DNA from: Pelagibacteraceae bacterium AG-345-O09 | GTDB lineage: Bacteria > Pseudomonadota > Alphaproteobacteria > Pelagibacterales > Pelagibacteraceae | DNA: 64,000 nt | Direction: 5' to 3' | Assembly: GCA_003281725.1 (NCBI GenBank) | Contig: QCBC01000001.1 | Location: 62,001-126,000 of the forward strand | In this document: positions 1 to 64,000 of the stretch, one piece after another | How positions within the stretch are numbered: position 1 is the stretch's first letter | Layout: the number at the start of each line of letters is the position of its first letter | Notes under the pieces: generated by a model | Databases searched by the model: none | What the model saw: the letters and a program-made list of their open reading frames with translations, nothing else | Told to the model about the DNA's origin: nothing | Position numbers and translations under genes: made by a program

Positions 1-1
1 T

Positions 2-334
2 ATAGTATTATTTATCATTTTTTTTATAGCTGCATTTTATGAAGAAAGAGAAAATTTTATAGATTTTCTAATGCAAGCAGGTTTCATTACTTTAATTCTA
101 AATATAACAATGATGATCGTGGCCTATTACCTTAGTAAAACTTTTGCCTCAGGAATAAAACAACAAAAATGTATTACTTTAGAATGTGGATTACAAAATG
201 GTACTTTAGCGATATTTGTTTCTACACAAATATTTGGTACAGATATAATCTATATAACTCCAACAGCTGCTTATGCTTTAATTATGTACATCACTGGTTT
301 TATATTTGTTTTTCTTTTAAAAAATAAAGTTTAA
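2..334 (+). CDS. Bile acid:sodium symporter (BASS) family transporter, C-terminal part (5' truncated by window)
   Basis: Frame stays open upstream of the listed ORF to the window edge; hydrophobic helices with 'LECGLQNGTLAIFV' typical of BASS proteins. Confidence 0.7.
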   Translation: MVLFIIFFIAAFYEERENFIDFLMQAGFITLILNITMMIVAYYLSKTFASGIKQQKCITLECGLQNGTLAIFVSTQIFGTDIIYITPTAAYALIMYITGFIFVFLLKNKV

Positions 335-2775
335 TTATTTTTAAAATTTGTTTGTTTTAAAGATTTGCTGATTGATTCTATTGGATATTTCTTTTTTTCT
401 ACCTCAATAAATAAGTTCTTATTTTGAAGTTCTTCATTAGATAAATCATTATTGATATATCCAAATACTAAATTCTTTTTAAAATTAAATGAATAGTTTC
501 CAGATGTTGATCTTCCTATAATTTTATCATCAATATAGATAGGTTCATCATGGAGTAATAATGGTTTTCCTGGTTCACTTTCTTTTAAAGTAAACATTGA
601 AAATCTAGTTTTAAATTTGTTTTGTTTAATTTTTTCAAGGGCTTGTTTACCTATAAAATCTACATCTTTTTTATTGCTAATAGTAAAAGCTAAACCTGCT
701 TGATACTGGTTTTCTTCAGGGGAAATATCATGCCCCCAATGTAAAAATCCGCTTTCCATTCGCATAATATCCATTGCATGCATTCCACAATTAGAAAGAT
801 TAAAATCTTTACCTTTTTCTATAAGTAATTCGTATATTTTTTTTGCATCTTTAAGATCTACATATAGCTCGTAGCCTAATTCACCTACATATGATAATCT
901 TTGTGTCCAGATTTTAACACCATCAATTGTAATAAACTTTGCAAATCCAAATTTAAATTGATCATTTTCAAAATTATCTTCGCTTAATGTTTTGAGTAAA
1001 TCTCTACTTTTTGGACCAAACAAACCAAATACACATAAATCATCTGTAATATCTTTTAACTCAATATTTTTTGAAAGATGTTTGTTAATATGAAATTTAT
1101 CTCTCTCTCTTGTTGCTGCAGAACTGATTATTCTAAAATGATTTTTATCAACACATACAACTGTTAAATCAGTCTCTATTCCACCATCTGAATTTAACAT
1201 ATGTGTATAGACACATTTACCAGGCTCATTTTTAATGTTTGCAGTACAAATTTTCTGCAGTTCTTGATGTGCTTTATCTGATTTTATTTCAAACTTAGAA
1301 AAAGGAGTTAAGTCAAATAAACCAACATTTTTAAGTGTATTATTTGTTTCATATTCAGCAGATGGATACCAGCTTTGATAATTATAACTATATTCATACT
1401 CAGCCTTTTCTCCATCTAGAGCAAACCACATAGGTCTTTCATAGCCACCTGAAACACCAAAACATGCACCAAAACTTTTTAGATTATCATGATGAGGTAA
1501 AGTTTTAATATTTCTAGATGTTTTATGCTGCTTAAATGGCCAATGCATTCCATACAAATCTCCTAAGGTCTCTGTAATCCTTTTTTTAATAAAACCCAAC
1601 TCCGAATGAAATTTTTGAAATCTTTTTATATCGTAGCTAAAAATATCTTCATTAATGTGGCCAGTCATTAACCATTCTGCGGTAACTTTACCAACGCCTC
1701 CTCCACTCCCTATTCCAATACTATTTAACCCACAACAAACAAAAAAGTTTTTAACTTCTGGCACTTCTCCTAATAATGTATTTGTATCAGGTGTAAAAGA
1801 CTCTGGTCCTGAAAAGAATTTTCTAATACCAGCAGACTCTAAAACTGGAAATCTTTTAATAGCAGAGGCTAAATAAGGTTCAAAATGTTCAAAATTCTCT
1901 TGAAACTCACCAAAAGAAAAATCTTCTGGTACTTTGTTTGTCTTATCCCAGGCGGGAATAGAATTTCCCTCAAAAATACCAACTAATATTTTACCTGCAT
2001 CCTCTTTAATATAAGTTCGATTATCGAAGTCTCTAATTACAGGTAATGTTTTAGACAAATTTTCTATTGGTTCAGTAATAATATAAAAGTGCTCCGCTGG
2101 ATAAAGTGGGATACTTACTCCAGCTTTTTCTCCAATTTGTCTTGACCACATTCCAGATGCTAAAACAATATATTCACATTCAATTTTTTGACCATTAACT
2201 TTTACTCCTGAGATTTTTCCATTTTTAGTTAAAATTTCATCTACTGGAGATTTTTCAAAAATTTGTGCTCCCTCTTTTCTCGCAGCTTTAGCTAACATAT
2301 GAGTAACACCTGATGGATCAGCAGCACCATCTCCGGGCATTAAAATTCCTCCAATAACTTCATCGGTATTAATAATTGGATAATCTTTTTTAATTTGATT
2401 TTTATCTAAAATTCTTACATCAACATCATAAAGTTGTGCAGTTGTTGCTTGTCTTTGAAGTTCTTGCCATCTTCCTTTGTTTTGAGCAATAGAAAGTGCA
2501 CCGTTTAATCTTAAACCTGCAGAATGATCAACTTCCTTTTCAAGTTTTTTATATAAATCTAATGTATATTTTCTTATTTTTGTTATTGCAGCTGTTGGAC
2601 CTAATTGACTTACCAATCCTGCTGCATGCCATGTTGTTCCTGATGTTAACTGATCTCTTTCTAAAAGAATCGTATCTTTCCAACCAAATTTTGCTAAATG
2701 ATAAGCAACAGAACAGCCTACTACACCACCCCCAATAACAACAACCTTAGTGCTACTTGGTAGTTTTTTTTCCAT
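331..2775 (-). CDS. FAD-dependent oxidoreductase with C-terminal GcvT domain (dimethylglycine/sarcosine dehydrogenase-like)
   Basis: N-terminal GGGVVGCSVAYHLA Rossmann motif, 'SGTTWHAAGL' motif, C-terminal aminomethyltransferase fold; 814 aa. Confidence 0.9.
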   Translation of the reverse strand: MEKKLPSSTKVVVIGGGVVGCSVAYHLAKFGWKDTILLERDQLTSGTTWHAAGLVSQLGPTAAITKIRKYTLDLYKKLEKEVDHSAGLRLNGALSIAQNKGRWQELQRQATTAQLYDVDVRILDKNQIKKDYPIINTDEVIGGILMPGDGAADPSGVTHMLAKAARKEGAQIFEKSPVDEILTKNGKISGVKVNGQKIECEYIVLASGMWSRQIGEKAGVSIPLYPAEHFYIITEPIENLSKTLPVIRDFDNRTYIKEDAGKILVGIFEGNSIPAWDKTNKVPEDFSFGEFQENFEHFEPYLASAIKRFPVLESAGIRKFFSGPESFTPDTNTLLGEVPEVKNFFVCCGLNSIGIGSGGGVGKVTAEWLMTGHINEDIFSYDIKRFQKFHSELGFIKKRITETLGDLYGMHWPFKQHKTSRNIKTLPHHDNLKSFGACFGVSGGYERPMWFALDGEKAEYEYSYNYQSWYPSAEYETNNTLKNVGLFDLTPFSKFEIKSDKAHQELQKICTANIKNEPGKCVYTHMLNSDGGIETDLTVVCVDKNHFRIISSAATRERDKFHINKHLSKNIELKDITDDLCVFGLFGPKSRDLLKTLSEDNFENDQFKFGFAKFITIDGVKIWTQRLSYVGELGYELYVDLKDAKKIYELLIEKGKDFNLSNCGMHAMDIMRMESGFLHWGHDISPEENQYQAGLAFTISNKKDVDFIGKQALEKIKQNKFKTRFSMFTLKESEPGKPLLLHDEPIYIDDKIIGRSTSGNYSFNFKKNLVFGYINNDLSNEELQNKNLFIEVEKKKYPIESISKSLKQTNFKNN

Positions 2776-2779
2776 TTAA

Positions 2780-3898
2780 TTAATTTTTGATAGCTTCTCC
2801 AGGATCAAGATATTCGTGTCCAAATACATCTGCAACTGCTTTATAAGTCACATGGCCTTTATGAACATTTAATCCTGCTAAAAAGTTTTTATCTTCCCCT
2901 AAAGCTTTTTGGTAACCTTTGTTAGCTAATTTTACTAAAAAAGGAAGTGTTGCTTTATTTAAAGCTAATGTTGAAGTTCTAGGAACTCCACCAGGCATGT
3001 TTGCTACACAATAATGAACAACATCATCAACTATGTACGTTGGGTCACCATGAGTTGTTGGCTTGCTAGTTTCAACACACCCTCCTTGATCTATTGCTAC
3101 ATCAACTATTACAGAACCTCTTTTCATTAATTTTAACATATCTTTTGTAACTAATTTTGGTGCTTCAGCTCCAGGTATAAGTACACCCCCAACTACTAGA
3201 TCTGCTTCTGCAATTAAATTATTTAAATCTATTTTATCACTTTGTTCAGGAATAATTTTATCACCAAACATTTCAACTAATTGATTGAGTCTTGCTTCTG
3301 ATTTATCAACTATATGAACTTTAGCTTGCATCCCTGTTGCTATAACTGCAGCATTTTCCCCAACTACTCCACCACCTAAAATAACAACTGTTCCACCAGT
3401 TACTCCTGGCGCACCTCCTAATAAAAGACCTCTGCCTTTTTGATTTTTTTCTAAACAATGTGCTCCTGCTTGAACAGACATTCGTCCTGCAACAGCACTC
3501 ATAGGTGCAAGCAAAGGAAGTCTACCGTTATCATCAGTCACAGTTTCATAAGCAATATTAATACTTCTAGATTTAATTAATCCCTCTGTAAGTTCTTTTG
3601 CAGCAGCTAAATGAAGATAAGTATAAACAATTTGATTTTCTCTAATCATATCTACTTCAACTTTTTGAGGCTCTTTTACTTTAACAATTATTTCAGCATC
3701 ATTAAAAATGTCAGCTGCACTGCTAGCTATTTTAGCACCAGCTTTTGTATATTGATCATTATCAAAACCAGCTTCAAAACCACCATTATTTTCAACTAAA
3801 ACTTCGTGACCTTGAGATATTAAAGTTTTTACACTTTCGGGTGTTAACCCAATTCTATTTTCTTGAGGTTTTATTTCTTTAGGTACGCCTATCCGCAT
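2780..3898 (-). CDS. ald: Alanine dehydrogenase
   Basis: MRIGVPKEIKPQENRIGLTPESV and VVILGGGVVGENAA; full-length 372 aa. Confidence 0.96.
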   Translation of the reverse strand: MRIGVPKEIKPQENRIGLTPESVKTLISQGHEVLVENNGGFEAGFDNDQYTKAGAKIASSAADIFNDAEIIVKVKEPQKVEVDMIRENQIVYTYLHLAAAKELTEGLIKSRSINIAYETVTDDNGRLPLLAPMSAVAGRMSVQAGAHCLEKNQKGRGLLLGGAPGVTGGTVVILGGGVVGENAAVIATGMQAKVHIVDKSEARLNQLVEMFGDKIIPEQSDKIDLNNLIAEADLVVGGVLIPGAEAPKLVTKDMLKLMKRGSVIVDVAIDQGGCVETSKPTTHGDPTYIVDDVVHYCVANMPGGVPRTSTLALNKATLPFLVKLANKGYQKALGEDKNFLAGLNVHKGHVTYKAVADVFGHEYLDPGEAIKN

Positions 3899-3942
3899 TA
3901 TCTCTATCTGTGTTAATTATAGATATTTTAAATATAAACTAA

Positions 3943-5289
3943 CTAGTTTTTTTGGTTCTTTTGATAATTAGTGATACCTGTTCTTAATTTATCAATAATC
4001 TCATCGATATGTTTTTTTTCACATATAAATTGTGGAGCAATGATTAAACAATCACCTGTCGCTTTGAAATTTACTCCAGCTTCATAACATGATTTAAAAG
4101 TTTCATATCCAGCTTTACCAGCTTTTGTGTTAAGTTTCATATCTATACCACCCATCATTCCATAACCTCTAATATTTTCAACAGATTCTAAATCTTGAAG
4201 TGAAAATAAACCTTTTTGAAAATAAGGTGCTAAATCTTTTGCTCGATTAAAAATGTCTTCTTTTTCGAAAATATCTTGAACAGCTAATGCAGCAGCCACA
4301 GCTACTGGAATTCCTGAATAGGTATATCCATGAAATAATTCTACTGATCCCATTGGAGATGCATCCATAACAGAGTTATATATTTCATCTTTACAAGCAA
4401 CTACACCCATTGGAACTACACCATTTGTTGTAGCTTTAGCCATTGTCATAATATCTGGAGTTACACCATATTCTATACTAGCAAAAGAAGAACCTGTTCT
4501 TCCCCATCCAGTAATCACTTCATCAAAAATTAAAAGTATCCCATGTTTATCACAAGTCTCTCTTAATTTTTGTAAATAACCTTTTGGTGGAACCAATGTT
4601 CCTGTGGATCCAGCAATTGGTTCAACAATACATGCCGCTATATTTTCTGGACCAAAATTCATTGCTATTCTCTCCAAATCATCAGCTCTATCTGCTCCAG
4701 TTTCGGGTTGACCGCTTACAAACTTATGTTCATCTAAATGAGTGTGTCTCATATGTTGAACTCCTGGCATGAGAACACTTGCAAAAGTTTTAACATTATT
4801 AATCATTCCCCCAACTGAAATACAACCAATGTTCATTCCATGATAGGCACGCTCTCTTCCTACAAATCTAAATCTCTCTGCTTTACCTTTGGATCTATGA
4901 TAAGCAATTGCAATTTTTAGAGCAGTCTCAACTGCTGTTGATCCACAAATAGTATAAAATATTTTATTTAAATCACCTGGTGTATGTTTTGAAATTTTTG
5001 TTGCTAATTCAAATGAACCACCAAAACCTTGTTGGAATGGTTGAGCATAATCTAAAGTTTCTAATTGTTTTGTAACTGCTTCTGTTATTTCTTTTCTTCC
5101 ATGACCAAGAGGATTACAAAACAAACCCGAGCTTGCATCAATTTGGGTTTTTCCATGGTGTGTTTTTAGATAGACACCTTTTGCTTCAGTAATCAATCTA
5201 GGATTTTTTTTAAAGTCTTTATTGGATGTAAAAGGCATCCAATGTTCATTTAGAGAATTTGGAATATTTGTTCTATTTTCTGAGCTCAT
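3943..5289 (-). CDS. Class III omega-amino acid:pyruvate aminotransferase (taurine/beta-alanine type)
   Basis: LNEHWMPFTSNKDF start and LLIFDEVITGWGRTGSSF PLP region; adjacent to ald and tauABC. Confidence 0.88.
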   Translation of the reverse strand: MSSENRTNIPNSLNEHWMPFTSNKDFKKNPRLITEAKGVYLKTHHGKTQIDASSGLFCNPLGHGRKEITEAVTKQLETLDYAQPFQQGFGGSFELATKISKHTPGDLNKIFYTICGSTAVETALKIAIAYHRSKGKAERFRFVGRERAYHGMNIGCISVGGMINNVKTFASVLMPGVQHMRHTHLDEHKFVSGQPETGADRADDLERIAMNFGPENIAACIVEPIAGSTGTLVPPKGYLQKLRETCDKHGILLIFDEVITGWGRTGSSFASIEYGVTPDIMTMAKATTNGVVPMGVVACKDEIYNSVMDASPMGSVELFHGYTYSGIPVAVAAALAVQDIFEKEDIFNRAKDLAPYFQKGLFSLQDLESVENIRGYGMMGGIDMKLNTKAGKAGYETFKSCYEAGVNFKATGDCLIIAPQFICEKKHIDEIIDKLRTGITNYQKNQKN

Positions 5290-5392
5290 AATTAATTAAT
5301 ATTTAAGTATTTTTAAATTCATAGACTAAATTTGGTTGTTTACTAGAAATTTATTAAAACTCAAATTGAACTAATCATACTATACAACTTTT

Positions 5393-5404
5393 AATTGTAC
5401 AATT
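5393..5404. promoter_or_regulatory. Perfect 12-bp palindrome AATTGTACAATT in the divergent promoter region upstream of tauA
   Basis: Direct reading of 5393-5404; flanked by T-rich and A-rich arms that extend the symmetry imperfectly. Confidence 0.4.
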
Positions 5405-5503
5405 GAAAAATTTGCAATTCTGCTTCCAGATATAATTTGTTTTACTTCTATTCAAAATTGAATTTAAATATCTACAATTAAATAATTAAAGATAGGGGAA
5501 TAA

Positions 5504-6445
5504 ATGAAAAAAATAATAAGTTTTCTTCTAGGATGTTTTGTAGCTCTTAACTTAAGTATTTCTGCTGCTAATGCGGCTGCTAATGAAGTCAGAGTTGCTT
5601 ATTTTCTAGAATGGCCAAGTCCAAATTTAGAAGATATGCAAAAAAAAGCATTCGCTAAAGCTCTTGGTGTTCCAGTTAAATGGACAAATTTCACAAACGG
5701 TGGAGCAATGACTGATGCTATGCTTGCAGGAGATATAGACATTTCTTATTCTCAAGGTTTAGTACCTTTCATTAACGCTGTTAAATCTAAAGCACCAATT
5801 AAACTAGTTGATATTGCTATGGAATACGGAATGGGAGGAACAACTTGTGTTACTTCTAATGCTTCTGGAATTACAAAAGCAAATGCTACTGAATTAGAAG
5901 GTAAGAAAGTTGCTGTTCCATTAGGAACAATGGCTGAATACGTTTTTGATGAAAGTATGAAAGTTGTTGGAGCTGATAGAGGCAAAATGGATATTATTCA
6001 AATGGATCCTGAAGAGGGAGCTGCTGCATTAGTAAGTGGTGATGTTGTAATGGCATGTTTATTTGGTGGTAACTCAATTAAAGCTGCTACTGCTGTTGGA
6101 TCTAGATTACTTACTGTTCAAGAAGCAAGAGATGCTGGTATCCTAGGTATTGATATCACTTCAGTAACTACAAAGTTTATGAAGGAAAATCCTGGAATGC
6201 TTAGAACTTTCATAGAAGTAACTCATGAAGCTAACGCAAGATACAAAGCTGGTAAAGCGGATATGAATGCGATGTCAAAAGCTTCAGAAATGAAAGTTGC
6301 TGATATGAAAGAAACTTTAAGTGGTTTTAAATTTCTTTCACCAGAGGAAACTAAACAGTCTATGGAAAAAGGAAATCTTAAGGCGTTTCTAGATGGTATG
6401 GGAACTCCAAGAGGAAATGTAGATACTAGTTTCTTACCTTTATAA
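5504..6445 (+). CDS. tauA: Taurine-type ABC transporter substrate-binding protein
   Basis: Signal peptide; 'AYFLEWPSPNLEDMQKKAFAKALGVPVKWTNFTNGGAMTDAMLAGDIDI'; followed by tauB and tauC. Confidence 0.88.
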   Translation: MKKIISFLLGCFVALNLSISAANAAANEVRVAYFLEWPSPNLEDMQKKAFAKALGVPVKWTNFTNGGAMTDAMLAGDIDISYSQGLVPFINAVKSKAPIKLVDIAMEYGMGGTTCVTSNASGITKANATELEGKKVAVPLGTMAEYVFDESMKVVGADRGKMDIIQMDPEEGAAALVSGDVVMACLFGGNSIKAATAVGSRLLTVQEARDAGILGIDITSVTTKFMKENPGMLRTFIEVTHEANARYKAGKADMNAMSKASEMKVADMKETLSGFKFLSPEETKQSMEKGNLKAFLDGMGTPRGNVDTSFLPL

Positions 6446-6468
6446 TCTAAAGGTATTTAAATTTTAAG

Positions 6469-6505
6469 TAGGCGCCAATTTTATTAAATTGGTGCCTATT
6501 TTTTT
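6469..6505 (+). terminator. Intrinsic terminator/attenuator hairpin between tauA and tauB
   Basis: 13-bp stem TAGGCGCCAATTT / AAATTGGTGCCTA (one G-U pair), loop TATT, then a run of 7 T. Confidence 0.85.
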
Positions 6506-6533
6506 AATAAAAATTTTTATATAAAGTCATTTT

Positions 6534-7331
6534 ATGAGTGATCTAATTTCTCAAAATCTTAATATGATTTTTAAGACTCCAAAAGGAGAAACAGTTCACG
6601 CTTTAAAAGATTTAAATTTTACACTTAAAAAAGGAGAACTTCTTACAGTTCTTGGTCCATCTGGTTGTGGGAAAACAACTTTACTTAATATCACTGCAGG
6701 GTTTATCAGACCAACTTCAGGTGTTATCACTTTAAATAATAGAGAGATTGATGGCCCTGGTGTTGAAAGAGGAATGGTTTTTCAACAAGGAGCTTTATTT
6801 GAATGGTTAACTGTTGCAGAGAATGTAAACTTTGGATTAAGAATGAAGAAAGAAGATCCTATACAAACTGCAAAAAAAGTAGGTGAGTGGTTGGAAATTG
6901 TAGGTTTACAAGGATTTGGTAATACTCCAACCTATCAGTTATCAGGAGGAATGCAGCAAAGAGTTGCTCTAGCAAGATGTCTTATTAATGATCCAGATTT
7001 AATTTTAATGGATGAACCATTAGGTGCCCTTGACGCATTAACTAGAGAAAAAATGCAGTCTTTAGTTTTAAAAATTTGGAAAGAAACAGGAAAAACAATC
7101 ATCTTAATTACTCACTCAGTTGAAGAAGCTTTATTACTTGGTGAAAGACTTTACGTAATGGCTCCAAGACCAGGCCGTATACATAAAGAATACAATCTAC
7201 CTTTTGCTTCGATGGGATTAAAAGAAGATTTAAGAGAAATTAAAAAAAATAAGGATTTTTCTACAAAGCGTGAAGAAATATTAGAAATGATTTGGAATAT
7301 GGAAGAAGAAATTATGGGGAAAGATATTTAA
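6534..7331 (+). CDS. tauB: Taurine/sulfonate ABC transporter ATP-binding protein
   Basis: Walker A GPSGCGKTT, signature LSGGMQQR, Walker B LILMDEP. Confidence 0.92.
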   Translation: MSDLISQNLNMIFKTPKGETVHALKDLNFTLKKGELLTVLGPSGCGKTTLLNITAGFIRPTSGVITLNNREIDGPGVERGMVFQQGALFEWLTVAENVNFGLRMKKEDPIQTAKKVGEWLEIVGLQGFGNTPTYQLSGGMQQRVALARCLINDPDLILMDEPLGALDALTREKMQSLVLKIWKETGKTIILITHSVEEALLLGERLYVMAPRPGRIHKEYNLPFASMGLKEDLREIKKNKDFSTKREEILEMIWNMEEEIMGKDI

Positions 7332-9257
7332 ATGCTTACTCAAATAGTAACTTTTTTGATTTTTGTAGCAGTTATAGGCTGTATTCTTTATGGAAGAAAA
7401 CTAATTAGAACTGAAAAAGTTGATGCAGTGTTTGGTAATCCTGAAAGAGCATTAGGTGGTACGCATTGGGTTATTGTAGGAAGCAGCTTTCTTCTTTTAG
7501 TTTGGCTTTATTATTCTTGGGATATTGCAAAAGGATTTTATCCAAAATCTGCTAACGAACTTTGCCAAGTAGCAAAAGTAAATGACTCATTGCTAGGTTT
7601 AAAATATCAATTTCCTATTGAAGAAAGGGAATTCAAAAGCACGTCTCAAATCAAGAAAGAAAATAAAAACCTTAATCTAATTTTAAACGAAATACAAAAT
7701 TCTCAAGAAATAGATAATCAACAAAAAACAGTTCTTGCAGGATTTATAAAGAAAACAAATCAATTAATTCCATTATTAACAAATGAAGATTTGATTGAAA
7801 ACGAAACCAAGCAAAAGATTAATGATATTACAGGTAAAATAAACCTTTTAACTGAAAATTTTCAAAAACCAGATTATCCATTTGAAACTGAACAGGAGCT
7901 TAATGAAAGACTTAAAGCTGTAAGTGAAGAAGGTGGATGGGGAATTGTAAAAGTACAATCAGGAACTGGTTCCATAGAAAATACTATGGAAGTACCCTTA
8001 ATTCCAGCAACTGATAGAGGTTTAAAATTTCATACTGCTGCACAAGAATTAAACTTAATTAGCGATGAATTTTTTAAACTAAGAAATCATAATCCTCAAT
8101 TTAAAAATCAAATCAAACAACTTAAAGATGATATTAAATCTTATAGAAATGATCTAAGTGACAGTGAGGAAGTGGCATCTACCTATGCAAAAAATATTGT
8201 AAAGATTGCAAGAAGAATAGAATTTGCCAGTATATATCCGCCAAATGCATTAAACAAAATGCAAAATGCTATTATTAAATTTGATAATGCACAATTAAAA
8301 ATACAAGGTGGTCTAAGATTAATAGATATTTTATTATTCCCAGCCGGAACAATAGTTGCTAGTGGTCCAAGTTGTTCTGAACAAGGTTCTGGTAGATGGC
8401 TTCCAAAACCATCTGATACTTTTAACAAGTTTATATTAATGTCAAAACCAAGCGTTGGTTACAAAGATATACCTCTTCTTTGGATAGATATGGTTGATGT
8501 CAGTAAAATGATTGGATTTATTTTACCAGATTGGATAGCAGATATTTTACCTGGTGAATATCCAGTTCATACTAAAGATGGAATTGTAAAAGAAAATTTC
8601 AAAGGTAATGTTTTAAAAGTTGTAACAGGTGATTTCAAATTATTTAAGGTGCCAGTGCCTTACGGACACATTTGGGATTCATTTTTGAGAGTTTTTCTAG
8701 GATTAGTGTTTGGAATAATCATTGGTGTACCACTAGGTTTATTTATGGGACTAAATAGATTTGCCAAAGGTTTTTTTGATCCTTTGATTGAACTTTATAG
8801 ACCTGTCCCCCCTTTAGCTTGGGCACCACTAATTATTTCTGTATTGGGTATAGATAACACTGGAAAAGTATTTCTTTTATTTATGGTTTCTTTATCAATT
8901 ATGATTATTTCAGCCAGAGCTGGTGCCTCGGGGACTCAACTTTCTAAAATTCATGCTGCTCATTCATTGGGGGCATCTAAACGACAAATATTAAGGCACG
9001 TAATATTTCCTAATTCATTACCAGAGATCCTTACTGGTATAAGAGTTGCAGTAGGTATGTGTTGGGGAACTTTAGTTGCAGCAGAGTTTTTAGCAGGTAC
9101 AACGGGTATTGGATTTGTAGAAAACGTTGCAAAAAAATATTTTCAATATGAAGTGATTTGGATAACAATATTTATAATGGGTATGCTTGGATTATTGTTT
9201 GATATCACTTTGAGAAAAATTATAGATAAAACAATCCCATGGCGCGGAAAAGGATAG
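7332..9257 (+). CDS. tauC: Taurine/sulfonate ABC transporter permease with a large N-terminal/central extension (641 aa)
   Basis: C-terminal ~220 aa is a normal TauC/SsuC permease (EAA loop SLGASKRQILRHVIFPNSLPEILTG); preceded by TM segments and about 330 aa of coiled-coil-rich insertion. Confidence 0.85.
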   Translation: MLTQIVTFLIFVAVIGCILYGRKLIRTEKVDAVFGNPERALGGTHWVIVGSSFLLLVWLYYSWDIAKGFYPKSANELCQVAKVNDSLLGLKYQFPIEEREFKSTSQIKKENKNLNLILNEIQNSQEIDNQQKTVLAGFIKKTNQLIPLLTNEDLIENETKQKINDITGKINLLTENFQKPDYPFETEQELNERLKAVSEEGGWGIVKVQSGTGSIENTMEVPLIPATDRGLKFHTAAQELNLISDEFFKLRNHNPQFKNQIKQLKDDIKSYRNDLSDSEEVASTYAKNIVKIARRIEFASIYPPNALNKMQNAIIKFDNAQLKIQGGLRLIDILLFPAGTIVASGPSCSEQGSGRWLPKPSDTFNKFILMSKPSVGYKDIPLLWIDMVDVSKMIGFILPDWIADILPGEYPVHTKDGIVKENFKGNVLKVVTGDFKLFKVPVPYGHIWDSFLRVFLGLVFGIIIGVPLGLFMGLNRFAKGFFDPLIELYRPVPPLAWAPLIISVLGIDNTGKVFLLFMVSLSIMIISARAGASGTQLSKIHAAHSLGASKRQILRHVIFPNSLPEILTGIRVAVGMCWGTLVAAEFLAGTTGIGFVENVAKKYFQYEVIWITIFIMGMLGLLFDITLRKIIDKTIPWRGKG

Positions 9258-9258
9258 T

Positions 9259-10263
9259 TTGAAAACGGATATTTTAAAAAAAGAAGTTATTAAAATCTTT
9301 AAAAAATTTGGCTTAAACAATAATCATGCTTTAATTTCGGCTAATGCTTTAATCAATGCCGAGTTAGTTGGTGCCTATGGGCACGGTCTTTCAAGATTAA
9401 AAATGTATTGTGAAAGAATTTCTAAAAAAGTTATTAATCCAAAACCTAAAATTAAGATTAAAAAGATTTCACAATCTATCTCACTAGTAGATGCAAATAA
9501 TAGTATAGGTTTTATAGCTGCAGATGTTGCTATAAAAAAAGCAATTCAAAATGCAACTAAAACAGGGATAGGAATGGTTGCAGTAAAAAATAGCGGTCAT
9601 TTTGGTCTTTCAGGATACTATGCAGAGCAAGCAGTAAAAAAAAATCTGGTTACTATGATTTATACAAGTGCACCACCAGCAGTAGCTCCGCATGGAGCAT
9701 TAAAAAGTTTATTTGGTACTAACCCGATTTGTTTTGGAACTCCTACAGGTTCAAAGATTCCATTTATTTTGGATACCTCTATTTCAATGATTAATAGAGG
9801 AAAGATAAGAGTAGCTGCAAGAAATAATCAAAAAATTCCAGAGGGTGTTGCTTTAGATAAATTTGGTAAACCTACAACAGATGCAAAAAAAGCTCTAAAA
9901 GGAGTTCAATTACCTATTGCTGGTTTCAGAGGTTCAGGATTAGCTTGGATGGTTGATATTTTAAGTGGTGTATTAACGGGTAGTAATCATGCTGGCCGAG
10001 TTAAAGATCCATTTGATGATTTTTCAGGTCCACAAAATATTGGCCATTTATTTATCACATTTAAAACAAATTTATTTGTGAAGGATTATAATAGTAGAAT
10101 TAAAAATAATATTAAAACAATTAAAAAATTACCGAAAATTAAAGGTGTAAAAAATATTATGTACCCTGGTGAAAATAAATTTAAAAGGTTCAAAATAAAT
10201 TCAAAAAAGGATATCAAAATTTCAGAAACAATTAAAAAAGACTTAAAAATACTTAAGAATTAA
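9259..10263 (+). CDS. Ldh2-family (malate/L-lactate/sulfolactate) dehydrogenase, TTG start
   Basis: AYGHGLSRLKMYCERI, 'KNSGHFGLSGYYAEQA', 'FGTNPICFGTPTG' family motifs. Confidence 0.85.
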   Translation: MKTDILKKEVIKIFKKFGLNNNHALISANALINAELVGAYGHGLSRLKMYCERISKKVINPKPKIKIKKISQSISLVDANNSIGFIAADVAIKKAIQNATKTGIGMVAVKNSGHFGLSGYYAEQAVKKNLVTMIYTSAPPAVAPHGALKSLFGTNPICFGTPTGSKIPFILDTSISMINRGKIRVAARNNQKIPEGVALDKFGKPTTDAKKALKGVQLPIAGFRGSGLAWMVDILSGVLTGSNHAGRVKDPFDDFSGPQNIGHLFITFKTNLFVKDYNSRIKNNIKTIKKLPKIKGVKNIMYPGENKFKRFKINSKKDIKISETIKKDLKILKN

Positions 10264-10267
10264 ATTT

Positions 10268-11179
10268 ATGCTATCAAATAAAGAAATAGTCTGTCCAAAT
10301 AACCTTTTAAATGTTGCTCATAAAAAAAAGGGTGTTAAAGCAGCAATAGTTAACGCAGGTAAACCACTACCTATGCTTTCAATACAAGATGCTGTAAATG
10401 AGAATTTAATAGAGCCAATTTTTATCGGTGATGAAAAAGAAATTTTAAAATGTGCTGAAGATTTAAAATGGGATATTTCTAATTATGAAATTATAAACGA
10501 ACCTGTTGAAAATAATACTGCACCAATAGCTGCAAAATTAGCAAAAGAAAAAAAAGTGAGAATTATTGTCAAAGGACATATTCATACTGATGTTTTAATG
10601 AAAGAAGTTTTAAAAAGAGAATATGATTTATTAGGAAAAACTAGACTAAGTCATATCTGGCACATGACTATTGATAAAGAAAGCAAACCATTAATAATTA
10701 CTGATGGAGCATTAAATGTATTGCCAAATATAAAAACAAAAATGCACATTTTGAAAAACGTAATAAATTTTTCAAATAGAATCGGAATTGATAAGCCAAA
10801 AGTTGCTATTCTTTCTGCTACTGAAGAAGTGCTAGATAGTGTTCCAAGTTCAAAAGAAGCAGCTGAAATAACCAAACTAGCTAATGAAGATAATTTAAAT
10901 GCAGATGTTTTTGGTCCACTTGCTTTTGATAATAGTATTTCAAAAAAATCAGCATCAATTAAAGGAATAAAAAATATTGTAGCTGGTGAAGCTGATGTTT
11001 TATTGGTTCCAAGTGTAGAAACAGGAAACGCTTTAGTTAAAATGTTAATATATTTCTGTGGAGCCTGTGCTGCAGGAGTTGTAATTGGTGGTAAAGTACC
11101 AGTGGTAATTACAAGTCGATCAGATGAAGCACCTGCTAGATTAGCCTCGATAGCTGCTGCAGTGGTAGCTTTAGATTAA
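10268..11179 (+). CDS. pta: Phosphate acetyl/butyryltransferase family protein
   Basis: 'DGALNVLPNIKTK', 'VLLVPSVETGNALVKMLIYF', 'VVITSRSDEAPARLASIAAAV' typical of short PTA/PTB enzymes. Confidence 0.88.
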   Translation: MLSNKEIVCPNNLLNVAHKKKGVKAAIVNAGKPLPMLSIQDAVNENLIEPIFIGDEKEILKCAEDLKWDISNYEIINEPVENNTAPIAAKLAKEKKVRIIVKGHIHTDVLMKEVLKREYDLLGKTRLSHIWHMTIDKESKPLIITDGALNVLPNIKTKMHILKNVINFSNRIGIDKPKVAILSATEEVLDSVPSSKEAAEITKLANEDNLNADVFGPLAFDNSISKKSASIKGIKNIVAGEADVLLVPSVETGNALVKMLIYFCGACAAGVVIGGKVPVVITSRSDEAPARLASIAAAVVALD

Positions 11180-11238
11180 TAGTTTCATTGAAAAAAAAAC
11201 TAATTTGCATTAAATAGTCCCATTAATTCAAAAAAACT

Positions 11239-12525
11239 ATGACAATTACTTATTTAAAAAAATCCCCTAAGACATCCTCTACAGATGATACTAAAACTAC
11301 TGAGATAGTTAAAAATTTATTAAAAGAAATTGAAAATTCAAAAGAAGATGCATGTATCAATTTAACTAAAAAATTCGATAAATACGACGGTGAAATTATT
11401 GTTTCTAAAGAAAGAATTGAAAAAATCAAAAAAGAGTTAGATCAAAAAACAAAAGATGATATTCAATTTTCTCATGAAAGAGTAAGAAAATTTGCTGAAG
11501 CCCAATTAAAAAACTATGGTCAAGATTTTGAAGTAGAACTTTCTCCAGGATTGTTTGCTGGTCAAAAATTAATACCAGTCAACACTGCTGGCTGTTATAT
11601 ACCTGGCGGACGTTACGCACATATAGCCTCTGCTGTTATGAGTGTAACAACAGCAAAAGTTGCTGGAGTAAAAAAAATTATTGCTTGTAGTCCTCCCAAA
11701 GAAGGCGTTGGGGCTCATCCAGCAATTGTTTATACAGCTGATTTGTGTGGTGCTGATGTAATACTAAATTTAGGTGGAGTTACTGGTATTGCTGCAATGA
11801 CTAATGGATTATTTAAAAATCCACCTGCAGATATATTGGTTGGTCCAGGAAATCAGTTTGTTGCTGAAGCAAAAAGAATTTTATTCGGAAAAGTTGGAAT
11901 TGATTTGTTTGCCGGTCCAACAGAAATTGCTGTAATTGCGGATGATAAAGCAGATGCCGAAATGGTAGCGGTAGACTTAGTGGGTCAAGCTGAACACGGA
12001 TATAATTCTCCTGCTTGGTTATACACAACCAGCAAAAGACTAGCTGAAGAAGTATTAAAAAGAGTTCCAGAATTGATTGCTGAATTACCTGAAGTTCCAA
12101 GAACAAGTGCTGAAGCAGCATGGAGAGATTATGGAGAAGTTATACTTTGTGATACTGATGAGGAAATGGCTACTATAAGTGATGAGTACGCACCTGAACA
12201 TCTAGAAGTACAAACTCAAAATCTTGAATGGTTTCATAAAAGATTAAAAAATTATGGGTCACTATTTATTGGTGAAGAAACAACTGTTGCCTATGGAGAT
12301 AAATGCTCTGGCACAAATCATATCTTACCAACAAAAGGTGCTGGTCGTTACACAGGTGGATTGTTTGTAGGAAAATTTATTAAAACATTAAGTTTTCAAA
12401 GAATGACAAAAGAGTCTACAAAATCTGTTGGAGCAGCCTGTGCAAGGATTTCAAGATACGAGGGTATGGAAGCTCACGCTAGAACAGGTGATGCAAGACT
12501 AAGAAAATACGGTTTTTCTAATTAA
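11239..12525 (+). CDS. hpsN: HisD-family dehydrogenase, likely sulfopropanediol (DHPS) 3-dehydrogenase
   Basis: Histidinol dehydrogenase fold (YIPGGRYAHIASAVMSVTTAKVAGV, DLFAGPTEIAVIAD); location in a sulfonate operon with tauABC, Ldh2 and pta rather than with his genes. Confidence 0.72.
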   Translation: MTITYLKKSPKTSSTDDTKTTEIVKNLLKEIENSKEDACINLTKKFDKYDGEIIVSKERIEKIKKELDQKTKDDIQFSHERVRKFAEAQLKNYGQDFEVELSPGLFAGQKLIPVNTAGCYIPGGRYAHIASAVMSVTTAKVAGVKKIIACSPPKEGVGAHPAIVYTADLCGADVILNLGGVTGIAAMTNGLFKNPPADILVGPGNQFVAEAKRILFGKVGIDLFAGPTEIAVIADDKADAEMVAVDLVGQAEHGYNSPAWLYTTSKRLAEEVLKRVPELIAELPEVPRTSAEAAWRDYGEVILCDTDEEMATISDEYAPEHLEVQTQNLEWFHKRLKNYGSLFIGEETTVAYGDKCSGTNHILPTKGAGRYTGGLFVGKFIKTLSFQRMTKESTKSVGAACARISRYEGMEAHARTGDARLRKYGFSN

Positions 12526-12983
12526 TTTTCTGGAATAAAAATTAAACACAATCCATTATTACAAAATCTTTTTCCAGTAGCAGTTGGACCATCTAAAAAA
12601 ACATGACCATGATGAGCACCGCAGTTTGCGCAATGATATTCAACTCGCTTCATACCAAAAGAATAATCTATTTTTGTTTTAAACGCTCCTGGTAACGCTT
12701 CTGAAAATGAAGGCCACCCTGTTCCACTATCAAATTTTGAATTAGATGCAAATAGCTTAGCATTACAGTTTGCACAGTGGTAAAATCCCTCTCTATCTTC
12801 TTTAAGTAAATCACTTGTAAAAGCTCTTTCTGTACCTTCATTAAACATTATATTTTTTTGAGCTTTTGAAAGATTTGGATTAATAATTTTTTTAGTGGCT
12901 GAGTATAAAAATTTGTAAGGAAAAGAAAAGAAAATTAAAAATGAAATCCCAATTGTTTTTAAAAACTTTCTTCTAAAAAACAT
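12522..12983 (-). CDS. msrB: Peptide-methionine (R)-S-oxide reductase, exported
   Basis: Two CxxC zinc motifs (YHCANCNAKLF, YHCANCGAHHGHVF), SGTGWPSF, C-terminal RFCNN; N-terminal hydrophobic signal. Confidence 0.93.
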   Translation of the reverse strand: MFFRRKFLKTIGISFLIFFSFPYKFLYSATKKIINPNLSKAQKNIMFNEGTERAFTSDLLKEDREGFYHCANCNAKLFASNSKFDSGTGWPSFSEALPGAFKTKIDYSFGMKRVEYHCANCGAHHGHVFLDGPTATGKRFCNNGLCLIFIPEN

Positions 12984-12989
12984 TTCAAA

Positions 12990-13715
12990 TTAACTTAAAA
13001 TTTTTTCAGCCTTTTTCTCTCTAGCTTTATTTTTTTTATAATCTAGTTTGGCCTTTTTTAGATTTATTAAATCTGCAAATTCATGATTGACATCTCTATG
13101 TCCTGCCTCATCATCTCTGATTACTCTAACTACATCTTTGAGAGTAGCATGAAGTGGTAAGTTCCAATAGTTAATAGCAATTAAAGGAGCTGGTTGATCT
13201 GGAATTGTTCCCGCTTCAAGTTCATTTAAATACTCTGTGTAACTGATTACCGCCTCTTCTTCAAAGTAACCAACAATTCTATGAGCAGTTCTTTGAGAAA
13301 TTAAGTATATAATAGCATATGTAAGAATAAAAATAAATTGAGCAATCATTATTATAAATCTTTCAAGAGCAGTTGGTTTTGCAATATGAATGAAAGTCAT
13401 TAAGTGCATTCTTTCATTTTCAGCTTCATCCAAAAGAGTCTTTATCCAACCTTTATCATTCTCCATTTTTCTAAGAGATTTAAGATGTAACAACATTCCT
13501 GCTACCATACCTGGAACAGCAGCTACAGTCTCTAAAACAACAGCTCTATGGCCATATCTTTTTTTAAAAAAAGTATCTGCTAGCAACCTTAAAAATTTAG
13601 TAAAAGATAAAGCAACCTTGTCACTAAAGTTTTTTGGTTGAAAATGTTTATTTAAATCGCTCATACTTTTAAAATAGTTACTAATAGAGAATTTAACATG
13701 TGCTATAATTGTCAC
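12990..13715 (-). CDS. aox: Alternative oxidase (ubiquinol oxidase, di-iron)
   Basis: [54 protein letters not shown] di-iron ligands all present. Confidence 0.95.
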
Positions 13716-13731
13716 TTAAAAATGTTATTAA

Positions 13732-14346
13732 TCAAAGAAAATATACTGTTTCTTTAACTATATAAATTGTAAGCAAGGACATAAAGCCAATTATAAATAT
13801 ATTAATATATTTCCATGTTTTATGACTCTGGGCATATTTTGAAAAGTAAACAGATAAATAACCTAGCAGAAAGAAAAATATAAATGATGCAATTGATGCA
13901 CCAGCACCAAAATAAATTTTTTCATCAAAAAGAAAATTTTTTGAAAAATTTCCTAAAAAGAAAACTGTATCAGAATAAACATGTGCATTTAGATAAGTAA
14001 AACCAAGTGTCTTTAATAAAATCTCAAAACTAGAAATATCTTTAAATTCGCTATTAAAATTAACATTAATTTTTAATGATTTGATTTTAGAGTATATAAA
14101 ATAAATTAAAAAAATTATTAATGAGATATTTAAAACTAATTCTACAAATAAATTAAAATATTGATGAAAAAAATGAAACAAAAGAATACCAGAAAATATT
14201 AATAATAAATCTGATAAAGAGCAAACTATACAGACTAAAAATACATATTGTTTTTTAAGCCCTTGCTCTATTACAAAAATGTTTTGTGCACCTATTGCTA
14301 ATATTAAACTAAGCCCGGTAAAAAAACCTAATACCAGGTATTCCAT
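13732..14346 (-). CDS. LysE-family amino acid exporter
   Basis: 'GLSLILAIGAQNIFVIEQGLKK' LysE motif, six hydrophobic segments. Confidence 0.88.
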   Translation of the reverse strand: MEYLVLGFFTGLSLILAIGAQNIFVIEQGLKKQYVFLVCIVCSLSDLLLIFSGILLFHFFHQYFNLFVELVLNISLIIFLIYFIYSKIKSLKINVNFNSEFKDISSFEILLKTLGFTYLNAHVYSDTVFFLGNFSKNFLFDEKIYFGAGASIASFIFFFLLGYLSVYFSKYAQSHKTWKYINIFIIGFMSLLTIYIVKETVYFL

Positions 14347-14357
14347 CTAAATTCAGA

Positions 14358-14768
14358 TTATTCTGAATTAGCCGTTAATGTTTTAATCTCTAAAATATTT
14401 TCGTTAGGATCTTTTACAAAAAAAGTTTCCTGCTCATATTTTGTTCCTTTAAATCTAAGATAAGGTTCATCGTAATATTTTGCCCCTTTTTCTTTTAATC
14501 TATTTTTTAAAGTATCAAAATCTTTTCTAGATAAATGTACCCCGAAGTGTGGGACTGAAACATTTCCCATATCAACGTCGTGTCTTTCGCTATCTAATTT
14601 ATGTTCACTTGCATGAAGTGTTAATTCATTTCCCCAAAAATCAACATCAGCCCATTCTTGAGCAGAGTTATCAAGTCGGCAACCCAAAGTTTCGCTATAA
14701 AACTTTTTTGCTGTTTCTAGATCTCCACAAGGGATTGCTAGATGAAAACAATTAGTGTTTTTGTACAT
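14358..14768 (-). CDS. VOC/glyoxalase family protein
   Basis: 'HLAIPCGDLETAKKFYSETLGCRL' and 'FVKDPNENILEIK'. Confidence 0.88.
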   Translation of the reverse strand: MYKNTNCFHLAIPCGDLETAKKFYSETLGCRLDNSAQEWADVDFWGNELTLHASEHKLDSERHDVDMGNVSVPHFGVHLSRKDFDTLKNRLKEKGAKYYDEPYLRFKGTKYEQETFFVKDPNENILEIKTLTANSE

Positions 14769-14840
14769 AATTTCTCCTTTAAATACTGTTTAAAATAACT
14801 ATATAAGCATTAATTATTTTTATCAAGCTGACAAATACTT

Positions 14841-15425
14841 ATGAATGACTTTTTACAATCTATAATAGATAGAGATCCTGCGGCAAAATCAAAGTTAAGT
14901 TTAATTTTAACTTACCCAGGAGTTAAAGCTATTTTTTTTCACAAGATAGCTAATTTTTTTGCTATCGCTAAGTTTGATTTAATCGCAAGAATCATTTCAC
15001 AACTTTCACGATTCTTAACAGGTATAGAAATTCATCCTAAGGCTAAAATTGGAAAAAATTTATTTATTGATCATGGAATGGGGGTGGTCATTGGAGAAAC
15101 ATCAGAAATTGGAGAGAACGTTACAATCTATCATATGGTAACTTTAGGGGGTATTGCTCCAAGTATAAACTCTGATAGCCAAAGAGAAATAAAAAGACAT
15201 CCAACATTAATGGATAATGTTGTTGTTGGCTCTGGTGCTCAAATATTAGGTCCAGTTATAATTGGAAAGAATGCTAAAGTTGGAGCTAACGCAGTTGTTA
15301 CAAAGAACGTTCCAGATAACGCAGTAATGATTGGCATACCTGCAAGAAATGTTGGTACAACTTCTGGTGAATTTAAACCCTATGCTGTTACAGAAGACTC
15401 TAAAGAAAATGGTAATGAAAAATAA
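14841..15425 (+). CDS. cysE: Serine O-acetyltransferase
   Basis: Hexapeptide repeats; '[43 protein letters not shown]'; precedes cysK. Confidence 0.93.
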
Positions 15426-16416
15426 TCAAGAAGATTTTATTTCTGGAATTGGAAATACTCCTTTAATTAGATTAAGAGCAGCTTCAGAAATTACTGGATG
15501 TAATATTTATGGCAAAGCTGAATTTTTAAATCCTGGTGGCTCTGTTAAAGATAGAGCTGCTTTGGCTCTTATTAAAGATGCTCAACAAAAAAAATTGATT
15601 TCCAAAGGTGGTATTGTAATTGAAGGTACTGCTGGAAATACTGGTATAGGCTTAGGACTATTAGGTAATTCTCTTGGTTATAAAACTATTATTGTAATGA
15701 ATGATAATCAAACCCAAGAAAAAAAAGATACTTTAAGAAACTTAGGTGCTGAATTAAGATTAGTACCAGCCAAACCTTATAAAGATGATAATAATTTTGT
15801 TAAAGTTGCAGCTAGATTAGCTGATGAATTAAGACCCACAAATAACAATGGAGTAGTCTGGGCTAATCAATTTGATAACACCGCTAATGCCAAAGGTCAT
15901 TATGAAGGAACTGGAAAAGAAATTTGGGAGCAAACTGAAGGTAAAGTAGATGGTTTCGTTTGTTCTTCTGGAACTGGTGGAACGATTTCAGGTGTAAGTA
16001 ATTTTCTAAAAGAAAAAAATAAAGATGTAAAAATTTATTTGTCAGATCCAAAAGGATCTTCTCTTTATAACTATATTAAAAATGGAGAGTTGAAGTCTGA
16101 TGGAAATTCTATAACTGAAGGAATTGGATCTAGTAGAGTTACTAAAAATTTTGGTAATGCAAAAATTGATGATGCGTATTCAATAGATGATAATGAAGCT
16201 TTACCTATCCTTTATGATTTAATTCAAAATGAAGGATTAAGTTTAGGGACAAGTTGTGGAATTAATATCGCTGGAGCAATCAGATTAGGAAAAGAATTAG
16301 GGCCTGGAAAAACTATTGTAACTATCCTTTGTGATAGATCAGATAAATACAACTCAAAGATGTTTAACAAATCATTTTTAGAGGAAAAAAACTTACCTAT
16401 TCCTAGTTGGTTATAA
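15409..16416 (+). CDS. cysK: Cysteine synthase A; start revised from 15331 to the ATG at 15409 or 15415
   Basis: '[38 protein letters not shown]' PLP-lysine motif; ORF-track start lies deep inside cysE. Confidence 0.92.
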
Positions 16417-16507
16417 TATCGCATAGCTGCTATGTAACAAAACTGATACTTTTTAGGCATATATTTAATTATCGTAAAAATTAATAAAGATTAGTGGAGA
16501 TCTTTAT

Positions 16508-16915
16508 TTGAATAGAGATACAATGCTAAAAAAAAATATTTTAAAAATATTTGCTACTTATTGTTTAGCAATTCTAATATCTACTGCATCATTGGCTGGT
16601 ATGAGTGACAACGATAAGTCTAAAGCTTGGGACTGTGTTGGTATTTATATGGCTAACTACTTTCTTCCATCTGGTGAAACATTTGAATACGCTATGAAAG
16701 AAAAATCTATATCAACTGTAAAAGTTTTAAAATCTTACGCTCTTGAAATAGGTATTCCAGAAAAAGAGTGGGATGAAGGAGTTAATAAAGCAGTGGATAA
16801 ACATTATGGATCGAAATATGACAAAGCTAAAACTGACAAATGTCATTCTTATGTTGAAGCGTTAGTTCCTAATGGGGCTGAAAGAGTTAAAAAAGTAATT
16901 CAAACTTTATATTAA
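16508..16915 (+). CDS. Small exported protein of unknown function
   Basis: Signal peptide followed by ~100 aa; good spacing to the following small-ORF cluster. Confidence 0.6.
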   Translation: MNRDTMLKKNILKIFATYCLAILISTASLAGMSDNDKSKAWDCVGIYMANYFLPSGETFEYAMKEKSISTVKVLKSYALEIGIPEKEWDEGVNKAVDKHYGSKYDKAKTDKCHSYVEALVPNGAERVKKVIQTLY

Positions 16916-16939
16916 ATATTAATAAAAAAGGAGAAAAAA

Positions 16940-17224
16940 ATGGAAAAAGAAATGTTAGTAGTAGCTAAATTAAAAGAAGGTATGTTTGAAAAATTTATGG
17001 GATTCATGCAATCACCTGAAGGTTTAGCTGAAAGAGCTAAAGTTGCAATTGTAGAAAAAACTATTGGAACGGTAACCCCAGATAAAAGTACTGTAATGTT
17101 TAAGATATTTTGTACTGATGAGCCTGCATTACATAAATTTATTGAAGGAACTGAAGTATCAAAGCCTATCATGGATGCTGTTTTAGATAGCTATTCAATC
17201 TATGATTTAACAAAAGTAAAATAG
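16940..17224 (+). CDS. 94-aa protein, ABM/dimeric alpha-beta barrel-like size and pattern, unknown function
   Basis: ATG preceded by an AAGGAG ribosome-binding site; first of three ~100-aa consecutive ORFs. Confidence 0.7.
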   Translation: MEKEMLVVAKLKEGMFEKFMGFMQSPEGLAERAKVAIVEKTIGTVTPDKSTVMFKIFCTDEPALHKFIEGTEVSKPIMDAVLDSYSIYDLTKVK

Positions 17225-17231
17225 GAGAAAT

Positions 17232-17522
17232 ATGAAAAATTATATAGTAACACACACTTTTAAATCTAAAGAGGCAAAAGCTAAAATGATAGAAGTTACT
17301 GGTTCGATGTCTATGGAAGATATGACTAAGGCAATGACAAGTGACAATGCAAAATGTCAAATGAGCTGGAATACACCAGGTGATAATTTAACAATGTATT
17401 GTTGGTGGAAAGGTACTGATCCAGATGCAATTAATAAACAATTAGAGTCTATGAATGATTTCTATGAACCTCATAAATTTGTTGAGTGCACAGATGATAT
17501 TATAGATTTTAATGCTAAATAA
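17232..17522 (+). CDS. 96-aa small protein of unknown function
   Basis: AGGAG ribosome-binding site 7 nt upstream; 7-nt gap to the preceding gene. Confidence 0.7.
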   Translation: MKNYIVTHTFKSKEAKAKMIEVTGSMSMEDMTKAMTSDNAKCQMSWNTPGDNLTMYCWWKGTDPDAINKQLESMNDFYEPHKFVECTDDIIDFNAK

Positions 17523-17556
17523 AAATGCCTAAACTTTGACTAAATAAGGAAAAACA

Positions 17557-17865
17557 ATGAAGGTAATTTATACTAGAACAATGAGAGTGAAAGATGATGG
17601 TTTAGGAAAAGCTATGGAAATTGGAAAAGGATTGGCGGCAGTAAGAAAAAAACATTATCCTAACCATGATGTCTATTTTTCTTTTCAAATGGGTGGAGAT
17701 CCAAGAACAATAAGAGAAACTTTAATTGGAACTATGTTTGAAGGTGATAATGATGCTGACGCTAACATGTCTGCAGATCCTGAATATATAAAACTTTTAG
17801 AGCAATTAAAAGAAGTAGCCATAGAAGGTACTATTGAAGACGAGATTAGACCAATATTTAGCTAA
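17557..17865 (+). CDS. 102-aa small protein of unknown function
   Basis: AAGGAA ribosome-binding site; clustered same-strand small ORFs. Confidence 0.7.
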   Translation: MKVIYTRTMRVKDDGLGKAMEIGKGLAAVRKKHYPNHDVYFSFQMGGDPRTIRETLIGTMFEGDNDADANMSADPEYIKLLEQLKEVAIEGTIEDEIRPIFS

Positions 17866-17877
17866 AGGACTTAAATT

Positions 17878-18294
17878 ATGTTAGAAAAATTTAATGGAAT
17901 AATTTACTTAGCAATATTTTTAATTCATTTTATAGGGTTTGCTTATTATGGTTTTAGATGTGTTTTTCAAACACAATCTTTTTTAAATCAGTATGGAATG
18001 CATGATACCGGTGCTGGTATAGTCAGATTTTTTGGTTCTATATTCATTGGATCAACCGTAATGGCAATTTACGTGGGATTTATAAGACCTAATGGATTAG
18101 AAGCTACTTGGGCATTCTTTAATTTAATATTCTTGCAAAATCTATCAGCTTTTATTGTTGGTTTTTATAGTACAAAAATAAATAAACTTGGACATACTGA
18201 TAAAACTTCTGATGAAGCTATTTATGCTCCATTAGTTTTAACTATTTTAAGTGCTGTCCTTTGTTACGGTCTAGCAGATAAAATATACATTTAA
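17878..18294 (+). CDS. 138-aa membrane protein of unknown function
   Basis: About four hydrophobic segments; within small-gene operon. Confidence 0.7.
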   Translation: MLEKFNGIIYLAIFLIHFIGFAYYGFRCVFQTQSFLNQYGMHDTGAGIVRFFGSIFIGSTVMAIYVGFIRPNGLEATWAFFNLIFLQNLSAFIVGFYSTKINKLGHTDKTSDEAIYAPLVLTILSAVLCYGLADKIYI

Positions 18295-18313
18295 CTTAAG
18301 AAAGGAAAATATT

Positions 18314-18634
18314 ATGTCTTTATTAGCAAAAATGGACGCTGCTATGACAGCAAAAGATGAAGCTGCTATGAATGAGATTTTTCATGATGATTATAAATTT
18401 ACAATGCATGCATCAGGAAAAATTATGGGAAAAACAGATGTAATTAAATGGGCGATGAGTGGAGACATCAATAAAGATAAAGTAAGAGTTCTTTTCGAGA
18501 ATGATGAAATTGGAGTTGAACATTCTTTTGTAACATTCAATGACGGTAATAAAGAAGCAGTAATGGCTGTTTATAAATATAAAGATGGAAAAATTGTTAG
18601 TTTAGAAACTGGCGCTACTCCAATATCCAAATAA
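18314..18634 (+). CDS. SnoaL/NTF2-like small protein
   Basis: 'MDAAMTAKDEAAMNEIFHDDYKFTMHASGKIMGKTDVIKWAMSG' pattern. Confidence 0.65.
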   Translation: MSLLAKMDAAMTAKDEAAMNEIFHDDYKFTMHASGKIMGKTDVIKWAMSGDINKDKVRVLFENDEIGVEHSFVTFNDGNKEAVMAVYKYKDGKIVSLETGATPISK

Positions 18635-19183
18635 GTGAAAAGAATTTCATTTATTTTTTTATTTTTTATATTCTCATCATCTTTATTCGCTAATAATTAC
18701 AAAGAAGAATTTGATAAATTATTTATTCAATTAAAAAGTGCGTCTAACTTTGAAAATTCTAAAAAAATAGAAAACAAAATTTGGAATTTGTGGACTACAC
18801 ATCCCTCTCAAAATAGATTGACGAAGCTTTTGTCAGAGGGCTCTTTATTGATGAATCAAAATAAGTTTGGGGAAGCTTACGATATTTTTACAAAAGTAAT
18901 TAATAAAGATCCTAATTGGGCAGAAGCTTGGAATAAGAGAGCAACTGTACTTTATTTAATGGGTAAATATGAATTGTCACAGGCAGACATAAACAAAGTC
19001 CTTCAAATTGAAAAAAGGCATTTTGGTGCATTAACAGGACAAGGATTAGTTCAAATAGCTTTAAAAAATTATGAAAAAGCGATTGATAGTTATATTGAGG
19101 CTCATAAGATCCACCCTTACATGAAATCGCCTATGATTATGATTCAAAAACTTCAAATTGAATTACAAAAAAAAGCTATATGA
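18635..19183 (+). CDS. Exported TPR-repeat protein, GTG start
   Basis: Signal peptide; TPR units 'PNWAEAWNKRATVLYLMGKYELSQADINKVLQIEKRHFGALTGQGLVQIALKNYEKAIDSY'. Confidence 0.85.
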   Translation: MKRISFIFLFFIFSSSLFANNYKEEFDKLFIQLKSASNFENSKKIENKIWNLWTTHPSQNRLTKLLSEGSLLMNQNKFGEAYDIFTKVINKDPNWAEAWNKRATVLYLMGKYELSQADINKVLQIEKRHFGALTGQGLVQIALKNYEKAIDSYIEAHKIHPYMKSPMIMIQKLQIELQKKAI

Positions 19184-19770
19184 AAGATATAGATTTCTAT
19201 TTTTCAATAGGTAGTACTTATACTTATTTGTCTGTTACTAGAATTCTTGATGTTGAAAAAAAAAGTCAAGTAAAATTTAATTGGAAACCTTTTAGTGTAA
19301 GAATGATCATGAAAGAAATGAATAATATTCCTTTTCCAAAAGATAAAATTAACAAAGTTAATTATATGTGGAGAGATATTGAAAGAAGAGCTGAAGGATA
19401 TAAATTTTTTGCAAAAACGCCTGTACCCTACCCTTTATCAGAATTTGATTTGGCAAATCAAATAGCTATACTTGGTTTAAAGATGGGTTGGGGGGTAGAC
19501 TATGTAAGACTAACTTATAAAAAATGGTTTCAAGAGGGAAAGGAGCCTGCGGTGGAACCTAGTATCTCCGAAGTATGCAAGGAATTGAGTTTGAATAAAG
19601 ATGAAATAATAATTGAGTCTAAAACTAAAGAAATAAAAGATGAATATTTTTCAAATACAGATACCGCTCGTGAAAATAAAATTTTTGGTAGTCCGTCATT
19701 TATGGTTGATAATGAACTATTCTGGGGTGACGACAGAATGGAAGATGCTATAAAGTGGGTTAAAAAATAA
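19180..19770 (+). CDS. 2-hydroxychromene-2-carboxylate isomerase / DsbA-like family protein
   Basis: 'IDFYFSIGSTYTYLSVTRI' and 'FGSPSFMVDNELFWGDDRMEDA'. Confidence 0.88.
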   Translation: MKDIDFYFSIGSTYTYLSVTRILDVEKKSQVKFNWKPFSVRMIMKEMNNIPFPKDKINKVNYMWRDIERRAEGYKFFAKTPVPYPLSEFDLANQIAILGLKMGWGVDYVRLTYKKWFQEGKEPAVEPSISEVCKELSLNKDEIIIESKTKEIKDEYFSNTDTARENKIFGSPSFMVDNELFWGDDRMEDAIKWVKK

Positions 19771-19991
19771 TGTTTCCAAAAAAATATTCTAATCTTTTGT
19801 TTATATTGGTAATGGGTTTTGGAATGAGTCTGCTCATGACCTTAATTATAACTTATGTCAATACTGGATTAGATAGCGGTTATTTAAATAGATTCTTAAA
19901 AGCTTGGGCAGTTGGACTTCCGATTGCAATTACAGCTGCATTATTAGTTGGTCCTATTGCTAAAAAGTTTGTAGATAAAATAACTAAATAA
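19770..19991 (+). CDS. DUF2798-like two-TM protein
   Basis: 73 aa, two TM segments; 'FLKAWAVGLPIAITAALLVGPIAKKFVDK'. Confidence 0.7.
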   Translation: MFPKKYSNLLFILVMGFGMSLLMTLIITYVNTGLDSGYLNRFLKAWAVGLPIAITAALLVGPIAKKFVDKITK

Positions 19992-20005
19992 TCATATTCT
20001 CTGTA

Positions 20006-20341
20006 ATGAGTGTTTTTTCAGGTTACATGTTTTTGGGACTTGGTATTTTAACTGGCATTAGTGCTAATAGTTTTGCTAAAATTTCAGATGGATTTTCAAA
20101 ACTTAACCCCACTATTGCATGTCTAGTATTAATGTTTGTTTGTATGTTTTCTCTTTCAAAAGCAATGTCTGTAATACCCGTTGGCTTTACTTATGCGACT
20201 TACGGAGGATTAACAATAACTGCAGTTGCTGTTTTTGGTTTGATTAAATACAATCAGATGCCAAACCTTTATGGAATATTAGGGATCTCGTTAATAATAA
20301 TTGGAGTAATTATATTAAATACTTTTGGTAAAACTACTTAG
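20006..20341 (+). CDS. SMR (EmrE-like) family membrane protein
   Basis: 111 aa, four TM; aligns with EmrE over full length (YMFLGLGILTG..., IPVGFTYATYGGLTITAVAV, GVIILNTFGKTT). Confidence 0.85.
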   Translation: MSVFSGYMFLGLGILTGISANSFAKISDGFSKLNPTIACLVLMFVCMFSLSKAMSVIPVGFTYATYGGLTITAVAVFGLIKYNQMPNLYGILGISLIIIGVIILNTFGKTT

Positions 20342-21140
20342 CAACAGGTTTCAATAATTTCAAAATTTTATTTTGAATTTTTGAATTGGTGGAGGCAACA
20401 ATATTACCAGCTTTAATCGCATCATTATTATTCCAAGTACTTACTACACCACCAGCAGCTTTTATTATTGGAATTAAAGGATGAATATCCCATTTTTTAT
20501 TTGCACATTGAATAACTACGTCTACTTTTCCCTCTGCAAGGTGAGAATAACTTAGAGCATCAGCACAGGGAAATTGCATTAACTTTAAAATTTTAGGTAT
20601 TTTTTTTTGTTTGTTTAAGGGTAACATTCCATGAAAAGCAGCAGAAACTTTTATATTTCTCATTGAAACTTTTTTATTAACTTTTATTTTCTTTCTTTTT
20701 CCATTTTCAACTACATAAGCTAACTTATCTGAGGAATTAAAGTAAAATTTTCTAAGTACTGGATAATTGGCTAAACCAACTACAGGTGTGCCTTTATAAT
20801 TTAGAGAAACTAAATTGCTCCAAGTAGGATTTCCTATTACATAGGACCTGGTTCCATCAATTGGGTCAATTATCCAAGTGTATTCACTTTTAGTTTTTTT
20901 ATATCCAAATTCTTCACCGATCACCTGATGGTTTGGAAATTTTTTTTTAATCTCATTTCTAATAAATTTTTCAAACGCTTTATCTGAGGTTGTAACGGGA
21001 TCATATCCCCTTCCCTTTAATTTATTTGAAACTTTAAAGGTTCTATTCAATTTAGAGTAATAAAAACTGGTTAATTTCCTTGCTAAATTTTCAAGAAATT
21101 TTGAATAAACTTTATAATCTTTAGAATTTAATATCTTCAC
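20334..21140 (-). CDS. Inositol-monophosphatase family (histidinol-phosphatase-like)
   Basis: 'VIGEEFG', 'WIIDPIDGTRSYVIGNPTWSNLVSL' metal-binding motifs. Confidence 0.88.
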   Translation of the reverse strand: MKILNSKDYKVYSKFLENLARKLTSFYYSKLNRTFKVSNKLKGRGYDPVTTSDKAFEKFIRNEIKKKFPNHQVIGEEFGYKKTKSEYTWIIDPIDGTRSYVIGNPTWSNLVSLNYKGTPVVGLANYPVLRKFYFNSSDKLAYVVENGKRKKIKVNKKVSMRNIKVSAAFHGMLPLNKQKKIPKILKLMQFPCADALSYSHLAEGKVDVVIQCANKKWDIHPLIPIIKAAGGVVSTWNNNDAIKAGNIVASTNSKIQNKILKLLKPVAK

Positions 21141-21206
21141 AAATGACTAATACTATTTAATTACTATTGATTAAAGCTAAATTTTAAATAATCATTTAGA
21201 ATCTTT

Positions 21207-22307
21207 ATGAAAATTGAACTAAATGAAAATAAAGTTTTTTTGGAGAATCAGGGTTTAAAAAAAGAAATTCATCCTTTTTGGCTTAGAGAAAGAATTGATG
21301 GAAAAGATTACATAGATAAAATCACACAACAAAGACTTTTTGATCCAACTGAACTAAAGAATAACATTAAAATCGAAAAATTAAATTTAACAGATGGTTT
21401 TTTAGAGATTACTTTTAACGATGGAACTTACAATAAATTTAGCATCGAAAATATTTTAAAGGAGTTTACAAATAATAATTTTACTCAAAATATAGGAAAA
21501 GTTAAATGGGACTCCTCATTTAAAATTTCAAATAATTTTGATTTTGAGGAAAATATCTTTGAAAAGAGGAACATGTATGAAGCCCTTGTTCATTTTTATA
21601 AGTTTGGTTTTGTAATATTTAAAAAAGTTCCAACAAAAAATAATTTTATTGTAAATTTTGCAAATTCAATTGGAAGTGTTAGGAGAACAAATTTTGGAGA
21701 ATTTTTTAATGTTAAGTCAAAACCCAATCCAAATGATCTAGCCTATACATCATTACCTTTAGCTCCTCATACAGACAATCCCTACAGAAATCCAGTGCCA
21801 TGCATTCAGTTGCTACATTGTATCGAGAATGAGGTTAAAGGTGGTTTATCTACTTTAGTTGACGGTTATAATGTTAGTGAGAATCTAAAAAAAGATTATC
21901 CTGATTACTATAAAATTTTAACTGAAACAAAGGTGAGATTTCAATTTATTGATCAAAGTATTATTTTAGAAAACTGGTCAGAAATGATTAAAGTTGATCA
22001 AAATGGAAAATTTGAACAAGTAAGATTTAGTCCTAGGCTTGATTTTGTTCCTTTAATAGATAAAGAAAAATTAGAATTATTTTATTCAGCAAGAAAAAAA
22101 ATATCTGAGCTATATAATTCAGATAAATTTCGTATTGAATTTAGATTAATTCCAGGTGATTTAATAATGATGGACAATCATAGACTTTTACATGGTCGAA
22201 CTAGATACAATGCTAACGAGGGTAATAGATTTCTTCAAGGTTGTTATATTGATTACGATAGCACAGAAGGTAAATTAAAACACCTTAGGCGAGAATTAAA
22301 TATTTAA
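21207..22307 (+). CDS. Gamma-butyrobetaine/trimethyllysine hydroxylase-like Fe(II)/2OG dioxygenase (TauD superfamily)
   Basis: N-terminal DUF971-like 'HPFWLRER'; 'LAPHTDNPYRNPVPCIQLLHC' HxD and 'DNHRLLHGR' distal His. Confidence 0.88.
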   Translation: MKIELNENKVFLENQGLKKEIHPFWLRERIDGKDYIDKITQQRLFDPTELKNNIKIEKLNLTDGFLEITFNDGTYNKFSIENILKEFTNNNFTQNIGKVKWDSSFKISNNFDFEENIFEKRNMYEALVHFYKFGFVIFKKVPTKNNFIVNFANSIGSVRRTNFGEFFNVKSKPNPNDLAYTSLPLAPHTDNPYRNPVPCIQLLHCIENEVKGGLSTLVDGYNVSENLKKDYPDYYKILTETKVRFQFIDQSIILENWSEMIKVDQNGKFEQVRFSPRLDFVPLIDKEKLELFYSARKKISELYNSDKFRIEFRLIPGDLIMMDNHRLLHGRTRYNANEGNRFLQGCYIDYDSTEGKLKHLRRELNI

Positions 22308-22309
22308 AT

Positions 22310-22489
22310 TTATTTTTTAAAACAGTTATTGACTAATATTGCCATCAGTATCCAAATTACAAATATTTCTCCATGTGTAAATGAATAGTCCGCACCGGCA
22401 AATCCTGCAACAATATTTATTCCATAAATAATTATTGTGGAGATAATAAGACTAGAAATTAAATTAATTAATCCACTTATATATTTCAT
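22310..22489 (-). CDS. Unlisted 59-aa two-TM small membrane protein
   Basis: My translation: MKYISGLINLISSLIISTIIIYGINIVAGFAGADYSFTHGEIFVIWILMAILVNNCFKK; fills an otherwise empty 220-bp gap. Confidence 0.55.
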   Translation of the reverse strand: MKYISGLINLISSLIISTIIIYGINIVAGFAGADYSFTHGEIFVIWILMAILVNNCFKK

Positions 22490-22531
22490 AATTTAAATTT
22501 ATATATATTTATGCTTAATTCAATTCTAAAT

Positions 22532-22993
22532 TTAATGAGGAGCTCTAAATTTACTATGACAAGCCTTACAATTACTCCACATAAATTTTTGCAAGGTAGC
22601 TCTAACATCATCGCTAGACTCTATAACTTTAGCTAATTTAATCATGTCAGTAGAAGATTTTTTCATCAAACTATTAAACTCATCTTTATTTTCCCATATA
22701 ATTGGTAAAGCTTCTGTTTTAAAACCTTCTTTTGTATTATCTGGAAAATATTCAAGTAAAATTAAGTAATTTTCACTCATTTCTTCCATTAAGCCTGAAG
22801 CCTTAACAAAATCACCTTTACTAGCAAAGGCTTGAACCTTTTTAGCAGTACTGTAATTTTTGCTAAATAATGCTTTTCTTCCTTTAATTATTTCTTCGAC
22901 TGATAATTCAGAATATGCAGGTAAAGTAATTGAGGTTAGTGCAGCAATAAAGAAAATATATTTGATAAGATTTATGATATATTTAGACATCAT
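22532..22993 (-). CDS. Cytochrome c' (class II cytochrome c)
   Basis: Signal peptide; C-terminal haem motif CKACH; four-helix pattern. Confidence 0.88.
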   Translation of the reverse strand: MMSKYIINLIKYIFFIAALTSITLPAYSELSVEEIIKGRKALFSKNYSTAKKVQAFASKGDFVKASGLMEEMSENYLILLEYFPDNTKEGFKTEALPIIWENKDEFNSLMKKSSTDMIKLAKVIESSDDVRATLQKFMWSNCKACHSKFRAPH

Positions 22994-23521
22994 ATGAGGT
23001 TAATAAATAACTTAACAGAATATGGGTTTATTTCAAAAGCATTTCATTGGTTAAGTGCCGCAGCATTAGTTGTTCAAATACCATTGGGTTTCTATTTGGT
23101 TGATCTTGATTTTAATGAAACAAGATTAACTGTTGAAAGTATTCATGTTGTTATTGGTCTTTCGATATTTTATTTAACTATATTGAGGTTAATCTATAAA
23201 ATTTTCAATCCAACTCCATCTTTGGGTAACAGTATCTTTCCAGGACAAAGATTAATAGCAAAAATGAACCATATATTTTTGTATATAACTATTTTGACTA
23301 TTACTATTTCAGGTGCTTTTAAAAAATTATTTAATGGTGAAATACTTAACTTATTTTTCTTTAATCTAGAAATTAAAGATAATTTCGAATTAGCAGAACT
23401 ATTTTATGATATCCATATAATTGCAAATTATTGTTTGATTGCCTTAATCTCATTACATATTTTAGCAGTAATAGCACATAAAGTTTTATTTAGAGAAAAC
23501 TTACTAAAAAGAGTCTTATAA
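22994..23521 (+). CDS. Cytochrome b561
   Basis: 'YGFISKAFHWLSAAALVVQIPLGF', 'ESIHVVIGLSIFYLTILRLIYK', 'DIHIIANYCLIALISLHILAVIAHK'. Confidence 0.9.
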   Translation: MRLINNLTEYGFISKAFHWLSAAALVVQIPLGFYLVDLDFNETRLTVESIHVVIGLSIFYLTILRLIYKIFNPTPSLGNSIFPGQRLIAKMNHIFLYITILTITISGAFKKLFNGEILNLFFFNLEIKDNFELAELFYDIHIIANYCLIALISLHILAVIAHKVLFRENLLKRVL

Positions 23522-24226
23522 AATAAAGCAATCCAGTTTATCTCTAAATTGAATGTAATTTTTATATTTATGATTTATTTCCTCAATACCTTCTAAAATT
23601 TCTCTTTTAGGTAATGGTAATAAAATTGAGATATACTTGTTCTCAATCATAGTAAGATATTTTTTTTTATTGATTTTAACTTTATAGATAAAGTTTTTTC
23701 TTTTTCGTTGAGGATAAAGTCTAGTGATGAGTTTTAAAACTTTGTTATCTCTTTTAAGAGATTTATTAAGTCTTATTCTCATTTTTCTAAAGGTAGGTAA
23801 TTCATTTTTTTTACCATCTAATGTTAAAATAAAAATTTTACCATTATGTTTCAAATTTTTCTTACAAAGAAATAATAATCTTTTTATTTTTTTAAAGGTT
23901 AACAAATGAATTGTTTGTTTAATCAAAATTAAATCAAATTTTTTCGTATTAGTTAAAAAGAACGATGCAGCATCTGTTTTTTTGAAATTTATCCTTTTAT
24001 CTTTATCTTTGTGATTTATAATATCAACACCAGTTGGCTTACTTTTAAGTTTTAAACTTGATTTTATTGTTCCTAAAATTTTACCTCGACCACATCCAAT
24101 ATCTAATATTTCAGAATTTGGGTTTAATTTTATATTTTTGAATAAAAATTTATTAAATGACTTAATGTAATCGTTGGAAGAAAGCCAAGTTTTATTATCC
24201 CAGTTTTTAATGACAGTTGATGCCAA
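23516..24226 (-). CDS. SAM-dependent methyltransferase
   Basis: 'NSEILDIGCGRGKILGTI' motif I. Confidence 0.85.
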   Translation of the reverse strand: MASTVIKNWDNKTWLSSNDYIKSFNKFLFKNIKLNPNSEILDIGCGRGKILGTIKSSLKLKSKPTGVDIINHKDKDKRINFKKTDAASFFLTNTKKFDLILIKQTIHLLTFKKIKRLLFLCKKNLKHNGKIFILTLDGKKNELPTFRKMRIRLNKSLKRDNKVLKLITRLYPQRKRKNFIYKVKINKKKYLTMIENKYISILLPLPKREILEGIEEINHKYKNYIQFRDKLDCFIL

Positions 24227-24644
24227 ATTTTTTAAGTCTCCAGTAATTATAGGGCCATGGAGTTACAAAACCTACTCCAAGCATTAAAGGTATAACCCAC
24301 CAAGTTAATATTGCTCCACCAGTTAAAAGATAATCAGTTAAATTCATCGCAATTTCCATACTTACCATAGCGATAAAGCTCATACCTAAAGCTGTTTTTA
24401 ATGCATTATTAAAACTTATATTTTGTCTAAGTAAGATAAAAGTTTCAAGCATTACGCTAGTTGTTAAACCATTTATTATTGCTAGAATCATTATTCCTAA
24501 AACTGGAAATGGTATTTCTGTTAATTGAAAAAATAAAATAGTACCAAAATCTCCTATGGCACATCCAAGCAAACACCATGCAGTATTTTTTGCACTTTGT
24601 TTCCAAGTATTTTTACAGGACCAGTCAAATGTGGTGGTTTCCAT
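24207..24644 (-). CDS. Four-TM membrane protein of unknown function (DUF4396-like?)
   Basis: 145 aa hydrophobic; His/Trp motif near C-terminus. Confidence 0.65.
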   Translation of the reverse strand: METTTFDWSCKNTWKQSAKNTAWCLLGCAIGDFGTILFFQLTEIPFPVLGIMILAIINGLTTSVMLETFILLRQNISFNNALKTALGMSFIAMVSMEIAMNLTDYLLTGGAILTWWVIPLMLGVGFVTPWPYNYWRLKKFGINCH

Positions 24645-24666
24645 GATTTTATGATAATATTTACTT

Positions 24667-25353
24667 ATGATTTTTAAACAAGTTTTTGATCAAAAATCCA
24701 GCACTTACACCTACATAATTGCCTCAGCAGAAGGAAGAGAAGCTTTAATCATTGATCCTGTTTTAGAAAATGTCGAGGACTACATAAAGTTACTTACTGA
24801 ATTAAATTTAAAATTAGTAAAAGTAATAGATACCCATATTCATGCTGATCATGTAACTGGTGCAGGTAAATTGAGAGACAAAACTCAATGTGTGACTATT
24901 ATGGGAGAACATACCCCAACAGATGCTGTTGAGATAAAAGTTAAAGATGAAGAAATAATCAAACTTGATCAATTAAAGATTAAAGCTCTTTATACTCCAG
25001 GCCATACTTCTGATAGCTTTAGTTTTTTAATGGATAATTATTTATTTTCAGGAGATACCTTGCTTATTAATGGTACCGGAAGAACAGATTTTCAAAATGG
25101 TAATTCAAAAGATGCTTATAACTCGTTATTCAATAGACTTTTAAAACTACCTGACGAAACACTTGTCTACCCCGCACATGATTATAAGGGAGAAAAAGTT
25201 AGTAGTATTGGAAAAGAAAAGAAATTTAATCCAAGATTACAGGTTAATAATGTTGAGGAATATATTGAAATTATGAATAATCTAAATTTAGAGAAACCTG
25301 CAGCAATAGATTTTAATGTTACAAATAATCTTAAATTAGGTGCTGAACTTTAA
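24667..25353 (+). CDS. MBL-fold persulfide dioxygenase (ETHE1-like)
   Basis: 'IDTHIHADHVTGAGKLRDKT', 'LYTPGHTSDSFSFL', 'FSGDTLLINGTGRTDFQNG', 'VYPAHDYKG'. Confidence 0.92.
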   Translation: MIFKQVFDQKSSTYTYIIASAEGREALIIDPVLENVEDYIKLLTELNLKLVKVIDTHIHADHVTGAGKLRDKTQCVTIMGEHTPTDAVEIKVKDEEIIKLDQLKIKALYTPGHTSDSFSFLMDNYLFSGDTLLINGTGRTDFQNGNSKDAYNSLFNRLLKLPDETLVYPAHDYKGEKVSSIGKEKKFNPRLQVNNVEEYIEIMNNLNLEKPAAIDFNVTNNLKLGAEL

Positions 25354-25739
25354 ATTGAAGATTTAATAGCCTCGTAAATTAAATCTTTAGTTGTCTCGCC
25401 AACACTTCTATAAATTTCTTTGTTATCTTTAAAAATTAAAAGTGTGGTTTGGTATTGTACTTTCAGTAAGTCAGCGATTTCTCTATTAGTTACATCAAAT
25501 GAAAAATATTCAATATTATCAAACTTAATATCAGATAGTCCACCTTCATTTTTGGCTTGCTTGAGAATTTTCATCTGACCAGCACAAGATGAACAATATT
25601 TAATCCAAGAACTTACCACTACAAATTTACCCTCTGACTGTGCTTTATCAAACAACACTTTATCAAAGGTTGTCTTTTTTTCCATCGCATTAGCACTAAA
25701 AGCTATTAAACAAAAAATAAATATGTAAATTTTTTTCAT
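25350..25739 (-). CDS. Exported thioredoxin-fold protein with CSSC motif
   Basis: Signal peptide; 'WIKYCSSCAGQMKIL'; 'YQTTLLIFKDNKEIYRSVG'. Confidence 0.8.
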   Translation of the reverse strand: MKKIYIFIFCLIAFSANAMEKKTTFDKVLFDKAQSEGKFVVVSSWIKYCSSCAGQMKILKQAKNEGGLSDIKFDNIEYFSFDVTNREIADLLKVQYQTTLLIFKDNKEIYRSVGETTKDLIYEAIKSSI

Positions 25740-25745
25740 AAATTT

Positions 25746-26060
25746 TTATACAACAAAAATTAGAAACCAATAAGATATTAATCCAGAAAAAATTGTCGCA
25801 ATTATACTTCGAGATAATATCCCAATCACCATTGCAATTATTGCTGCTAATATCTTTGGGTTTTCCTCTATTTGGAATAGTCCTATTTCATTTATAAAAA
25901 TTGCAGGAAAAATAATAGCTGGGAATATCGCAGATGGTACAAAAGATAATATCTCTCTTATCCTGTCATTAAACATTTCTTTTTTGATTAATGCTATCAT
26001 TGTAAATCTAGTGAGATAAGTAATTAATCCACAATATATAATTAAAGTCCAATTACTCAT
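25746..26060 (-). CDS. azlD: AzlD-family branched-chain amino acid exporter subunit
   Basis: 'LITYLTRFTMIAL' start; overlaps azlC. Confidence 0.9.
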   Translation of the reverse strand: MSNWTLIIYCGLITYLTRFTMIALIKKEMFNDRIREILSFVPSAIFPAIIFPAIFINEIGLFQIEENPKILAAIIAMVIGILSRSIIATIFSGLISYWFLIFVV

Positions 26061-26749
26061 TTTGTTTTAATGGTTTTGGTTAATATCATAGCAGTTAATA
26101 AACCAGCTAAAGCTGCAACTATTACATAAGCTTTGAAAGGAATATAATTATAACCTAGAGTAGCTACTGTTCCCGAAATAATTATTACGATTACATTTAT
26201 AAATTTTCTAAAATCATTAACTAATAATGCTAAAAAAGTTAATGGAACAGCAAAACTTAGCCCCAGCTTTTCAGGTATAGATGCACCTAAAATGATTCCT
26301 AGTAATGTTGTTGATTGCCAGATAACCCAACAAGTTGCCCCACCACCAACTAAATGAAAATATCGATTTCTTTCTTTATTTTTCTTTAAATATTCATTGG
26401 ATATTGCAAAAGCTTGATCAATTAGAAAGTAAGAAATTATAATTTTCCAAATTAATTTCAAATCTGATAAATGTTCAGAGACTACTGCTCCATAAAGTAA
26501 ATGTCTTGAGTTTACAGCTCCAACTGAACTAATGATAACTAAAGAAGAAGCACCACCAGAAAATAATTGTAAAAGAACAATCTGGGAAGCGCCACCAAAT
26601 ACTATTAAAGACATTCCCATTGTTTCTAAAGGTGTAAATCCTATATCAATAGCAAGGACACCAAATATTAAACCAAATGGTACAACGGGTATCATCAATG
26701 GACTTACATCAACAATTCCTTTTAAGAATATTTTAAAATTACTATTCAT
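26057..26749 (-). CDS. azlC: AzlC-family branched-chain amino acid exporter subunit
   Basis: 'IPVVPFGLIFGVLAIDIGFTPLETMGMSLIVFGGASQIVLLQL'. Confidence 0.93.
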   Translation of the reverse strand: MNSNFKIFLKGIVDVSPLMIPVVPFGLIFGVLAIDIGFTPLETMGMSLIVFGGASQIVLLQLFSGGASSLVIISSVGAVNSRHLLYGAVVSEHLSDLKLIWKIIISYFLIDQAFAISNEYLKKNKERNRYFHLVGGGATCWVIWQSTTLLGIILGASIPEKLGLSFAVPLTFLALLVNDFRKFINVIVIIISGTVATLGYNYIPFKAYVIVAALAGLLTAMILTKTIKTK

Positions 26750-26768
26750 TTTATTAAAAAGCTTTCTA

Positions 26769-27830
26769 TTAGAAGCAAACTATATGATCAATATGAATTG
26801 GCCTTTTGATACCAAATTTTTCGTCAACTTCATGTTGATGGATATGATGGGAGTGAACAAAAACTGGAATGAGGGTGTTACTAGGAGTTTTAAGCGTATA
26901 AATAAAATTAGTACCTCTAAACTTTCTGTCCACCACTTCAAATTTTAAATTACTTTTATCATCATGGTGTAAGTCCTCTGGTTGTACTAAAAGCTTTACT
27001 TTTGATCCTATTGGAAAAGGTTTAATAAAATTACCAGTAATTGTTCCAAGATCTTTATTCTCTAAACTTTTAGGACTTGTTACCTCTGCAGGAATAAGTG
27101 TGCCTCTATTTAAAAAATTAACTACCTCAATGGAGTTTGGTAAATGATAAACATTATACGGATCATCAAATTGTTTTAGTTCTTGATTTAAAATTATTCC
27201 ACATTTAGATCCTAAATAAAAAGCTTCATAAGAGTCGTGAGTAACAATAATTGTGGTAATTTTTGAACTCTTTAATATTTTCTTCAATTTTTCCTGTATT
27301 TCTTCCTTGAAACTTTGATCCACATTAGATAATGGTTCATCTAACAATAATAAGTCTGGCTGAGTTACTAAAGATCTTGCAAGAGAAACTCTTTGTGCTT
27401 CGCCAGCACTAATTTCATGTGGATATTTATTTAATATTAAAGAAATATCTAATAACTCTATAATTTCTTGTAAGCTGACTTGATGATCTTTTTTACCTTT
27501 ATTTCTTTCTGCACCTAATAATATATTTTTTTCTACAGTGTAATGTGGAAATAAACTGTTTTCTTGAAACGCAAGAGATATATTTCTATCCTCTGGCTCA
27601 AGATTTTTTTTTTCTGAAGATAATATACTTCCATTAAGTTCAATTGATCCTTTTTTAATTTTTTCTAAACCTGCAATTGTTCTTAAAATAGTAGTTTTTC
27701 CGATACCGGATGGACCTAAAAGACAAATCACATCGCCTTCATTTTCAATAGCAAAAGATACATTGGCTACTTTAGTTTTACCTCCAACTTTAAAATCAAC
27801 ATTTTTAACTTCAAAAAAATTATTACTCAT
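26769..27830 (-). CDS. fbpC: Fe3+ ABC transporter ATP-binding protein
   Basis: Walker A GPSGIGKTT, 'EISAGEAQRVSLARSL', 'LLLLDEPLSNVD', C-terminal TOBE domain. Confidence 0.92.
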   Translation of the reverse strand: MSNNFFEVKNVDFKVGGKTKVANVSFAIENEGDVICLLGPSGIGKTTILRTIAGLEKIKKGSIELNGSILSSEKKNLEPEDRNISLAFQENSLFPHYTVEKNILLGAERNKGKKDHQVSLQEIIELLDISLILNKYPHEISAGEAQRVSLARSLVTQPDLLLLDEPLSNVDQSFKEEIQEKLKKILKSSKITTIIVTHDSYEAFYLGSKCGIILNQELKQFDDPYNVYHLPNSIEVVNFLNRGTLIPAEVTSPKSLENKDLGTITGNFIKPFPIGSKVKLLVQPEDLHHDDKSNLKFEVVDRKFRGTNFIYTLKTPSNTLIPVFVHSHHIHQHEVDEKFGIKRPIHIDHIVCF

Positions 27831-29484
27831 TGTTCTCTCTTAAAATATATTTTGAACTAATTATAATGAATAAAGAAGCGATTAATATTAAAAATAATGA
27901 AGGTACTGCAGCAGCCTCTAACAAGTCCTCGGAAGCAGAAATATATGCTGTAGTTGCAAAAGTTTCAAAATTAAAAGGTCTTAAAATTAATGTAATTGGT
28001 AATTCTCTTATTATCTCCAGTGAGACCAAAATAATTATGAATAAAAGAGAATTTCTCAAAAAAGGAATGTGAATATTCATAAATGTTTTTCTTTTTGAGT
28101 AACCTAACAAATAAGCACTCTCATCAACCGAAATATTAATTTTTTCATATCCTGACTTTATCCCGTTAAAAGCTAAAGAATAAAATCTTATAAAATAAAC
28201 TAATACTAAACCAAGAATAGAACCAATAAAAATTTTTTTAATCGAAGTAAATCCTAAGTATTTTACTATACTGTCATCGAACCAAGCAATAAAAGTAATA
28301 AATGCTATAGCTAATATAACTCCAGGAATAGCATAACCCGAGATTGATAAGGTTGATAAGGTATTTAAAGTTTTATTTTTAGAAACTCTATTTCCATAAT
28401 TTGAAATTAAAGAAAAAAATATTAAAACTAAACTAGATAATAACACTAGATAAAGGGTGTTTAGTAAAAGGTTTGTAATTTGCAAATCAAATAAATTTTC
28501 TGGAAATTTTATTGTCCAATACAACATCTGACTTAATGGGAATAAAAAACTCAAAAAGAATATAGAGAAACAAAAGGTAAATGCTAAAAAAGATCTACTA
28601 CCATAAAGTTTGATTTTTTCTTTTTGCTTAAGTCCATCTCTGGTATTGAAATGATATTTTGCTTTTTTTCTGGATAGATTCTCTATGATAAATAATGAAA
28701 ATATGAACAAGAGCAAAAAGGATGATATTCTATTTGCAAAAGCTAAATCATCAAAAGTTATCCATGAATTATAGATACCAGTTGTAAGAGTATTTATTGA
28801 AAAAAAATCTACTGCTCCAAATTCTGCCAAAGTTTCCATTGCCACAAGAGATAATCCTGCAACAATTGCTGGTCGTGCGGCTGGTAATATAATCTTATAG
28901 AAAGATTTAAATTTTGAAAAACCAAGATTTTTACCTAGATCAATTAAGTTTTGAGATTGGTATAAAAAGGATGCTCTAGCTAATATATATACATATGCAT
29001 ATAAAGAGAAGCTAATTGATAATATTGCTCCAAACATACCATCAAACTTTGGAATATTATTATTATAATTTCCATCCCCAAATAAATTTTTAAGGATTGT
29101 AAAGGCTGTACCATAATTCTCAAAAAAAGCTGTCAAAGAATAAGCATAGATGTAAGGAGGCACTGCAAAAGATAAGATAAGAGCCCATTTAAAAAAATTA
29201 CTTAATGGAAATTCAAAAAAAGATACTAAATATGCTGATCCGGTGCCAATTAAGAATGTAAAAATCAATACACAGAATAGTAAAACAAAAGAATTGGAAA
29301 TATACTCAAATAAGAAAGTATCTTTTAAAATTTGATAATAATTAGATGTATCTTCAAAAAAGCTCGTGAATACAGTTAAAATTGGAATAGATACAAATAT
29401 AGAAATTAGTAGTGAAGATAAGAACCAAACATTAAAATTTCTAAACATATTTGATATATTAATGTATGATTTGTGTGTGTCCAC
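27823..29484 (-). CDS. fbpB: Fe3+ ABC transporter permease (duplicated); true start may be the ATG at 29448
   Basis: Two permease halves, each with an EAA-type loop (LGFSKFKSFYKIILPAARPAIVAG; LGYSKRKTFMNIHIPFLRNSL). Confidence 0.9.
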   Translation of the reverse strand: MDTHKSYINISNMFRNFNVWFLSSLLISIFVSIPILTVFTSFFEDTSNYYQILKDTFLFEYISNSFVLLFCVLIFTFLIGTGSAYLVSFFEFPLSNFFKWALILSFAVPPYIYAYSLTAFFENYGTAFTILKNLFGDGNYNNNIPKFDGMFGAILSISFSLYAYVYILARASFLYQSQNLIDLGKNLGFSKFKSFYKIILPAARPAIVAGLSLVAMETLAEFGAVDFFSINTLTTGIYNSWITFDDLAFANRISSFLLLFIFSLFIIENLSRKKAKYHFNTRDGLKQKEKIKLYGSRSFLAFTFCFSIFFLSFLFPLSQMLYWTIKFPENLFDLQITNLLLNTLYLVLLSSLVLIFFSLISNYGNRVSKNKTLNTLSTLSISGYAIPGVILAIAFITFIAWFDDSIVKYLGFTSIKKIFIGSILGLVLVYFIRFYSLAFNGIKSGYEKINISVDESAYLLGYSKRKTFMNIHIPFLRNSLLFIIILVSLEIIRELPITLILRPFNFETFATTAYISASEDLLEAAAVPSLFLILIASLFIIISSKYILRENNE

Positions 29485-29510
29485 AACAAATCCCCATTTG
29501 CAATGGACAC
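29477..29510 (-). other. Intercistronic stem-loop upstream of fbpB
   Basis: GTGTCCA-CAA-CAAAT-CCCC-ATTTG-CAA-TGGACAC: two nested perfect stems (7 bp and 5 bp), symmetric CAA internal loop. Confidence 0.6.
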
Positions 29511-29522
29511 AAGAAAGAAAAA

Positions 29523-29693
29523 TTAAAAATTAAACACTTTAAGGAGATGCGGAACTTCCTTAGATTCAATTTCTTCTAGTTTTCTTTTATTTAGTCTCTT
29601 ATTGATTTTTTCACACTCCTGTTTACATGGGGAACATGCACTGGAAGACTTATTTAAATCAATATCAGACATAAATTTTTTTTCTTCTTTCAT
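29523..29693 (-). CDS. Unlisted 56-aa Cys-cluster microprotein between fbpA and fbpB
   Basis: My translation: MKEEKKFMSDIDLNKSSSACSPCKQECEKINKRLNKRKLEEIESKEVPHLLKVFNF; same strand, 7 nt after fbpA stop. Confidence 0.6.
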   Translation of the reverse strand: MKEEKKFMSDIDLNKSSSACSPCKQECEKINKRLNKRKLEEIESKEVPHLLKVFNF

Positions 29694-29700
29694 TATTTGC

Positions 29701-30729
29701 TTATTTCCAACCAGCAGCTGTCATTACTTCTAATGCGGCAGCTTGATTTTTTCCATAAGAAGCTAGTTTAGTTTTCATGTCTTGTTGAAAATCTAATCCT
29801 AAGTTATTTACTACTAATGGACTTGGTGAAACACCATCAATCATTGGAAACTCAAATGTATTGTTAGTAAAGTGCTCTTGAGATTGTGGAGTTAATAAAA
29901 ACTCTACAAGTTTGACAGCATTATCTTTATTAGGTGCTCCTTTTACTAAGGCTGCACAACTAACATTCATGTGTGTTCCTCTACCATTTTGATTAGGAAA
30001 GAAAGCTTTTACTTTTTTAGCTGCTTCTTGTTGTTCAGCACCTTTTTTACCAGACAACATTAGAGCTAAATAATAAGTGTTAGCTACTGCAATATCAGCT
30101 TCTCCTGCTGCTACTGCCATGATCTGAGCTCTATCATTTCCTTTAGAGTCTCTAGCCATGTTTGCAACAACTCCTTTTGCCCATTCAGCTGTAGCTTTTT
30201 TTCCATTATTTTCAATTAATGAAGCTACAAGAGATTTGTTATATATGTTGCTGGATTTTCTTATTACTAATCTTCCTTTCCATTTAGGATCAGCTAGACC
30301 TTCATAAGACATTCCAGATAATTCAGCACCAGTAACTCTTTCAGGTGAATAATAAATTATTCTAGCTCTTTTTGCTATTCCAACCCATTTACTTGTTCTA
30401 AAGCTTTTTGGAACAGCAGCTTTTATAGCAGCAGATGTTAAGCCACCTTGAAGATGACCTTTTGCATCCATAGCACCACATCTTCCAGCATCAGCAGTAA
30501 TATAAAGATCTGCGGATGAGTCTGCGCCCTCTTCAATTATTCTTTTTTCTAAAGCACCTGATTTTCCATTTATAAGATTGACCTTAATTCCGGTCATACT
30601 TGTGAATTTGGAATAAAGCTCAGCGTCTGCTTTATAATGTCTTGCGTTAAAAACATTAACTTCATTTGCAACCGCTAAAGTTGACAAAACTAAAGATGTA
30701 ATTATTGCAAAAATTGATAATTTTCTCAT
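29701..30729 (-). CDS. fbpA: Fe3+ ABC transporter substrate-binding protein
   Basis: Signal peptide; 'EVNVFNARHYKADAELYSKFTSMTGIKVNLINGKSGALEKRI'; 'VANTYYLALM'. Confidence 0.95.
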   Translation of the reverse strand: MRKLSIFAIITSLVLSTLAVANEVNVFNARHYKADAELYSKFTSMTGIKVNLINGKSGALEKRIIEEGADSSADLYITADAGRCGAMDAKGHLQGGLTSAAIKAAVPKSFRTSKWVGIAKRARIIYYSPERVTGAELSGMSYEGLADPKWKGRLVIRKSSNIYNKSLVASLIENNGKKATAEWAKGVVANMARDSKGNDRAQIMAVAAGEADIAVANTYYLALMLSGKKGAEQQEAAKKVKAFFPNQNGRGTHMNVSCAALVKGAPNKDNAVKLVEFLLTPQSQEHFTNNTFEFPMIDGVSPSPLVVNNLGLDFQQDMKTKLASYGKNQAAALEVMTAAGWK

Positions 30730-30774
30730 GTATCTCCTAGATTAAATTGTTAATGAGAATGCAAACTATTCGCA

Positions 30775-30789
30775 TGATAATGATTATCA
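30775..30789. promoter_or_regulatory. Fur-type box upstream of fbpA
   Basis: Perfect 7-1-7 inverted repeat TGATAAT-G-ATTATCA, 46 bp upstream of the fbpA start codon. Confidence 0.85.
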
Positions 30790-30843
30790 ATCGCAATAAT
30801 GTCGCAGATACAACTCAAAAGAAATATTGGGATATTGTAATAT

Positions 30844-31734
30844 TTATGATTTCCAATCACCAATTTTACTGAATAAAAAATTTCTAAAAGCTTGAACTCT
30901 AGCAGTATTTTTTAAGGATTGAGGATAAACGAAATGAGCCTCGGTAATTGGTCCCTCTGATTTGGGTAGTACTTTAATTACATTGTTTGAATTTGTAACT
31001 AAATATTCAGGTAATGCTGCAAGTCCTACTCCAGATTCGACTGCTAAAAGAAGCCCCATCACGCTATTAACTTTCATAATAGATTTCCTTTTTTTACCGT
31101 CATGCATACCAAGTTTTAAGGCCCAATCTGGATTATAAACTGGAGATGGAGCCCCTTTTCCAAACGAGATGAATTTATGTTTGTTTAAATCACCAATTGT
31201 TTTAGGCATTCCATATTTTTCTAAATATTTATTAGAGCCATATATAAAGTACTTAATATCAACGAGTTTTTTTTGAATATAATTAAGCTGTTTTGGTCTT
31301 CTCATAAAAATACCTATGTCTGCTTGTCGGGTACTTAAATCAAGTTCTTTATCATCAAAAACTAAGTCAATTTCTATTTCTGGATTTAAACTCATAAATT
31401 CTTGGATTCTTGGAGTAAGCCAGTGAGTTCCAAAACTTCTAACTGTAGTAATGGTTAATTTTCCAGTTGGTTTATTTTTTTGGTCTCCTAATGAAGTTTC
31501 TACCTCTTTTAACTTACTTATAACCTCATGAGCTGTTTTAAATACATATTCACCATTTTCGGTCAAAGTTAAACCTCTAGCATGTCTCTCAAATAACTGA
31601 ACCTTTAAATCCTGCTCTAAAGATTGAATTTGTCTACTGATGGCTGATTGACTAAGGTTTAAATTTACCGTGGCATTAGTGAAACTTCCTGCCTCTGCAA
31701 CTGCGTGAAATATCTTTAATTTATCCCAATCCAT
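30844..31734 (-). CDS. LysR-family transcriptional regulator
   Basis: N-terminal 'LKIFHAVAEAGSFTNATVNLNLSQSAISRQIQSLEQDLKVQLFER' HTH. Confidence 0.95.
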   Translation of the reverse strand: MDWDKLKIFHAVAEAGSFTNATVNLNLSQSAISRQIQSLEQDLKVQLFERHARGLTLTENGEYVFKTAHEVISKLKEVETSLGDQKNKPTGKLTITTVRSFGTHWLTPRIQEFMSLNPEIEIDLVFDDKELDLSTRQADIGIFMRRPKQLNYIQKKLVDIKYFIYGSNKYLEKYGMPKTIGDLNKHKFISFGKGAPSPVYNPDWALKLGMHDGKKRKSIMKVNSVMGLLLAVESGVGLAALPEYLVTNSNNVIKVLPKSEGPITEAHFVYPQSLKNTARVQAFRNFLFSKIGDWKS

Positions 31735-32735
31735 TATTTATTAAGGTCAACCAAAACTCTTCCTGAAATTTCACCTTTTAATATTTTAGGATAAGTCTCG
31801 ATTAACTCTTCCAAGCTAACTGTTTGAATAGATTTTTCTAGTAAGTCAAAATCAATTAAATTTGCAGCTTCACTCCAAATAAATTCTCTTCTTTTTATAC
31901 TACAATTTGCAGAATCCATTCCCCAAAGTTTAATTCCTCGAAGCATAAATGGGATAACACTTGTATTAAGTTCATTAGTATTTGCATTTCCACAAACTGC
32001 TATAATTCCATTTGGATTAGTTTGAACTATTGCATTAGCTAGTATCTTTCCTCCAACAGTATCTACAACACCATCCCACAAACCTTTGTCGATAAGTCTT
32101 GGATCTTTGTCAAATTCAGCTCGATTTACAACAGTTTTAGCACCTAAAGATTTTAAATAATCGGCTTTAGAATCCTTTCCTGTAACTGCACTAACGTTGT
32201 ATCCCATTTTATTTAATGCGATCACTGCAACACTTCCGACACCACCTGTTGCTCCAGTTACTAAAACATTATTTACTTTTTCCCCAAGTAATATTTCTTC
32301 TCTTGCTTTAATTGCAAAAGCACTCATTAATGAAGTAAAGCCAGCAGTACCAAGTATCATTGCTTGTTTGCTAGTTAAATTTTTTGGTTTTTTAACTAAA
32401 AAATCTCCATTAACTTTTGCAACTTGAGAATACCCACCATAAAAAATTTCACCTACTCTAAATCCTGTTAAGATTACTTCATCACCTTCTTTAAAATTTG
32501 AATTTTCACTTTCTAAAACTGTTCCCGAGAAATCAATACCTGGAATATGAGGAAACTCTTTGACTAATCTTCCACCATTTTTTAAGATCATCCCATCTTT
32601 AAAATTAAGATCAGAATAATCTACTTTAATAGTAACATCCCCATGCTTTAAAAAACTTTTATCTATTGATTTTACCTCACGGGTAAACCCTTCGCCTTTT
32701 TGATCTAAAATTAATGCTTTAAATTGAGCAGACAC
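31734..32735 (-). CDS. acuI: Acrylyl-CoA reductase (AcuI/YhdH, MDR family)
   Basis: 'DLNFKDGMILKNGGRLVKEFPHIPGIDFSGTV', 'VLVTGATGGVGSVAV'. Confidence 0.9.
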   Translation of the reverse strand: MSAQFKALILDQKGEGFTREVKSIDKSFLKHGDVTIKVDYSDLNFKDGMILKNGGRLVKEFPHIPGIDFSGTVLESENSNFKEGDEVILTGFRVGEIFYGGYSQVAKVNGDFLVKKPKNLTSKQAMILGTAGFTSLMSAFAIKAREEILLGEKVNNVLVTGATGGVGSVAVIALNKMGYNVSAVTGKDSKADYLKSLGAKTVVNRAEFDKDPRLIDKGLWDGVVDTVGGKILANAIVQTNPNGIIAVCGNANTNELNTSVIPFMLRGIKLWGMDSANCSIKRREFIWSEAANLIDFDLLEKSIQTVSLEELIETYPKILKGEISGRVLVDLNK

Positions 32736-32736
32736 T

Positions 32737-33351
32737 TTAATCTTTTGTTATGCTGATAAATCTTAGGTATCTGTTTTGATAACTAAGGTCTTCTTTAAAT
32801 TGACCTAAGTAATAATTTGTTACTGTTGTAGCTTGTTCTTTTTTAATACCTCTCATAGTCATACACTGATGAGTAGAATCTATTGTTACAGCCACTCCTT
32901 TTGCATCTAAAGATTCCATAAGGGTATTCGCAATCTGCATAGTTAATCTTTCCTGGGTTTGCAATCTTTTTGAAAATACTTCAACAACTCTTGCTAGTTT
33001 ACTTAACCCAACTACTCTTTCTTTTGGAATGTAAGCTACATGAGCTTTTCCAATAATAGGAGCCATATGATGCTCACAATGACTTTGCACTGAAATATTT
33101 TTTTGAACAACCATATCGTCATAACCATCGATGTCACCAAAAGTTTTATCTAAAATTTGAGTTGGATCCTCTTTGTAGCCTTTAAAATATTCTTTAAATG
33201 CCTTAACTACTCTTTTAGGTGTTTCTAACAATCCTTCTCTGTTAGGATCTTCACCCATCCAAGACAATATTGTCTTAAATGCTTCTTCAGCTTCTTTATC
33301 TGAAACTTTTTTTGAATTTTCGATGTTATCTATATCTTTAACTAATTTCAT
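32737..33351 (-). CDS. folE: GTP cyclohydrolase I
   Basis: 'EGLLETPKRVVKAFKEYF', 'SHCEHHMAPIIGKAHVAYIP', 'THQCMTMRG'. Confidence 0.96.
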   Translation of the reverse strand: MKLVKDIDNIENSKKVSDKEAEEAFKTILSWMGEDPNREGLLETPKRVVKAFKEYFKGYKEDPTQILDKTFGDIDGYDDMVVQKNISVQSHCEHHMAPIIGKAHVAYIPKERVVGLSKLARVVEVFSKRLQTQERLTMQIANTLMESLDAKGVAVTIDSTHQCMTMRGIKKEQATTVTNYYLGQFKEDLSYQNRYLRFISITKD

Positions 33352-33369
33352 GGGGAGTTTTATACCTAT

Positions 33370-33381
33370 AAATGCGCATTT
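33370..33381. promoter_or_regulatory. 12-bp perfect palindrome AAATGCGCATTT between divergent folE and hisI
   Basis: Direct reading; the only GC-containing palindrome in a 76-bp AT-rich spacer. Confidence 0.3.
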
Positions 33382-33427
33382 TTAAAATATTTAATATATC
33401 TATATATGTGCTACATAATTACCATTT

Positions 33428-33895
33428 ATGTTCAAAAAAAGAGAAAATGTACTTGAAATCGAGGAAGGGAATCTCCTCTCTCCAAAATTTGATAATGATG
33501 GGCTTATTCCAGTCATTACGATGTGCTCTAAAACAAAAGAAATTTTAATGCATGGATATATGAATGTTGAAGCTTTAAAAAAAACAATTGAAACAAAGGA
33601 AGCTCATTATTTTAGTAGATCAAGAAATGCGCTATGGCATAAAGGTAAAACAAGTGGCTTTACACAAAAAGTTACTGAAATTAAAATTGATGATGATCAA
33701 GACTCAATATGGTTAACTGTTGATATTGGAGAGGGATCAAGCTGCCATGTGGGTTATCGATCTTGTTTTTATAGATCTATCCCTTTAGGACCAATAGATA
33801 AAGGTAAAGAAGTAGAAATGAAATTTACTGAAAAAGAAAAAAAATTTGATCCAGAAAAAGTTTATAAAGGTCAACCCAATCCTACAAAAATATAG
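33428..33895 (+). CDS. hisI: Phosphoribosyl-AMP cyclohydrolase
   Basis: 'MHGYMNVEALKKTIETKEAHYFSRSRNALWHKGKTSG', 'GEGSSCHVGYRSCFYR'. Confidence 0.95.
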   Translation: MFKKRENVLEIEEGNLLSPKFDNDGLIPVITMCSKTKEILMHGYMNVEALKKTIETKEAHYFSRSRNALWHKGKTSGFTQKVTEIKIDDDQDSIWLTVDIGEGSSCHVGYRSCFYRSIPLGPIDKGKEVEMKFTEKEKKFDPEKVYKGQPNPTKI

Positions 33896-34270
33896 ATGAA
33901 CAAAAACCAAAAAAATGTTCTAGGTGAAAGTCTAGAAGAGTGTTCTTTAGACCCTTTAACTGGATGGTATAGAGATGGTTGCTGTAACACAGATGAGAAT
34001 GACCGTGGTTTACATACTGTATGTGCAAAAGTAACTACTGAATTTTTAGAATGGTGTAAAGAAGCCGGTAATGATTTAATTACACCTCATCCAGAATTTG
34101 GGTTTCCAGGGCTTAAAGATGGAGATGGCTGGTGTGTTTGTGCTACTTGGTATGCAAGAGCGGTAGAAGCAGGAAAAGGATGTCCAATTTTTTTAAAAAG
34201 AACACATGAAAATACTTTAAAAATTTTGCCTATTGAAACTTTAAAAAAATTTGCAATAGATCTTTCTTAG
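33896..34270 (+). CDS. DUF2237 family protein
   Basis: 'LTGWYRDGCCNTDENDRGLHTVCAKVTTEFLEWCKEAGNDL'. Confidence 0.88.
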   Translation: MNKNQKNVLGESLEECSLDPLTGWYRDGCCNTDENDRGLHTVCAKVTTEFLEWCKEAGNDLITPHPEFGFPGLKDGDGWCVCATWYARAVEAGKGCPIFLKRTHENTLKILPIETLKKFAIDLS

Positions 34271-35890
34271 CTACATATTTCCATATTTAGGACCGCCACC
34301 ACCTTCTGGCGTAACCCAATTAATATTTTGAGAAGGCTCTTTAATATCACAAGTTTTACAGTGAATACAATTCTGCGCATTGATTACAAATTTATTTACT
34401 TCATTTTCTTTCTGAATTTCATATACGCCTGCTGGACAATATCTTTGCGCAGGTTCATCAAATTTTTCTAAAGTATAGCTAATTGGTAAATTTGGATCTT
34501 TTAATTGTAAATGTACAGGTTGATTATCTGAATGATTAGTTCCTGTTAAATAAACTGAACTTGTCTTATCAAAAGTAATTACATTATCTGGCTTTGGATA
34601 ATCAATTTTTGGCATTTCATTTGCAGGCTTTAAAGTTTCGTGATCTGCATGTTTGTGCTTAAGAGTAAATGGTAATTTGCCTCTAAATAAGATTTGGTCT
34701 ATTCCTGTAAAAATAATACCTAATGTTAATCCCCAACTAAAACTCGGCTTTACATTCCTAGCTTTATATAATTCTTCATGTAACCAACTATTTTTAAATT
34801 TTTCTTCAAAGATTGATAAATCTTTTTTATCCTTTATATGTTCATGAATTGCTTCTGCTGCAATAATTCCACTTTTCATTGCTGTGTGTGATCCTTTAAT
34901 TTTTGGCATATTCAATGTTCCAGCGTCACACCCAACTAATAGCGCACCTGGCATAAACATTTTAGGTAAACTTTGAAATCCTCCCTCAATTAAAGCTCTA
35001 GCTCCATAAGAAATTCTTTTTCCACCTTCAACAATTTTTTTAATTGCAGGATGAGTTTTAAATCTTTGAAATTCATCAAATGGAGATAAATGTGGATTTT
35101 TATAATCCAAACCAATGACATATCCTAAAAAAACCTGCTTATTTTCAGCATGATAGATAAAACTTCCACCATATGTATTTTTATCTAGCGGCCATCCTGC
35201 GGTGTGCATTACCATTCCTTCTTCATGATTTTTCTCATCTATTTCCCAAATTTCTTTAAAACCAATACCATATTGTTGAGGATCTTTGCCTTTATCTAAT
35301 TCAAAATTTTTAATTAGCTGTTTTCCCAAATGACCTCTACAACCTTCAGCGAAGACTGTTACTTTACCTAAAAGTTCAATACCTGATTCAAAACTATCTT
35401 TTTTATTTCCTTCTTTATCTATACCCATGTCTTGAGTTGCTACTCCTTTAACAGAGCCATCCTCGTTATATAAAATTTCACTAGCTGGGAACCCTGGAAA
35501 AATCTCAACACCTAATGTTTCAGCTTGTTCAGCAAGCCATCTGCATAAGTTTGCAAGACTAATGATATAATTTTTATGATTTTGTTGAACCGAGGGTAAA
35601 AGCCATGTTGGCCAGCTTAATGATTTTGTTTTTCCTAAAAATAAAAATTTTTCTTTACTAACTTTAGTTTTAATAGGTGGGTTTAATTCTTTCCAAGTAG
35701 GAATTAATTCATCTAATGCTCTAGTCTCAAAAACATTTCCACTCAAAATATGCGCACCTATTTCTGATGCTTTTTCTAGTAAACAAACATTTAAATTTGA
35801 ATCAAGCTGTTTAAGTTTAATAGCTGTTGATAGACCTGATGGTCCACCACCTATTATTACAACATCATATTCCATCTTCTCTCTGGACAT
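34271..35890 (-). CDS. Electron-transfer flavoprotein:ubiquinone oxidoreductase
   Basis: FAD motif 'DVVIIGGGPSGLSTAIKL'; C-terminal 4Fe-4S 'CIHCKTCDIKEPSQNINWVTPEGGGGP'. Confidence 0.96.
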   Translation of the reverse strand: MSREKMEYDVVIIGGGPSGLSTAIKLKQLDSNLNVCLLEKASEIGAHILSGNVFETRALDELIPTWKELNPPIKTKVSKEKFLFLGKTKSLSWPTWLLPSVQQNHKNYIISLANLCRWLAEQAETLGVEIFPGFPASEILYNEDGSVKGVATQDMGIDKEGNKKDSFESGIELLGKVTVFAEGCRGHLGKQLIKNFELDKGKDPQQYGIGFKEIWEIDEKNHEEGMVMHTAGWPLDKNTYGGSFIYHAENKQVFLGYVIGLDYKNPHLSPFDEFQRFKTHPAIKKIVEGGKRISYGARALIEGGFQSLPKMFMPGALLVGCDAGTLNMPKIKGSHTAMKSGIIAAEAIHEHIKDKKDLSIFEEKFKNSWLHEELYKARNVKPSFSWGLTLGIIFTGIDQILFRGKLPFTLKHKHADHETLKPANEMPKIDYPKPDNVITFDKTSSVYLTGTNHSDNQPVHLQLKDPNLPISYTLEKFDEPAQRYCPAGVYEIQKENEVNKFVINAQNCIHCKTCDIKEPSQNINWVTPEGGGGPKYGNM

Positions 35891-35913
35891 AGTCTAATTT
35901 TTTACAGATTATA

Positions 35914-36867
35914 TTATTTTTGTATAGTGTTTAATTTGTTCAATTCCTCTAAGAATTGAGGAAGTGCTTCAAAAAGATCAGCTTCAAGACCATAATCAGC
36001 AACACTAAATATTGGTGCTTCGCCATCTTTGTTAATTGCAACTATTATTTTACTTTCTTTCATTCCAGCTAAATGTTGAATAGCTCCAGAAATACCTACT
36101 GCAATATATAAATCTGGCACTACAACTTTACCTGTTTGCCCAACTTGATGATCATTACTTATATAACCTGCATCAACAGCTGCTCTAGATGCACCAATTG
36201 CTGCATTTAGTTTATCAGCTAGTGAAGTAATTAACTTAAAATTATCACCACTCTGCATTCCTCTTCCACCAGAAACAACTACTCTAGCGGTTCCAAGTTC
36301 AGGTCTATCAGATTTAATTTCTTCTCTTTTTATAAATTTTGTTTGTGCAAATTCCTCACCTGCCTCTGATTTTTCAATAGTTGCAGATCCACCAGAACTT
36401 TCACAAGGATCAAATGAAGTAGGTCTTATTGTTACACACTTTTTGTTGTCTTTACTTTTTACAGTAGCAAAAGCATTACCAGCATAAATTGGTCTTAAAA
36501 AAGTATCATTAGACACAACTTTTGTAATATCACTAATTTGAGAAGTATCTAAAGCTGCAGCAATTCTTGGCATTAAATTTTTACCAAAAGTATTTGCAGA
36601 AGAAATAATGTGTGAATAATTTTCTGATAATTTTACAATTACTGGGGCAAAATTTTCAGCAACAAAATTTTCATAGTGAGGAGCTTCAACTTGGATAACT
36701 TTTTTTATTAATTCTAATTCTGAAAGTGCTTTTGCTGCTTCTCCACATTCATGACCTATAATTACTGCATGAACATCTATATCTATTTGAGAGGCTGCAG
36801 TTGCAGCATTAAGAGTAAAAGGTCTAAGTTCTTTATTATTATGTTCTGCTATTAATAAAACTGACAT
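35914..36867 (-). CDS. etfA: Electron-transfer flavoprotein alpha subunit
   Basis: 'ARVVVSGGRGMQSGDNF', 'LYIAVGISGAIQHLAGMKESKIIVAINKDGEAPIF'. Confidence 0.97.
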   Translation of the reverse strand: MSVLLIAEHNNKELRPFTLNAATAASQIDIDVHAVIIGHECGEAAKALSELELIKKVIQVEAPHYENFVAENFAPVIVKLSENYSHIISSANTFGKNLMPRIAAALDTSQISDITKVVSNDTFLRPIYAGNAFATVKSKDNKKCVTIRPTSFDPCESSGGSATIEKSEAGEEFAQTKFIKREEIKSDRPELGTARVVVSGGRGMQSGDNFKLITSLADKLNAAIGASRAAVDAGYISNDHQVGQTGKVVVPDLYIAVGISGAIQHLAGMKESKIIVAINKDGEAPIFSVADYGLEADLFEALPQFLEELNKLNTIQK

Positions 36868-37617
36868 TTATATTACCTTTGCTTCATTTTTTAATTTCTG
36901 AACTAATTCTGCCACACTAGACACTTTTATACCTGCTTTTCTTTTAGGTGGTTCTTCAACCCTAGTTTGCTCGATTCTTGGAGTTGTATCCACTCCTAAA
37001 TCTGACGCATTTATTTGTTCAATCGGCTTTTTCTTGGCTTTCATTATATTTGGTAATGACGCATATCTAGGTTCGTTTAATCTTAGATCACATGTAACGA
37101 TTGCTGGAACATTTATTTCTATTGTTTCTAACCCCTCATCGATTTCTCTTGTAACTTCCAAAGATTTATCTTTAATCTCAATTTTAGATGCAAAAGTCGC
37201 TTGAGGCCAATTAAGTAATGCACTTAGCATTTGACCAGTTTGATTACAATCATCATCAATTGCTTGTTTGCCCATAAAAACTAAATCTGGTTTTTCTTTT
37301 GCAACTATTTTTTGTAAAAGTTTAGAAACTGCTAGTGGTTCTAAAATCCCTTCAGTCTTAACAAGTATACCTCTGTCTGCACCTACTGCTAAGGCTTTAC
37401 GTACCGTCTCTTGAGCTTTCTCTTCTCCAATGCTAACAGCTATAACTTCAGTAGCTTTTCCAGCCTCTTTAATTTTTACCGCCTCTTCTATAGCATTATC
37501 GTCTGGTGGATTGGTAGACATCTTAACATTATCAGTGACTACACCTGTGTTATCTTCTTTAACTCTTATTTGAACGTTGTAATCAATGACTCTTTTTACT
37601 GCGACTAAAATTTTCAT
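36868..37617 (-). CDS. etfB: Electron-transfer flavoprotein beta subunit
   Basis: '[20 protein letters not shown]', '[23 protein letters not shown]'-type signature. Confidence 0.97.
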
Positions 37618-40049
37618 TAGGCTCTCAACAATTTGTTTTCAACATCGTATGGGCTTTCTTCTAAAATTGTAGCCTCGTACATTTTTCCTAATATATCAAC
37701 TTTAAGTTTTTCACCAACATTAGCAAGATCAGGTTTCACCATTGCTAAAGCTATAGATTTATCAAGTCTAAATCCATATTCTCCACCTGTAGCTCTTCCT
37801 ACGACTTTGTCATCTTTATAAATAGGATTGTTTCCTAAAACATCTGAGTCTGTTGTATTGTGAACTTCTAGTGTAACTAATTTATTATCAAAACCTTTTT
37901 CTCTCCATTTGTTTAAAGCCTCAAGCCCAATGAAATTACCTTTGTTAGGATGAATAAATCTATCTAAACCAGACTCGTAAGGTGAATACTCAATAGATAA
38001 TTCAGTACCAACTAATTTGTAAGATTTTTCAAGTCTCAAGCTATTCATTGCTCTTATTCCAAAAGGTTTAATTCCCAAATCTTTTCCTGCTTCCATTAAC
38101 TTATCAAATATATGGTTTTGATATTCAATCGGATGATGTAGTTCCCAGCCTAATTCACCAACAAAGTTTACTCTCATAGCATTGACAGGAGCATATCCAA
38201 CATTAACATTTTTTGCTGTTAACCATTTAAAATTTTCGCTTGAAAAATCGTCTACAGAAACTTTTTGCACTAATTTTCTTGCTTTTGGCCCTGCCACAAC
38301 AAGTACTCCAGTACTATTCGTTAAGTCTTCGAATATAACTGATCCATCTGTAGGCATCCACTTTTGTATCCAGTCATGGTCTAATCTTAAATTTGCACCC
38401 GCTGAAACAAGATAATATCTATTTTCAGCTTCTTTCATAATTGTAAATTCTGAATGAACACCACCCTTAGTATTAAGAGCATGACATAAATTTATTCTTC
38501 CAATTTTTTTTGGAAGCTTGTTAGCCACTAAATAATCTAAAAATTCCTCTGCTTTTGGTCCTCTTATTCTACATTTAGCAAAAGCTGTCATATCTAAAAG
38601 GCCAACATTCTCTTTTACGTTTTGACATTCTTTTTTTATAGCATCAAACCATTTGGATCTTCTAAAAGACCAATCATCTTTTTGTTCCATACCATCAGTC
38701 GCAAAAAAGTTTGGTCTTTCCCAACCAAATTTTTGTCCGAATACTGCTCCTAAATTTTTCATTCTTTCATAACATGGCGATGTTCTTAAAGGTCTTGCAG
38801 CTGGTCTTTCTTCATCTGGATAGTGAGTAATGAAAACATGGCTGTAAGCTTCTTCATTTTTAGCTTTTAAATAAGATTTAGTTGCATAGTTTCCATAACG
38901 TCTTGGCTCAACACCTAACATATCAATGGTTGGTTCTCCATCTACTATCCATTCTGCTAATTGCCAACCAGCTCCACCAGCAGCAGTAATTCCAAAACTA
39001 TGACCTTCATTAATCCAAAAATTTTTCAAACCCCAAGCTGGTCCAACTATAGGATTTCCATCTGGTGTATAACAAATCGCACCATTATAAACTTTTTTAA
39101 CTCCTACTTCACCAAAAGCAGGAACTCTATGTATTGCTCCTTCTATGTGTGGGGCAAGTCTATCTAAATCTTCTTGAAACAATTCATATTCTGAACTTTT
39201 AGATGGACCTTCTACATAACAAGCAGGAGCACCATCTTCGTAAGGACCTAATATTAGTCCACCAGCCTCTTCTCTCATATACCATCTACTATCACTATCT
39301 CTAAGCACTCCCATTTCAGGAAGACCTTCTTTTTTTCTTTTTTGAATTTCTGGATGAGGTTCAGTAACAATATATTGATGTTCAACAGGAATTACTGGAA
39401 TATCTAATCCAACCATCTCCCCAGTTTGTCTTGCAAAGTTTCCTGAACAAGAAATTATATGTTCACATTCAATCGATCCTTTGTCTGTTTCAACAATCCA
39501 TCCCTCTTTATTTTGCTTCATTGCAATCACTGTTGTGTTTCTGTAAATCTCGGCTCCCATATTTCTTGCACCTGTAGCAAGTGCTTGGGTCAAATCTGCA
39601 GGCTGGATATAGCCATCTTCTGGATGTTGAATAGCACCTACTAAATCATCAGTATGACATAAAGGCCAAATTTCTTTTACTTGTTGAGGTGTTAAAAATT
39701 TGACGTCAACACCAATAGTTTTAGCTACCCCCGCATATTGATGGTATTCATCCATTCTATCTTTTGTACTTGCTAAACGAATATTTGATACAACACTAAA
39801 TCCAACATTCTTTCCTGTTTCATCCTCTAATTTTTTATATAGATCGACTGCATATTTATGTAATTGACCTACAGAGTAGCTCATATTGAAAAGTGGTAAT
39901 AATCCAGCAGCATGCCAAGTGGATCCAGAAGTTAATTCTTTTCTCTCTACAAGAACTACATCAGACCACCCTTTTTTAGCTAAATGATAAAGTGCACTGA
40001 CTCCTACTACTCCACCACCTACAACTACCACTTTTGTTTTAGATTTCAT
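37617..40049 (-). CDS. Dimethylglycine/sarcosine dehydrogenase-like FAD + GcvT protein
   Basis: '[21 protein letters not shown]', '[12 protein letters not shown]'; 810 aa; adjacent to etfB. Confidence 0.93.
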
Positions 40050-40105
40050 TAATTGATTCCTACTAAATTTTTATTCATTTCGAAACAAAATTGTATCTAG
40101 GAATA

Positions 40106-40582
40106 TCAAATTGAACTTCCCAATGATACGGGATTAGATACCATAGTAGTCAACCAACAGTCTTTTAATGGTCCATCCATAGTATATTTTTCAACCTGCC
40201 AATTAAATTTATGATAAATTTTGTTTTTATCTAAAATAATAACTTCAAATTGAGCCCATTTGTCACTACTTCCAAGCTCTGTAATTGTGTGATTCAAATG
40301 GTCAATTAACATTTGGTATGAATTTCCTTTAATCATCATTTTAAAGTTTGGTAGAGGGCCAGTATTCTTTTTATTATTTGGATGAGCAAAATTCCAAGTT
40401 TGTTCAATTCCACTGTCTTTGAAATCTTTATCATTATCCATTAAACCTACTAACTGGATCTTAATTACTTCTGCTGGTAAAATTAAATTATTTGGAGATT
40501 TTAAATCAGCGTTTGAATATGAAATATTTATAATAATGATTGTAATTGTACTAAATATTAAAGGCAGTTTTTTTAACATCAT
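40106..40582 (-). CDS. Exported protein of unknown function
   Basis: 158 aa with signal peptide; overlaps upstream flavodoxin-fold gene. Confidence 0.6.
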   Translation of the reverse strand: MMLKKLPLIFSTITIIIINISYSNADLKSPNNLILPAEVIKIQLVGLMDNDKDFKDSGIEQTWNFAHPNNKKNTGPLPNFKMMIKGNSYQMLIDHLNHTITELGSSDKWAQFEVIILDKNKIYHKFNWQVEKYTMDGPLKDCWLTTMVSNPVSLGSSI

Positions 40583-41120
40583 TTAAAAACTCTTCCCTTT
40601 TTTTATCATTTACGAAAGGTACAGCAAAATATCTTCTATAATTGATATTATAAATGCCGCACATGTGGAAAACACCCCTTTTCAACCTTCTAATTGGTAA
40701 ATTTAAAAAAAATGTTGTGATTGCTAATCTGGGTGATCCATAAGTACAAAAAATAATTGCTTTTTTATCTCTAAGGTTTCCTATTGGATACCCATAATTT
40801 CCCCAGAGCCTTTGAAATTTAAATGCCCAAGGTGGAGCTAATACTTTGTCTATCCACCCTTCAACTATTGCTGGCATTCTAAAATTCCAAATAGGTGCAA
40901 TTAATACAATTGTATCACACGCATCTATTCTTTTTCTGTGATCCAAAACTATTTCATCTGGTTCTTCACCCGCAAAAACTGGATTAAATTTTTCTTGATA
41001 TAAATCCACACTGTCAACAAAGTGACCATTTTCTTCAGCTGTCTTAGTGAAAGTATTTTTAATAGCAGCATTAAATGATTTGTCATCATAATGACCATAT
41101 ATAAGAAAAATTTTTTTCAT
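40551..41120 (-). CDS. NAD(P)H dehydrogenase (quinone), flavodoxin-like fold
   Basis: 'IVLIAPIWNFRMPAIVEGWIDKVLAPPWAF'. Confidence 0.9.
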   Translation of the reverse strand: MKKIFLIYGHYDDKSFNAAIKNTFTKTAEENGHFVDSVDLYQEKFNPVFAGEEPDEIVLDHRKRIDACDTIVLIAPIWNFRMPAIVEGWIDKVLAPPWAFKFQRLWGNYGYPIGNLRDKKAIIFCTYGSPRLAITTFFLNLPIRRLKRGVFHMCGIYNINYRRYFAVPFVNDKKREEFLNDVKKTAFNI

Positions 41121-41191
41121 TTTAAATTATCTTAGTATAATTAAATAATACTAGTATTGTAATTTTATTATACTTGAGTTGTGTTTTTGTA

Positions 41192-41641
41192 TTATATTTT
41201 TTGATCAAGTCTTGGTTTCCAAAATGGTCGAAAGAGTTCTATCTTTGGGCATCTATTCATTACTACCTTTAGACCAGCTTGTTCTGCAAGATTAGCAGCT
41301 TCATGATTGATAACACCAATTTGTCCCCATAATACTTTAGCGCCAATAGCAATTGCTTCCTCTGCAACTCCATATAGATCTTCAGATTTCCTAAAAACTT
41401 CAACCATATCGACAGGACGATCAATTGATGCAAGATTAGGATATACTTTTAAATTTCGTATTTCTTTAATTTCAGGTTTTGGATTAACTGGTATCATATC
41501 ATATCCAGTTTCATGGAGCACTCTTAAGACTCCATAACTAAATTTAGTCTTATCAGGACTAGCACCAACCATTGCTATAGTCTTAACAGATTGCAAAATA
41601 TCTTTTAAATATTCATCATTGTAAGGCTTGTTATGGTCCAT
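41192..41641 (-). CDS. CoA-binding (YccU-like) protein
   Basis: 'TIAMVGASPDKTKFSYGVLRVLHETGYDMIPVNP'. Confidence 0.92.
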   Translation of the reverse strand: MDHNKPYNDEYLKDILQSVKTIAMVGASPDKTKFSYGVLRVLHETGYDMIPVNPKPEIKEIRNLKVYPNLASIDRPVDMVEVFRKSEDLYGVAEEAIAIGAKVLWGQIGVINHEAANLAEQAGLKVVMNRCPKIELFRPFWKPRLDQKI

Positions 41642-42034
41642 TTACTTATTTTTTTTAATATTTTTTAGAGTTGCAATATCAGCTTTTAACTCATGTGGTG
41701 CAAGTGGGTCAAGAAAAGGATTGCGGTAGAGTTTATCATGACTTTCAACTCCAATTTCAATTTCACAATCAGTTTTTGGTCTAGCAACACATAAAACAAT
41801 ATAACCATTGTTAATTTGTCTATTGTTTAGAGCTACTTGAGAACGTTGGTCTACTTCACCATCAATAAGTTTTGCTGCACAAGTTATACAGCCTCCATAT
41901 TCACAACCGTAGGGAAGATCAACTCCTTGGGTACGTAATTCTTGGAGTAAGGGTTTTCGGTCTGAGACCTCAAAAGTTTTATTTTTACGATTGATAATAG
42001 TAATTTTCTTTACAGCCATATATCGCTTGTACAA
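41642..42034 (-). CDS. 2Fe-2S ferredoxin (plant type)
   Basis: 'LPYGCEYGGCITCAAKLIDGEVDQRSQVALNNRQINNGYIVLCVARP' (CxxxxCxxC...C). Confidence 0.93.
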   Translation of the reverse strand: MYKRYMAVKKITIINRKNKTFEVSDRKPLLQELRTQGVDLPYGCEYGGCITCAAKLIDGEVDQRSQVALNNRQINNGYIVLCVARPKTDCEIEIGVESHDKLYRNPFLDPLAPHELKADIATLKNIKKNK

Positions 42035-43386
42035 TCTCCGCCCGGATATCTACTTTCATGACATCTACTCGGACCATTTGGTTCTTTACCAAAATCAACT
42101 ATAAAATCTTTATTGATTTTCATACCACCATTTTCAACATCGCAGTCAATCATAACCATAGCACCGCCTTGTGTTCTTATGTCAGGATAAAATTGATTAT
42201 CCCAAGTTGAAAATAGAGAAGTAGTTACGTACATTCGTTTACCATCTAAAGATAATTGGTACATTTGGGGACCACCTGCAATTTTAACTCCATTTATAAT
42301 TGGTGCTTTGCCTAAAAGTCCACCAATCCAAACTTGTCCAGTTAATTTTGGTTTGTGTGGGTCTGTTATATTGTATTGTCTCATGTCTCCATGAAGCCAG
42401 TTATTTAAATAAAGATATTTATCATCCATTGAAACAAGAATTGCAGACATTACTCCAGGAATAGGTATAGGCCAATCGGGGTGAGGTTCATTATTGACAT
42501 CTATAATTTTTTCCCACTCCCACTTTTCTTCTTTGGATTTCCAAAAATGAATAACATTCGAACTGAGTGCAGCCCCACAAAATCCATGAGTGCTATCAGG
42601 ATCATGCTTAAATTTTACTTCCAATGGTATTAGACCATCTTCACCAAGATACATTGTTTCAATTGGTTTTTTTTTTTTAAAATCCCAGATATGAAGCCTT
42701 CGTCCATATTTTAAATGACCGACTTCTTCTAAATCAAAGCCTGGCATAAAGGTATTGGGTGCAGCCCATTCTGAACTTACCATCACATTATGACGTGGCT
42801 GATACCAAAAATCGTAGCTAAAAGGGATATCTCCCATTGAGTTTTCCCATCTTCCAATAATTTCAAAATCTTTATTAAGATGCAAGTATCCTCCAGGAGC
42901 CTCACCTTTGGCATTACCAAGAAAAGAAATAATAATTTCAGATCCTAGACAATGAACTGTATGTGGTCCTGACAAATTAGTTTTAGATTTTATTACTGAG
43001 CCTTTAATCACTTTGTGAATTTTTGGAGCAAATGGATCTGTTGCAGTATCTATTACATGAATATTATTTGATCTAACACCTGGTACTAAAAGAAATTTTC
43101 TGCTCATTCCTACATCCTCGTGACATGAAGAGCATGCATTCCATCCCATGTGATGTAATTCATCTCCAATCCCTGGCATTTCTAAACGATGAATAACTTT
43201 TGAATAAGTTGGACTATCTGGATCAACATCGACAGTTGCAAGATAATCAGGTTTTTGAATTCCTGTCCCAGTGTAAATAGCTATTGTATACAAAAGTTTT
43301 TCATTAGGTGCTTTAATTGCCTCAGATGGACTAGCATAGCCAGGCCCACAACAAGAATTATTTGTTTTTTCTAAATCATTAATCAT
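42010..43386 (-). CDS. mtoX: Selenium-binding-protein (SBP56) family; methanethiol oxidase-like
   Basis: 'SCCGPGYASPSEAIKAPNEKLLYTIAIYTGTGIQKPDYLATVDVDPDSPTYSKVIHRLEMPGIGDELHHMGWNACSSCHED'; 458 aa. Confidence 0.9.
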   Translation of the reverse strand: MINDLEKTNNSCCGPGYASPSEAIKAPNEKLLYTIAIYTGTGIQKPDYLATVDVDPDSPTYSKVIHRLEMPGIGDELHHMGWNACSSCHEDVGMSRKFLLVPGVRSNNIHVIDTATDPFAPKIHKVIKGSVIKSKTNLSGPHTVHCLGSEIIISFLGNAKGEAPGGYLHLNKDFEIIGRWENSMGDIPFSYDFWYQPRHNVMVSSEWAAPNTFMPGFDLEEVGHLKYGRRLHIWDFKKKKPIETMYLGEDGLIPLEVKFKHDPDSTHGFCGAALSSNVIHFWKSKEEKWEWEKIIDVNNEPHPDWPIPIPGVMSAILVSMDDKYLYLNNWLHGDMRQYNITDPHKPKLTGQVWIGGLLGKAPIINGVKIAGGPQMYQLSLDGKRMYVTTSLFSTWDNQFYPDIRTQGGAMVMIDCDVENGGMKINKDFIVDFGKEPNGPSRCHESRYPGGDCTSDIWL

Positions 43387-44153
43387 TTATTTTTCCAAAT
43401 CGGTTTTCTTTTTTCTAGAAATGCAGAAATTCCTTCCTTTGCATCCATTGCCATCATATTAATTGTCATCATTTTACTAGTGTAGGCGTAAGCTTTTCTT
43501 AAAGGCATCTCTAACTGTTTATAAAAAGTTTGTTTACCAATTTTAATAGTCAAGTTTGATTTTGAAGCAATTTTTTGGGCTATTTTTAAAACTTCGTTGT
43601 TTAATTTTGATTTTGAAAAACAATCATTAATCAGACTAATTTCTTTTGCATAATTTGCTTTAATAGGTTCTCCGGTTAGTAACATTTTCATCATTGGTTT
43701 CCTGCTTATCTTTCTGCTAACCGCTACCATTGGAGTGCTACAAAATAATCCAATATTTACTCCTGGTGTAGCAAATAAAGCATCTTTAGTGCTGTAAGCT
43801 AAATCACAACTTGCAACTAACTGACATCCTGCAGCATAGGCAGCACCATGTACTTTAGCAATTACTGGTTTTTTTCCCTCAACTATTTGCAGCATCAATT
43901 TTGAACACAGGTTAAATAATTTTTGATATTTTTCTTTTTTCTTTAAACCTCTTACCTCTTTTAAGTTATGTCCTGCACTAAATCCTTTCCCTGCTCCCTC
44001 AAGAATAATTACTTTAACATTCTTATCATTATCTAATTTTTTAAAAACTTTAATTAGATCATTTAAATTTTTAAAAGATAAAGAGTTATAAGTTTTAGGT
44101 TCATTAATGATTACCCTTGAAATATTTTCTTTATTAATAACTTTAATATTCAT
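43383..44153 (-). CDS. Crotonase-fold protein, ECHDC3-like
   Basis: 'AGKGFSAGHNLKEV', 'GAAYAAGCQLVASCDLAYSTKDALFATPGVNIGLFCSTP'; 4-nt overlap with the MtoX-like gene. Confidence 0.88.
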   Translation of the reverse strand: MNIKVINKENISRVIINEPKTYNSLSFKNLNDLIKVFKKLDNDKNVKVIILEGAGKGFSAGHNLKEVRGLKKKEKYQKLFNLCSKLMLQIVEGKKPVIAKVHGAAYAAGCQLVASCDLAYSTKDALFATPGVNIGLFCSTPMVAVSRKISRKPMMKMLLTGEPIKANYAKEISLINDCFSKSKLNNEVLKIAQKIASKSNLTIKIGKQTFYKQLEMPLRKAYAYTSKMMTINMMAMDAKEGISAFLEKRKPIWKNK

Positions 44154-44159
44154 TGAAAA

Positions 44160-44534
44160 TTATTTAAGTTTACCTTCTTCTCTCATCTTAGCTCTTATCT
44201 TGGTAGCTGAAATTTCTTGAATTTCTTTTGAAAGCTCAATTTCTTCCATTTTATAGCCCACTCCTCTGCCATAACAAATATTAGTAATGTTAGGTACCAT
44301 CATAATCTTAAATCGTCCCTCAAATTCTGGATTAAGTTTTTCTTCAATATTTTTTTTAACTGTCTCAAAATCAAACGGATTATCATCAACTCCTTGAACG
44401 TCTCTAATCTGAATACAAACTTGACCAGTTTTTTTTATTATTTCTTTAAATAAAGTATAGTGACCATGATGAAATGGTTGCCATCTTCCTAACATTTGTG
44501 CTGTTGGTTTTTTATTGTCCCATTCATAAACCAT
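44160..44534 (-). CDS. Nucleotidylyltransferase (cytidylyl/adenylyl-transferase family)
   Basis: 'LGRWQPFHHGHYTLF' HxGH and C-terminal 'ISATKIR'. Confidence 0.88.
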   Translation of the reverse strand: MVYEWDNKKPTAQMLGRWQPFHHGHYTLFKEIIKKTGQVCIQIRDVQGVDDNPFDFETVKKNIEEKLNPEFEGRFKIMMVPNITNICYGRGVGYKMEEIELSKEIQEISATKIRAKMREEGKLK

Positions 44535-44940
44535 TATTAATCTCCTTAAGTATTATTGGTACCCAATTTTTAGCATCTTGAGTGGTAACATGAAAGTCAT
44601 ACTTATCAGGTTTTACAAACATTTTATTTGTATCTTCAAATCTTCCTTCTTTTATAGTATCAACCCAAATTATATAATCTGCAGGAAATAAACTTCTAGC
44701 TTGAGGTGTTGGGCAAATAAAATCTGCCACAACATAACTTCCATCGTCTTTAAGTTTTAATGCAAAATCTGCCATTCTTTTTGCCTGTCTTTTTCTTCCA
44801 TCTTCTGAAAAGTCCCAGTCATTTGCCTTTTTTCTTACTTCATCAGCATTTAACCTTTTGGCATTTAGTTTGGGTGCTAATTCATTAGCCAATGTTGTTT
44901 TTCCTGACCCTGGTAAACCCATAATTAATATTATTTTCAT
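44524..44940 (-). CDS. Adenylylsulfate kinase (CysC)-like P-loop kinase; start revised from 44982 to 44940
   Basis: 'MKIILIMGLPGSGKTTLANELAPKLNAKRLNADEVR'; P-loop at the new N-terminus. Confidence 0.8.
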   Translation of the reverse strand: MKIILIMGLPGSGKTTLANELAPKLNAKRLNADEVRKKANDWDFSEDGRKRQAKRMADFALKLKDDGSYVVADFICPTPQARSLFPADYIIWVDTIKEGRFEDTNKMFVKPDKYDFHVTTQDAKNWVPIILKEINNGL

Positions 44941-45046
44941 AGCTAATAGGTTGTTAACAACACACATAATCTTTAGCAACAATTTTATCTATTCATTAGA
45001 TGAATTTCTTTGACAGCTTTTTTAAAAAAGATAATGATCTGAAAGT

Positions 45047-45775
45047 ATGAATTTTTCATTAGAAATTGGACCCAAAACTGATCTAGAAACACTCCCCCCA
45101 GTGAGTGATGTTTATATTACAATGTTGCCTGGTGGTGATTATAAAGAGACTGCTCAAAAAGCGATTGAGCTTATTAAAAGAGGGTTCAATCCTGTGCCTC
45201 ATTTTCCAGCTAGATCTATGCAAGATGAAAAAGAATTAAAAGATTATGTTTCAAGATGTAAAGATGGAGGAGTTAAACAAGCTTTGATTATTGGAGGTGG
45301 TAGAGAACCAACGGGAAAATTTGATAGCTCATTTCAACTTTTAGAAACAGGTTATTTTGAAAAAATGAAGATAGGAATTGCTGGACACCCTGAGGGGAGT
45401 CCTGATATATCCGAATCAAATTTAGAAAAAGCTATGATAGATAAAAAGCCTTATGCTGATTATATTGTAACCCAATGGTTAATGGATCCTCAGCCTATAA
45501 TAGACTTTATTTCTAAACAAAGCGTACCAGTGCATGTGGGAATTACTGGCCCTCTTAAAATATCTAGCTTAATAAAATTTGCTAATATTGTTGGAGCAAA
45601 AAATTCCTTAAATTTTCTTAAATCTAATTTTAATAAGGCGTTAGATTTATTAAAACCTAAAGACCCTAATGATTTAATTGGGAAAGTTAAATCGCATACT
45701 GATTTCTTCCACATTTATACATTCGGCGGCTTGAAGGAAACTAACAAGTGGTTGAAGGAGAATAGTTATGTCTAA
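45047..45775 (+). CDS. Methylenetetrahydrofolate reductase (MetF)-like protein, short
   Basis: 'FSLEIGPKTDLETLPPVSDVYITMLPGGDYKETAQKAIELIKRGFNPVPHFPARSM'; TIM-barrel MTHFR pattern, 242 aa. Confidence 0.85.
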   Translation: MNFSLEIGPKTDLETLPPVSDVYITMLPGGDYKETAQKAIELIKRGFNPVPHFPARSMQDEKELKDYVSRCKDGGVKQALIIGGGREPTGKFDSSFQLLETGYFEKMKIGIAGHPEGSPDISESNLEKAMIDKKPYADYIVTQWLMDPQPIIDFISKQSVPVHVGITGPLKISSLIKFANIVGAKNSLNFLKSNFNKALDLLKPKDPNDLIGKVKSHTDFFHIYTFGGLKETNKWLKENSYV

Positions 45776-47126
45776 AGAATTTGACTATACTAAATTAAAA
45801 CATGTTACCTCTGTTGATCAATCTGATCGAGAAGTACCATACAATTTAAGACAAAGTGGGCCAACGAAAGTTGAAATGTTAATTTCAACAAGAGTAAGAA
45901 AATCACCTTATTGGCATTTATCAATGCAAGCAGGTTGTTGGAGAGCAACTGTGTACAATCGTATTTATCACCCGAGAGGATATGTAAAACCAGAAGATGG
46001 TGGAGCAATGGTCGAATATGATGCAATTGTAAATCATGTAACAATGTGGAACGTTGCTGTTGAAAGACAAATTAGAGTTAAAGGTCCAGATGCAGAAAAA
46101 TTTACAGACTATGTAATAACAAGAGATGCAACTAAGATCTCTCCCATGAGAGCAAGATATGTAATTTTATGTAATGCATATGGTGGGGTTTTAAATGATC
46201 CAATTCTTTTAAGAATTTCTAAAGATGAATTTTGGTTCTCTTTGTCTGATTCAGATATTGGTATGTATTTACAAGGAGTAAATGCTGATCAAAGATTTAA
46301 TTGTACAGTTGAAGAAATAGATGCTTGTCCTGTTCAAATTCAAGGTCCAAAGTCTAAGGCTTTAATGAAAGATCTTTGTGGAGATCAAGTAGATTTCGAT
46401 GATATGCCATTTTATGGTCTAGCTGAAGTTAAGGTTGGTGGTAGAAGTTGTGTTATTTCACAATCAGGTTTCTCAGGTGAAGCGGGGTATGAAATATATT
46501 TAAGAGATGCAACTTTATATGCTGAAGATATGTGGAATGCAGTATTAAATGCAGGAAAAAAACATAAACTAATGGTTATAGCGCCAGCTCACCACAGAAG
46601 AATTCAAGCAGGAATTCTTTCTTGGGGACAGGATATGGATCAGCAACATAATCCTTTCCAATGTAATTTAGGTTACCAAGTTTCACTATCTGGTAAAGGA
46701 GAGTGGAATAAGAAAGCTGATTATGTTGGTAAAGCTGCTCTTGAAAAAATGAAAGATGAACTTAAAGCTGGAAAAAAACCTTATAAACTACAATTGGTAG
46801 GTCTTGAATTGGGAGGGAAACCAATTGAAGATTATGCACCAGATTTTTGGTTAATCTCAGATGAAGATGGAGGAGACCCTGTAGGATTCTTAACATCTCC
46901 TTGGTATCACCCAGAGAAAAAAACTAATATTGCAATGGGATATGTCCCTTTTGATGGAACATTAAATCCAAATGGATTTCCTAAGGGTAAGGTTGGTACT
47001 AAGTATAAAGTTCATCTACCTGAAAAATATTCTAACAAAGCGGGTACACCAGTAGATGCAGTAATAGTTGATATTCCATTTAAGGAATCATTTAATGCAA
47101 ACACAAGAGAAGTTGTAAAAGGCTAA
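45768..47126 (+). CDS. GcvT-family THF-dependent methyltransferase, DmdA-like paralogue
   Basis: 'MWNVAVERQIRVKGPDAEKFTDYVITRD', 'SGFSGEAGYEIYLRD', 'ILSWGQDMDQQHNPFQCNLG'; overlaps metF-like gene by 8 nt. Confidence 0.87.
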   Translation: MSKEFDYTKLKHVTSVDQSDREVPYNLRQSGPTKVEMLISTRVRKSPYWHLSMQAGCWRATVYNRIYHPRGYVKPEDGGAMVEYDAIVNHVTMWNVAVERQIRVKGPDAEKFTDYVITRDATKISPMRARYVILCNAYGGVLNDPILLRISKDEFWFSLSDSDIGMYLQGVNADQRFNCTVEEIDACPVQIQGPKSKALMKDLCGDQVDFDDMPFYGLAEVKVGGRSCVISQSGFSGEAGYEIYLRDATLYAEDMWNAVLNAGKKHKLMVIAPAHHRRIQAGILSWGQDMDQQHNPFQCNLGYQVSLSGKGEWNKKADYVGKAALEKMKDELKAGKKPYKLQLVGLELGGKPIEDYAPDFWLISDEDGGDPVGFLTSPWYHPEKKTNIAMGYVPFDGTLNPNGFPKGKVGTKYKVHLPEKYSNKAGTPVDAVIVDIPFKESFNANTREVVKG

Positions 47127-47131
47127 TTCTA

Positions 47132-47162
47132 TTTAAAAGGGGGAGTTTAATTCCCCTTTAAA
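47132..47162 (+). terminator. Hairpin downstream of the GcvT-like gene
   Basis: TTTAAAAGGGGGA ... TTCCCCTTTAAA near-perfect stem; A-rich rather than T-rich after it. Confidence 0.5.
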
Positions 47163-47170
47163 TTTAAAAA

Positions 47171-47269
47171 ATGGCTAAGGGTTTCTTAATTGCAGTTTGC
47201 ATAATAATTATTATTGCTTTAATAATTATTCCACTAATTGTTTCTTATAAGGAGGAAAAGAAAAAATAG
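47171..47269 (+). CDS. Unlisted 32-aa single-TM microprotein
   Basis: My translation: MAKGFLIAVCIIIIIALIIIPLIVSYKEEKKK; stop abuts the next ATG (47270) and its tail carries an AAGGAGGAAAAG ribosome-binding site for it. Confidence 0.5.
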   Translation: MAKGFLIAVCIIIIIALIIIPLIVSYKEEKKK

Positions 47270-47836
47270 ATGTTAAGCGAATTTCTAAGTATAATAATAA
47301 AATCAATAAGGTTAGACAAATCACTTTATAGTAACAATAAAAACTTTGGTGAGGCATCTATTTATTTTGCTGTTTCAATTATTTTAATTGGATCTATAAT
47401 AAGTATTATTCCAAATAGCTCATTTTTGAACTATATGAGTCTCAATTTCAATTTAGGCCAAGTAAAAGGGCCATCTTTAAAAGCTATAATAATTTCATCA
47501 TTCATAATGTGGGTCTTCAAATCAATTTACTTATACTTTGTTGGGGTTGTATTATTTCCTAACAAAAAGACGAAATGCAATTTTAGAAAAATAATTATAT
47601 TGGTAGCTTTTGCGCAATCTCCTCTTCTTTTAAATTTTATTGTTTTTAATCAAACTTTTTTATTTTTTATAATTGTTACTTATGTTTGGTATAATGTTTC
47701 ATTGATAATTGGTTTAAATATTATATTAAATTATGAAAATTATATTAAAACAACATTGATATCATTAGCCCCTCAAATTATTTTTATTTTATATATTCTT
47801 TCTTTGTTTCAAGAGAATAGCAATATGTTGAGCTAA
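47270..47836 (+). CDS. Yip1-like multi-TM membrane protein
   Basis: About five TM segments; 188 aa. Confidence 0.65.
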   Translation: MLSEFLSIIIKSIRLDKSLYSNNKNFGEASIYFAVSIILIGSIISIIPNSSFLNYMSLNFNLGQVKGPSLKAIIISSFIMWVFKSIYLYFVGVVLFPNKKTKCNFRKIIILVAFAQSPLLLNFIVFNQTFLFFIIVTYVWYNVSLIIGLNIILNYENYIKTTLISLAPQIIFILYILSLFQENSNMLS

Positions 47837-47994
47837 ATTGGAAAAATAGTTTTTGAAATTCTACAAGATTTACAAATTTTAAAACCAGTTAAAATTAAGT
47901 TTTGGAAAACACTTTTGTCTTCTTGTTTACATTCTTCACAAATATCATTCAAATTTTCAAAATTTTTTTTTTCAAACTCTTTATCTTTAGTCAT
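47833..47994 (-). CDS. Unlisted 53-aa zinc-ribbon-like microprotein
   Basis: My translation: MTKDKEFEKKNFENLNDICEECKQEDKSVFQNLILTGFKICKSCRISKTIFPI; CxxC...CxxC knuckles. Confidence 0.5.
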   Translation of the reverse strand: MTKDKEFEKKNFENLNDICEECKQEDKSVFQNLILTGFKICKSCRISKTIFPI

Positions 47995-48271
47995 TATCAG
48001 TCAAACTTGCACCAGCAGCATTCTCCTTTAAACTATCTGTTTCTTCTACAAAAGTATTCTTAGCAAGTTTGTAAAGATTTTTCAAATCGTTATTGGAAAA
48101 ATTGTCTTCATTATTAAAAAACTTATTTCTACTTGATTTACTAATATTGGAGTCTCTTTATTCCAAAAATTTGATGAATAATAATTAAGCATACCAATAT
48201 GTTTTTTAAATACTATTTATTTTATTGAATTTATTATTTAATTTTGAAATAAAGATTAAGCTTACAATATC

Positions 48272-48763
48272 ATGAAAAATATTAAAAAACTCAAAGTCTC
48301 CATTATTATGGGAAGTCAATCTGACTATAAAACTATGAAATTAGCTGTTAAAATCCTTAAAAACTTAGGTGTTAAATTTGAAACAAAAATAATATCAGCT
48401 CACAGAACCCCAAATAGAATGTTTGAATATGCTAGTTCTGCAGATAGAAATAATATTGGTGTAATAATTGCTGGTGCAGGAGGATCTGCTCATCTTCCTG
48501 GCATGATTTCAGCTTTAACTTCGATTCCTGTTTTAGGTGTTCCAATTGAGAGTAAAAAACTCAAAGGTCTAGATAGCCTCTTATCTATTGCCCAAATGCC
48601 AAAAGGTATCCCTGTGGGAACTTTAGCAATAGGAGAAGATGGAGCAATTAATGCTGCTTTATTAGCTGCCTCAATTCTCGCAAATAGTAATCCAGTTGTT
48701 AAGAAAAAATTAAAATATTGGCGGTTATCTCAAACCAAGTCAGTAAAGAAAAATCCAAAATAA
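48272..48763 (+). CDS. purE: N5-carboxyaminoimidazole ribonucleotide mutase
   Basis: '[20 protein letters not shown]', '[13 protein letters not shown]', '[16 protein letters not shown]'. Confidence 0.96.
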
Positions 48764-48770
48764 TAAAAGG

Positions 48771-49817
48771 ATGACAGTAAAAAATCTCGGAATCATTGGT
48801 GGAGGTCAATTAGGTAGCATGATGTCATCGGCAGCAAAAAAATTAGATATTAAAACAGTCATTTATTCAGATGATAAAGATGCTCCAGCACAAAGTTTTT
48901 GTGATGAATTTATTTTTGGAGGATACGATGATAAACAAAAAATATTAGAATTTATAAGTAAAGTTGACGTTATTAGTTATGAATTTGAAAATATTCCTTA
49001 TGAGACTCTTAGTGAAATGAATAAATTAAAACCTGTTTTGCCAAAACCATCGGTTAACAGACTTATACAGCATAGAATTGCTGAAAAAGATTTTGTAAAT
49101 AAGCTCAATATAAGAACAACAAGATATGTGTCTATAGAAAAAAAATCTGATATTGAAACATTGGGAGATTTTTTACCAGGAATTTTGAAAATTACTACAA
49201 TGGGCTATGATGGAAAAGGTCAGTATCCAATCAAAACAACGGAGGATATAAATTCATTAAATATAGATTTTTCTAAAGGCTACATACTTGAAAAGCTAGT
49301 AAAGCTTAAAAAAGAAATTTCAGTTATAATAACAAGGTATGGTAATAATAATTTTGAAATTTATGATCCAATAGAAAATTTTCATCAAGATCAAATTCTA
49401 AAATATTCAGTAATACCTGCTGAAATTAGTAAAAAAATTTTAGATCAATCAAAAGATTGGGCCATCATGATTGCAGAAGAACTTAAATACATTGGTACAT
49501 TATGTGTAGAATTTTTTATTGACAGAAATGAAAATCTATATGTAAATGAAATTGCACCAAGAGTTCATAATTCTGGTCATTTAACTATCAACGCTTATAA
49601 TGTAAGTCAATTTGAAAATCATGTAAGAGCTGTATGTTCACTTGAAAAAGTTGCCTTAAAAAAATTATCTAATGCTAAAATGGTAAATTTAATTGGTAAA
49701 CAAATTGAACCTTATCGAAAAAATTTAGAACTAGGTAAGAATGAATTTTTTTTTGATTATCTAAAGAAAGAGATAAAAGATAAAAGAAAGATGGGTCACA
49801 TAACAACTTTACTATAA
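48771..49817 (+). CDS. purK: N5-carboxyaminoimidazole ribonucleotide synthase
   Basis: ATP-grasp; 'LGIIGGGQLGSMMSSAAKKL', 'NEIAPRVHNSGHLTINAYNVSQFENH'. Confidence 0.96.
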   Translation: MTVKNLGIIGGGQLGSMMSSAAKKLDIKTVIYSDDKDAPAQSFCDEFIFGGYDDKQKILEFISKVDVISYEFENIPYETLSEMNKLKPVLPKPSVNRLIQHRIAEKDFVNKLNIRTTRYVSIEKKSDIETLGDFLPGILKITTMGYDGKGQYPIKTTEDINSLNIDFSKGYILEKLVKLKKEISVIITRYGNNNFEIYDPIENFHQDQILKYSVIPAEISKKILDQSKDWAIMIAEELKYIGTLCVEFFIDRNENLYVNEIAPRVHNSGHLTINAYNVSQFENHVRAVCSLEKVALKKLSNAKMVNLIGKQIEPYRKNLELGKNEFFFDYLKKEIKDKRKMGHITTLL

Positions 49818-50285
49818 ATGCTTAAATCAATAGAAGGAAATTTTGATCATCCTGAAGTTAATCAGCTTTTGATAAAACATTTTATAGAATTAAAAGCTGC
49901 ATCCCCTGAAGGAAGTGCGCATGTTCTTGACATACCTGGTCTTAAAATTCCATCAATTAAATTTTGGAGTCTGTGGCAAGAAGAAAAGTTATTTGGCTGT
50001 GGTGCTTTGAAATTTCTTACAAAAGAACATGGAGAATTTAAATCAATTCGAATTCACGACAATTATAGAAACAAAGGTAATGGTATATTAGTAATTCAAC
50101 ATTTAATCTTTGAAGCCAAAAAATTAAATATAAAAAGATTAAGCATAGAAACGGGTGCAGGTAAATTTTTTGAACCAGCAAGAAAATTATTTAAAAAATG
50201 TGATTTTGCTCCTTGTGAGCCTTTCGCACATTATAAAGAGGATATAAATTCTATCTATTTGACTAAACAGATAAACAACGGTTAG
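49818..50285 (+). CDS. GNAT-family N-acetyltransferase
   Basis: 'GCGALKFLTKEHGEFKSIRIHDNYRNKGNGILVIQHLI'. Confidence 0.88.
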   Translation: MLKSIEGNFDHPEVNQLLIKHFIELKAASPEGSAHVLDIPGLKIPSIKFWSLWQEEKLFGCGALKFLTKEHGEFKSIRIHDNYRNKGNGILVIQHLIFEAKKLNIKRLSIETGAGKFFEPARKLFKKCDFAPCEPFAHYKEDINSIYLTKQINNG

Positions 50286-50403
50286 TATAAAAAAGGTCTC
50301 AAAAACATCTATTTAGTTGACAAAACCCTTTAAATTCTAAAGAAAGCTAAAATTACTTAATTATAAGTAATAAATTAATACAACAAAAAATAAGAAGATA
50401 AAT

Positions 50404-50610
50404 ATGAGTCTACAAGGTAAAGTAAAGTGGTTCAATCCAACCAAAGGTTTTGGTTTTATTGAAAGAGAAGATAAAGAAAAAGATGTGTTTGTACATGTTT
50501 CAGCAGTAAGAGATGCTGGTATGAACGGTTTAGATGAGGGTCAAGCTTTGACTTTCGATGTTGAAGATGGTCCTAAAGGTCCTTCAGCAGTTAACTTAAA
50601 AACTGCATAA
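50404..50610 (+). CDS. cspA: Cold-shock protein
   Basis: '[31 protein letters not shown]' RNP1/RNP2. Confidence 0.97.
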
Positions 50611-50627
50611 TTTTCACACTATCATTT

Positions 50628-50685
50628 ATTGGCTATAATCATTTTCAGTTCTTAATTTAAGAATTGATTTATTTTTATAGCCAAT
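50628..50685 (+). other. Nested double stem-loop downstream of cspA
   Basis: Outer perfect 11-bp stem ATTGGCTATAA/TTATAGCCAAT enclosing inner hairpin CAGTTCTTAATTTAAGAATTG. Confidence 0.6.
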
Positions 50686-50723
50686 GAACTATTCTACAAC
50701 AAACAAAAAAATATAATTTATAT

Positions 50724-51473
50724 ATGATTGGTATTTTAGGTGGAATGGGAACTCAAGCAGGTCTTGATTTTTGTAATAAGTTAGCAATCTTATATCGAGG
50801 TAAATTTGATCAAGATTACCCCCTATTCATCCTCTATAACAAATCTAATATTCCAGGAAGACCTGAATCAATAGGTGTTCAAACTGGAAATTTATCTAAT
50901 AAAAAAAATAATAAAAAAAGCCAGAAGAAATATTTATTAGTTTTAAAAAGTTTAATTAATGGATGTCAGGTATTAAAAAAAAGTAAATGTAAATTTATAG
51001 TTATACCATGTAACACAGCTCATTATTGGTATGAAGATTTACAAAAAAAAATTAATTTACCTATAATTAATATGCCAAAAGAAGTTTTTAATTTTACAAA
51101 AAAAACATGTAAAGAAAATTCAAGTATTGGTTTACTTGCAACTGAAGGAACTTTAAAAACTGGTGTTTATAATAAATTTTTCGATAATAATTATAATTTA
51201 GTTTTTCCAGATAAAAAAAATCAAAACTATTCTGTCAATAAGGCTATCAAATTTGTAAAAATGGGAAAAGTTAAACAAGCTAGTAAAATTATAAAGCCTG
51301 CTATCAATTATTTAATAAAGAAAAAATGTAAAAAAATAATTCTTGGTTGTACCGAATTACCAATAGCTATTTTTGCATTTAAATCATTCAAAACAATTAA
51401 ATCGTCAAAAATATTTTTAGATCCTAATTTGATCTTAGCTAATTCAGCTATGAAAAAATATAATAATAGATAA
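50724..51473 (+). CDS. Aspartate/glutamate racemase family protein
   Basis: 'GILGGMGTQAGLDFCNKL', 'IPCNTAHYWYEDL', 'ILGCTELPIAI' catalytic Cys pair. Confidence 0.92.
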   Translation: MIGILGGMGTQAGLDFCNKLAILYRGKFDQDYPLFILYNKSNIPGRPESIGVQTGNLSNKKNNKKSQKKYLLVLKSLINGCQVLKKSKCKFIVIPCNTAHYWYEDLQKKINLPIINMPKEVFNFTKKTCKENSSIGLLATEGTLKTGVYNKFFDNNYNLVFPDKKNQNYSVNKAIKFVKMGKVKQASKIIKPAINYLIKKKCKKIILGCTELPIAIFAFKSFKTIKSSKIFLDPNLILANSAMKKYNNR

Positions 51474-51910
51474 TGTCATCTAAAGAAAAACCTTACGTAT
51501 TATACGTAGCAGAATTTATATATTCAAAAATTTGTCAAATTAAAAAAAAAAATCCTGATTTTTCAAATATCAATGCTTTTGAGTCATTCATTGGAACACC
51601 TGAATACAAAGAAATAAGTAGTGGTGCATTTCATGACAAATGGATTGAAAATTTGAAAAAGAATAATTTTATTGATCTTAAAACTAAAAAAAAAATACCA
51701 GATGAAACAATAAAGTTACTTCATGTTCAAAAAGATATGATGATTAAACAACTTATTCAATTTCCTGAATTATATTATGCAAAAAGTCATTTTCCTTTAG
51801 AATTGTCTCAAAGAGCTTTTGATCATTTATGGAGAATGTGTGAAAGTTATGAATTATGGTGTAAAGAAAGCAAACAAAAACATTTAATTTATTTAAAAAT
51901 TACTGATTGA
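51473..51910 (+). CDS. Conserved-looking protein of unknown function
   Basis: 145 aa, starts at the stop of the racemase gene (translational coupling). Confidence 0.6.
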   Translation: MSSKEKPYVLYVAEFIYSKICQIKKKNPDFSNINAFESFIGTPEYKEISSGAFHDKWIENLKKNNFIDLKTKKKIPDETIKLLHVQKDMMIKQLIQFPELYYAKSHFPLELSQRAFDHLWRMCESYELWCKESKQKHLIYLKITD

Positions 51911-52214
51911 TATTTTTAAGGTTTAGTTTTTGTCTTGTGAGTTTTATTCTTTTTTCAACTAGTAGCATAAGTTTTTTATTTAAATCTTTATTATCATTGT
52001 TTTCTTCAATTTTATCTTTGACAAAAGTTAGAGAATTTTTTCCAGTTGTATCTTCAATTCTTTTATTAATCATATATTGAGCTCCAGCTTTGTAAATATT
52101 ACCAGATGTAAAAGCTGTTAAACCAGGACCAAGTATAGAAAAAACAGGCAAAAACCCAGTCAAAAAGAAAAAAGAAACTATAAACGTAAATATTTTAATA
52201 AATCTAAATTTCAT
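51900..52214 (-). CDS. Small exported/membrane-anchored protein of unknown function
   Basis: N-terminal hydrophobic segment; 104 aa. Confidence 0.55.
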   Translation of the reverse strand: MKFRFIKIFTFIVSFFFLTGFLPVFSILGPGLTAFTSGNIYKAGAQYMINKRIEDTTGKNSLTFVKDKIEENNDNKDLNKKLMLLVEKRIKLTRQKLNLKNINQ

Positions 52215-52366
52215 TTCAAAATCATTTTTTTGTTAATCACAATTGAGAAGAATCTTATACATTTTCTAATACAACTCAAGGTAGTAATTATGCTTGCATA
52301 TTTCATAAGTAAATTAAACTAAATTTATCCGATAAAAGTAAGAATAAATGATCTATAAAACCTGAA

Positions 52367-53215
52367 ATGGTCAGAATATTCCCACTAATATTTATATTGT
52401 TATGGTCCTCAGCCTTTATTACCACTAAGCCAATTATAGATTATAGTGATCCCTTTTCAGCTTTAGCATTTAGATTTTTTTTTGTAGCAATTGGGTTTTA
52501 CCTTTTTTCCATTTATTCAAAACATTCAATAATTATTAAAAGAAAGAATTTAATTGAGTCTGTTTTGAGTGGAGTTCTTTTTCATGGATTGTATTTGGGT
52601 GGGGTATTTTACTCAATTTCAATTGGTATGCCTACTGGAATTGCAGCTTTAATAGTTACTCTTCAGCCTGTTTTAACCAATGCACTTAGTGGACCCATAC
52701 TGGGTGAAAAAGTGACTATGAAACAATGGGTTGGAGTTTTTCTTGGATTTGTAGGTGCAGTATTAGTTTTAGGTTTAGATGTTGGTTCGAAAATACCATT
52801 AATAGGTTTAATTGCAACGATAGTAGCTTTAATTGCAATTACTTCATCAACTATTTGGCAAAAAAAATTAAGTAATAACTTACCTTTATCAGTAAGTAAT
52901 TTTTATCAAGCAGTTGGTGGATGTTTTTTTCATGTACTAATAATAATACTTTTTGCTGAACCGTATATTGATTTCACTAAAACATTCATTTTATCAATGA
53001 GTCATCAAATATTTCTAGTATCATTTGGGGCTTTTACAATATTGATGTATTTGATTAAGAATAATTCAGCAAGTAAAACCGTTTCAATATTTTTTTTAAT
53101 ACCAGCTACATCTGCTTTTATGGCTTGGTTATTTTTAAATGAGAATTTAACTAATTTAGATTTAATAGGTTTTTTAATAACCACAATAGGAGTTTATATT
53201 GCTACAAGAGATTGA
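52367..53215 (+). CDS. DMT/EamA-family transporter
   Basis: Ten-TM EamA duplication; 'IFPLIFILLWSSAFITTKPIIDYSDPFSALAFRF'. Confidence 0.92.
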   Translation: MVRIFPLIFILLWSSAFITTKPIIDYSDPFSALAFRFFFVAIGFYLFSIYSKHSIIIKRKNLIESVLSGVLFHGLYLGGVFYSISIGMPTGIAALIVTLQPVLTNALSGPILGEKVTMKQWVGVFLGFVGAVLVLGLDVGSKIPLIGLIATIVALIAITSSTIWQKKLSNNLPLSVSNFYQAVGGCFFHVLIIILFAEPYIDFTKTFILSMSHQIFLVSFGAFTILMYLIKNNSASKTVSIFFLIPATSAFMAWLFLNENLTNLDLIGFLITTIGVYIATRD

Positions 53216-53431
53216 GATGTTTAAATTGATTTATAACCAAACTCTAAGGATGCATCTGATATTGCTATTCCATTATATATAGAATTAATAGAATTATTTT
53301 TTTCTAGATTATTAAAATCAAAATGAATATAAATAGTTCATATTTTTTTATATGTAATTTTTAGATATTTCCAAAGGCTATAAAAAGAGATACTAATCGA
53401 CAAGCTTTTTAATATTTATAAAGGACTTTTA

Positions 53432-55117
53432 ATGAGTGAAGTAAAATCAGATATCCAAATAGCAAGAGAAGCTAAGATGCAACCAATCAACGATATATTG
53501 GCTAAAGTCAATGTACCAGATGAAAGCACTGCTTTTAGTCCCATGGGAAGACATATTGCAAAAATTAACTTGGAGTATCTTAATACATTAAAAGATAAAC
53601 CTGATGGAAAACTAATTTTAGTTACCGCTATAACTCCAACACCTGCTGGTGAGGGAAAAACTACCACATCTGTAGGTTTAAATGATGGATTAAATAAAAT
53701 TGGAAAAAAATCTATTGTTTGTTTGAGAGAGCCAAGTTTAGGTCCTTCATTTGGTATGAAAGGTGGTGCTGCTGGAGGTGGTTTTGCCCAGGTTGTGCCA
53801 ATGGAACAGATAAACTTACATTTCACAGGCGACTTTCATGCAATAACATCAGCTCACAATCTTTTATCTGCATTAATTGATAATCATATTTATTGGGGTA
53901 ATAAATTAAATATAGATGTGAGAAGAATTGTTTGGAAGAGAGTTATGGATATGAATGATCGATCCCTTAGATCTATTAATATAAATTTAGGTGGCGTGGC
54001 AAATGGTTTTCCTAGAGAAGATGGGTTTGATATAACCGTTGCTTCTGAAATAATGGCTATTTTTTGTTTAGCAAATAATCTTGAAGATTTAGAAAAAAGA
54101 ATTGGTAACATTACAGTGGCTTATTCAAGAGAGAAGAAACCTATTTTTGCAAAAGATTTAAAAGCTCAAGGTCCTATGACTGTTTTACTTAAAGATGCAA
54201 TTAGACCAAATGTTGCTCAGACATTAGAAAATAATCTTGCGATTATTCATGGAGGACCATTTGCAAATATTGCTCATGGTTGTAATTCAGTTATAGCAAC
54301 TAAAGCTGGTCTAAAACTTGCAGACTACGTTGTAACAGAAGCTGGGTTTGGAGCTGATTTGGGTGCTGAAAAATTTCTTGATATCAAATGTAGAAAATCA
54401 GATCTTAAACCAAGCTGTGTTGTAATTGTTGCAACAATTAGAGCACTTAAAATGCATGGAGGTGTAGCAAAAGATGATTTAAAAAATGAAAATGTTGATG
54501 CACTTGAAAAAGGATTAGTGAATCTTAAAAGACATGTTGAAAACGTTAAAAAATTTGGCTTACCCGTTGCAATAGCTATAAATCATTTCATTAAAGATAC
54601 TGATAAAGAAGTAAGAGCTTTAATAAGTTTTTGTGATGGTTTAAATATTAAAGCTAGTCTATGTACTCATTGGGCAAATGGTGGTGAAGGTACAAAAGAC
54701 TTAGCAACTCTTGTAGTTGATTTATGTGAAAAAAATGATGCAAAATTTAATTTTTTATATGAAAATAAAACTCCTCTATTTAAAAAGATAGAAACTATTG
54801 CTAAAGAAATTTATAGAGCTAACGAGGTTATAGCAGACACTAAAATTAGAAAACAACTCAAGGGTTTTGAGGAAGCTGGATACGGCGATCTACCTATTTG
54901 TATTGCAAAAACTCAATATAGTTTTTCTACAGACCCAAGTCTCAAAGGAGCTCCAACTGGACATGCTTTACCTTTAAGAGAAATAAGACTTTCATCAGGT
55001 GCTGAATTTATAGTTGTTGTTTGTGGGGCTATTATGACAATGCCCGGCTTACCAAAAGTTCCTGCTGCTGACTCAATCAAGTTAAATAAAAAAGGTGAAA
55101 TAGAAGGTTTATTTTAG
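53432..55117 (+). CDS. fhs: Formate-tetrahydrofolate ligase
   Basis: '[27 protein letters not shown]', '[47 protein letters not shown]'. Confidence 0.98.
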
Positions 55118-55896
55118 TTTAACTGATTAAGCCAATTTTGAAGTTCTAACATCTTTTTTCTTTTATCAGTGATCTGAATTTCGTCTTTTATCAAAGATAT
55201 ATGTTTATCAACATCATACTCATTTTTAAATGCTTTTCTAATTTCAATTAATTTTTTTTTTCTAAATTCAATTAAACTAATCATTTTTTCGAAAGTTATT
55301 TCAGGATGATACTGAAGACCCCAAACTTTAGTATTATTAATCTCAAAATATAAACTTTGTACCTTATTTATTTTATTTGATGCTAAACAAATGCCTTTTT
55401 CAGGTAGTTTGATTACTTCATCAAAATTAAAAGCTGGAGAATTAAATTTTCTACTCTTTCCCTTGTAAAGAGGATGACTAAGTCCTTTTGTATTTATCTC
55501 AATTTCTTTTGCTATGCCAATGTGTGGATTTTCTGCTTTTTTTACCTGTCCACCTGCTGCTGTTACCGCTACCTGCATACCCCAACAAATAGCTAAAATA
55601 TTTTTTACTTTATTTTGACAATTTTTCATAAATTCAATTTGTTTTCTTATTTCTGGAGTGTCATTATAAATATTCAAACTACTTCCTCCCCAAATCAACC
55701 CGTCGTATTTTTGTAGGTTGTTATTAAAATTTTGAATATCCGCATCTGAGGATGGATTTACTACATCTAATTCTAAATCGTTTGTCAAATATGATAGGCT
55801 ATCCTTTAAACTCTCGGTATGTGTTTGAATACCTGCATTGGAGAAGTTTTTATTTTCCTCTATTACGTTTCCCTCAACAATAAGTATTTTTTTCAT
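55114..55896 (-). CDS. Class I glutamine amidotransferase-like protein
   Basis: '[20 protein letters not shown]' nucleophile elbow; '[13 protein letters not shown]'. Confidence 0.9.
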
Positions 55897-56092
55897 AAAA
55901 TTTAAATTTATTTATTTTTCTCATAATTACTAAAAAAGTTAATAGTACAATCTCAAGTTGTTTATTTAATTTAATAATAGTTAAAAATTAAAGAAAATTT
56001 GATTGAAAGATTATTTATTGAAGTATTCAAAGTCATGTGATTAGATCATATCAAATAAGAATGATTAACATAGAAAAAACGAGGGAGGAATT

Positions 56093-57433
56093 ATGTTAGC
56101 AAAAATGTTTAAAAGGCTAACTTCTACTCTTACAGTAGTTGTAGCTTTATTTTCTTCAATCGCTTTACCTCAAAATGTATTTGGTGCTGAAACTCAGTAT
56201 TTTCCAGTAGCAAGTAGCCGTGTTGGACCTTACTCAGCAATGGGTACTGGTTATTACGGAGCTCAAATTGATTACATGAACTACGTCAATATGACTGGTG
56301 GTGTCAATGGAGTTATGCTTACTTGGCAAGAATGTGAAACTGAGTATAACGCAGTAAAAACTGTTGAGTGTTACCAGCGACTTTTAGAAAAAGATGGTCA
56401 AAGAATAGTTGTGTTTGATACTTTAGGTACACCAGGAGCATATGCAGTAATAAATCGTATGGCAAAAGACAATGTTGTTTTAGCTCAATACGGTTATGGT
56501 AGAACTGACGGTGCTGATGGAAGAGTATGGCCTTGGGTATTTAATGCTGCAAGTCACTACTGGTCACAAATAGCTGTAAAATTAAAATTTATGGCACAGA
56601 TCGAAGGTGGAATTGATAAAATGAAGGGTAAAAAAATTGTACACCTTCACATCGACTCTGCTTATGGTCGTGAACCACTTCCAGCTATGAGAAAAATAAC
56701 TTCTGACTGGGGAATGAAATTAGTAGAAATTTCAATTCCACCTCCAGGTTTAGAGCAACAATCTCAGTGGCTTCAAATTAGAAGAGAGAAACCTGATTGG
56801 GTAACTTTCTGGGGCGCAGGTTCTGGAATGAATTCAACAGCAATGACTAATGCTGCTAGAATTAATTTCCCAAGGGATAGAATGATGTATGTAACTTTTG
56901 GTGCTGCTGAGGAGGATATGTATCCAGCAGGTGATGCAGCTAAGGGAACTTATGCTGTTGCTAATGCTTTACCAGGAGAATATCCATTAGTTAAAGACAT
57001 CAAAGACAAAGTATATGGTGCCGGAAAAGGTAACTTAGCTGATCCAAATAGGATTGGTTCAGTTTACTGGAATAGAGGACTAGGTGCTGCAGTTATGTGG
57101 ATTGAGGGCTTAAGAAATGCTCAAAAAATGCATAACAAAGTTGGTAAGGCAGTAAATGGTGCTGAGTTTAGAGATGGTTATGAAGCGATTAACATGACCG
57201 AAGCTAGACTTAAAGAACTTGGAGTTGGAGGAATGTTAGCTCCATTTGCTATTTCATGTGAGAACCATGAAGGCGCTGGTAAATTTGCTGTAATGCAGTG
57301 GGATGGAACTAAATTCAATCAGGTAACTGGTTGGGAAGCTCCAGGAGACCCTAAATTTATTAGAGGTTTAGTAGAGGCATCTGCAGCTAAGTTTGCTAAA
57401 GAAAATAACATTACACCAAAAAAATGTGGATAG
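56093..57433 (+). CDS. livK: Branched-chain amino acid/amide ABC transporter substrate-binding protein
   Basis: Signal peptide; periplasmic-binding type I; followed by Liv-type ATPases and permeases. Confidence 0.92.
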   Translation: MLAKMFKRLTSTLTVVVALFSSIALPQNVFGAETQYFPVASSRVGPYSAMGTGYYGAQIDYMNYVNMTGGVNGVMLTWQECETEYNAVKTVECYQRLLEKDGQRIVVFDTLGTPGAYAVINRMAKDNVVLAQYGYGRTDGADGRVWPWVFNAASHYWSQIAVKLKFMAQIEGGIDKMKGKKIVHLHIDSAYGREPLPAMRKITSDWGMKLVEISIPPPGLEQQSQWLQIRREKPDWVTFWGAGSGMNSTAMTNAARINFPRDRMMYVTFGAAEEDMYPAGDAAKGTYAVANALPGEYPLVKDIKDKVYGAGKGNLADPNRIGSVYWNRGLGAAVMWIEGLRNAQKMHNKVGKAVNGAEFRDGYEAINMTEARLKELGVGGMLAPFAISCENHEGAGKFAVMQWDGTKFNQVTGWEAPGDPKFIRGLVEASAAKFAKENNITPKKCG

Positions 57434-57459
57434 TTAATTTAACCAATTAACATTCACAA

Positions 57460-57504
57460 AAATGGGAAGTTTAAATAATTTCAATTATTTCAAACTTCCC
57501 ATTT
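57460..57504 (+). other. Strong intercistronic stem-loop between livK and livF
   Basis: Perfect 13-bp stem AAATGGGAAGTTT/AAACTTCCCATTT with an inner AAATAAT/ATTATTT stem. Confidence 0.75.
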
Positions 57505-57528
57505 AACAAAATTTAAAGTAAAAAAATA

Positions 57529-58344
57529 ATGAATAATAATTCAGCAAATATATTAGACATTAAAAATATAGAAGTAACTTACGATGATGTAATTTTAGCT
57601 TTACATGATGTATCTTTAAAAGTGCCCGAAGGAAAGGTAGTTGCTTTATTGGGTGCAAATGGAGCAGGTAAAAGTACAACCTTAAAAGCTGTCTCAACTA
57701 TGTTAGCTTCAGAGAGAGGTAAAGTTACAAAAGGATCAATCGATTATGATGGAAATTCAATACAAAAACAAAACCCCTCTCAAATGGTTGGTCTTGGAAT
57801 GGTTCAAGTATTAGAGGGAAGAAGATGTTTTGGTCATTTAACTGTTGAAGAAAACATAATCTCAGGAGCGTATTCAAGAAAATTATCTAAAGGTGATATT
57901 GATCAAGAATTAGAGAAAATTTATGGTTATTTTTTAAGATTAAAAGAGAGAAGAAAAAGTCAAGCAGCATTTACATCGGGTGGAGAACAACAAATGATAG
58001 CAGTTGCGAGAGCGATGATGGCAAAACCTAAAATGTTATTACTAGATGAGCCAACAATGGGTCTAGCACCTCAATTGGTTGCCGAAATATTCAATATTGT
58101 AAAAGAGTTAAATCAAAAAGAAGGAGTTAGTATTTTACTTGCTGAGCAGAATACTAATATTGCATTAAAAAATTCAGACTATGGTTACATCATTGAAACA
58201 GGAAAGGTCATGCTAGAGGGAAGTGCAGAAAGTTTATTGAATAATGATAAAGTAAAAGAACTATATTTAGGTATTTCAAAAAAAGGAAGAAAAAACTTTA
58301 GAGATGTTCTTAAAGAAGAAAGTTTAAATAAAAGAAGTAATTAA
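57529..58344 (+). CDS. livF: Liv-type ABC transporter ATP-binding protein (LivF)
   Basis: GANGAGKST, 'VQVLEGRRCFGHLTVEENI', 'LLLDEPTMGLAP'. Confidence 0.93.
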   Translation: MNNNSANILDIKNIEVTYDDVILALHDVSLKVPEGKVVALLGANGAGKSTTLKAVSTMLASERGKVTKGSIDYDGNSIQKQNPSQMVGLGMVQVLEGRRCFGHLTVEENIISGAYSRKLSKGDIDQELEKIYGYFLRLKERRKSQAAFTSGGEQQMIAVARAMMAKPKMLLLDEPTMGLAPQLVAEIFNIVKELNQKEGVSILLAEQNTNIALKNSDYGYIIETGKVMLEGSAESLLNNDKVKELYLGISKKGRKNFRDVLKEESLNKRSN

Positions 58345-58346
58345 AG

Positions 58347-59141
58347 ATGGCATACGAAAGAAAATTTAAAATAGGTGAACCAATTTTAGAGGTAAATAAT
58401 ATTTCACTCGCTTTTGGAGGTGTCAAAGCAATAACTGACACTTCATTTAATGTCCTCGAGCACGAGGTTAGAGCAATAATTGGACCTAATGGTGCTGGAA
58501 AAAGCTCAATGCTTAATTGTATAAATGGCATCTATAAGCCTCAACAAGGAACTGTATCTTTTAGGGGAAAAGAAATACCAAACATAACTCCAAATATAAT
58601 GGCTCAAATGGGTTTATCTAGAACATTTCAAAACTTAGCTCTTTTTAAAAGAATGTCTGTATTGGATAATATTTTAGTTGGTCGTAAACTTCATACTAAG
58701 ACAAGTTTTATAGAAGTTGCTTTACAACTTCCTAAAGTTAAAAAAGAGGAAAAAGTAAATAGAGATAGATCTGAGGAAATAATTAGTTTTTTAGAAATTG
58801 AAGACATCAAAGACACTCCTGTTGGAAAACTTCCTTATGGATTACAAAAAAAAGTTGAGTTAGGCCGAGCTCTTGCAACTGACTCTTCAATAATTTTATT
58901 GGACGAACCAATGGCTGGAATGAATGTTGAAGAAAAAAGAGATATGTGTAGATTTATTTTGAAGGTAAATGATGAACTTGGTACAACAATGGTTTTAATT
59001 GAGCATGATATGGGAGTAGTAATGGATATATCTGATAGAGTTGTTGTGCTTGATTATGGCAAGGTTATTGGTGATGGGACACCAGATGAGATAATGGCAA
59101 ACCAAAAAGTAATAGACGCTTACTTAGGGGTGGAACACTAG
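58347..59141 (+). CDS. livG: Liv-type ABC transporter ATP-binding protein (LivG)
   Basis: GPNGAGKSS, 'GLSRTFQNLALFKRMSVLDNILVGR', 'LLDEPMAGMN'. Confidence 0.93.
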   Translation: MAYERKFKIGEPILEVNNISLAFGGVKAITDTSFNVLEHEVRAIIGPNGAGKSSMLNCINGIYKPQQGTVSFRGKEIPNITPNIMAQMGLSRTFQNLALFKRMSVLDNILVGRKLHTKTSFIEVALQLPKVKKEEKVNRDRSEEIISFLEIEDIKDTPVGKLPYGLQKKVELGRALATDSSIILLDEPMAGMNVEEKRDMCRFILKVNDELGTTMVLIEHDMGVVMDISDRVVVLDYGKVIGDGTPDEIMANQKVIDAYLGVEH

Positions 59142-59149
59142 GATAAAAT

Positions 59150-60058
59150 ATGGTTGATGAATTATTATTTTTTATGGAAGTACTTGTAGGTGGTTTACTT
59201 GCTGGTACAATGTACTCTTTGGTTGCTTTAGGATTTGTTCTTATTTTCAAAGCTTCAGCAACATTTAACTTTTCACAAGGGGCGATGGTATTTTTCTCGG
59301 TATTAGCATTCTGCGGTTTTATGCAAGATTTTAACATACCTTTTGTACTAGCATTTATTTTGGCTGCTCTTTTAATGGTAGTCGTTGGTCTTTGTACTGA
59401 AAGATTAGTTTTAAGACCTTTAATGAACGCAAGTGAAGACACAGTGTTAATGGCTACGATTGGACTTGGTTACGTTTTAGAAGGCCTGGCTCAAGCGGCA
59501 TGGGGAGTAGAGGTTAGAAGATTGGATTTAGGAATAGGAGACTTCCCCGTCCCATGGATTGCAGATAATTTAAAATTATTTATTAGTGCTCTTGATATTA
59601 CAGCTGGGTTAGTTGCAGCTATAATGATTATTGGTCTGTTTTTATTGTTCAAATATACAAAAATTGGATTAGGTTTAAGGGCTGTTGCAGATGATGCGGG
59701 AGCTGCTAGTTCTATCGGGATCCCTTTAAAGCACATAATGTTATTAGTTTGGTCTGCTGCAGGTGTGGTAGCTTTAGTGGCGGGAATGATGTGGGGAGCT
59801 AGAGCTGGAGTTCAATTTGCGCTGGTTGATCTTGCTTTAAAAGCATTACCAGTATTAATTATAGGCGGATTTTCATCTATACCGGGAGCCATTGTCGGAG
59901 GTCTAATTATAGGAGCAACAGAAAAAATATTAGAGGTTTATATTGGACCATTCTTTGGAGGAGCAATTGAGGGTTGGGCTCCATATGTATTAGCAATATT
60001 CTTCCTATTGTACAGACCAGAGGGTTTATTTGGAGAAAAAATTATCAGGAGAGTTTAA
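59150..60058 (+). CDS. livH: Liv-type ABC transporter permease (LivH)
   Basis: 'GGLLAGTMYSLVALGFVLIFKASATFNFSQGAMV'. Confidence 0.93.
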   Translation: MVDELLFFMEVLVGGLLAGTMYSLVALGFVLIFKASATFNFSQGAMVFFSVLAFCGFMQDFNIPFVLAFILAALLMVVVGLCTERLVLRPLMNASEDTVLMATIGLGYVLEGLAQAAWGVEVRRLDLGIGDFPVPWIADNLKLFISALDITAGLVAAIMIIGLFLLFKYTKIGLGLRAVADDAGAASSIGIPLKHIMLLVWSAAGVVALVAGMMWGARAGVQFALVDLALKALPVLIIGGFSSIPGAIVGGLIIGATEKILEVYIGPFFGGAIEGWAPYVLAIFFLLYRPEGLFGEKIIRRV

Positions 60059-60061
60059 TTT

Positions 60062-61132
60062 ATGAAACCAGTTTTTATGACTTACACAAAAAAAGACCTA
60101 ATTAATTTAGCTGTTTGTATGGTTTTGAGTGTATTAATAATACCGACATTTATTAAAACAGAATATTGGTATACCTCCATATTAATTCCTTGGCTTTGCT
60201 TAGCTTTAGCTACAATTGGACAACAAATTGTTATGGGCTACACAGGGCAATTAGCTTTAGGTGCTGCTGGTTTTATGGCTGCGGGAGCGTTCGCTATGTT
60301 CAATCTCATTTTAAGAGTGCCAGAACTGGGTTTCATAGGCTCTCTAGCAGTATCGGGTTTAATTGCAGCTGCTTTTGGAATTTTGTTTGGGTTGCCTAGT
60401 TTAAAAGTAAGAGGAATTTACCTAATGGTAGCAACTCTTGCATCACAGTTTTTTATAATATGGATGATAGATAAATTTGGTTGGTTTAAAAACTACGACT
60501 CATCAGGAATTATAACCGCCCAAGACATAGTTATCTTAGGAAAGCCATTTACAACTCCATTAGCTATGTATTTTGTATGTTTAGCTGTTACAGCAGTTTT
60601 AACTTTACTGGCTATGAACATGGCAAGAGGTAGTACTGGTAGAAATTGGATGGCAGTTCGGGATATGGATATTGCTGCAGAGTCAATGGGAGTTTCGCTT
60701 TTAAAAACTAAAGTTCAAGCATTCGCAATCAGCGCATTTTATTGTGGTGTAGCAGGTGCACTTTTTGCATTTTGTTATCTAAAATCTTTAGAGCCAGTTG
60801 CCTTCGATATTAAACTATCTTTTAAAATATTATTTATGTGCATCTTAGGTGGTCTTGGTACCATTAATGGTGCTTTCATAGGGGCAGCATTTATTTTACT
60901 TTTCCCAGTTCTTTTAAATAGTGTTGGAAATAACGTATTTCATGGAGCAATTGATGCTACAATTATTTCGTCTATAGAACAGGTTATATTTGGTCTGTTG
61001 ATGATTATATTCATGATTTATGAACCACTGGGGATGGCTAAGTTATGGGAAAATTTAAAACAAAAATTCGGCTCTAAACTAACATCTTCGAATATTAAAA
61101 ATTTAAAATCCTCTTTGAGTAAAAAGTTTTAA
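60062..61132 (+). CDS. livM: Liv-type ABC transporter permease (LivM)
   Basis: 'GYTGQLALGAAGFMAAGAFA', 'GLPSLKVRGIYLMVATLA', 'LGGLGTINGAFIGAAF'. Confidence 0.93.
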   Translation: MKPVFMTYTKKDLINLAVCMVLSVLIIPTFIKTEYWYTSILIPWLCLALATIGQQIVMGYTGQLALGAAGFMAAGAFAMFNLILRVPELGFIGSLAVSGLIAAAFGILFGLPSLKVRGIYLMVATLASQFFIIWMIDKFGWFKNYDSSGIITAQDIVILGKPFTTPLAMYFVCLAVTAVLTLLAMNMARGSTGRNWMAVRDMDIAAESMGVSLLKTKVQAFAISAFYCGVAGALFAFCYLKSLEPVAFDIKLSFKILFMCILGGLGTINGAFIGAAFILLFPVLLNSVGNNVFHGAIDATIISSIEQVIFGLLMIIFMIYEPLGMAKLWENLKQKFGSKLTSSNIKNLKSSLSKKF

Positions 61133-61135
61133 TTA

Positions 61136-61219
61136 GTGGATAAAAAAAAACTAATCATTGCTCTTTTAATAGGTATCATAATTGGGTTTCTAGTAGAAAA
61201 TAATTTCCTAATTTTTTAA
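61136..61219 (+). CDS. Possible 27-aa single-TM microprotein, GTG start
   Basis: My translation: MDKKKLIIALLIGIIIGFLVENNFLIF; follows livM by 3 nt, stop overlaps the 3' end of convergent gpsA. Confidence 0.3.
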   Translation: MDKKKLIIALLIGIIIGFLVENNFLIF

Positions 61220-62173
61220 AAAGTTAATTTTTCTGTCATATATGATTGTTTTTAACAAATGATACATTAGCGGAATTTTTTTTTTATCAATCTTTTTTAA
61301 AATATATGGAGCAATTTCTCTAGCAAGTTGCTCGCCTTCTACAGTATCTTTAGGCATAAATTTTTTTTTTGCTGTTGTAAATTTAAAACCTTTACCAAGA
61401 AAATTTCCCATTTTACTGTTTCTCCCTCCTATAGCACTTACATACAAATCACCAATACCTGCAAGTCCTAATATTGTTGATACGTCTCCTTTAAAATATT
61501 TAATTAAAAATTTCATCTCATTCGCACTTTTTTGAAATAAATCTGATTTAGCGTTTAAATTTTGACCTGAACCAATGACCATTGCATATATATTCTTAAT
61601 TGCTGAACAGATTTCAATACCAATAATATCCTTTGAAAATTCAGTTAAATAATACTTAGTAGATATAAGTTTTCCAATCCATTTGGCAATCTTAATATTT
61701 TTATTAGCAACAACTACGCTTGTCTTATTTTTATTTGCTAATTCTTTAGCTAAACAAGGTCCTTTTAATACTGACACATTTGCTGCGCGATAATTATTTT
61801 TTAATAAATCTGAAATTGTTAAAATCCCTTTCTTTTTTTTATCAAACTTTAATCCTTTAGTAAGAACCAACAAAGGAGTTTTAATGTTTAAATCTTTTAA
61901 TTCTTTTCCAATAAAATCTATACCTGCAAGACTTAGGGCAATTACTATTAAGTCATATCTTTTCTTGAATATTTCTTTTGAATAATTCACAAATTTTAAT
62001 TTTTTTGGAAGATAAAGTTTTAAAGAAGGATGAAACTTTTTCTTTGAGTTTAGATTTTTAATAAAAATTTTATTGTATGGCTCTGTGATAGTAACAAGAT
62101 TATTGTTTTCTAAACAGGGAATAGAAAACGCAGAACCCATAGCTCCACCACCAATAATTAATATTTTACCCAT
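61208..62173 (-). CDS. gpsA: NAD(P)H-dependent glycerol-3-phosphate dehydrogenase
   Basis: 'ILIIGGGAMGSAFSIPCLENN', 'VLKGPCLAKELA', 'LAGIGDLYVSAIGGRNSKMG'. Confidence 0.92.
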   Translation of the reverse strand: MGKILIIGGGAMGSAFSIPCLENNNLVTITEPYNKIFIKNLNSKKKFHPSLKLYLPKKLKFVNYSKEIFKKRYDLIVIALSLAGIDFIGKELKDLNIKTPLLVLTKGLKFDKKKKGILTISDLLKNNYRAANVSVLKGPCLAKELANKNKTSVVVANKNIKIAKWIGKLISTKYYLTEFSKDIIGIEICSAIKNIYAMVIGSGQNLNAKSDLFQKSANEMKFLIKYFKGDVSTILGLAGIGDLYVSAIGGRNSKMGNFLGKGFKFTTAKKKFMPKDTVEGEQLAREIAPYILKKIDKKKIPLMYHLLKTIIYDRKINFLKN

Positions 62174-62350
62174 ATAATTTAATTAAATTTTACAGTTATA
62201 AAAATTTCAACTAATACTTGAATGAACCTTAGCATAGAATTTTTAAATATAAAATTACTTATAACTAATATTAATATAGGTTTATTTATAGTTTGAATAT
62301 AAAAAAATTTATCGTTAATGATAATTTTACTTTAGCTTAAAAATTAGAAA

Positions 62351-63472
62351 ATGCAAAACCATAAATTTAAATACTCTAAATTTTTGTTAAATAAAAATTA
62401 TAATTTTAATAGAGACTATGTTTTAAAATATTTACCATCAAAATTTTTAATTGATGCTTATAAAAGTATATCAAAATGGAAAGGCTACCACCCTACCCCT
62501 TTGTTAAATTTAAATAAATTAAATAAAGATTTAAGGCTTAATAATATATTTTACAAGGATGAGTCAAAAAGATTTAATTTAAAATCTTTTAAGGCTTTAG
62601 GGGGTGCATATGCTGTGGAAAAAATCTCAAAAAAAAAAAATAAAATTACTGTCTCATCAGCAACAGCTGGAAATCATGGAAAATCTGTGGCCTGGGGAGC
62701 AAAAAGATTAAAATTAAAATGTAAAATTTTTGTCAGTCAACATGTAAGTAAAACGAGGGTAGATGAGATAAAAAAATTTGGTGCTGAGGTGATAAGAGTT
62801 AAAGGAAATTATGAAGACTCTTTAAGAAAATGCCAGATATTATCAAAAAAAAATAATTGGAGTATTATACAAGATGTTTCAACAAAAAATTATAGATATG
62901 TTCCCCAACTTACTATGGCAGGTTATTCTATTTTAATTAAGGAAATCTCTGAACAAACTAATCAATATATCACTCATATATTTCTTCAAGCTGGTGTAGG
63001 AGGATTAGCTGCTGGTTTAGTGGCTGGAGTAGCAAAATACTTTAAGAGAATTCCTAAAATTATAATTGTAGAACCAGATAGAGCTGATTGTGTACTTCAA
63101 AGTATAAAAAGTAAAAAATTAAAAAAGATAAAAATCAAAAAAGAAAGTATTATGGGTGGAATGTCATGTAATGAGATGTCTCTTGTACCATGGCAGATAT
63201 TAAAAAAAGCAACCAATTGTTGTGTTTCAGTTACTGATAATAACGTAGCAAGAACAGTAGCTAAATTAAAAGATAAGAAATTTAGTAAAGCTTCGATAAT
63301 GGGTGGAGAGTGTGCCACACCAGGAATTATTGCTTTAATTGGAATATGGAATGATAAAAAAACTAGGAAATTGATCAATCTTAATCAAAATTCAAATGTA
63401 TTAGTAATTGGATGCGAAGGAAATGCAGATGTCAAACTTTATAAACAACTGCTATCTAAGGGAAGAAAATAA
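62351..63472 (+). CDS. Diaminopropionate ammonia-lyase-like PLP enzyme (fold type II)
   Basis: 'KDESKRFNLKSFKALGGAYAVEKI' PLP-lysine region, 'SATAGNHGKSVAWGAKRL'; YgeX-like length. Confidence 0.82.
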   Translation: MQNHKFKYSKFLLNKNYNFNRDYVLKYLPSKFLIDAYKSISKWKGYHPTPLLNLNKLNKDLRLNNIFYKDESKRFNLKSFKALGGAYAVEKISKKKNKITVSSATAGNHGKSVAWGAKRLKLKCKIFVSQHVSKTRVDEIKKFGAEVIRVKGNYEDSLRKCQILSKKNNWSIIQDVSTKNYRYVPQLTMAGYSILIKEISEQTNQYITHIFLQAGVGGLAAGLVAGVAKYFKRIPKIIIVEPDRADCVLQSIKSKKLKKIKIKKESIMGGMSCNEMSLVPWQILKKATNCCVSVTDNNVARTVAKLKDKKFSKASIMGGECATPGIIALIGIWNDKKTRKLINLNQNSNVLVIGCEGNADVKLYKQLLSKGRK

Positions 63473-63478
63473 ATTTAT

Positions 63479-64000
63479 ATGACAAAAAATGCAATTACGT
63501 GGATAAGAGAGGATTTTAGAATTGAAAATAATCCTGCTCTCTCTTACGCAACTCAAAATCATGAGAATGTACTCGCCCTCTACATTTATAACAAAAATGA
63601 TTTTGATAACAAAAGAGAGGCTCAAAAATGGTGGCTTTCAAAATCTCTAGAAATATTTAAATCTGAATTATCAAAATATAAAGTCAATCTTCAGATATTA
63701 GCAGGAGATGAACTTGATATATTTTCAAAAATAAAAAAAAAAGACAATTTTTCAATCTATTGGAACAAAATTTACGAACCTGACGTAATTGCAAAAGGAA
63801 AAAAAATTAGAGATACTTTTCTTAAAAACGAAGTTGAATTTAAATATTTTAAAGGAAATATTTTAAATGAATTTCAAGAAGTTACTAAAAACGACGGGAC
63901 ACCTTTTAAAGTATTTACTCCTTTCTGGAGAAATGCAGAACAAAAATATTTAGGTCTGCCACCAAGTAAAAATTATATTGTTAAGAAAAAAAATAAAATG
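63479..64000 (+). CDS. phrB: Deoxyribodipyrimidine photolyase, N-terminal part (3' truncated by window)
   Basis: My translation: MTKNAITWIREDFRIENNPALSYATQNHENVLALYIYN... with 'WNKIYEPDVIAKGKKIRD' and 'PFKVFTPFWRNA'; open to the window edge. Confidence 0.9.
   Translation, partial: MTKNAITWIREDFRIENNPALSYATQNHENVLALYIYNKNDFDNKREAQKWWLSKSLEIFKSELSKYKVNLQILAGDELDIFSKIKKKDNFSIYWNKIYEPDVIAKGKKIRDTFLKNEVEFKYFKGNILNEFQEVTKNDGTPFKVFTPFWRNAEQKYLGLPPSKNYIVKKKNKM

Follow-up and report, generated by a model that had tools for sequence, protein, structure and literature searches.

The window, a stretch of 64,000 nt from Pelagibacteraceae bacterium AG-345-O09 (genome G000), contains two overlapping forward-strand genes, one encoding a MetF-like flavoprotein and the other a GcvT-fold protein that we refer to as AMT. 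The features discussed here are as follows:

331 to 2775, minus strand: second DMGDH/SARDH-type flavoprotein with a fused GCV_T domain, 814 aa (domain search)
34271 to 35890, minus strand: ETF-ubiquinone oxidoreductase (PF05187, PF21162; order as in locus L123)
35914 to 36867, minus strand: ETF alpha subunit (PF01012 and PF00766; order as in L123)
36868 to 37617, minus strand: ETF beta subunit (PF01012; order as in L123)
37617 to 40049, minus strand: DMGDH-type flavoprotein with a fused GCV_T domain, 810 aa (DAO, FAO_M, GCV_T, GCV_T_C)
45047 to 45775, plus strand: MetF-like flavoprotein, 242 aa, S6MTHFR type (match to 7xg9, shortfall against TIGR00676)
45768 to 45775, plus strand: 8-nt overlap of the MetF-like and AMT genes (8 nt in 80 of 80 SAR11 loci)
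45768 to 47126, plus strand: AMT, 452 aa, candidate glycine betaine:THF methyltransferase (GCV_T domain, own clade, invariant residues, neighbourhoods)
53432 to 55117, plus strand: formate-THF ligase, fhs (PF01268, 885 bits)

The initial annotation, made from the sequence, described 242-aa and 452-aa reading frames overlapping by 8 nt, three sequence motifs in the longer product (including QHNPFQCNLG) and an fhs gene 6 kb downstream; we find both frames and all three motifs, and fhs starts 6.3 kb 3' of the pair. The public loci nearest to the pair are from Pelagibacteraceae, with protein identities of 93-99%. Among SAR11 comparison loci, which were fetched by similarity, metF is present in each of the 79 whose upstream sequence is long enough, and all 80 loci measured have an overlap of exactly 8 nt. 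The AMT gene has a median dN/dS of about 0.036 in the SAR11 loci, with synonymous sites partly saturated, and is under strong purifying selection. The constancy of metF and of the overlap, together with the low dN/dS, argues that the pairing is not due to chance, and the overlap likely reflects translational coupling of the two genes.

The pair is very probably orthologous to SAR11_1264 and SAR11_1265 of Ca. Pelagibacter ubique HTCC1062, to which we matched it through the description by Sun et al. 2011 of a metF gene (SAR11_1264) adjoining a DmdA-related aminomethyltransferase of unknown substrate (SAR11_1265; PMC3160333). It was speculated there that SAR11_1265 takes the second methyl group in DMSP degradation (PMC3160333), and under sulfur limitation the two genes changed in concert in one experiment (PMC5069961). 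In the literature after 2011, we found no substrate assignment for SAR11_1265, and our literature search returned neither a betaine demethylase of the AMT kind nor a homarine assignment involving GcvT or MetF proteins. The initial description of the module as uncharacterised thus holds for the substrate, which the 2011 paper left unassigned, but not for the pair as a find, which has been known since that year; what is new here is the genomic context of the orthologues, which points to a substrate.

AMT carries a GCV_T domain (PF01571, 135.7 bits in a profile search) and scores well below the cut-offs of the models for characterised relatives. Against the DmdA model NF009133, it reaches 228.2 bits (curated cut-off 410), and the shortfall is similar in kind for the GcvT models NF001567 (147.5/300 bits) and TIGR00528 (126/235.85 bits), for DesA (42.3/800 bits) and for Tdm, the two-domain TMAO demethylase (142.7/1100 bits, with only the C-terminal part matching). 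The LigM model gives 32.6/580 bits, and LigM-type aromatic demethylation was rejected for AMT on these scores. The nearest characterised enzyme is DmdA (3tfh, E=4e-41), relative to which AMT is longer at both ends, as had been noted at the outset: its N-terminus has 31 additional residues (S9 of DmdA corresponds to S40), its C-terminus extends further, and there is an insert at about residues 77-82. An AlphaFold2 model of the 452-aa protein, built from a shallow SAR11-only alignment, has a pLDDT of 39.8 and a pTM of 0.32.

In a tree of 49 rows, 17 sequences from Alphaproteobacteria and haloarchaeal plasmids form an AMT clade with a support of 100/100, separate from the DmdA clade (likewise 100/100). 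Its neighbours in the tree are DmdA and a group of DmdA-like paralogues, with GcvT and the DMGDH/Sox domains at a distance, so that the protein falls outside both characterised GcvT and DmdA, the placement that the initial annotation had proposed to check. Y131, D144, E242 and R278 of AMT, equivalent to DmdA Y95, D108, E204 and R239, are invariant in 17/17 sequences of the clade; these are folate-contact positions, and their retention in the alignment answers the further question, raised at the same time, of whether THF-binding positions had been lost. Model scores, tree and kept residues agree with the original view of a protein resembling a THF-dependent demethylase that is neither DmdA nor GcvT. 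The position of the DMSP-contacting Trp197 of DmdA is occupied by Phe throughout the clade (17/17), though it is Tyr in two roseobacter DmdA sequences. Matched through its spacing to E204 and Y206, Trp197 is the W171 of an earlier study, which reported that a subgroup of its non-DmdA homologues carries Phe instead of this Trp (PMC7487153); this subgroup presumably corresponds to the present AMT clade.

The best PDB match of the MetF-like protein is S6MTHFR (7xg9, E=1.6e-32), whereas the Thermus MTHFR matches at E=0.006, and the protein scores only 23.4/293.7 bits against the ordinary MetF model TIGR00676. In the alignment, its C-terminus has the FGG motif common to S6MTHFR in place of the ordinary FYTLNR. 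S6MTHFR is the SYK-6 partner of LigM and is reported to oxidise 5-methyl-THF (PMC12585457), which makes the analogy to LigM/MetF/LigH clusters suggested by the initial annotation an apt one. The MetF-like protein is the only MTHFR that we find in the window genome (77.7% complete) and in its relative G207 (99% complete), and Met_synt_B12 and MetE domains were found in neither. These two genomes would thus have no known methionine synthase to use 5-methyl-THF, and SAR11 has been stated to be without MetH, MetE and the split synthase (PMC12478193). Without such synthases, SAR11 must dispose of 5-methyl-THF in some other way. The idea that MetF runs in reverse is therefore graded as probable: judged by its nearest relative and by the genomes around it, the protein probably works oxidatively, from 5-methyl-THF to 5,10-methylene-THF. 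Four MetH-bearing genomes (G184, G258, G028 and G247) have an ordinary MetF and, elsewhere, a second divergent MTHFR-family protein.

Within the window, the 810-aa flavoprotein and the ETF and ETF-ubiquinone oxidoreductase genes lie 5-11 kb upstream of the pair on the opposite strand. Homologues of the FAD part of this flavoprotein, with 64-84% identity, occur within about 4 kb of an AMT orthologue at six loci (L123, L129, L130, L131, L132 and L240), and fhs homologues lie near an AMT orthologue in L132, L233-L235 and L120. Window positions 42010-44153 hold a crotonase gene and an SBP56/methanethiol-oxidase-like gene that share 4 nt.

AMT orthologues are found in Alphaproteobacteria, Gammaproteobacteria and haloarchaeal plasmids; the DMGDH-type proteins among their neighbours are named by domains, not by activity. 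L124 and L126 have an operon of soxB-soxD-soxA-soxG-DMGDH-MetF-AMT, and L237 has the same genes. L123 reads AMT-DMGDH-ETF beta-ETF alpha-ETFQO, while AMT adjoins DMGDH and sox in L130, L131 and L240, and L132 combines sox/AMT-MetF-fhs-DMGDH. Three loci of one genus (L233-L235) contain AMT, fhs, an L-serine ammonia-lyase and a DMGDH-type flavoprotein; MetF is present at two of these loci, and all three also encode the glycine-betaine regulator GbdR above its curated cut-off (498-512 versus 480 bits). As these genomes fall within the phylum yet not within the class, and encode GbdR, we infer that they are Gammaproteobacteria. On haloarchaeal plasmids, MTHFR, SHMT, two dimethylglycine-oxidase-like flavoproteins, a BCCT transporter, a threonine/serine ammonia-lyase and folate genes occur near AMT in varying combinations. 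In H. marismortui, a 2011 genome survey had already reported that BCCT transporter genes have dimethylglycine-oxidase-like genes in their vicinity (PMC3102087). Five of these plasmid loci (L117-L120 and L207) carry a folate C1 island round the AMT orthologue, again of varying composition, drawn from fhs, folD, glyA, folP/pabB, DHFR and formate dehydrogenase.

Counted by locus, DMGDH or sox genes lie within about 10 kb in 18/28 AMT loci versus 2/14 loci of the sister paralogues (Fisher p=0.003). Collapsed to families, the same contrast is 8/15 versus 2/10 (p=0.21); 8/15 families would be very unlikely under an assumed background rate of 5-10%. About half of the AMT lineages are without DMGDH/sox-type neighbours in the stretch read, some of the contigs being short, and we find none in the stretches read of L125, L127, L128, L232, L238, L239 and L241.

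These neighbourhoods narrow the methyl donor, which the initial annotation had given as unknown, and point to glycine betaine. We infer this donor, the direction of the MetF reaction and the directness of the transfer from sequence and context. In the proposed pathway, AMT would pass one of the methyl groups of glycine betaine directly to THF without cobalamin, yielding dimethylglycine and 5-methyl-THF, and the co-translated S6MTHFR-type MetF would oxidise the latter to 5,10-methylene-THF. The one-carbon unit would then proceed to CO2 via FolD, fhs and formate dehydrogenase, while dimethylglycine would be converted to glycine by DMGDH- and SARDH/SoxBDAG-type enzymes. The methyl groups of 14C-glycine betaine are indeed known to be released as CO2 by SAR11 (PMC3160333). 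AMT very likely demethylates some onium compound in a THF-dependent manner, with MetF acting oxidatively as its partner, and we regard glycine betaine as the probable substrate of AMT, with moderate confidence. As a general proposition, that the family moves the glycine betaine methyl straight to THF without cobalamin or oxygen across Alpha- and Gammaproteobacteria and haloarchaea, we favour the idea by a slighter degree.

Of 13 genomes with AMT, one has MTTB, and the Rieske oxygenases scored against the GbcA model all stay below its cut-off, although divergent GbcA/CntA-like Rieske proteins are present in most of the 13. In G075 and G286, which have the AMT-DMGDH-sox cluster, searches for MTTB and for a stand-alone PF02574 protein came back empty, and no Rieske protein tested there attains the GbcA cut-off. 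As MTTB and a free-standing homocysteine methyltransferase are both missing, AMT is the best candidate for the first step in these two genomes. In SAR11, where BHMT has been published as the enzyme for the first glycine betaine methyl (PMC12478193), the AMT step may be redundant. The sole PF02574 protein of this SAR11 genome (L135, 1471-2376) scores 65.7/338 bits against the alphaproteobacterial BHMT model and is not clearly a BHMT.

The foremost alternative to glycine betaine is that AMT demethylates another quaternary ammonium compound, such as proline betaine, carnitine or choline derivatives, homarine or trigonelline, with a Rieske oxygenase handling glycine betaine and DMGDH and sox the later N-methyl groups. 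A GbcA/CntA-like Rieske gene lies divergently upstream of metF in 63/74 SAR11 loci, although it is absent from the window, and similar genes occur in L134 (11461-12690), in L236 and inside the Haloarcula marismortui cluster. Glycine betaine demethylation could be the work of this neighbouring oxygenase itself; the SAR11 protein is below the GbcA cut-off, and its closest solved structure is the carnitine monooxygenase CntA (E=4e-34). However, no such Rieske gene is detected in the stretches read of L124/L126, L130/L131 and L233-L235, where the remaining genes cover the dimethylglycine and sarcosine steps of glycine betaine breakdown, joined in L233-L235 by GbdR. We therefore consider a different quaternary amine possible but unlikely.

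A role in DMSP catabolism, either on the second methyl group (from MMPA) or on DMSP itself as a divergent DmdA, is more doubtful still. DmdA being the closest characterised enzyme, the SBP56/MtoX-like and crotonase genes 1-4 kb away in the window and the published proposal for SAR11_1265 (PMC3160333) all speak for it. Yet AMT lies outside the DmdA clade, short of the DmdA model and with Phe in place of Trp197, a position at which two roseobacter DmdA have Tyr; the MtoX-like gene is present in only 6/56 SAR11 loci; the crotonase is just 26% identical to a roseobacter DmdD; and the context in other lineages is that of osmolyte amines rather than DMSP. On chemical grounds, a thioether such as MMPA should also be a poor methyl donor, which counts against this role. 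Least probable is that AMT, for all its co-location with DMGDH and Sox, is no methyltransferase and serves as a folate-handling accessory taking formaldehyde or methylene groups from these flavoproteins, a candidate that we rejected because the DMGDH proteins bear a fused GCV_T domain of their own and because the product would be methylene-THF, leaving the paired MetF superfluous.

Methyl transfer from glycine betaine, the reading that we prefer, has partial counterparts in four known systems. The SAR11_1264/SAR11_1265 pair shares the organism group and the adjacent metF-AMT arrangement, but the substrate guessed for it was the second DMSP methyl, whereas glycine betaine is what the gene neighbourhoods in other lineages suggest. 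DmdA (3tfh) shares the GcvT fold, the folate-contact residues and the transfer of an onium methyl to THF giving 5-methyl-THF, and differs in its clade, in lacking the N-terminal extension and insert, in its Trp197 and in its gene context. LigM and S6MTHFR of Sphingobium lignivorans SYK-6 likewise couple a THF-dependent demethylase to an oxidative MTHFR, but AMT is far from LigM by score, and its context is osmolyte-related where that of LigM is aromatic. For MtgBCD and MetF2 of Ruegeria pomeroyi, the same net reaction followed by oxidation by a second MetF has been proposed (PMC12478193), but that system needs cobalamin and an MTTB-type subunit, rare as MTTB is among the AMT genomes.

The published routes for the first demethylation of glycine betaine use BHMT, the oxygenase GbcAB or the cobalamin-dependent MtgBCD, and the BHMT route is tied to homocysteine and methionine demand. 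If true, direct transfer to THF would add one more to these three, and would free the use of glycine betaine by SAR11 from the methionine demand of the homocysteine-linked route. It would also provide a job for a SAR11 gene pair left without a substrate since 2011 and explain why a cell with neither MetH nor MetE keeps a MetF homologue. Glycine betaine is a common osmolyte, SAR11 are the ocean's most abundant bacteria, and the pair is also found in salt-loving archaea. Finally, the DmdA/AMT-like genes of one 2.3-Mb genome (G016; loci L098, L108 and L115) number at least four, and one of them has both a MetF-like gene and a gene for a Rieske oxygenase as neighbours.
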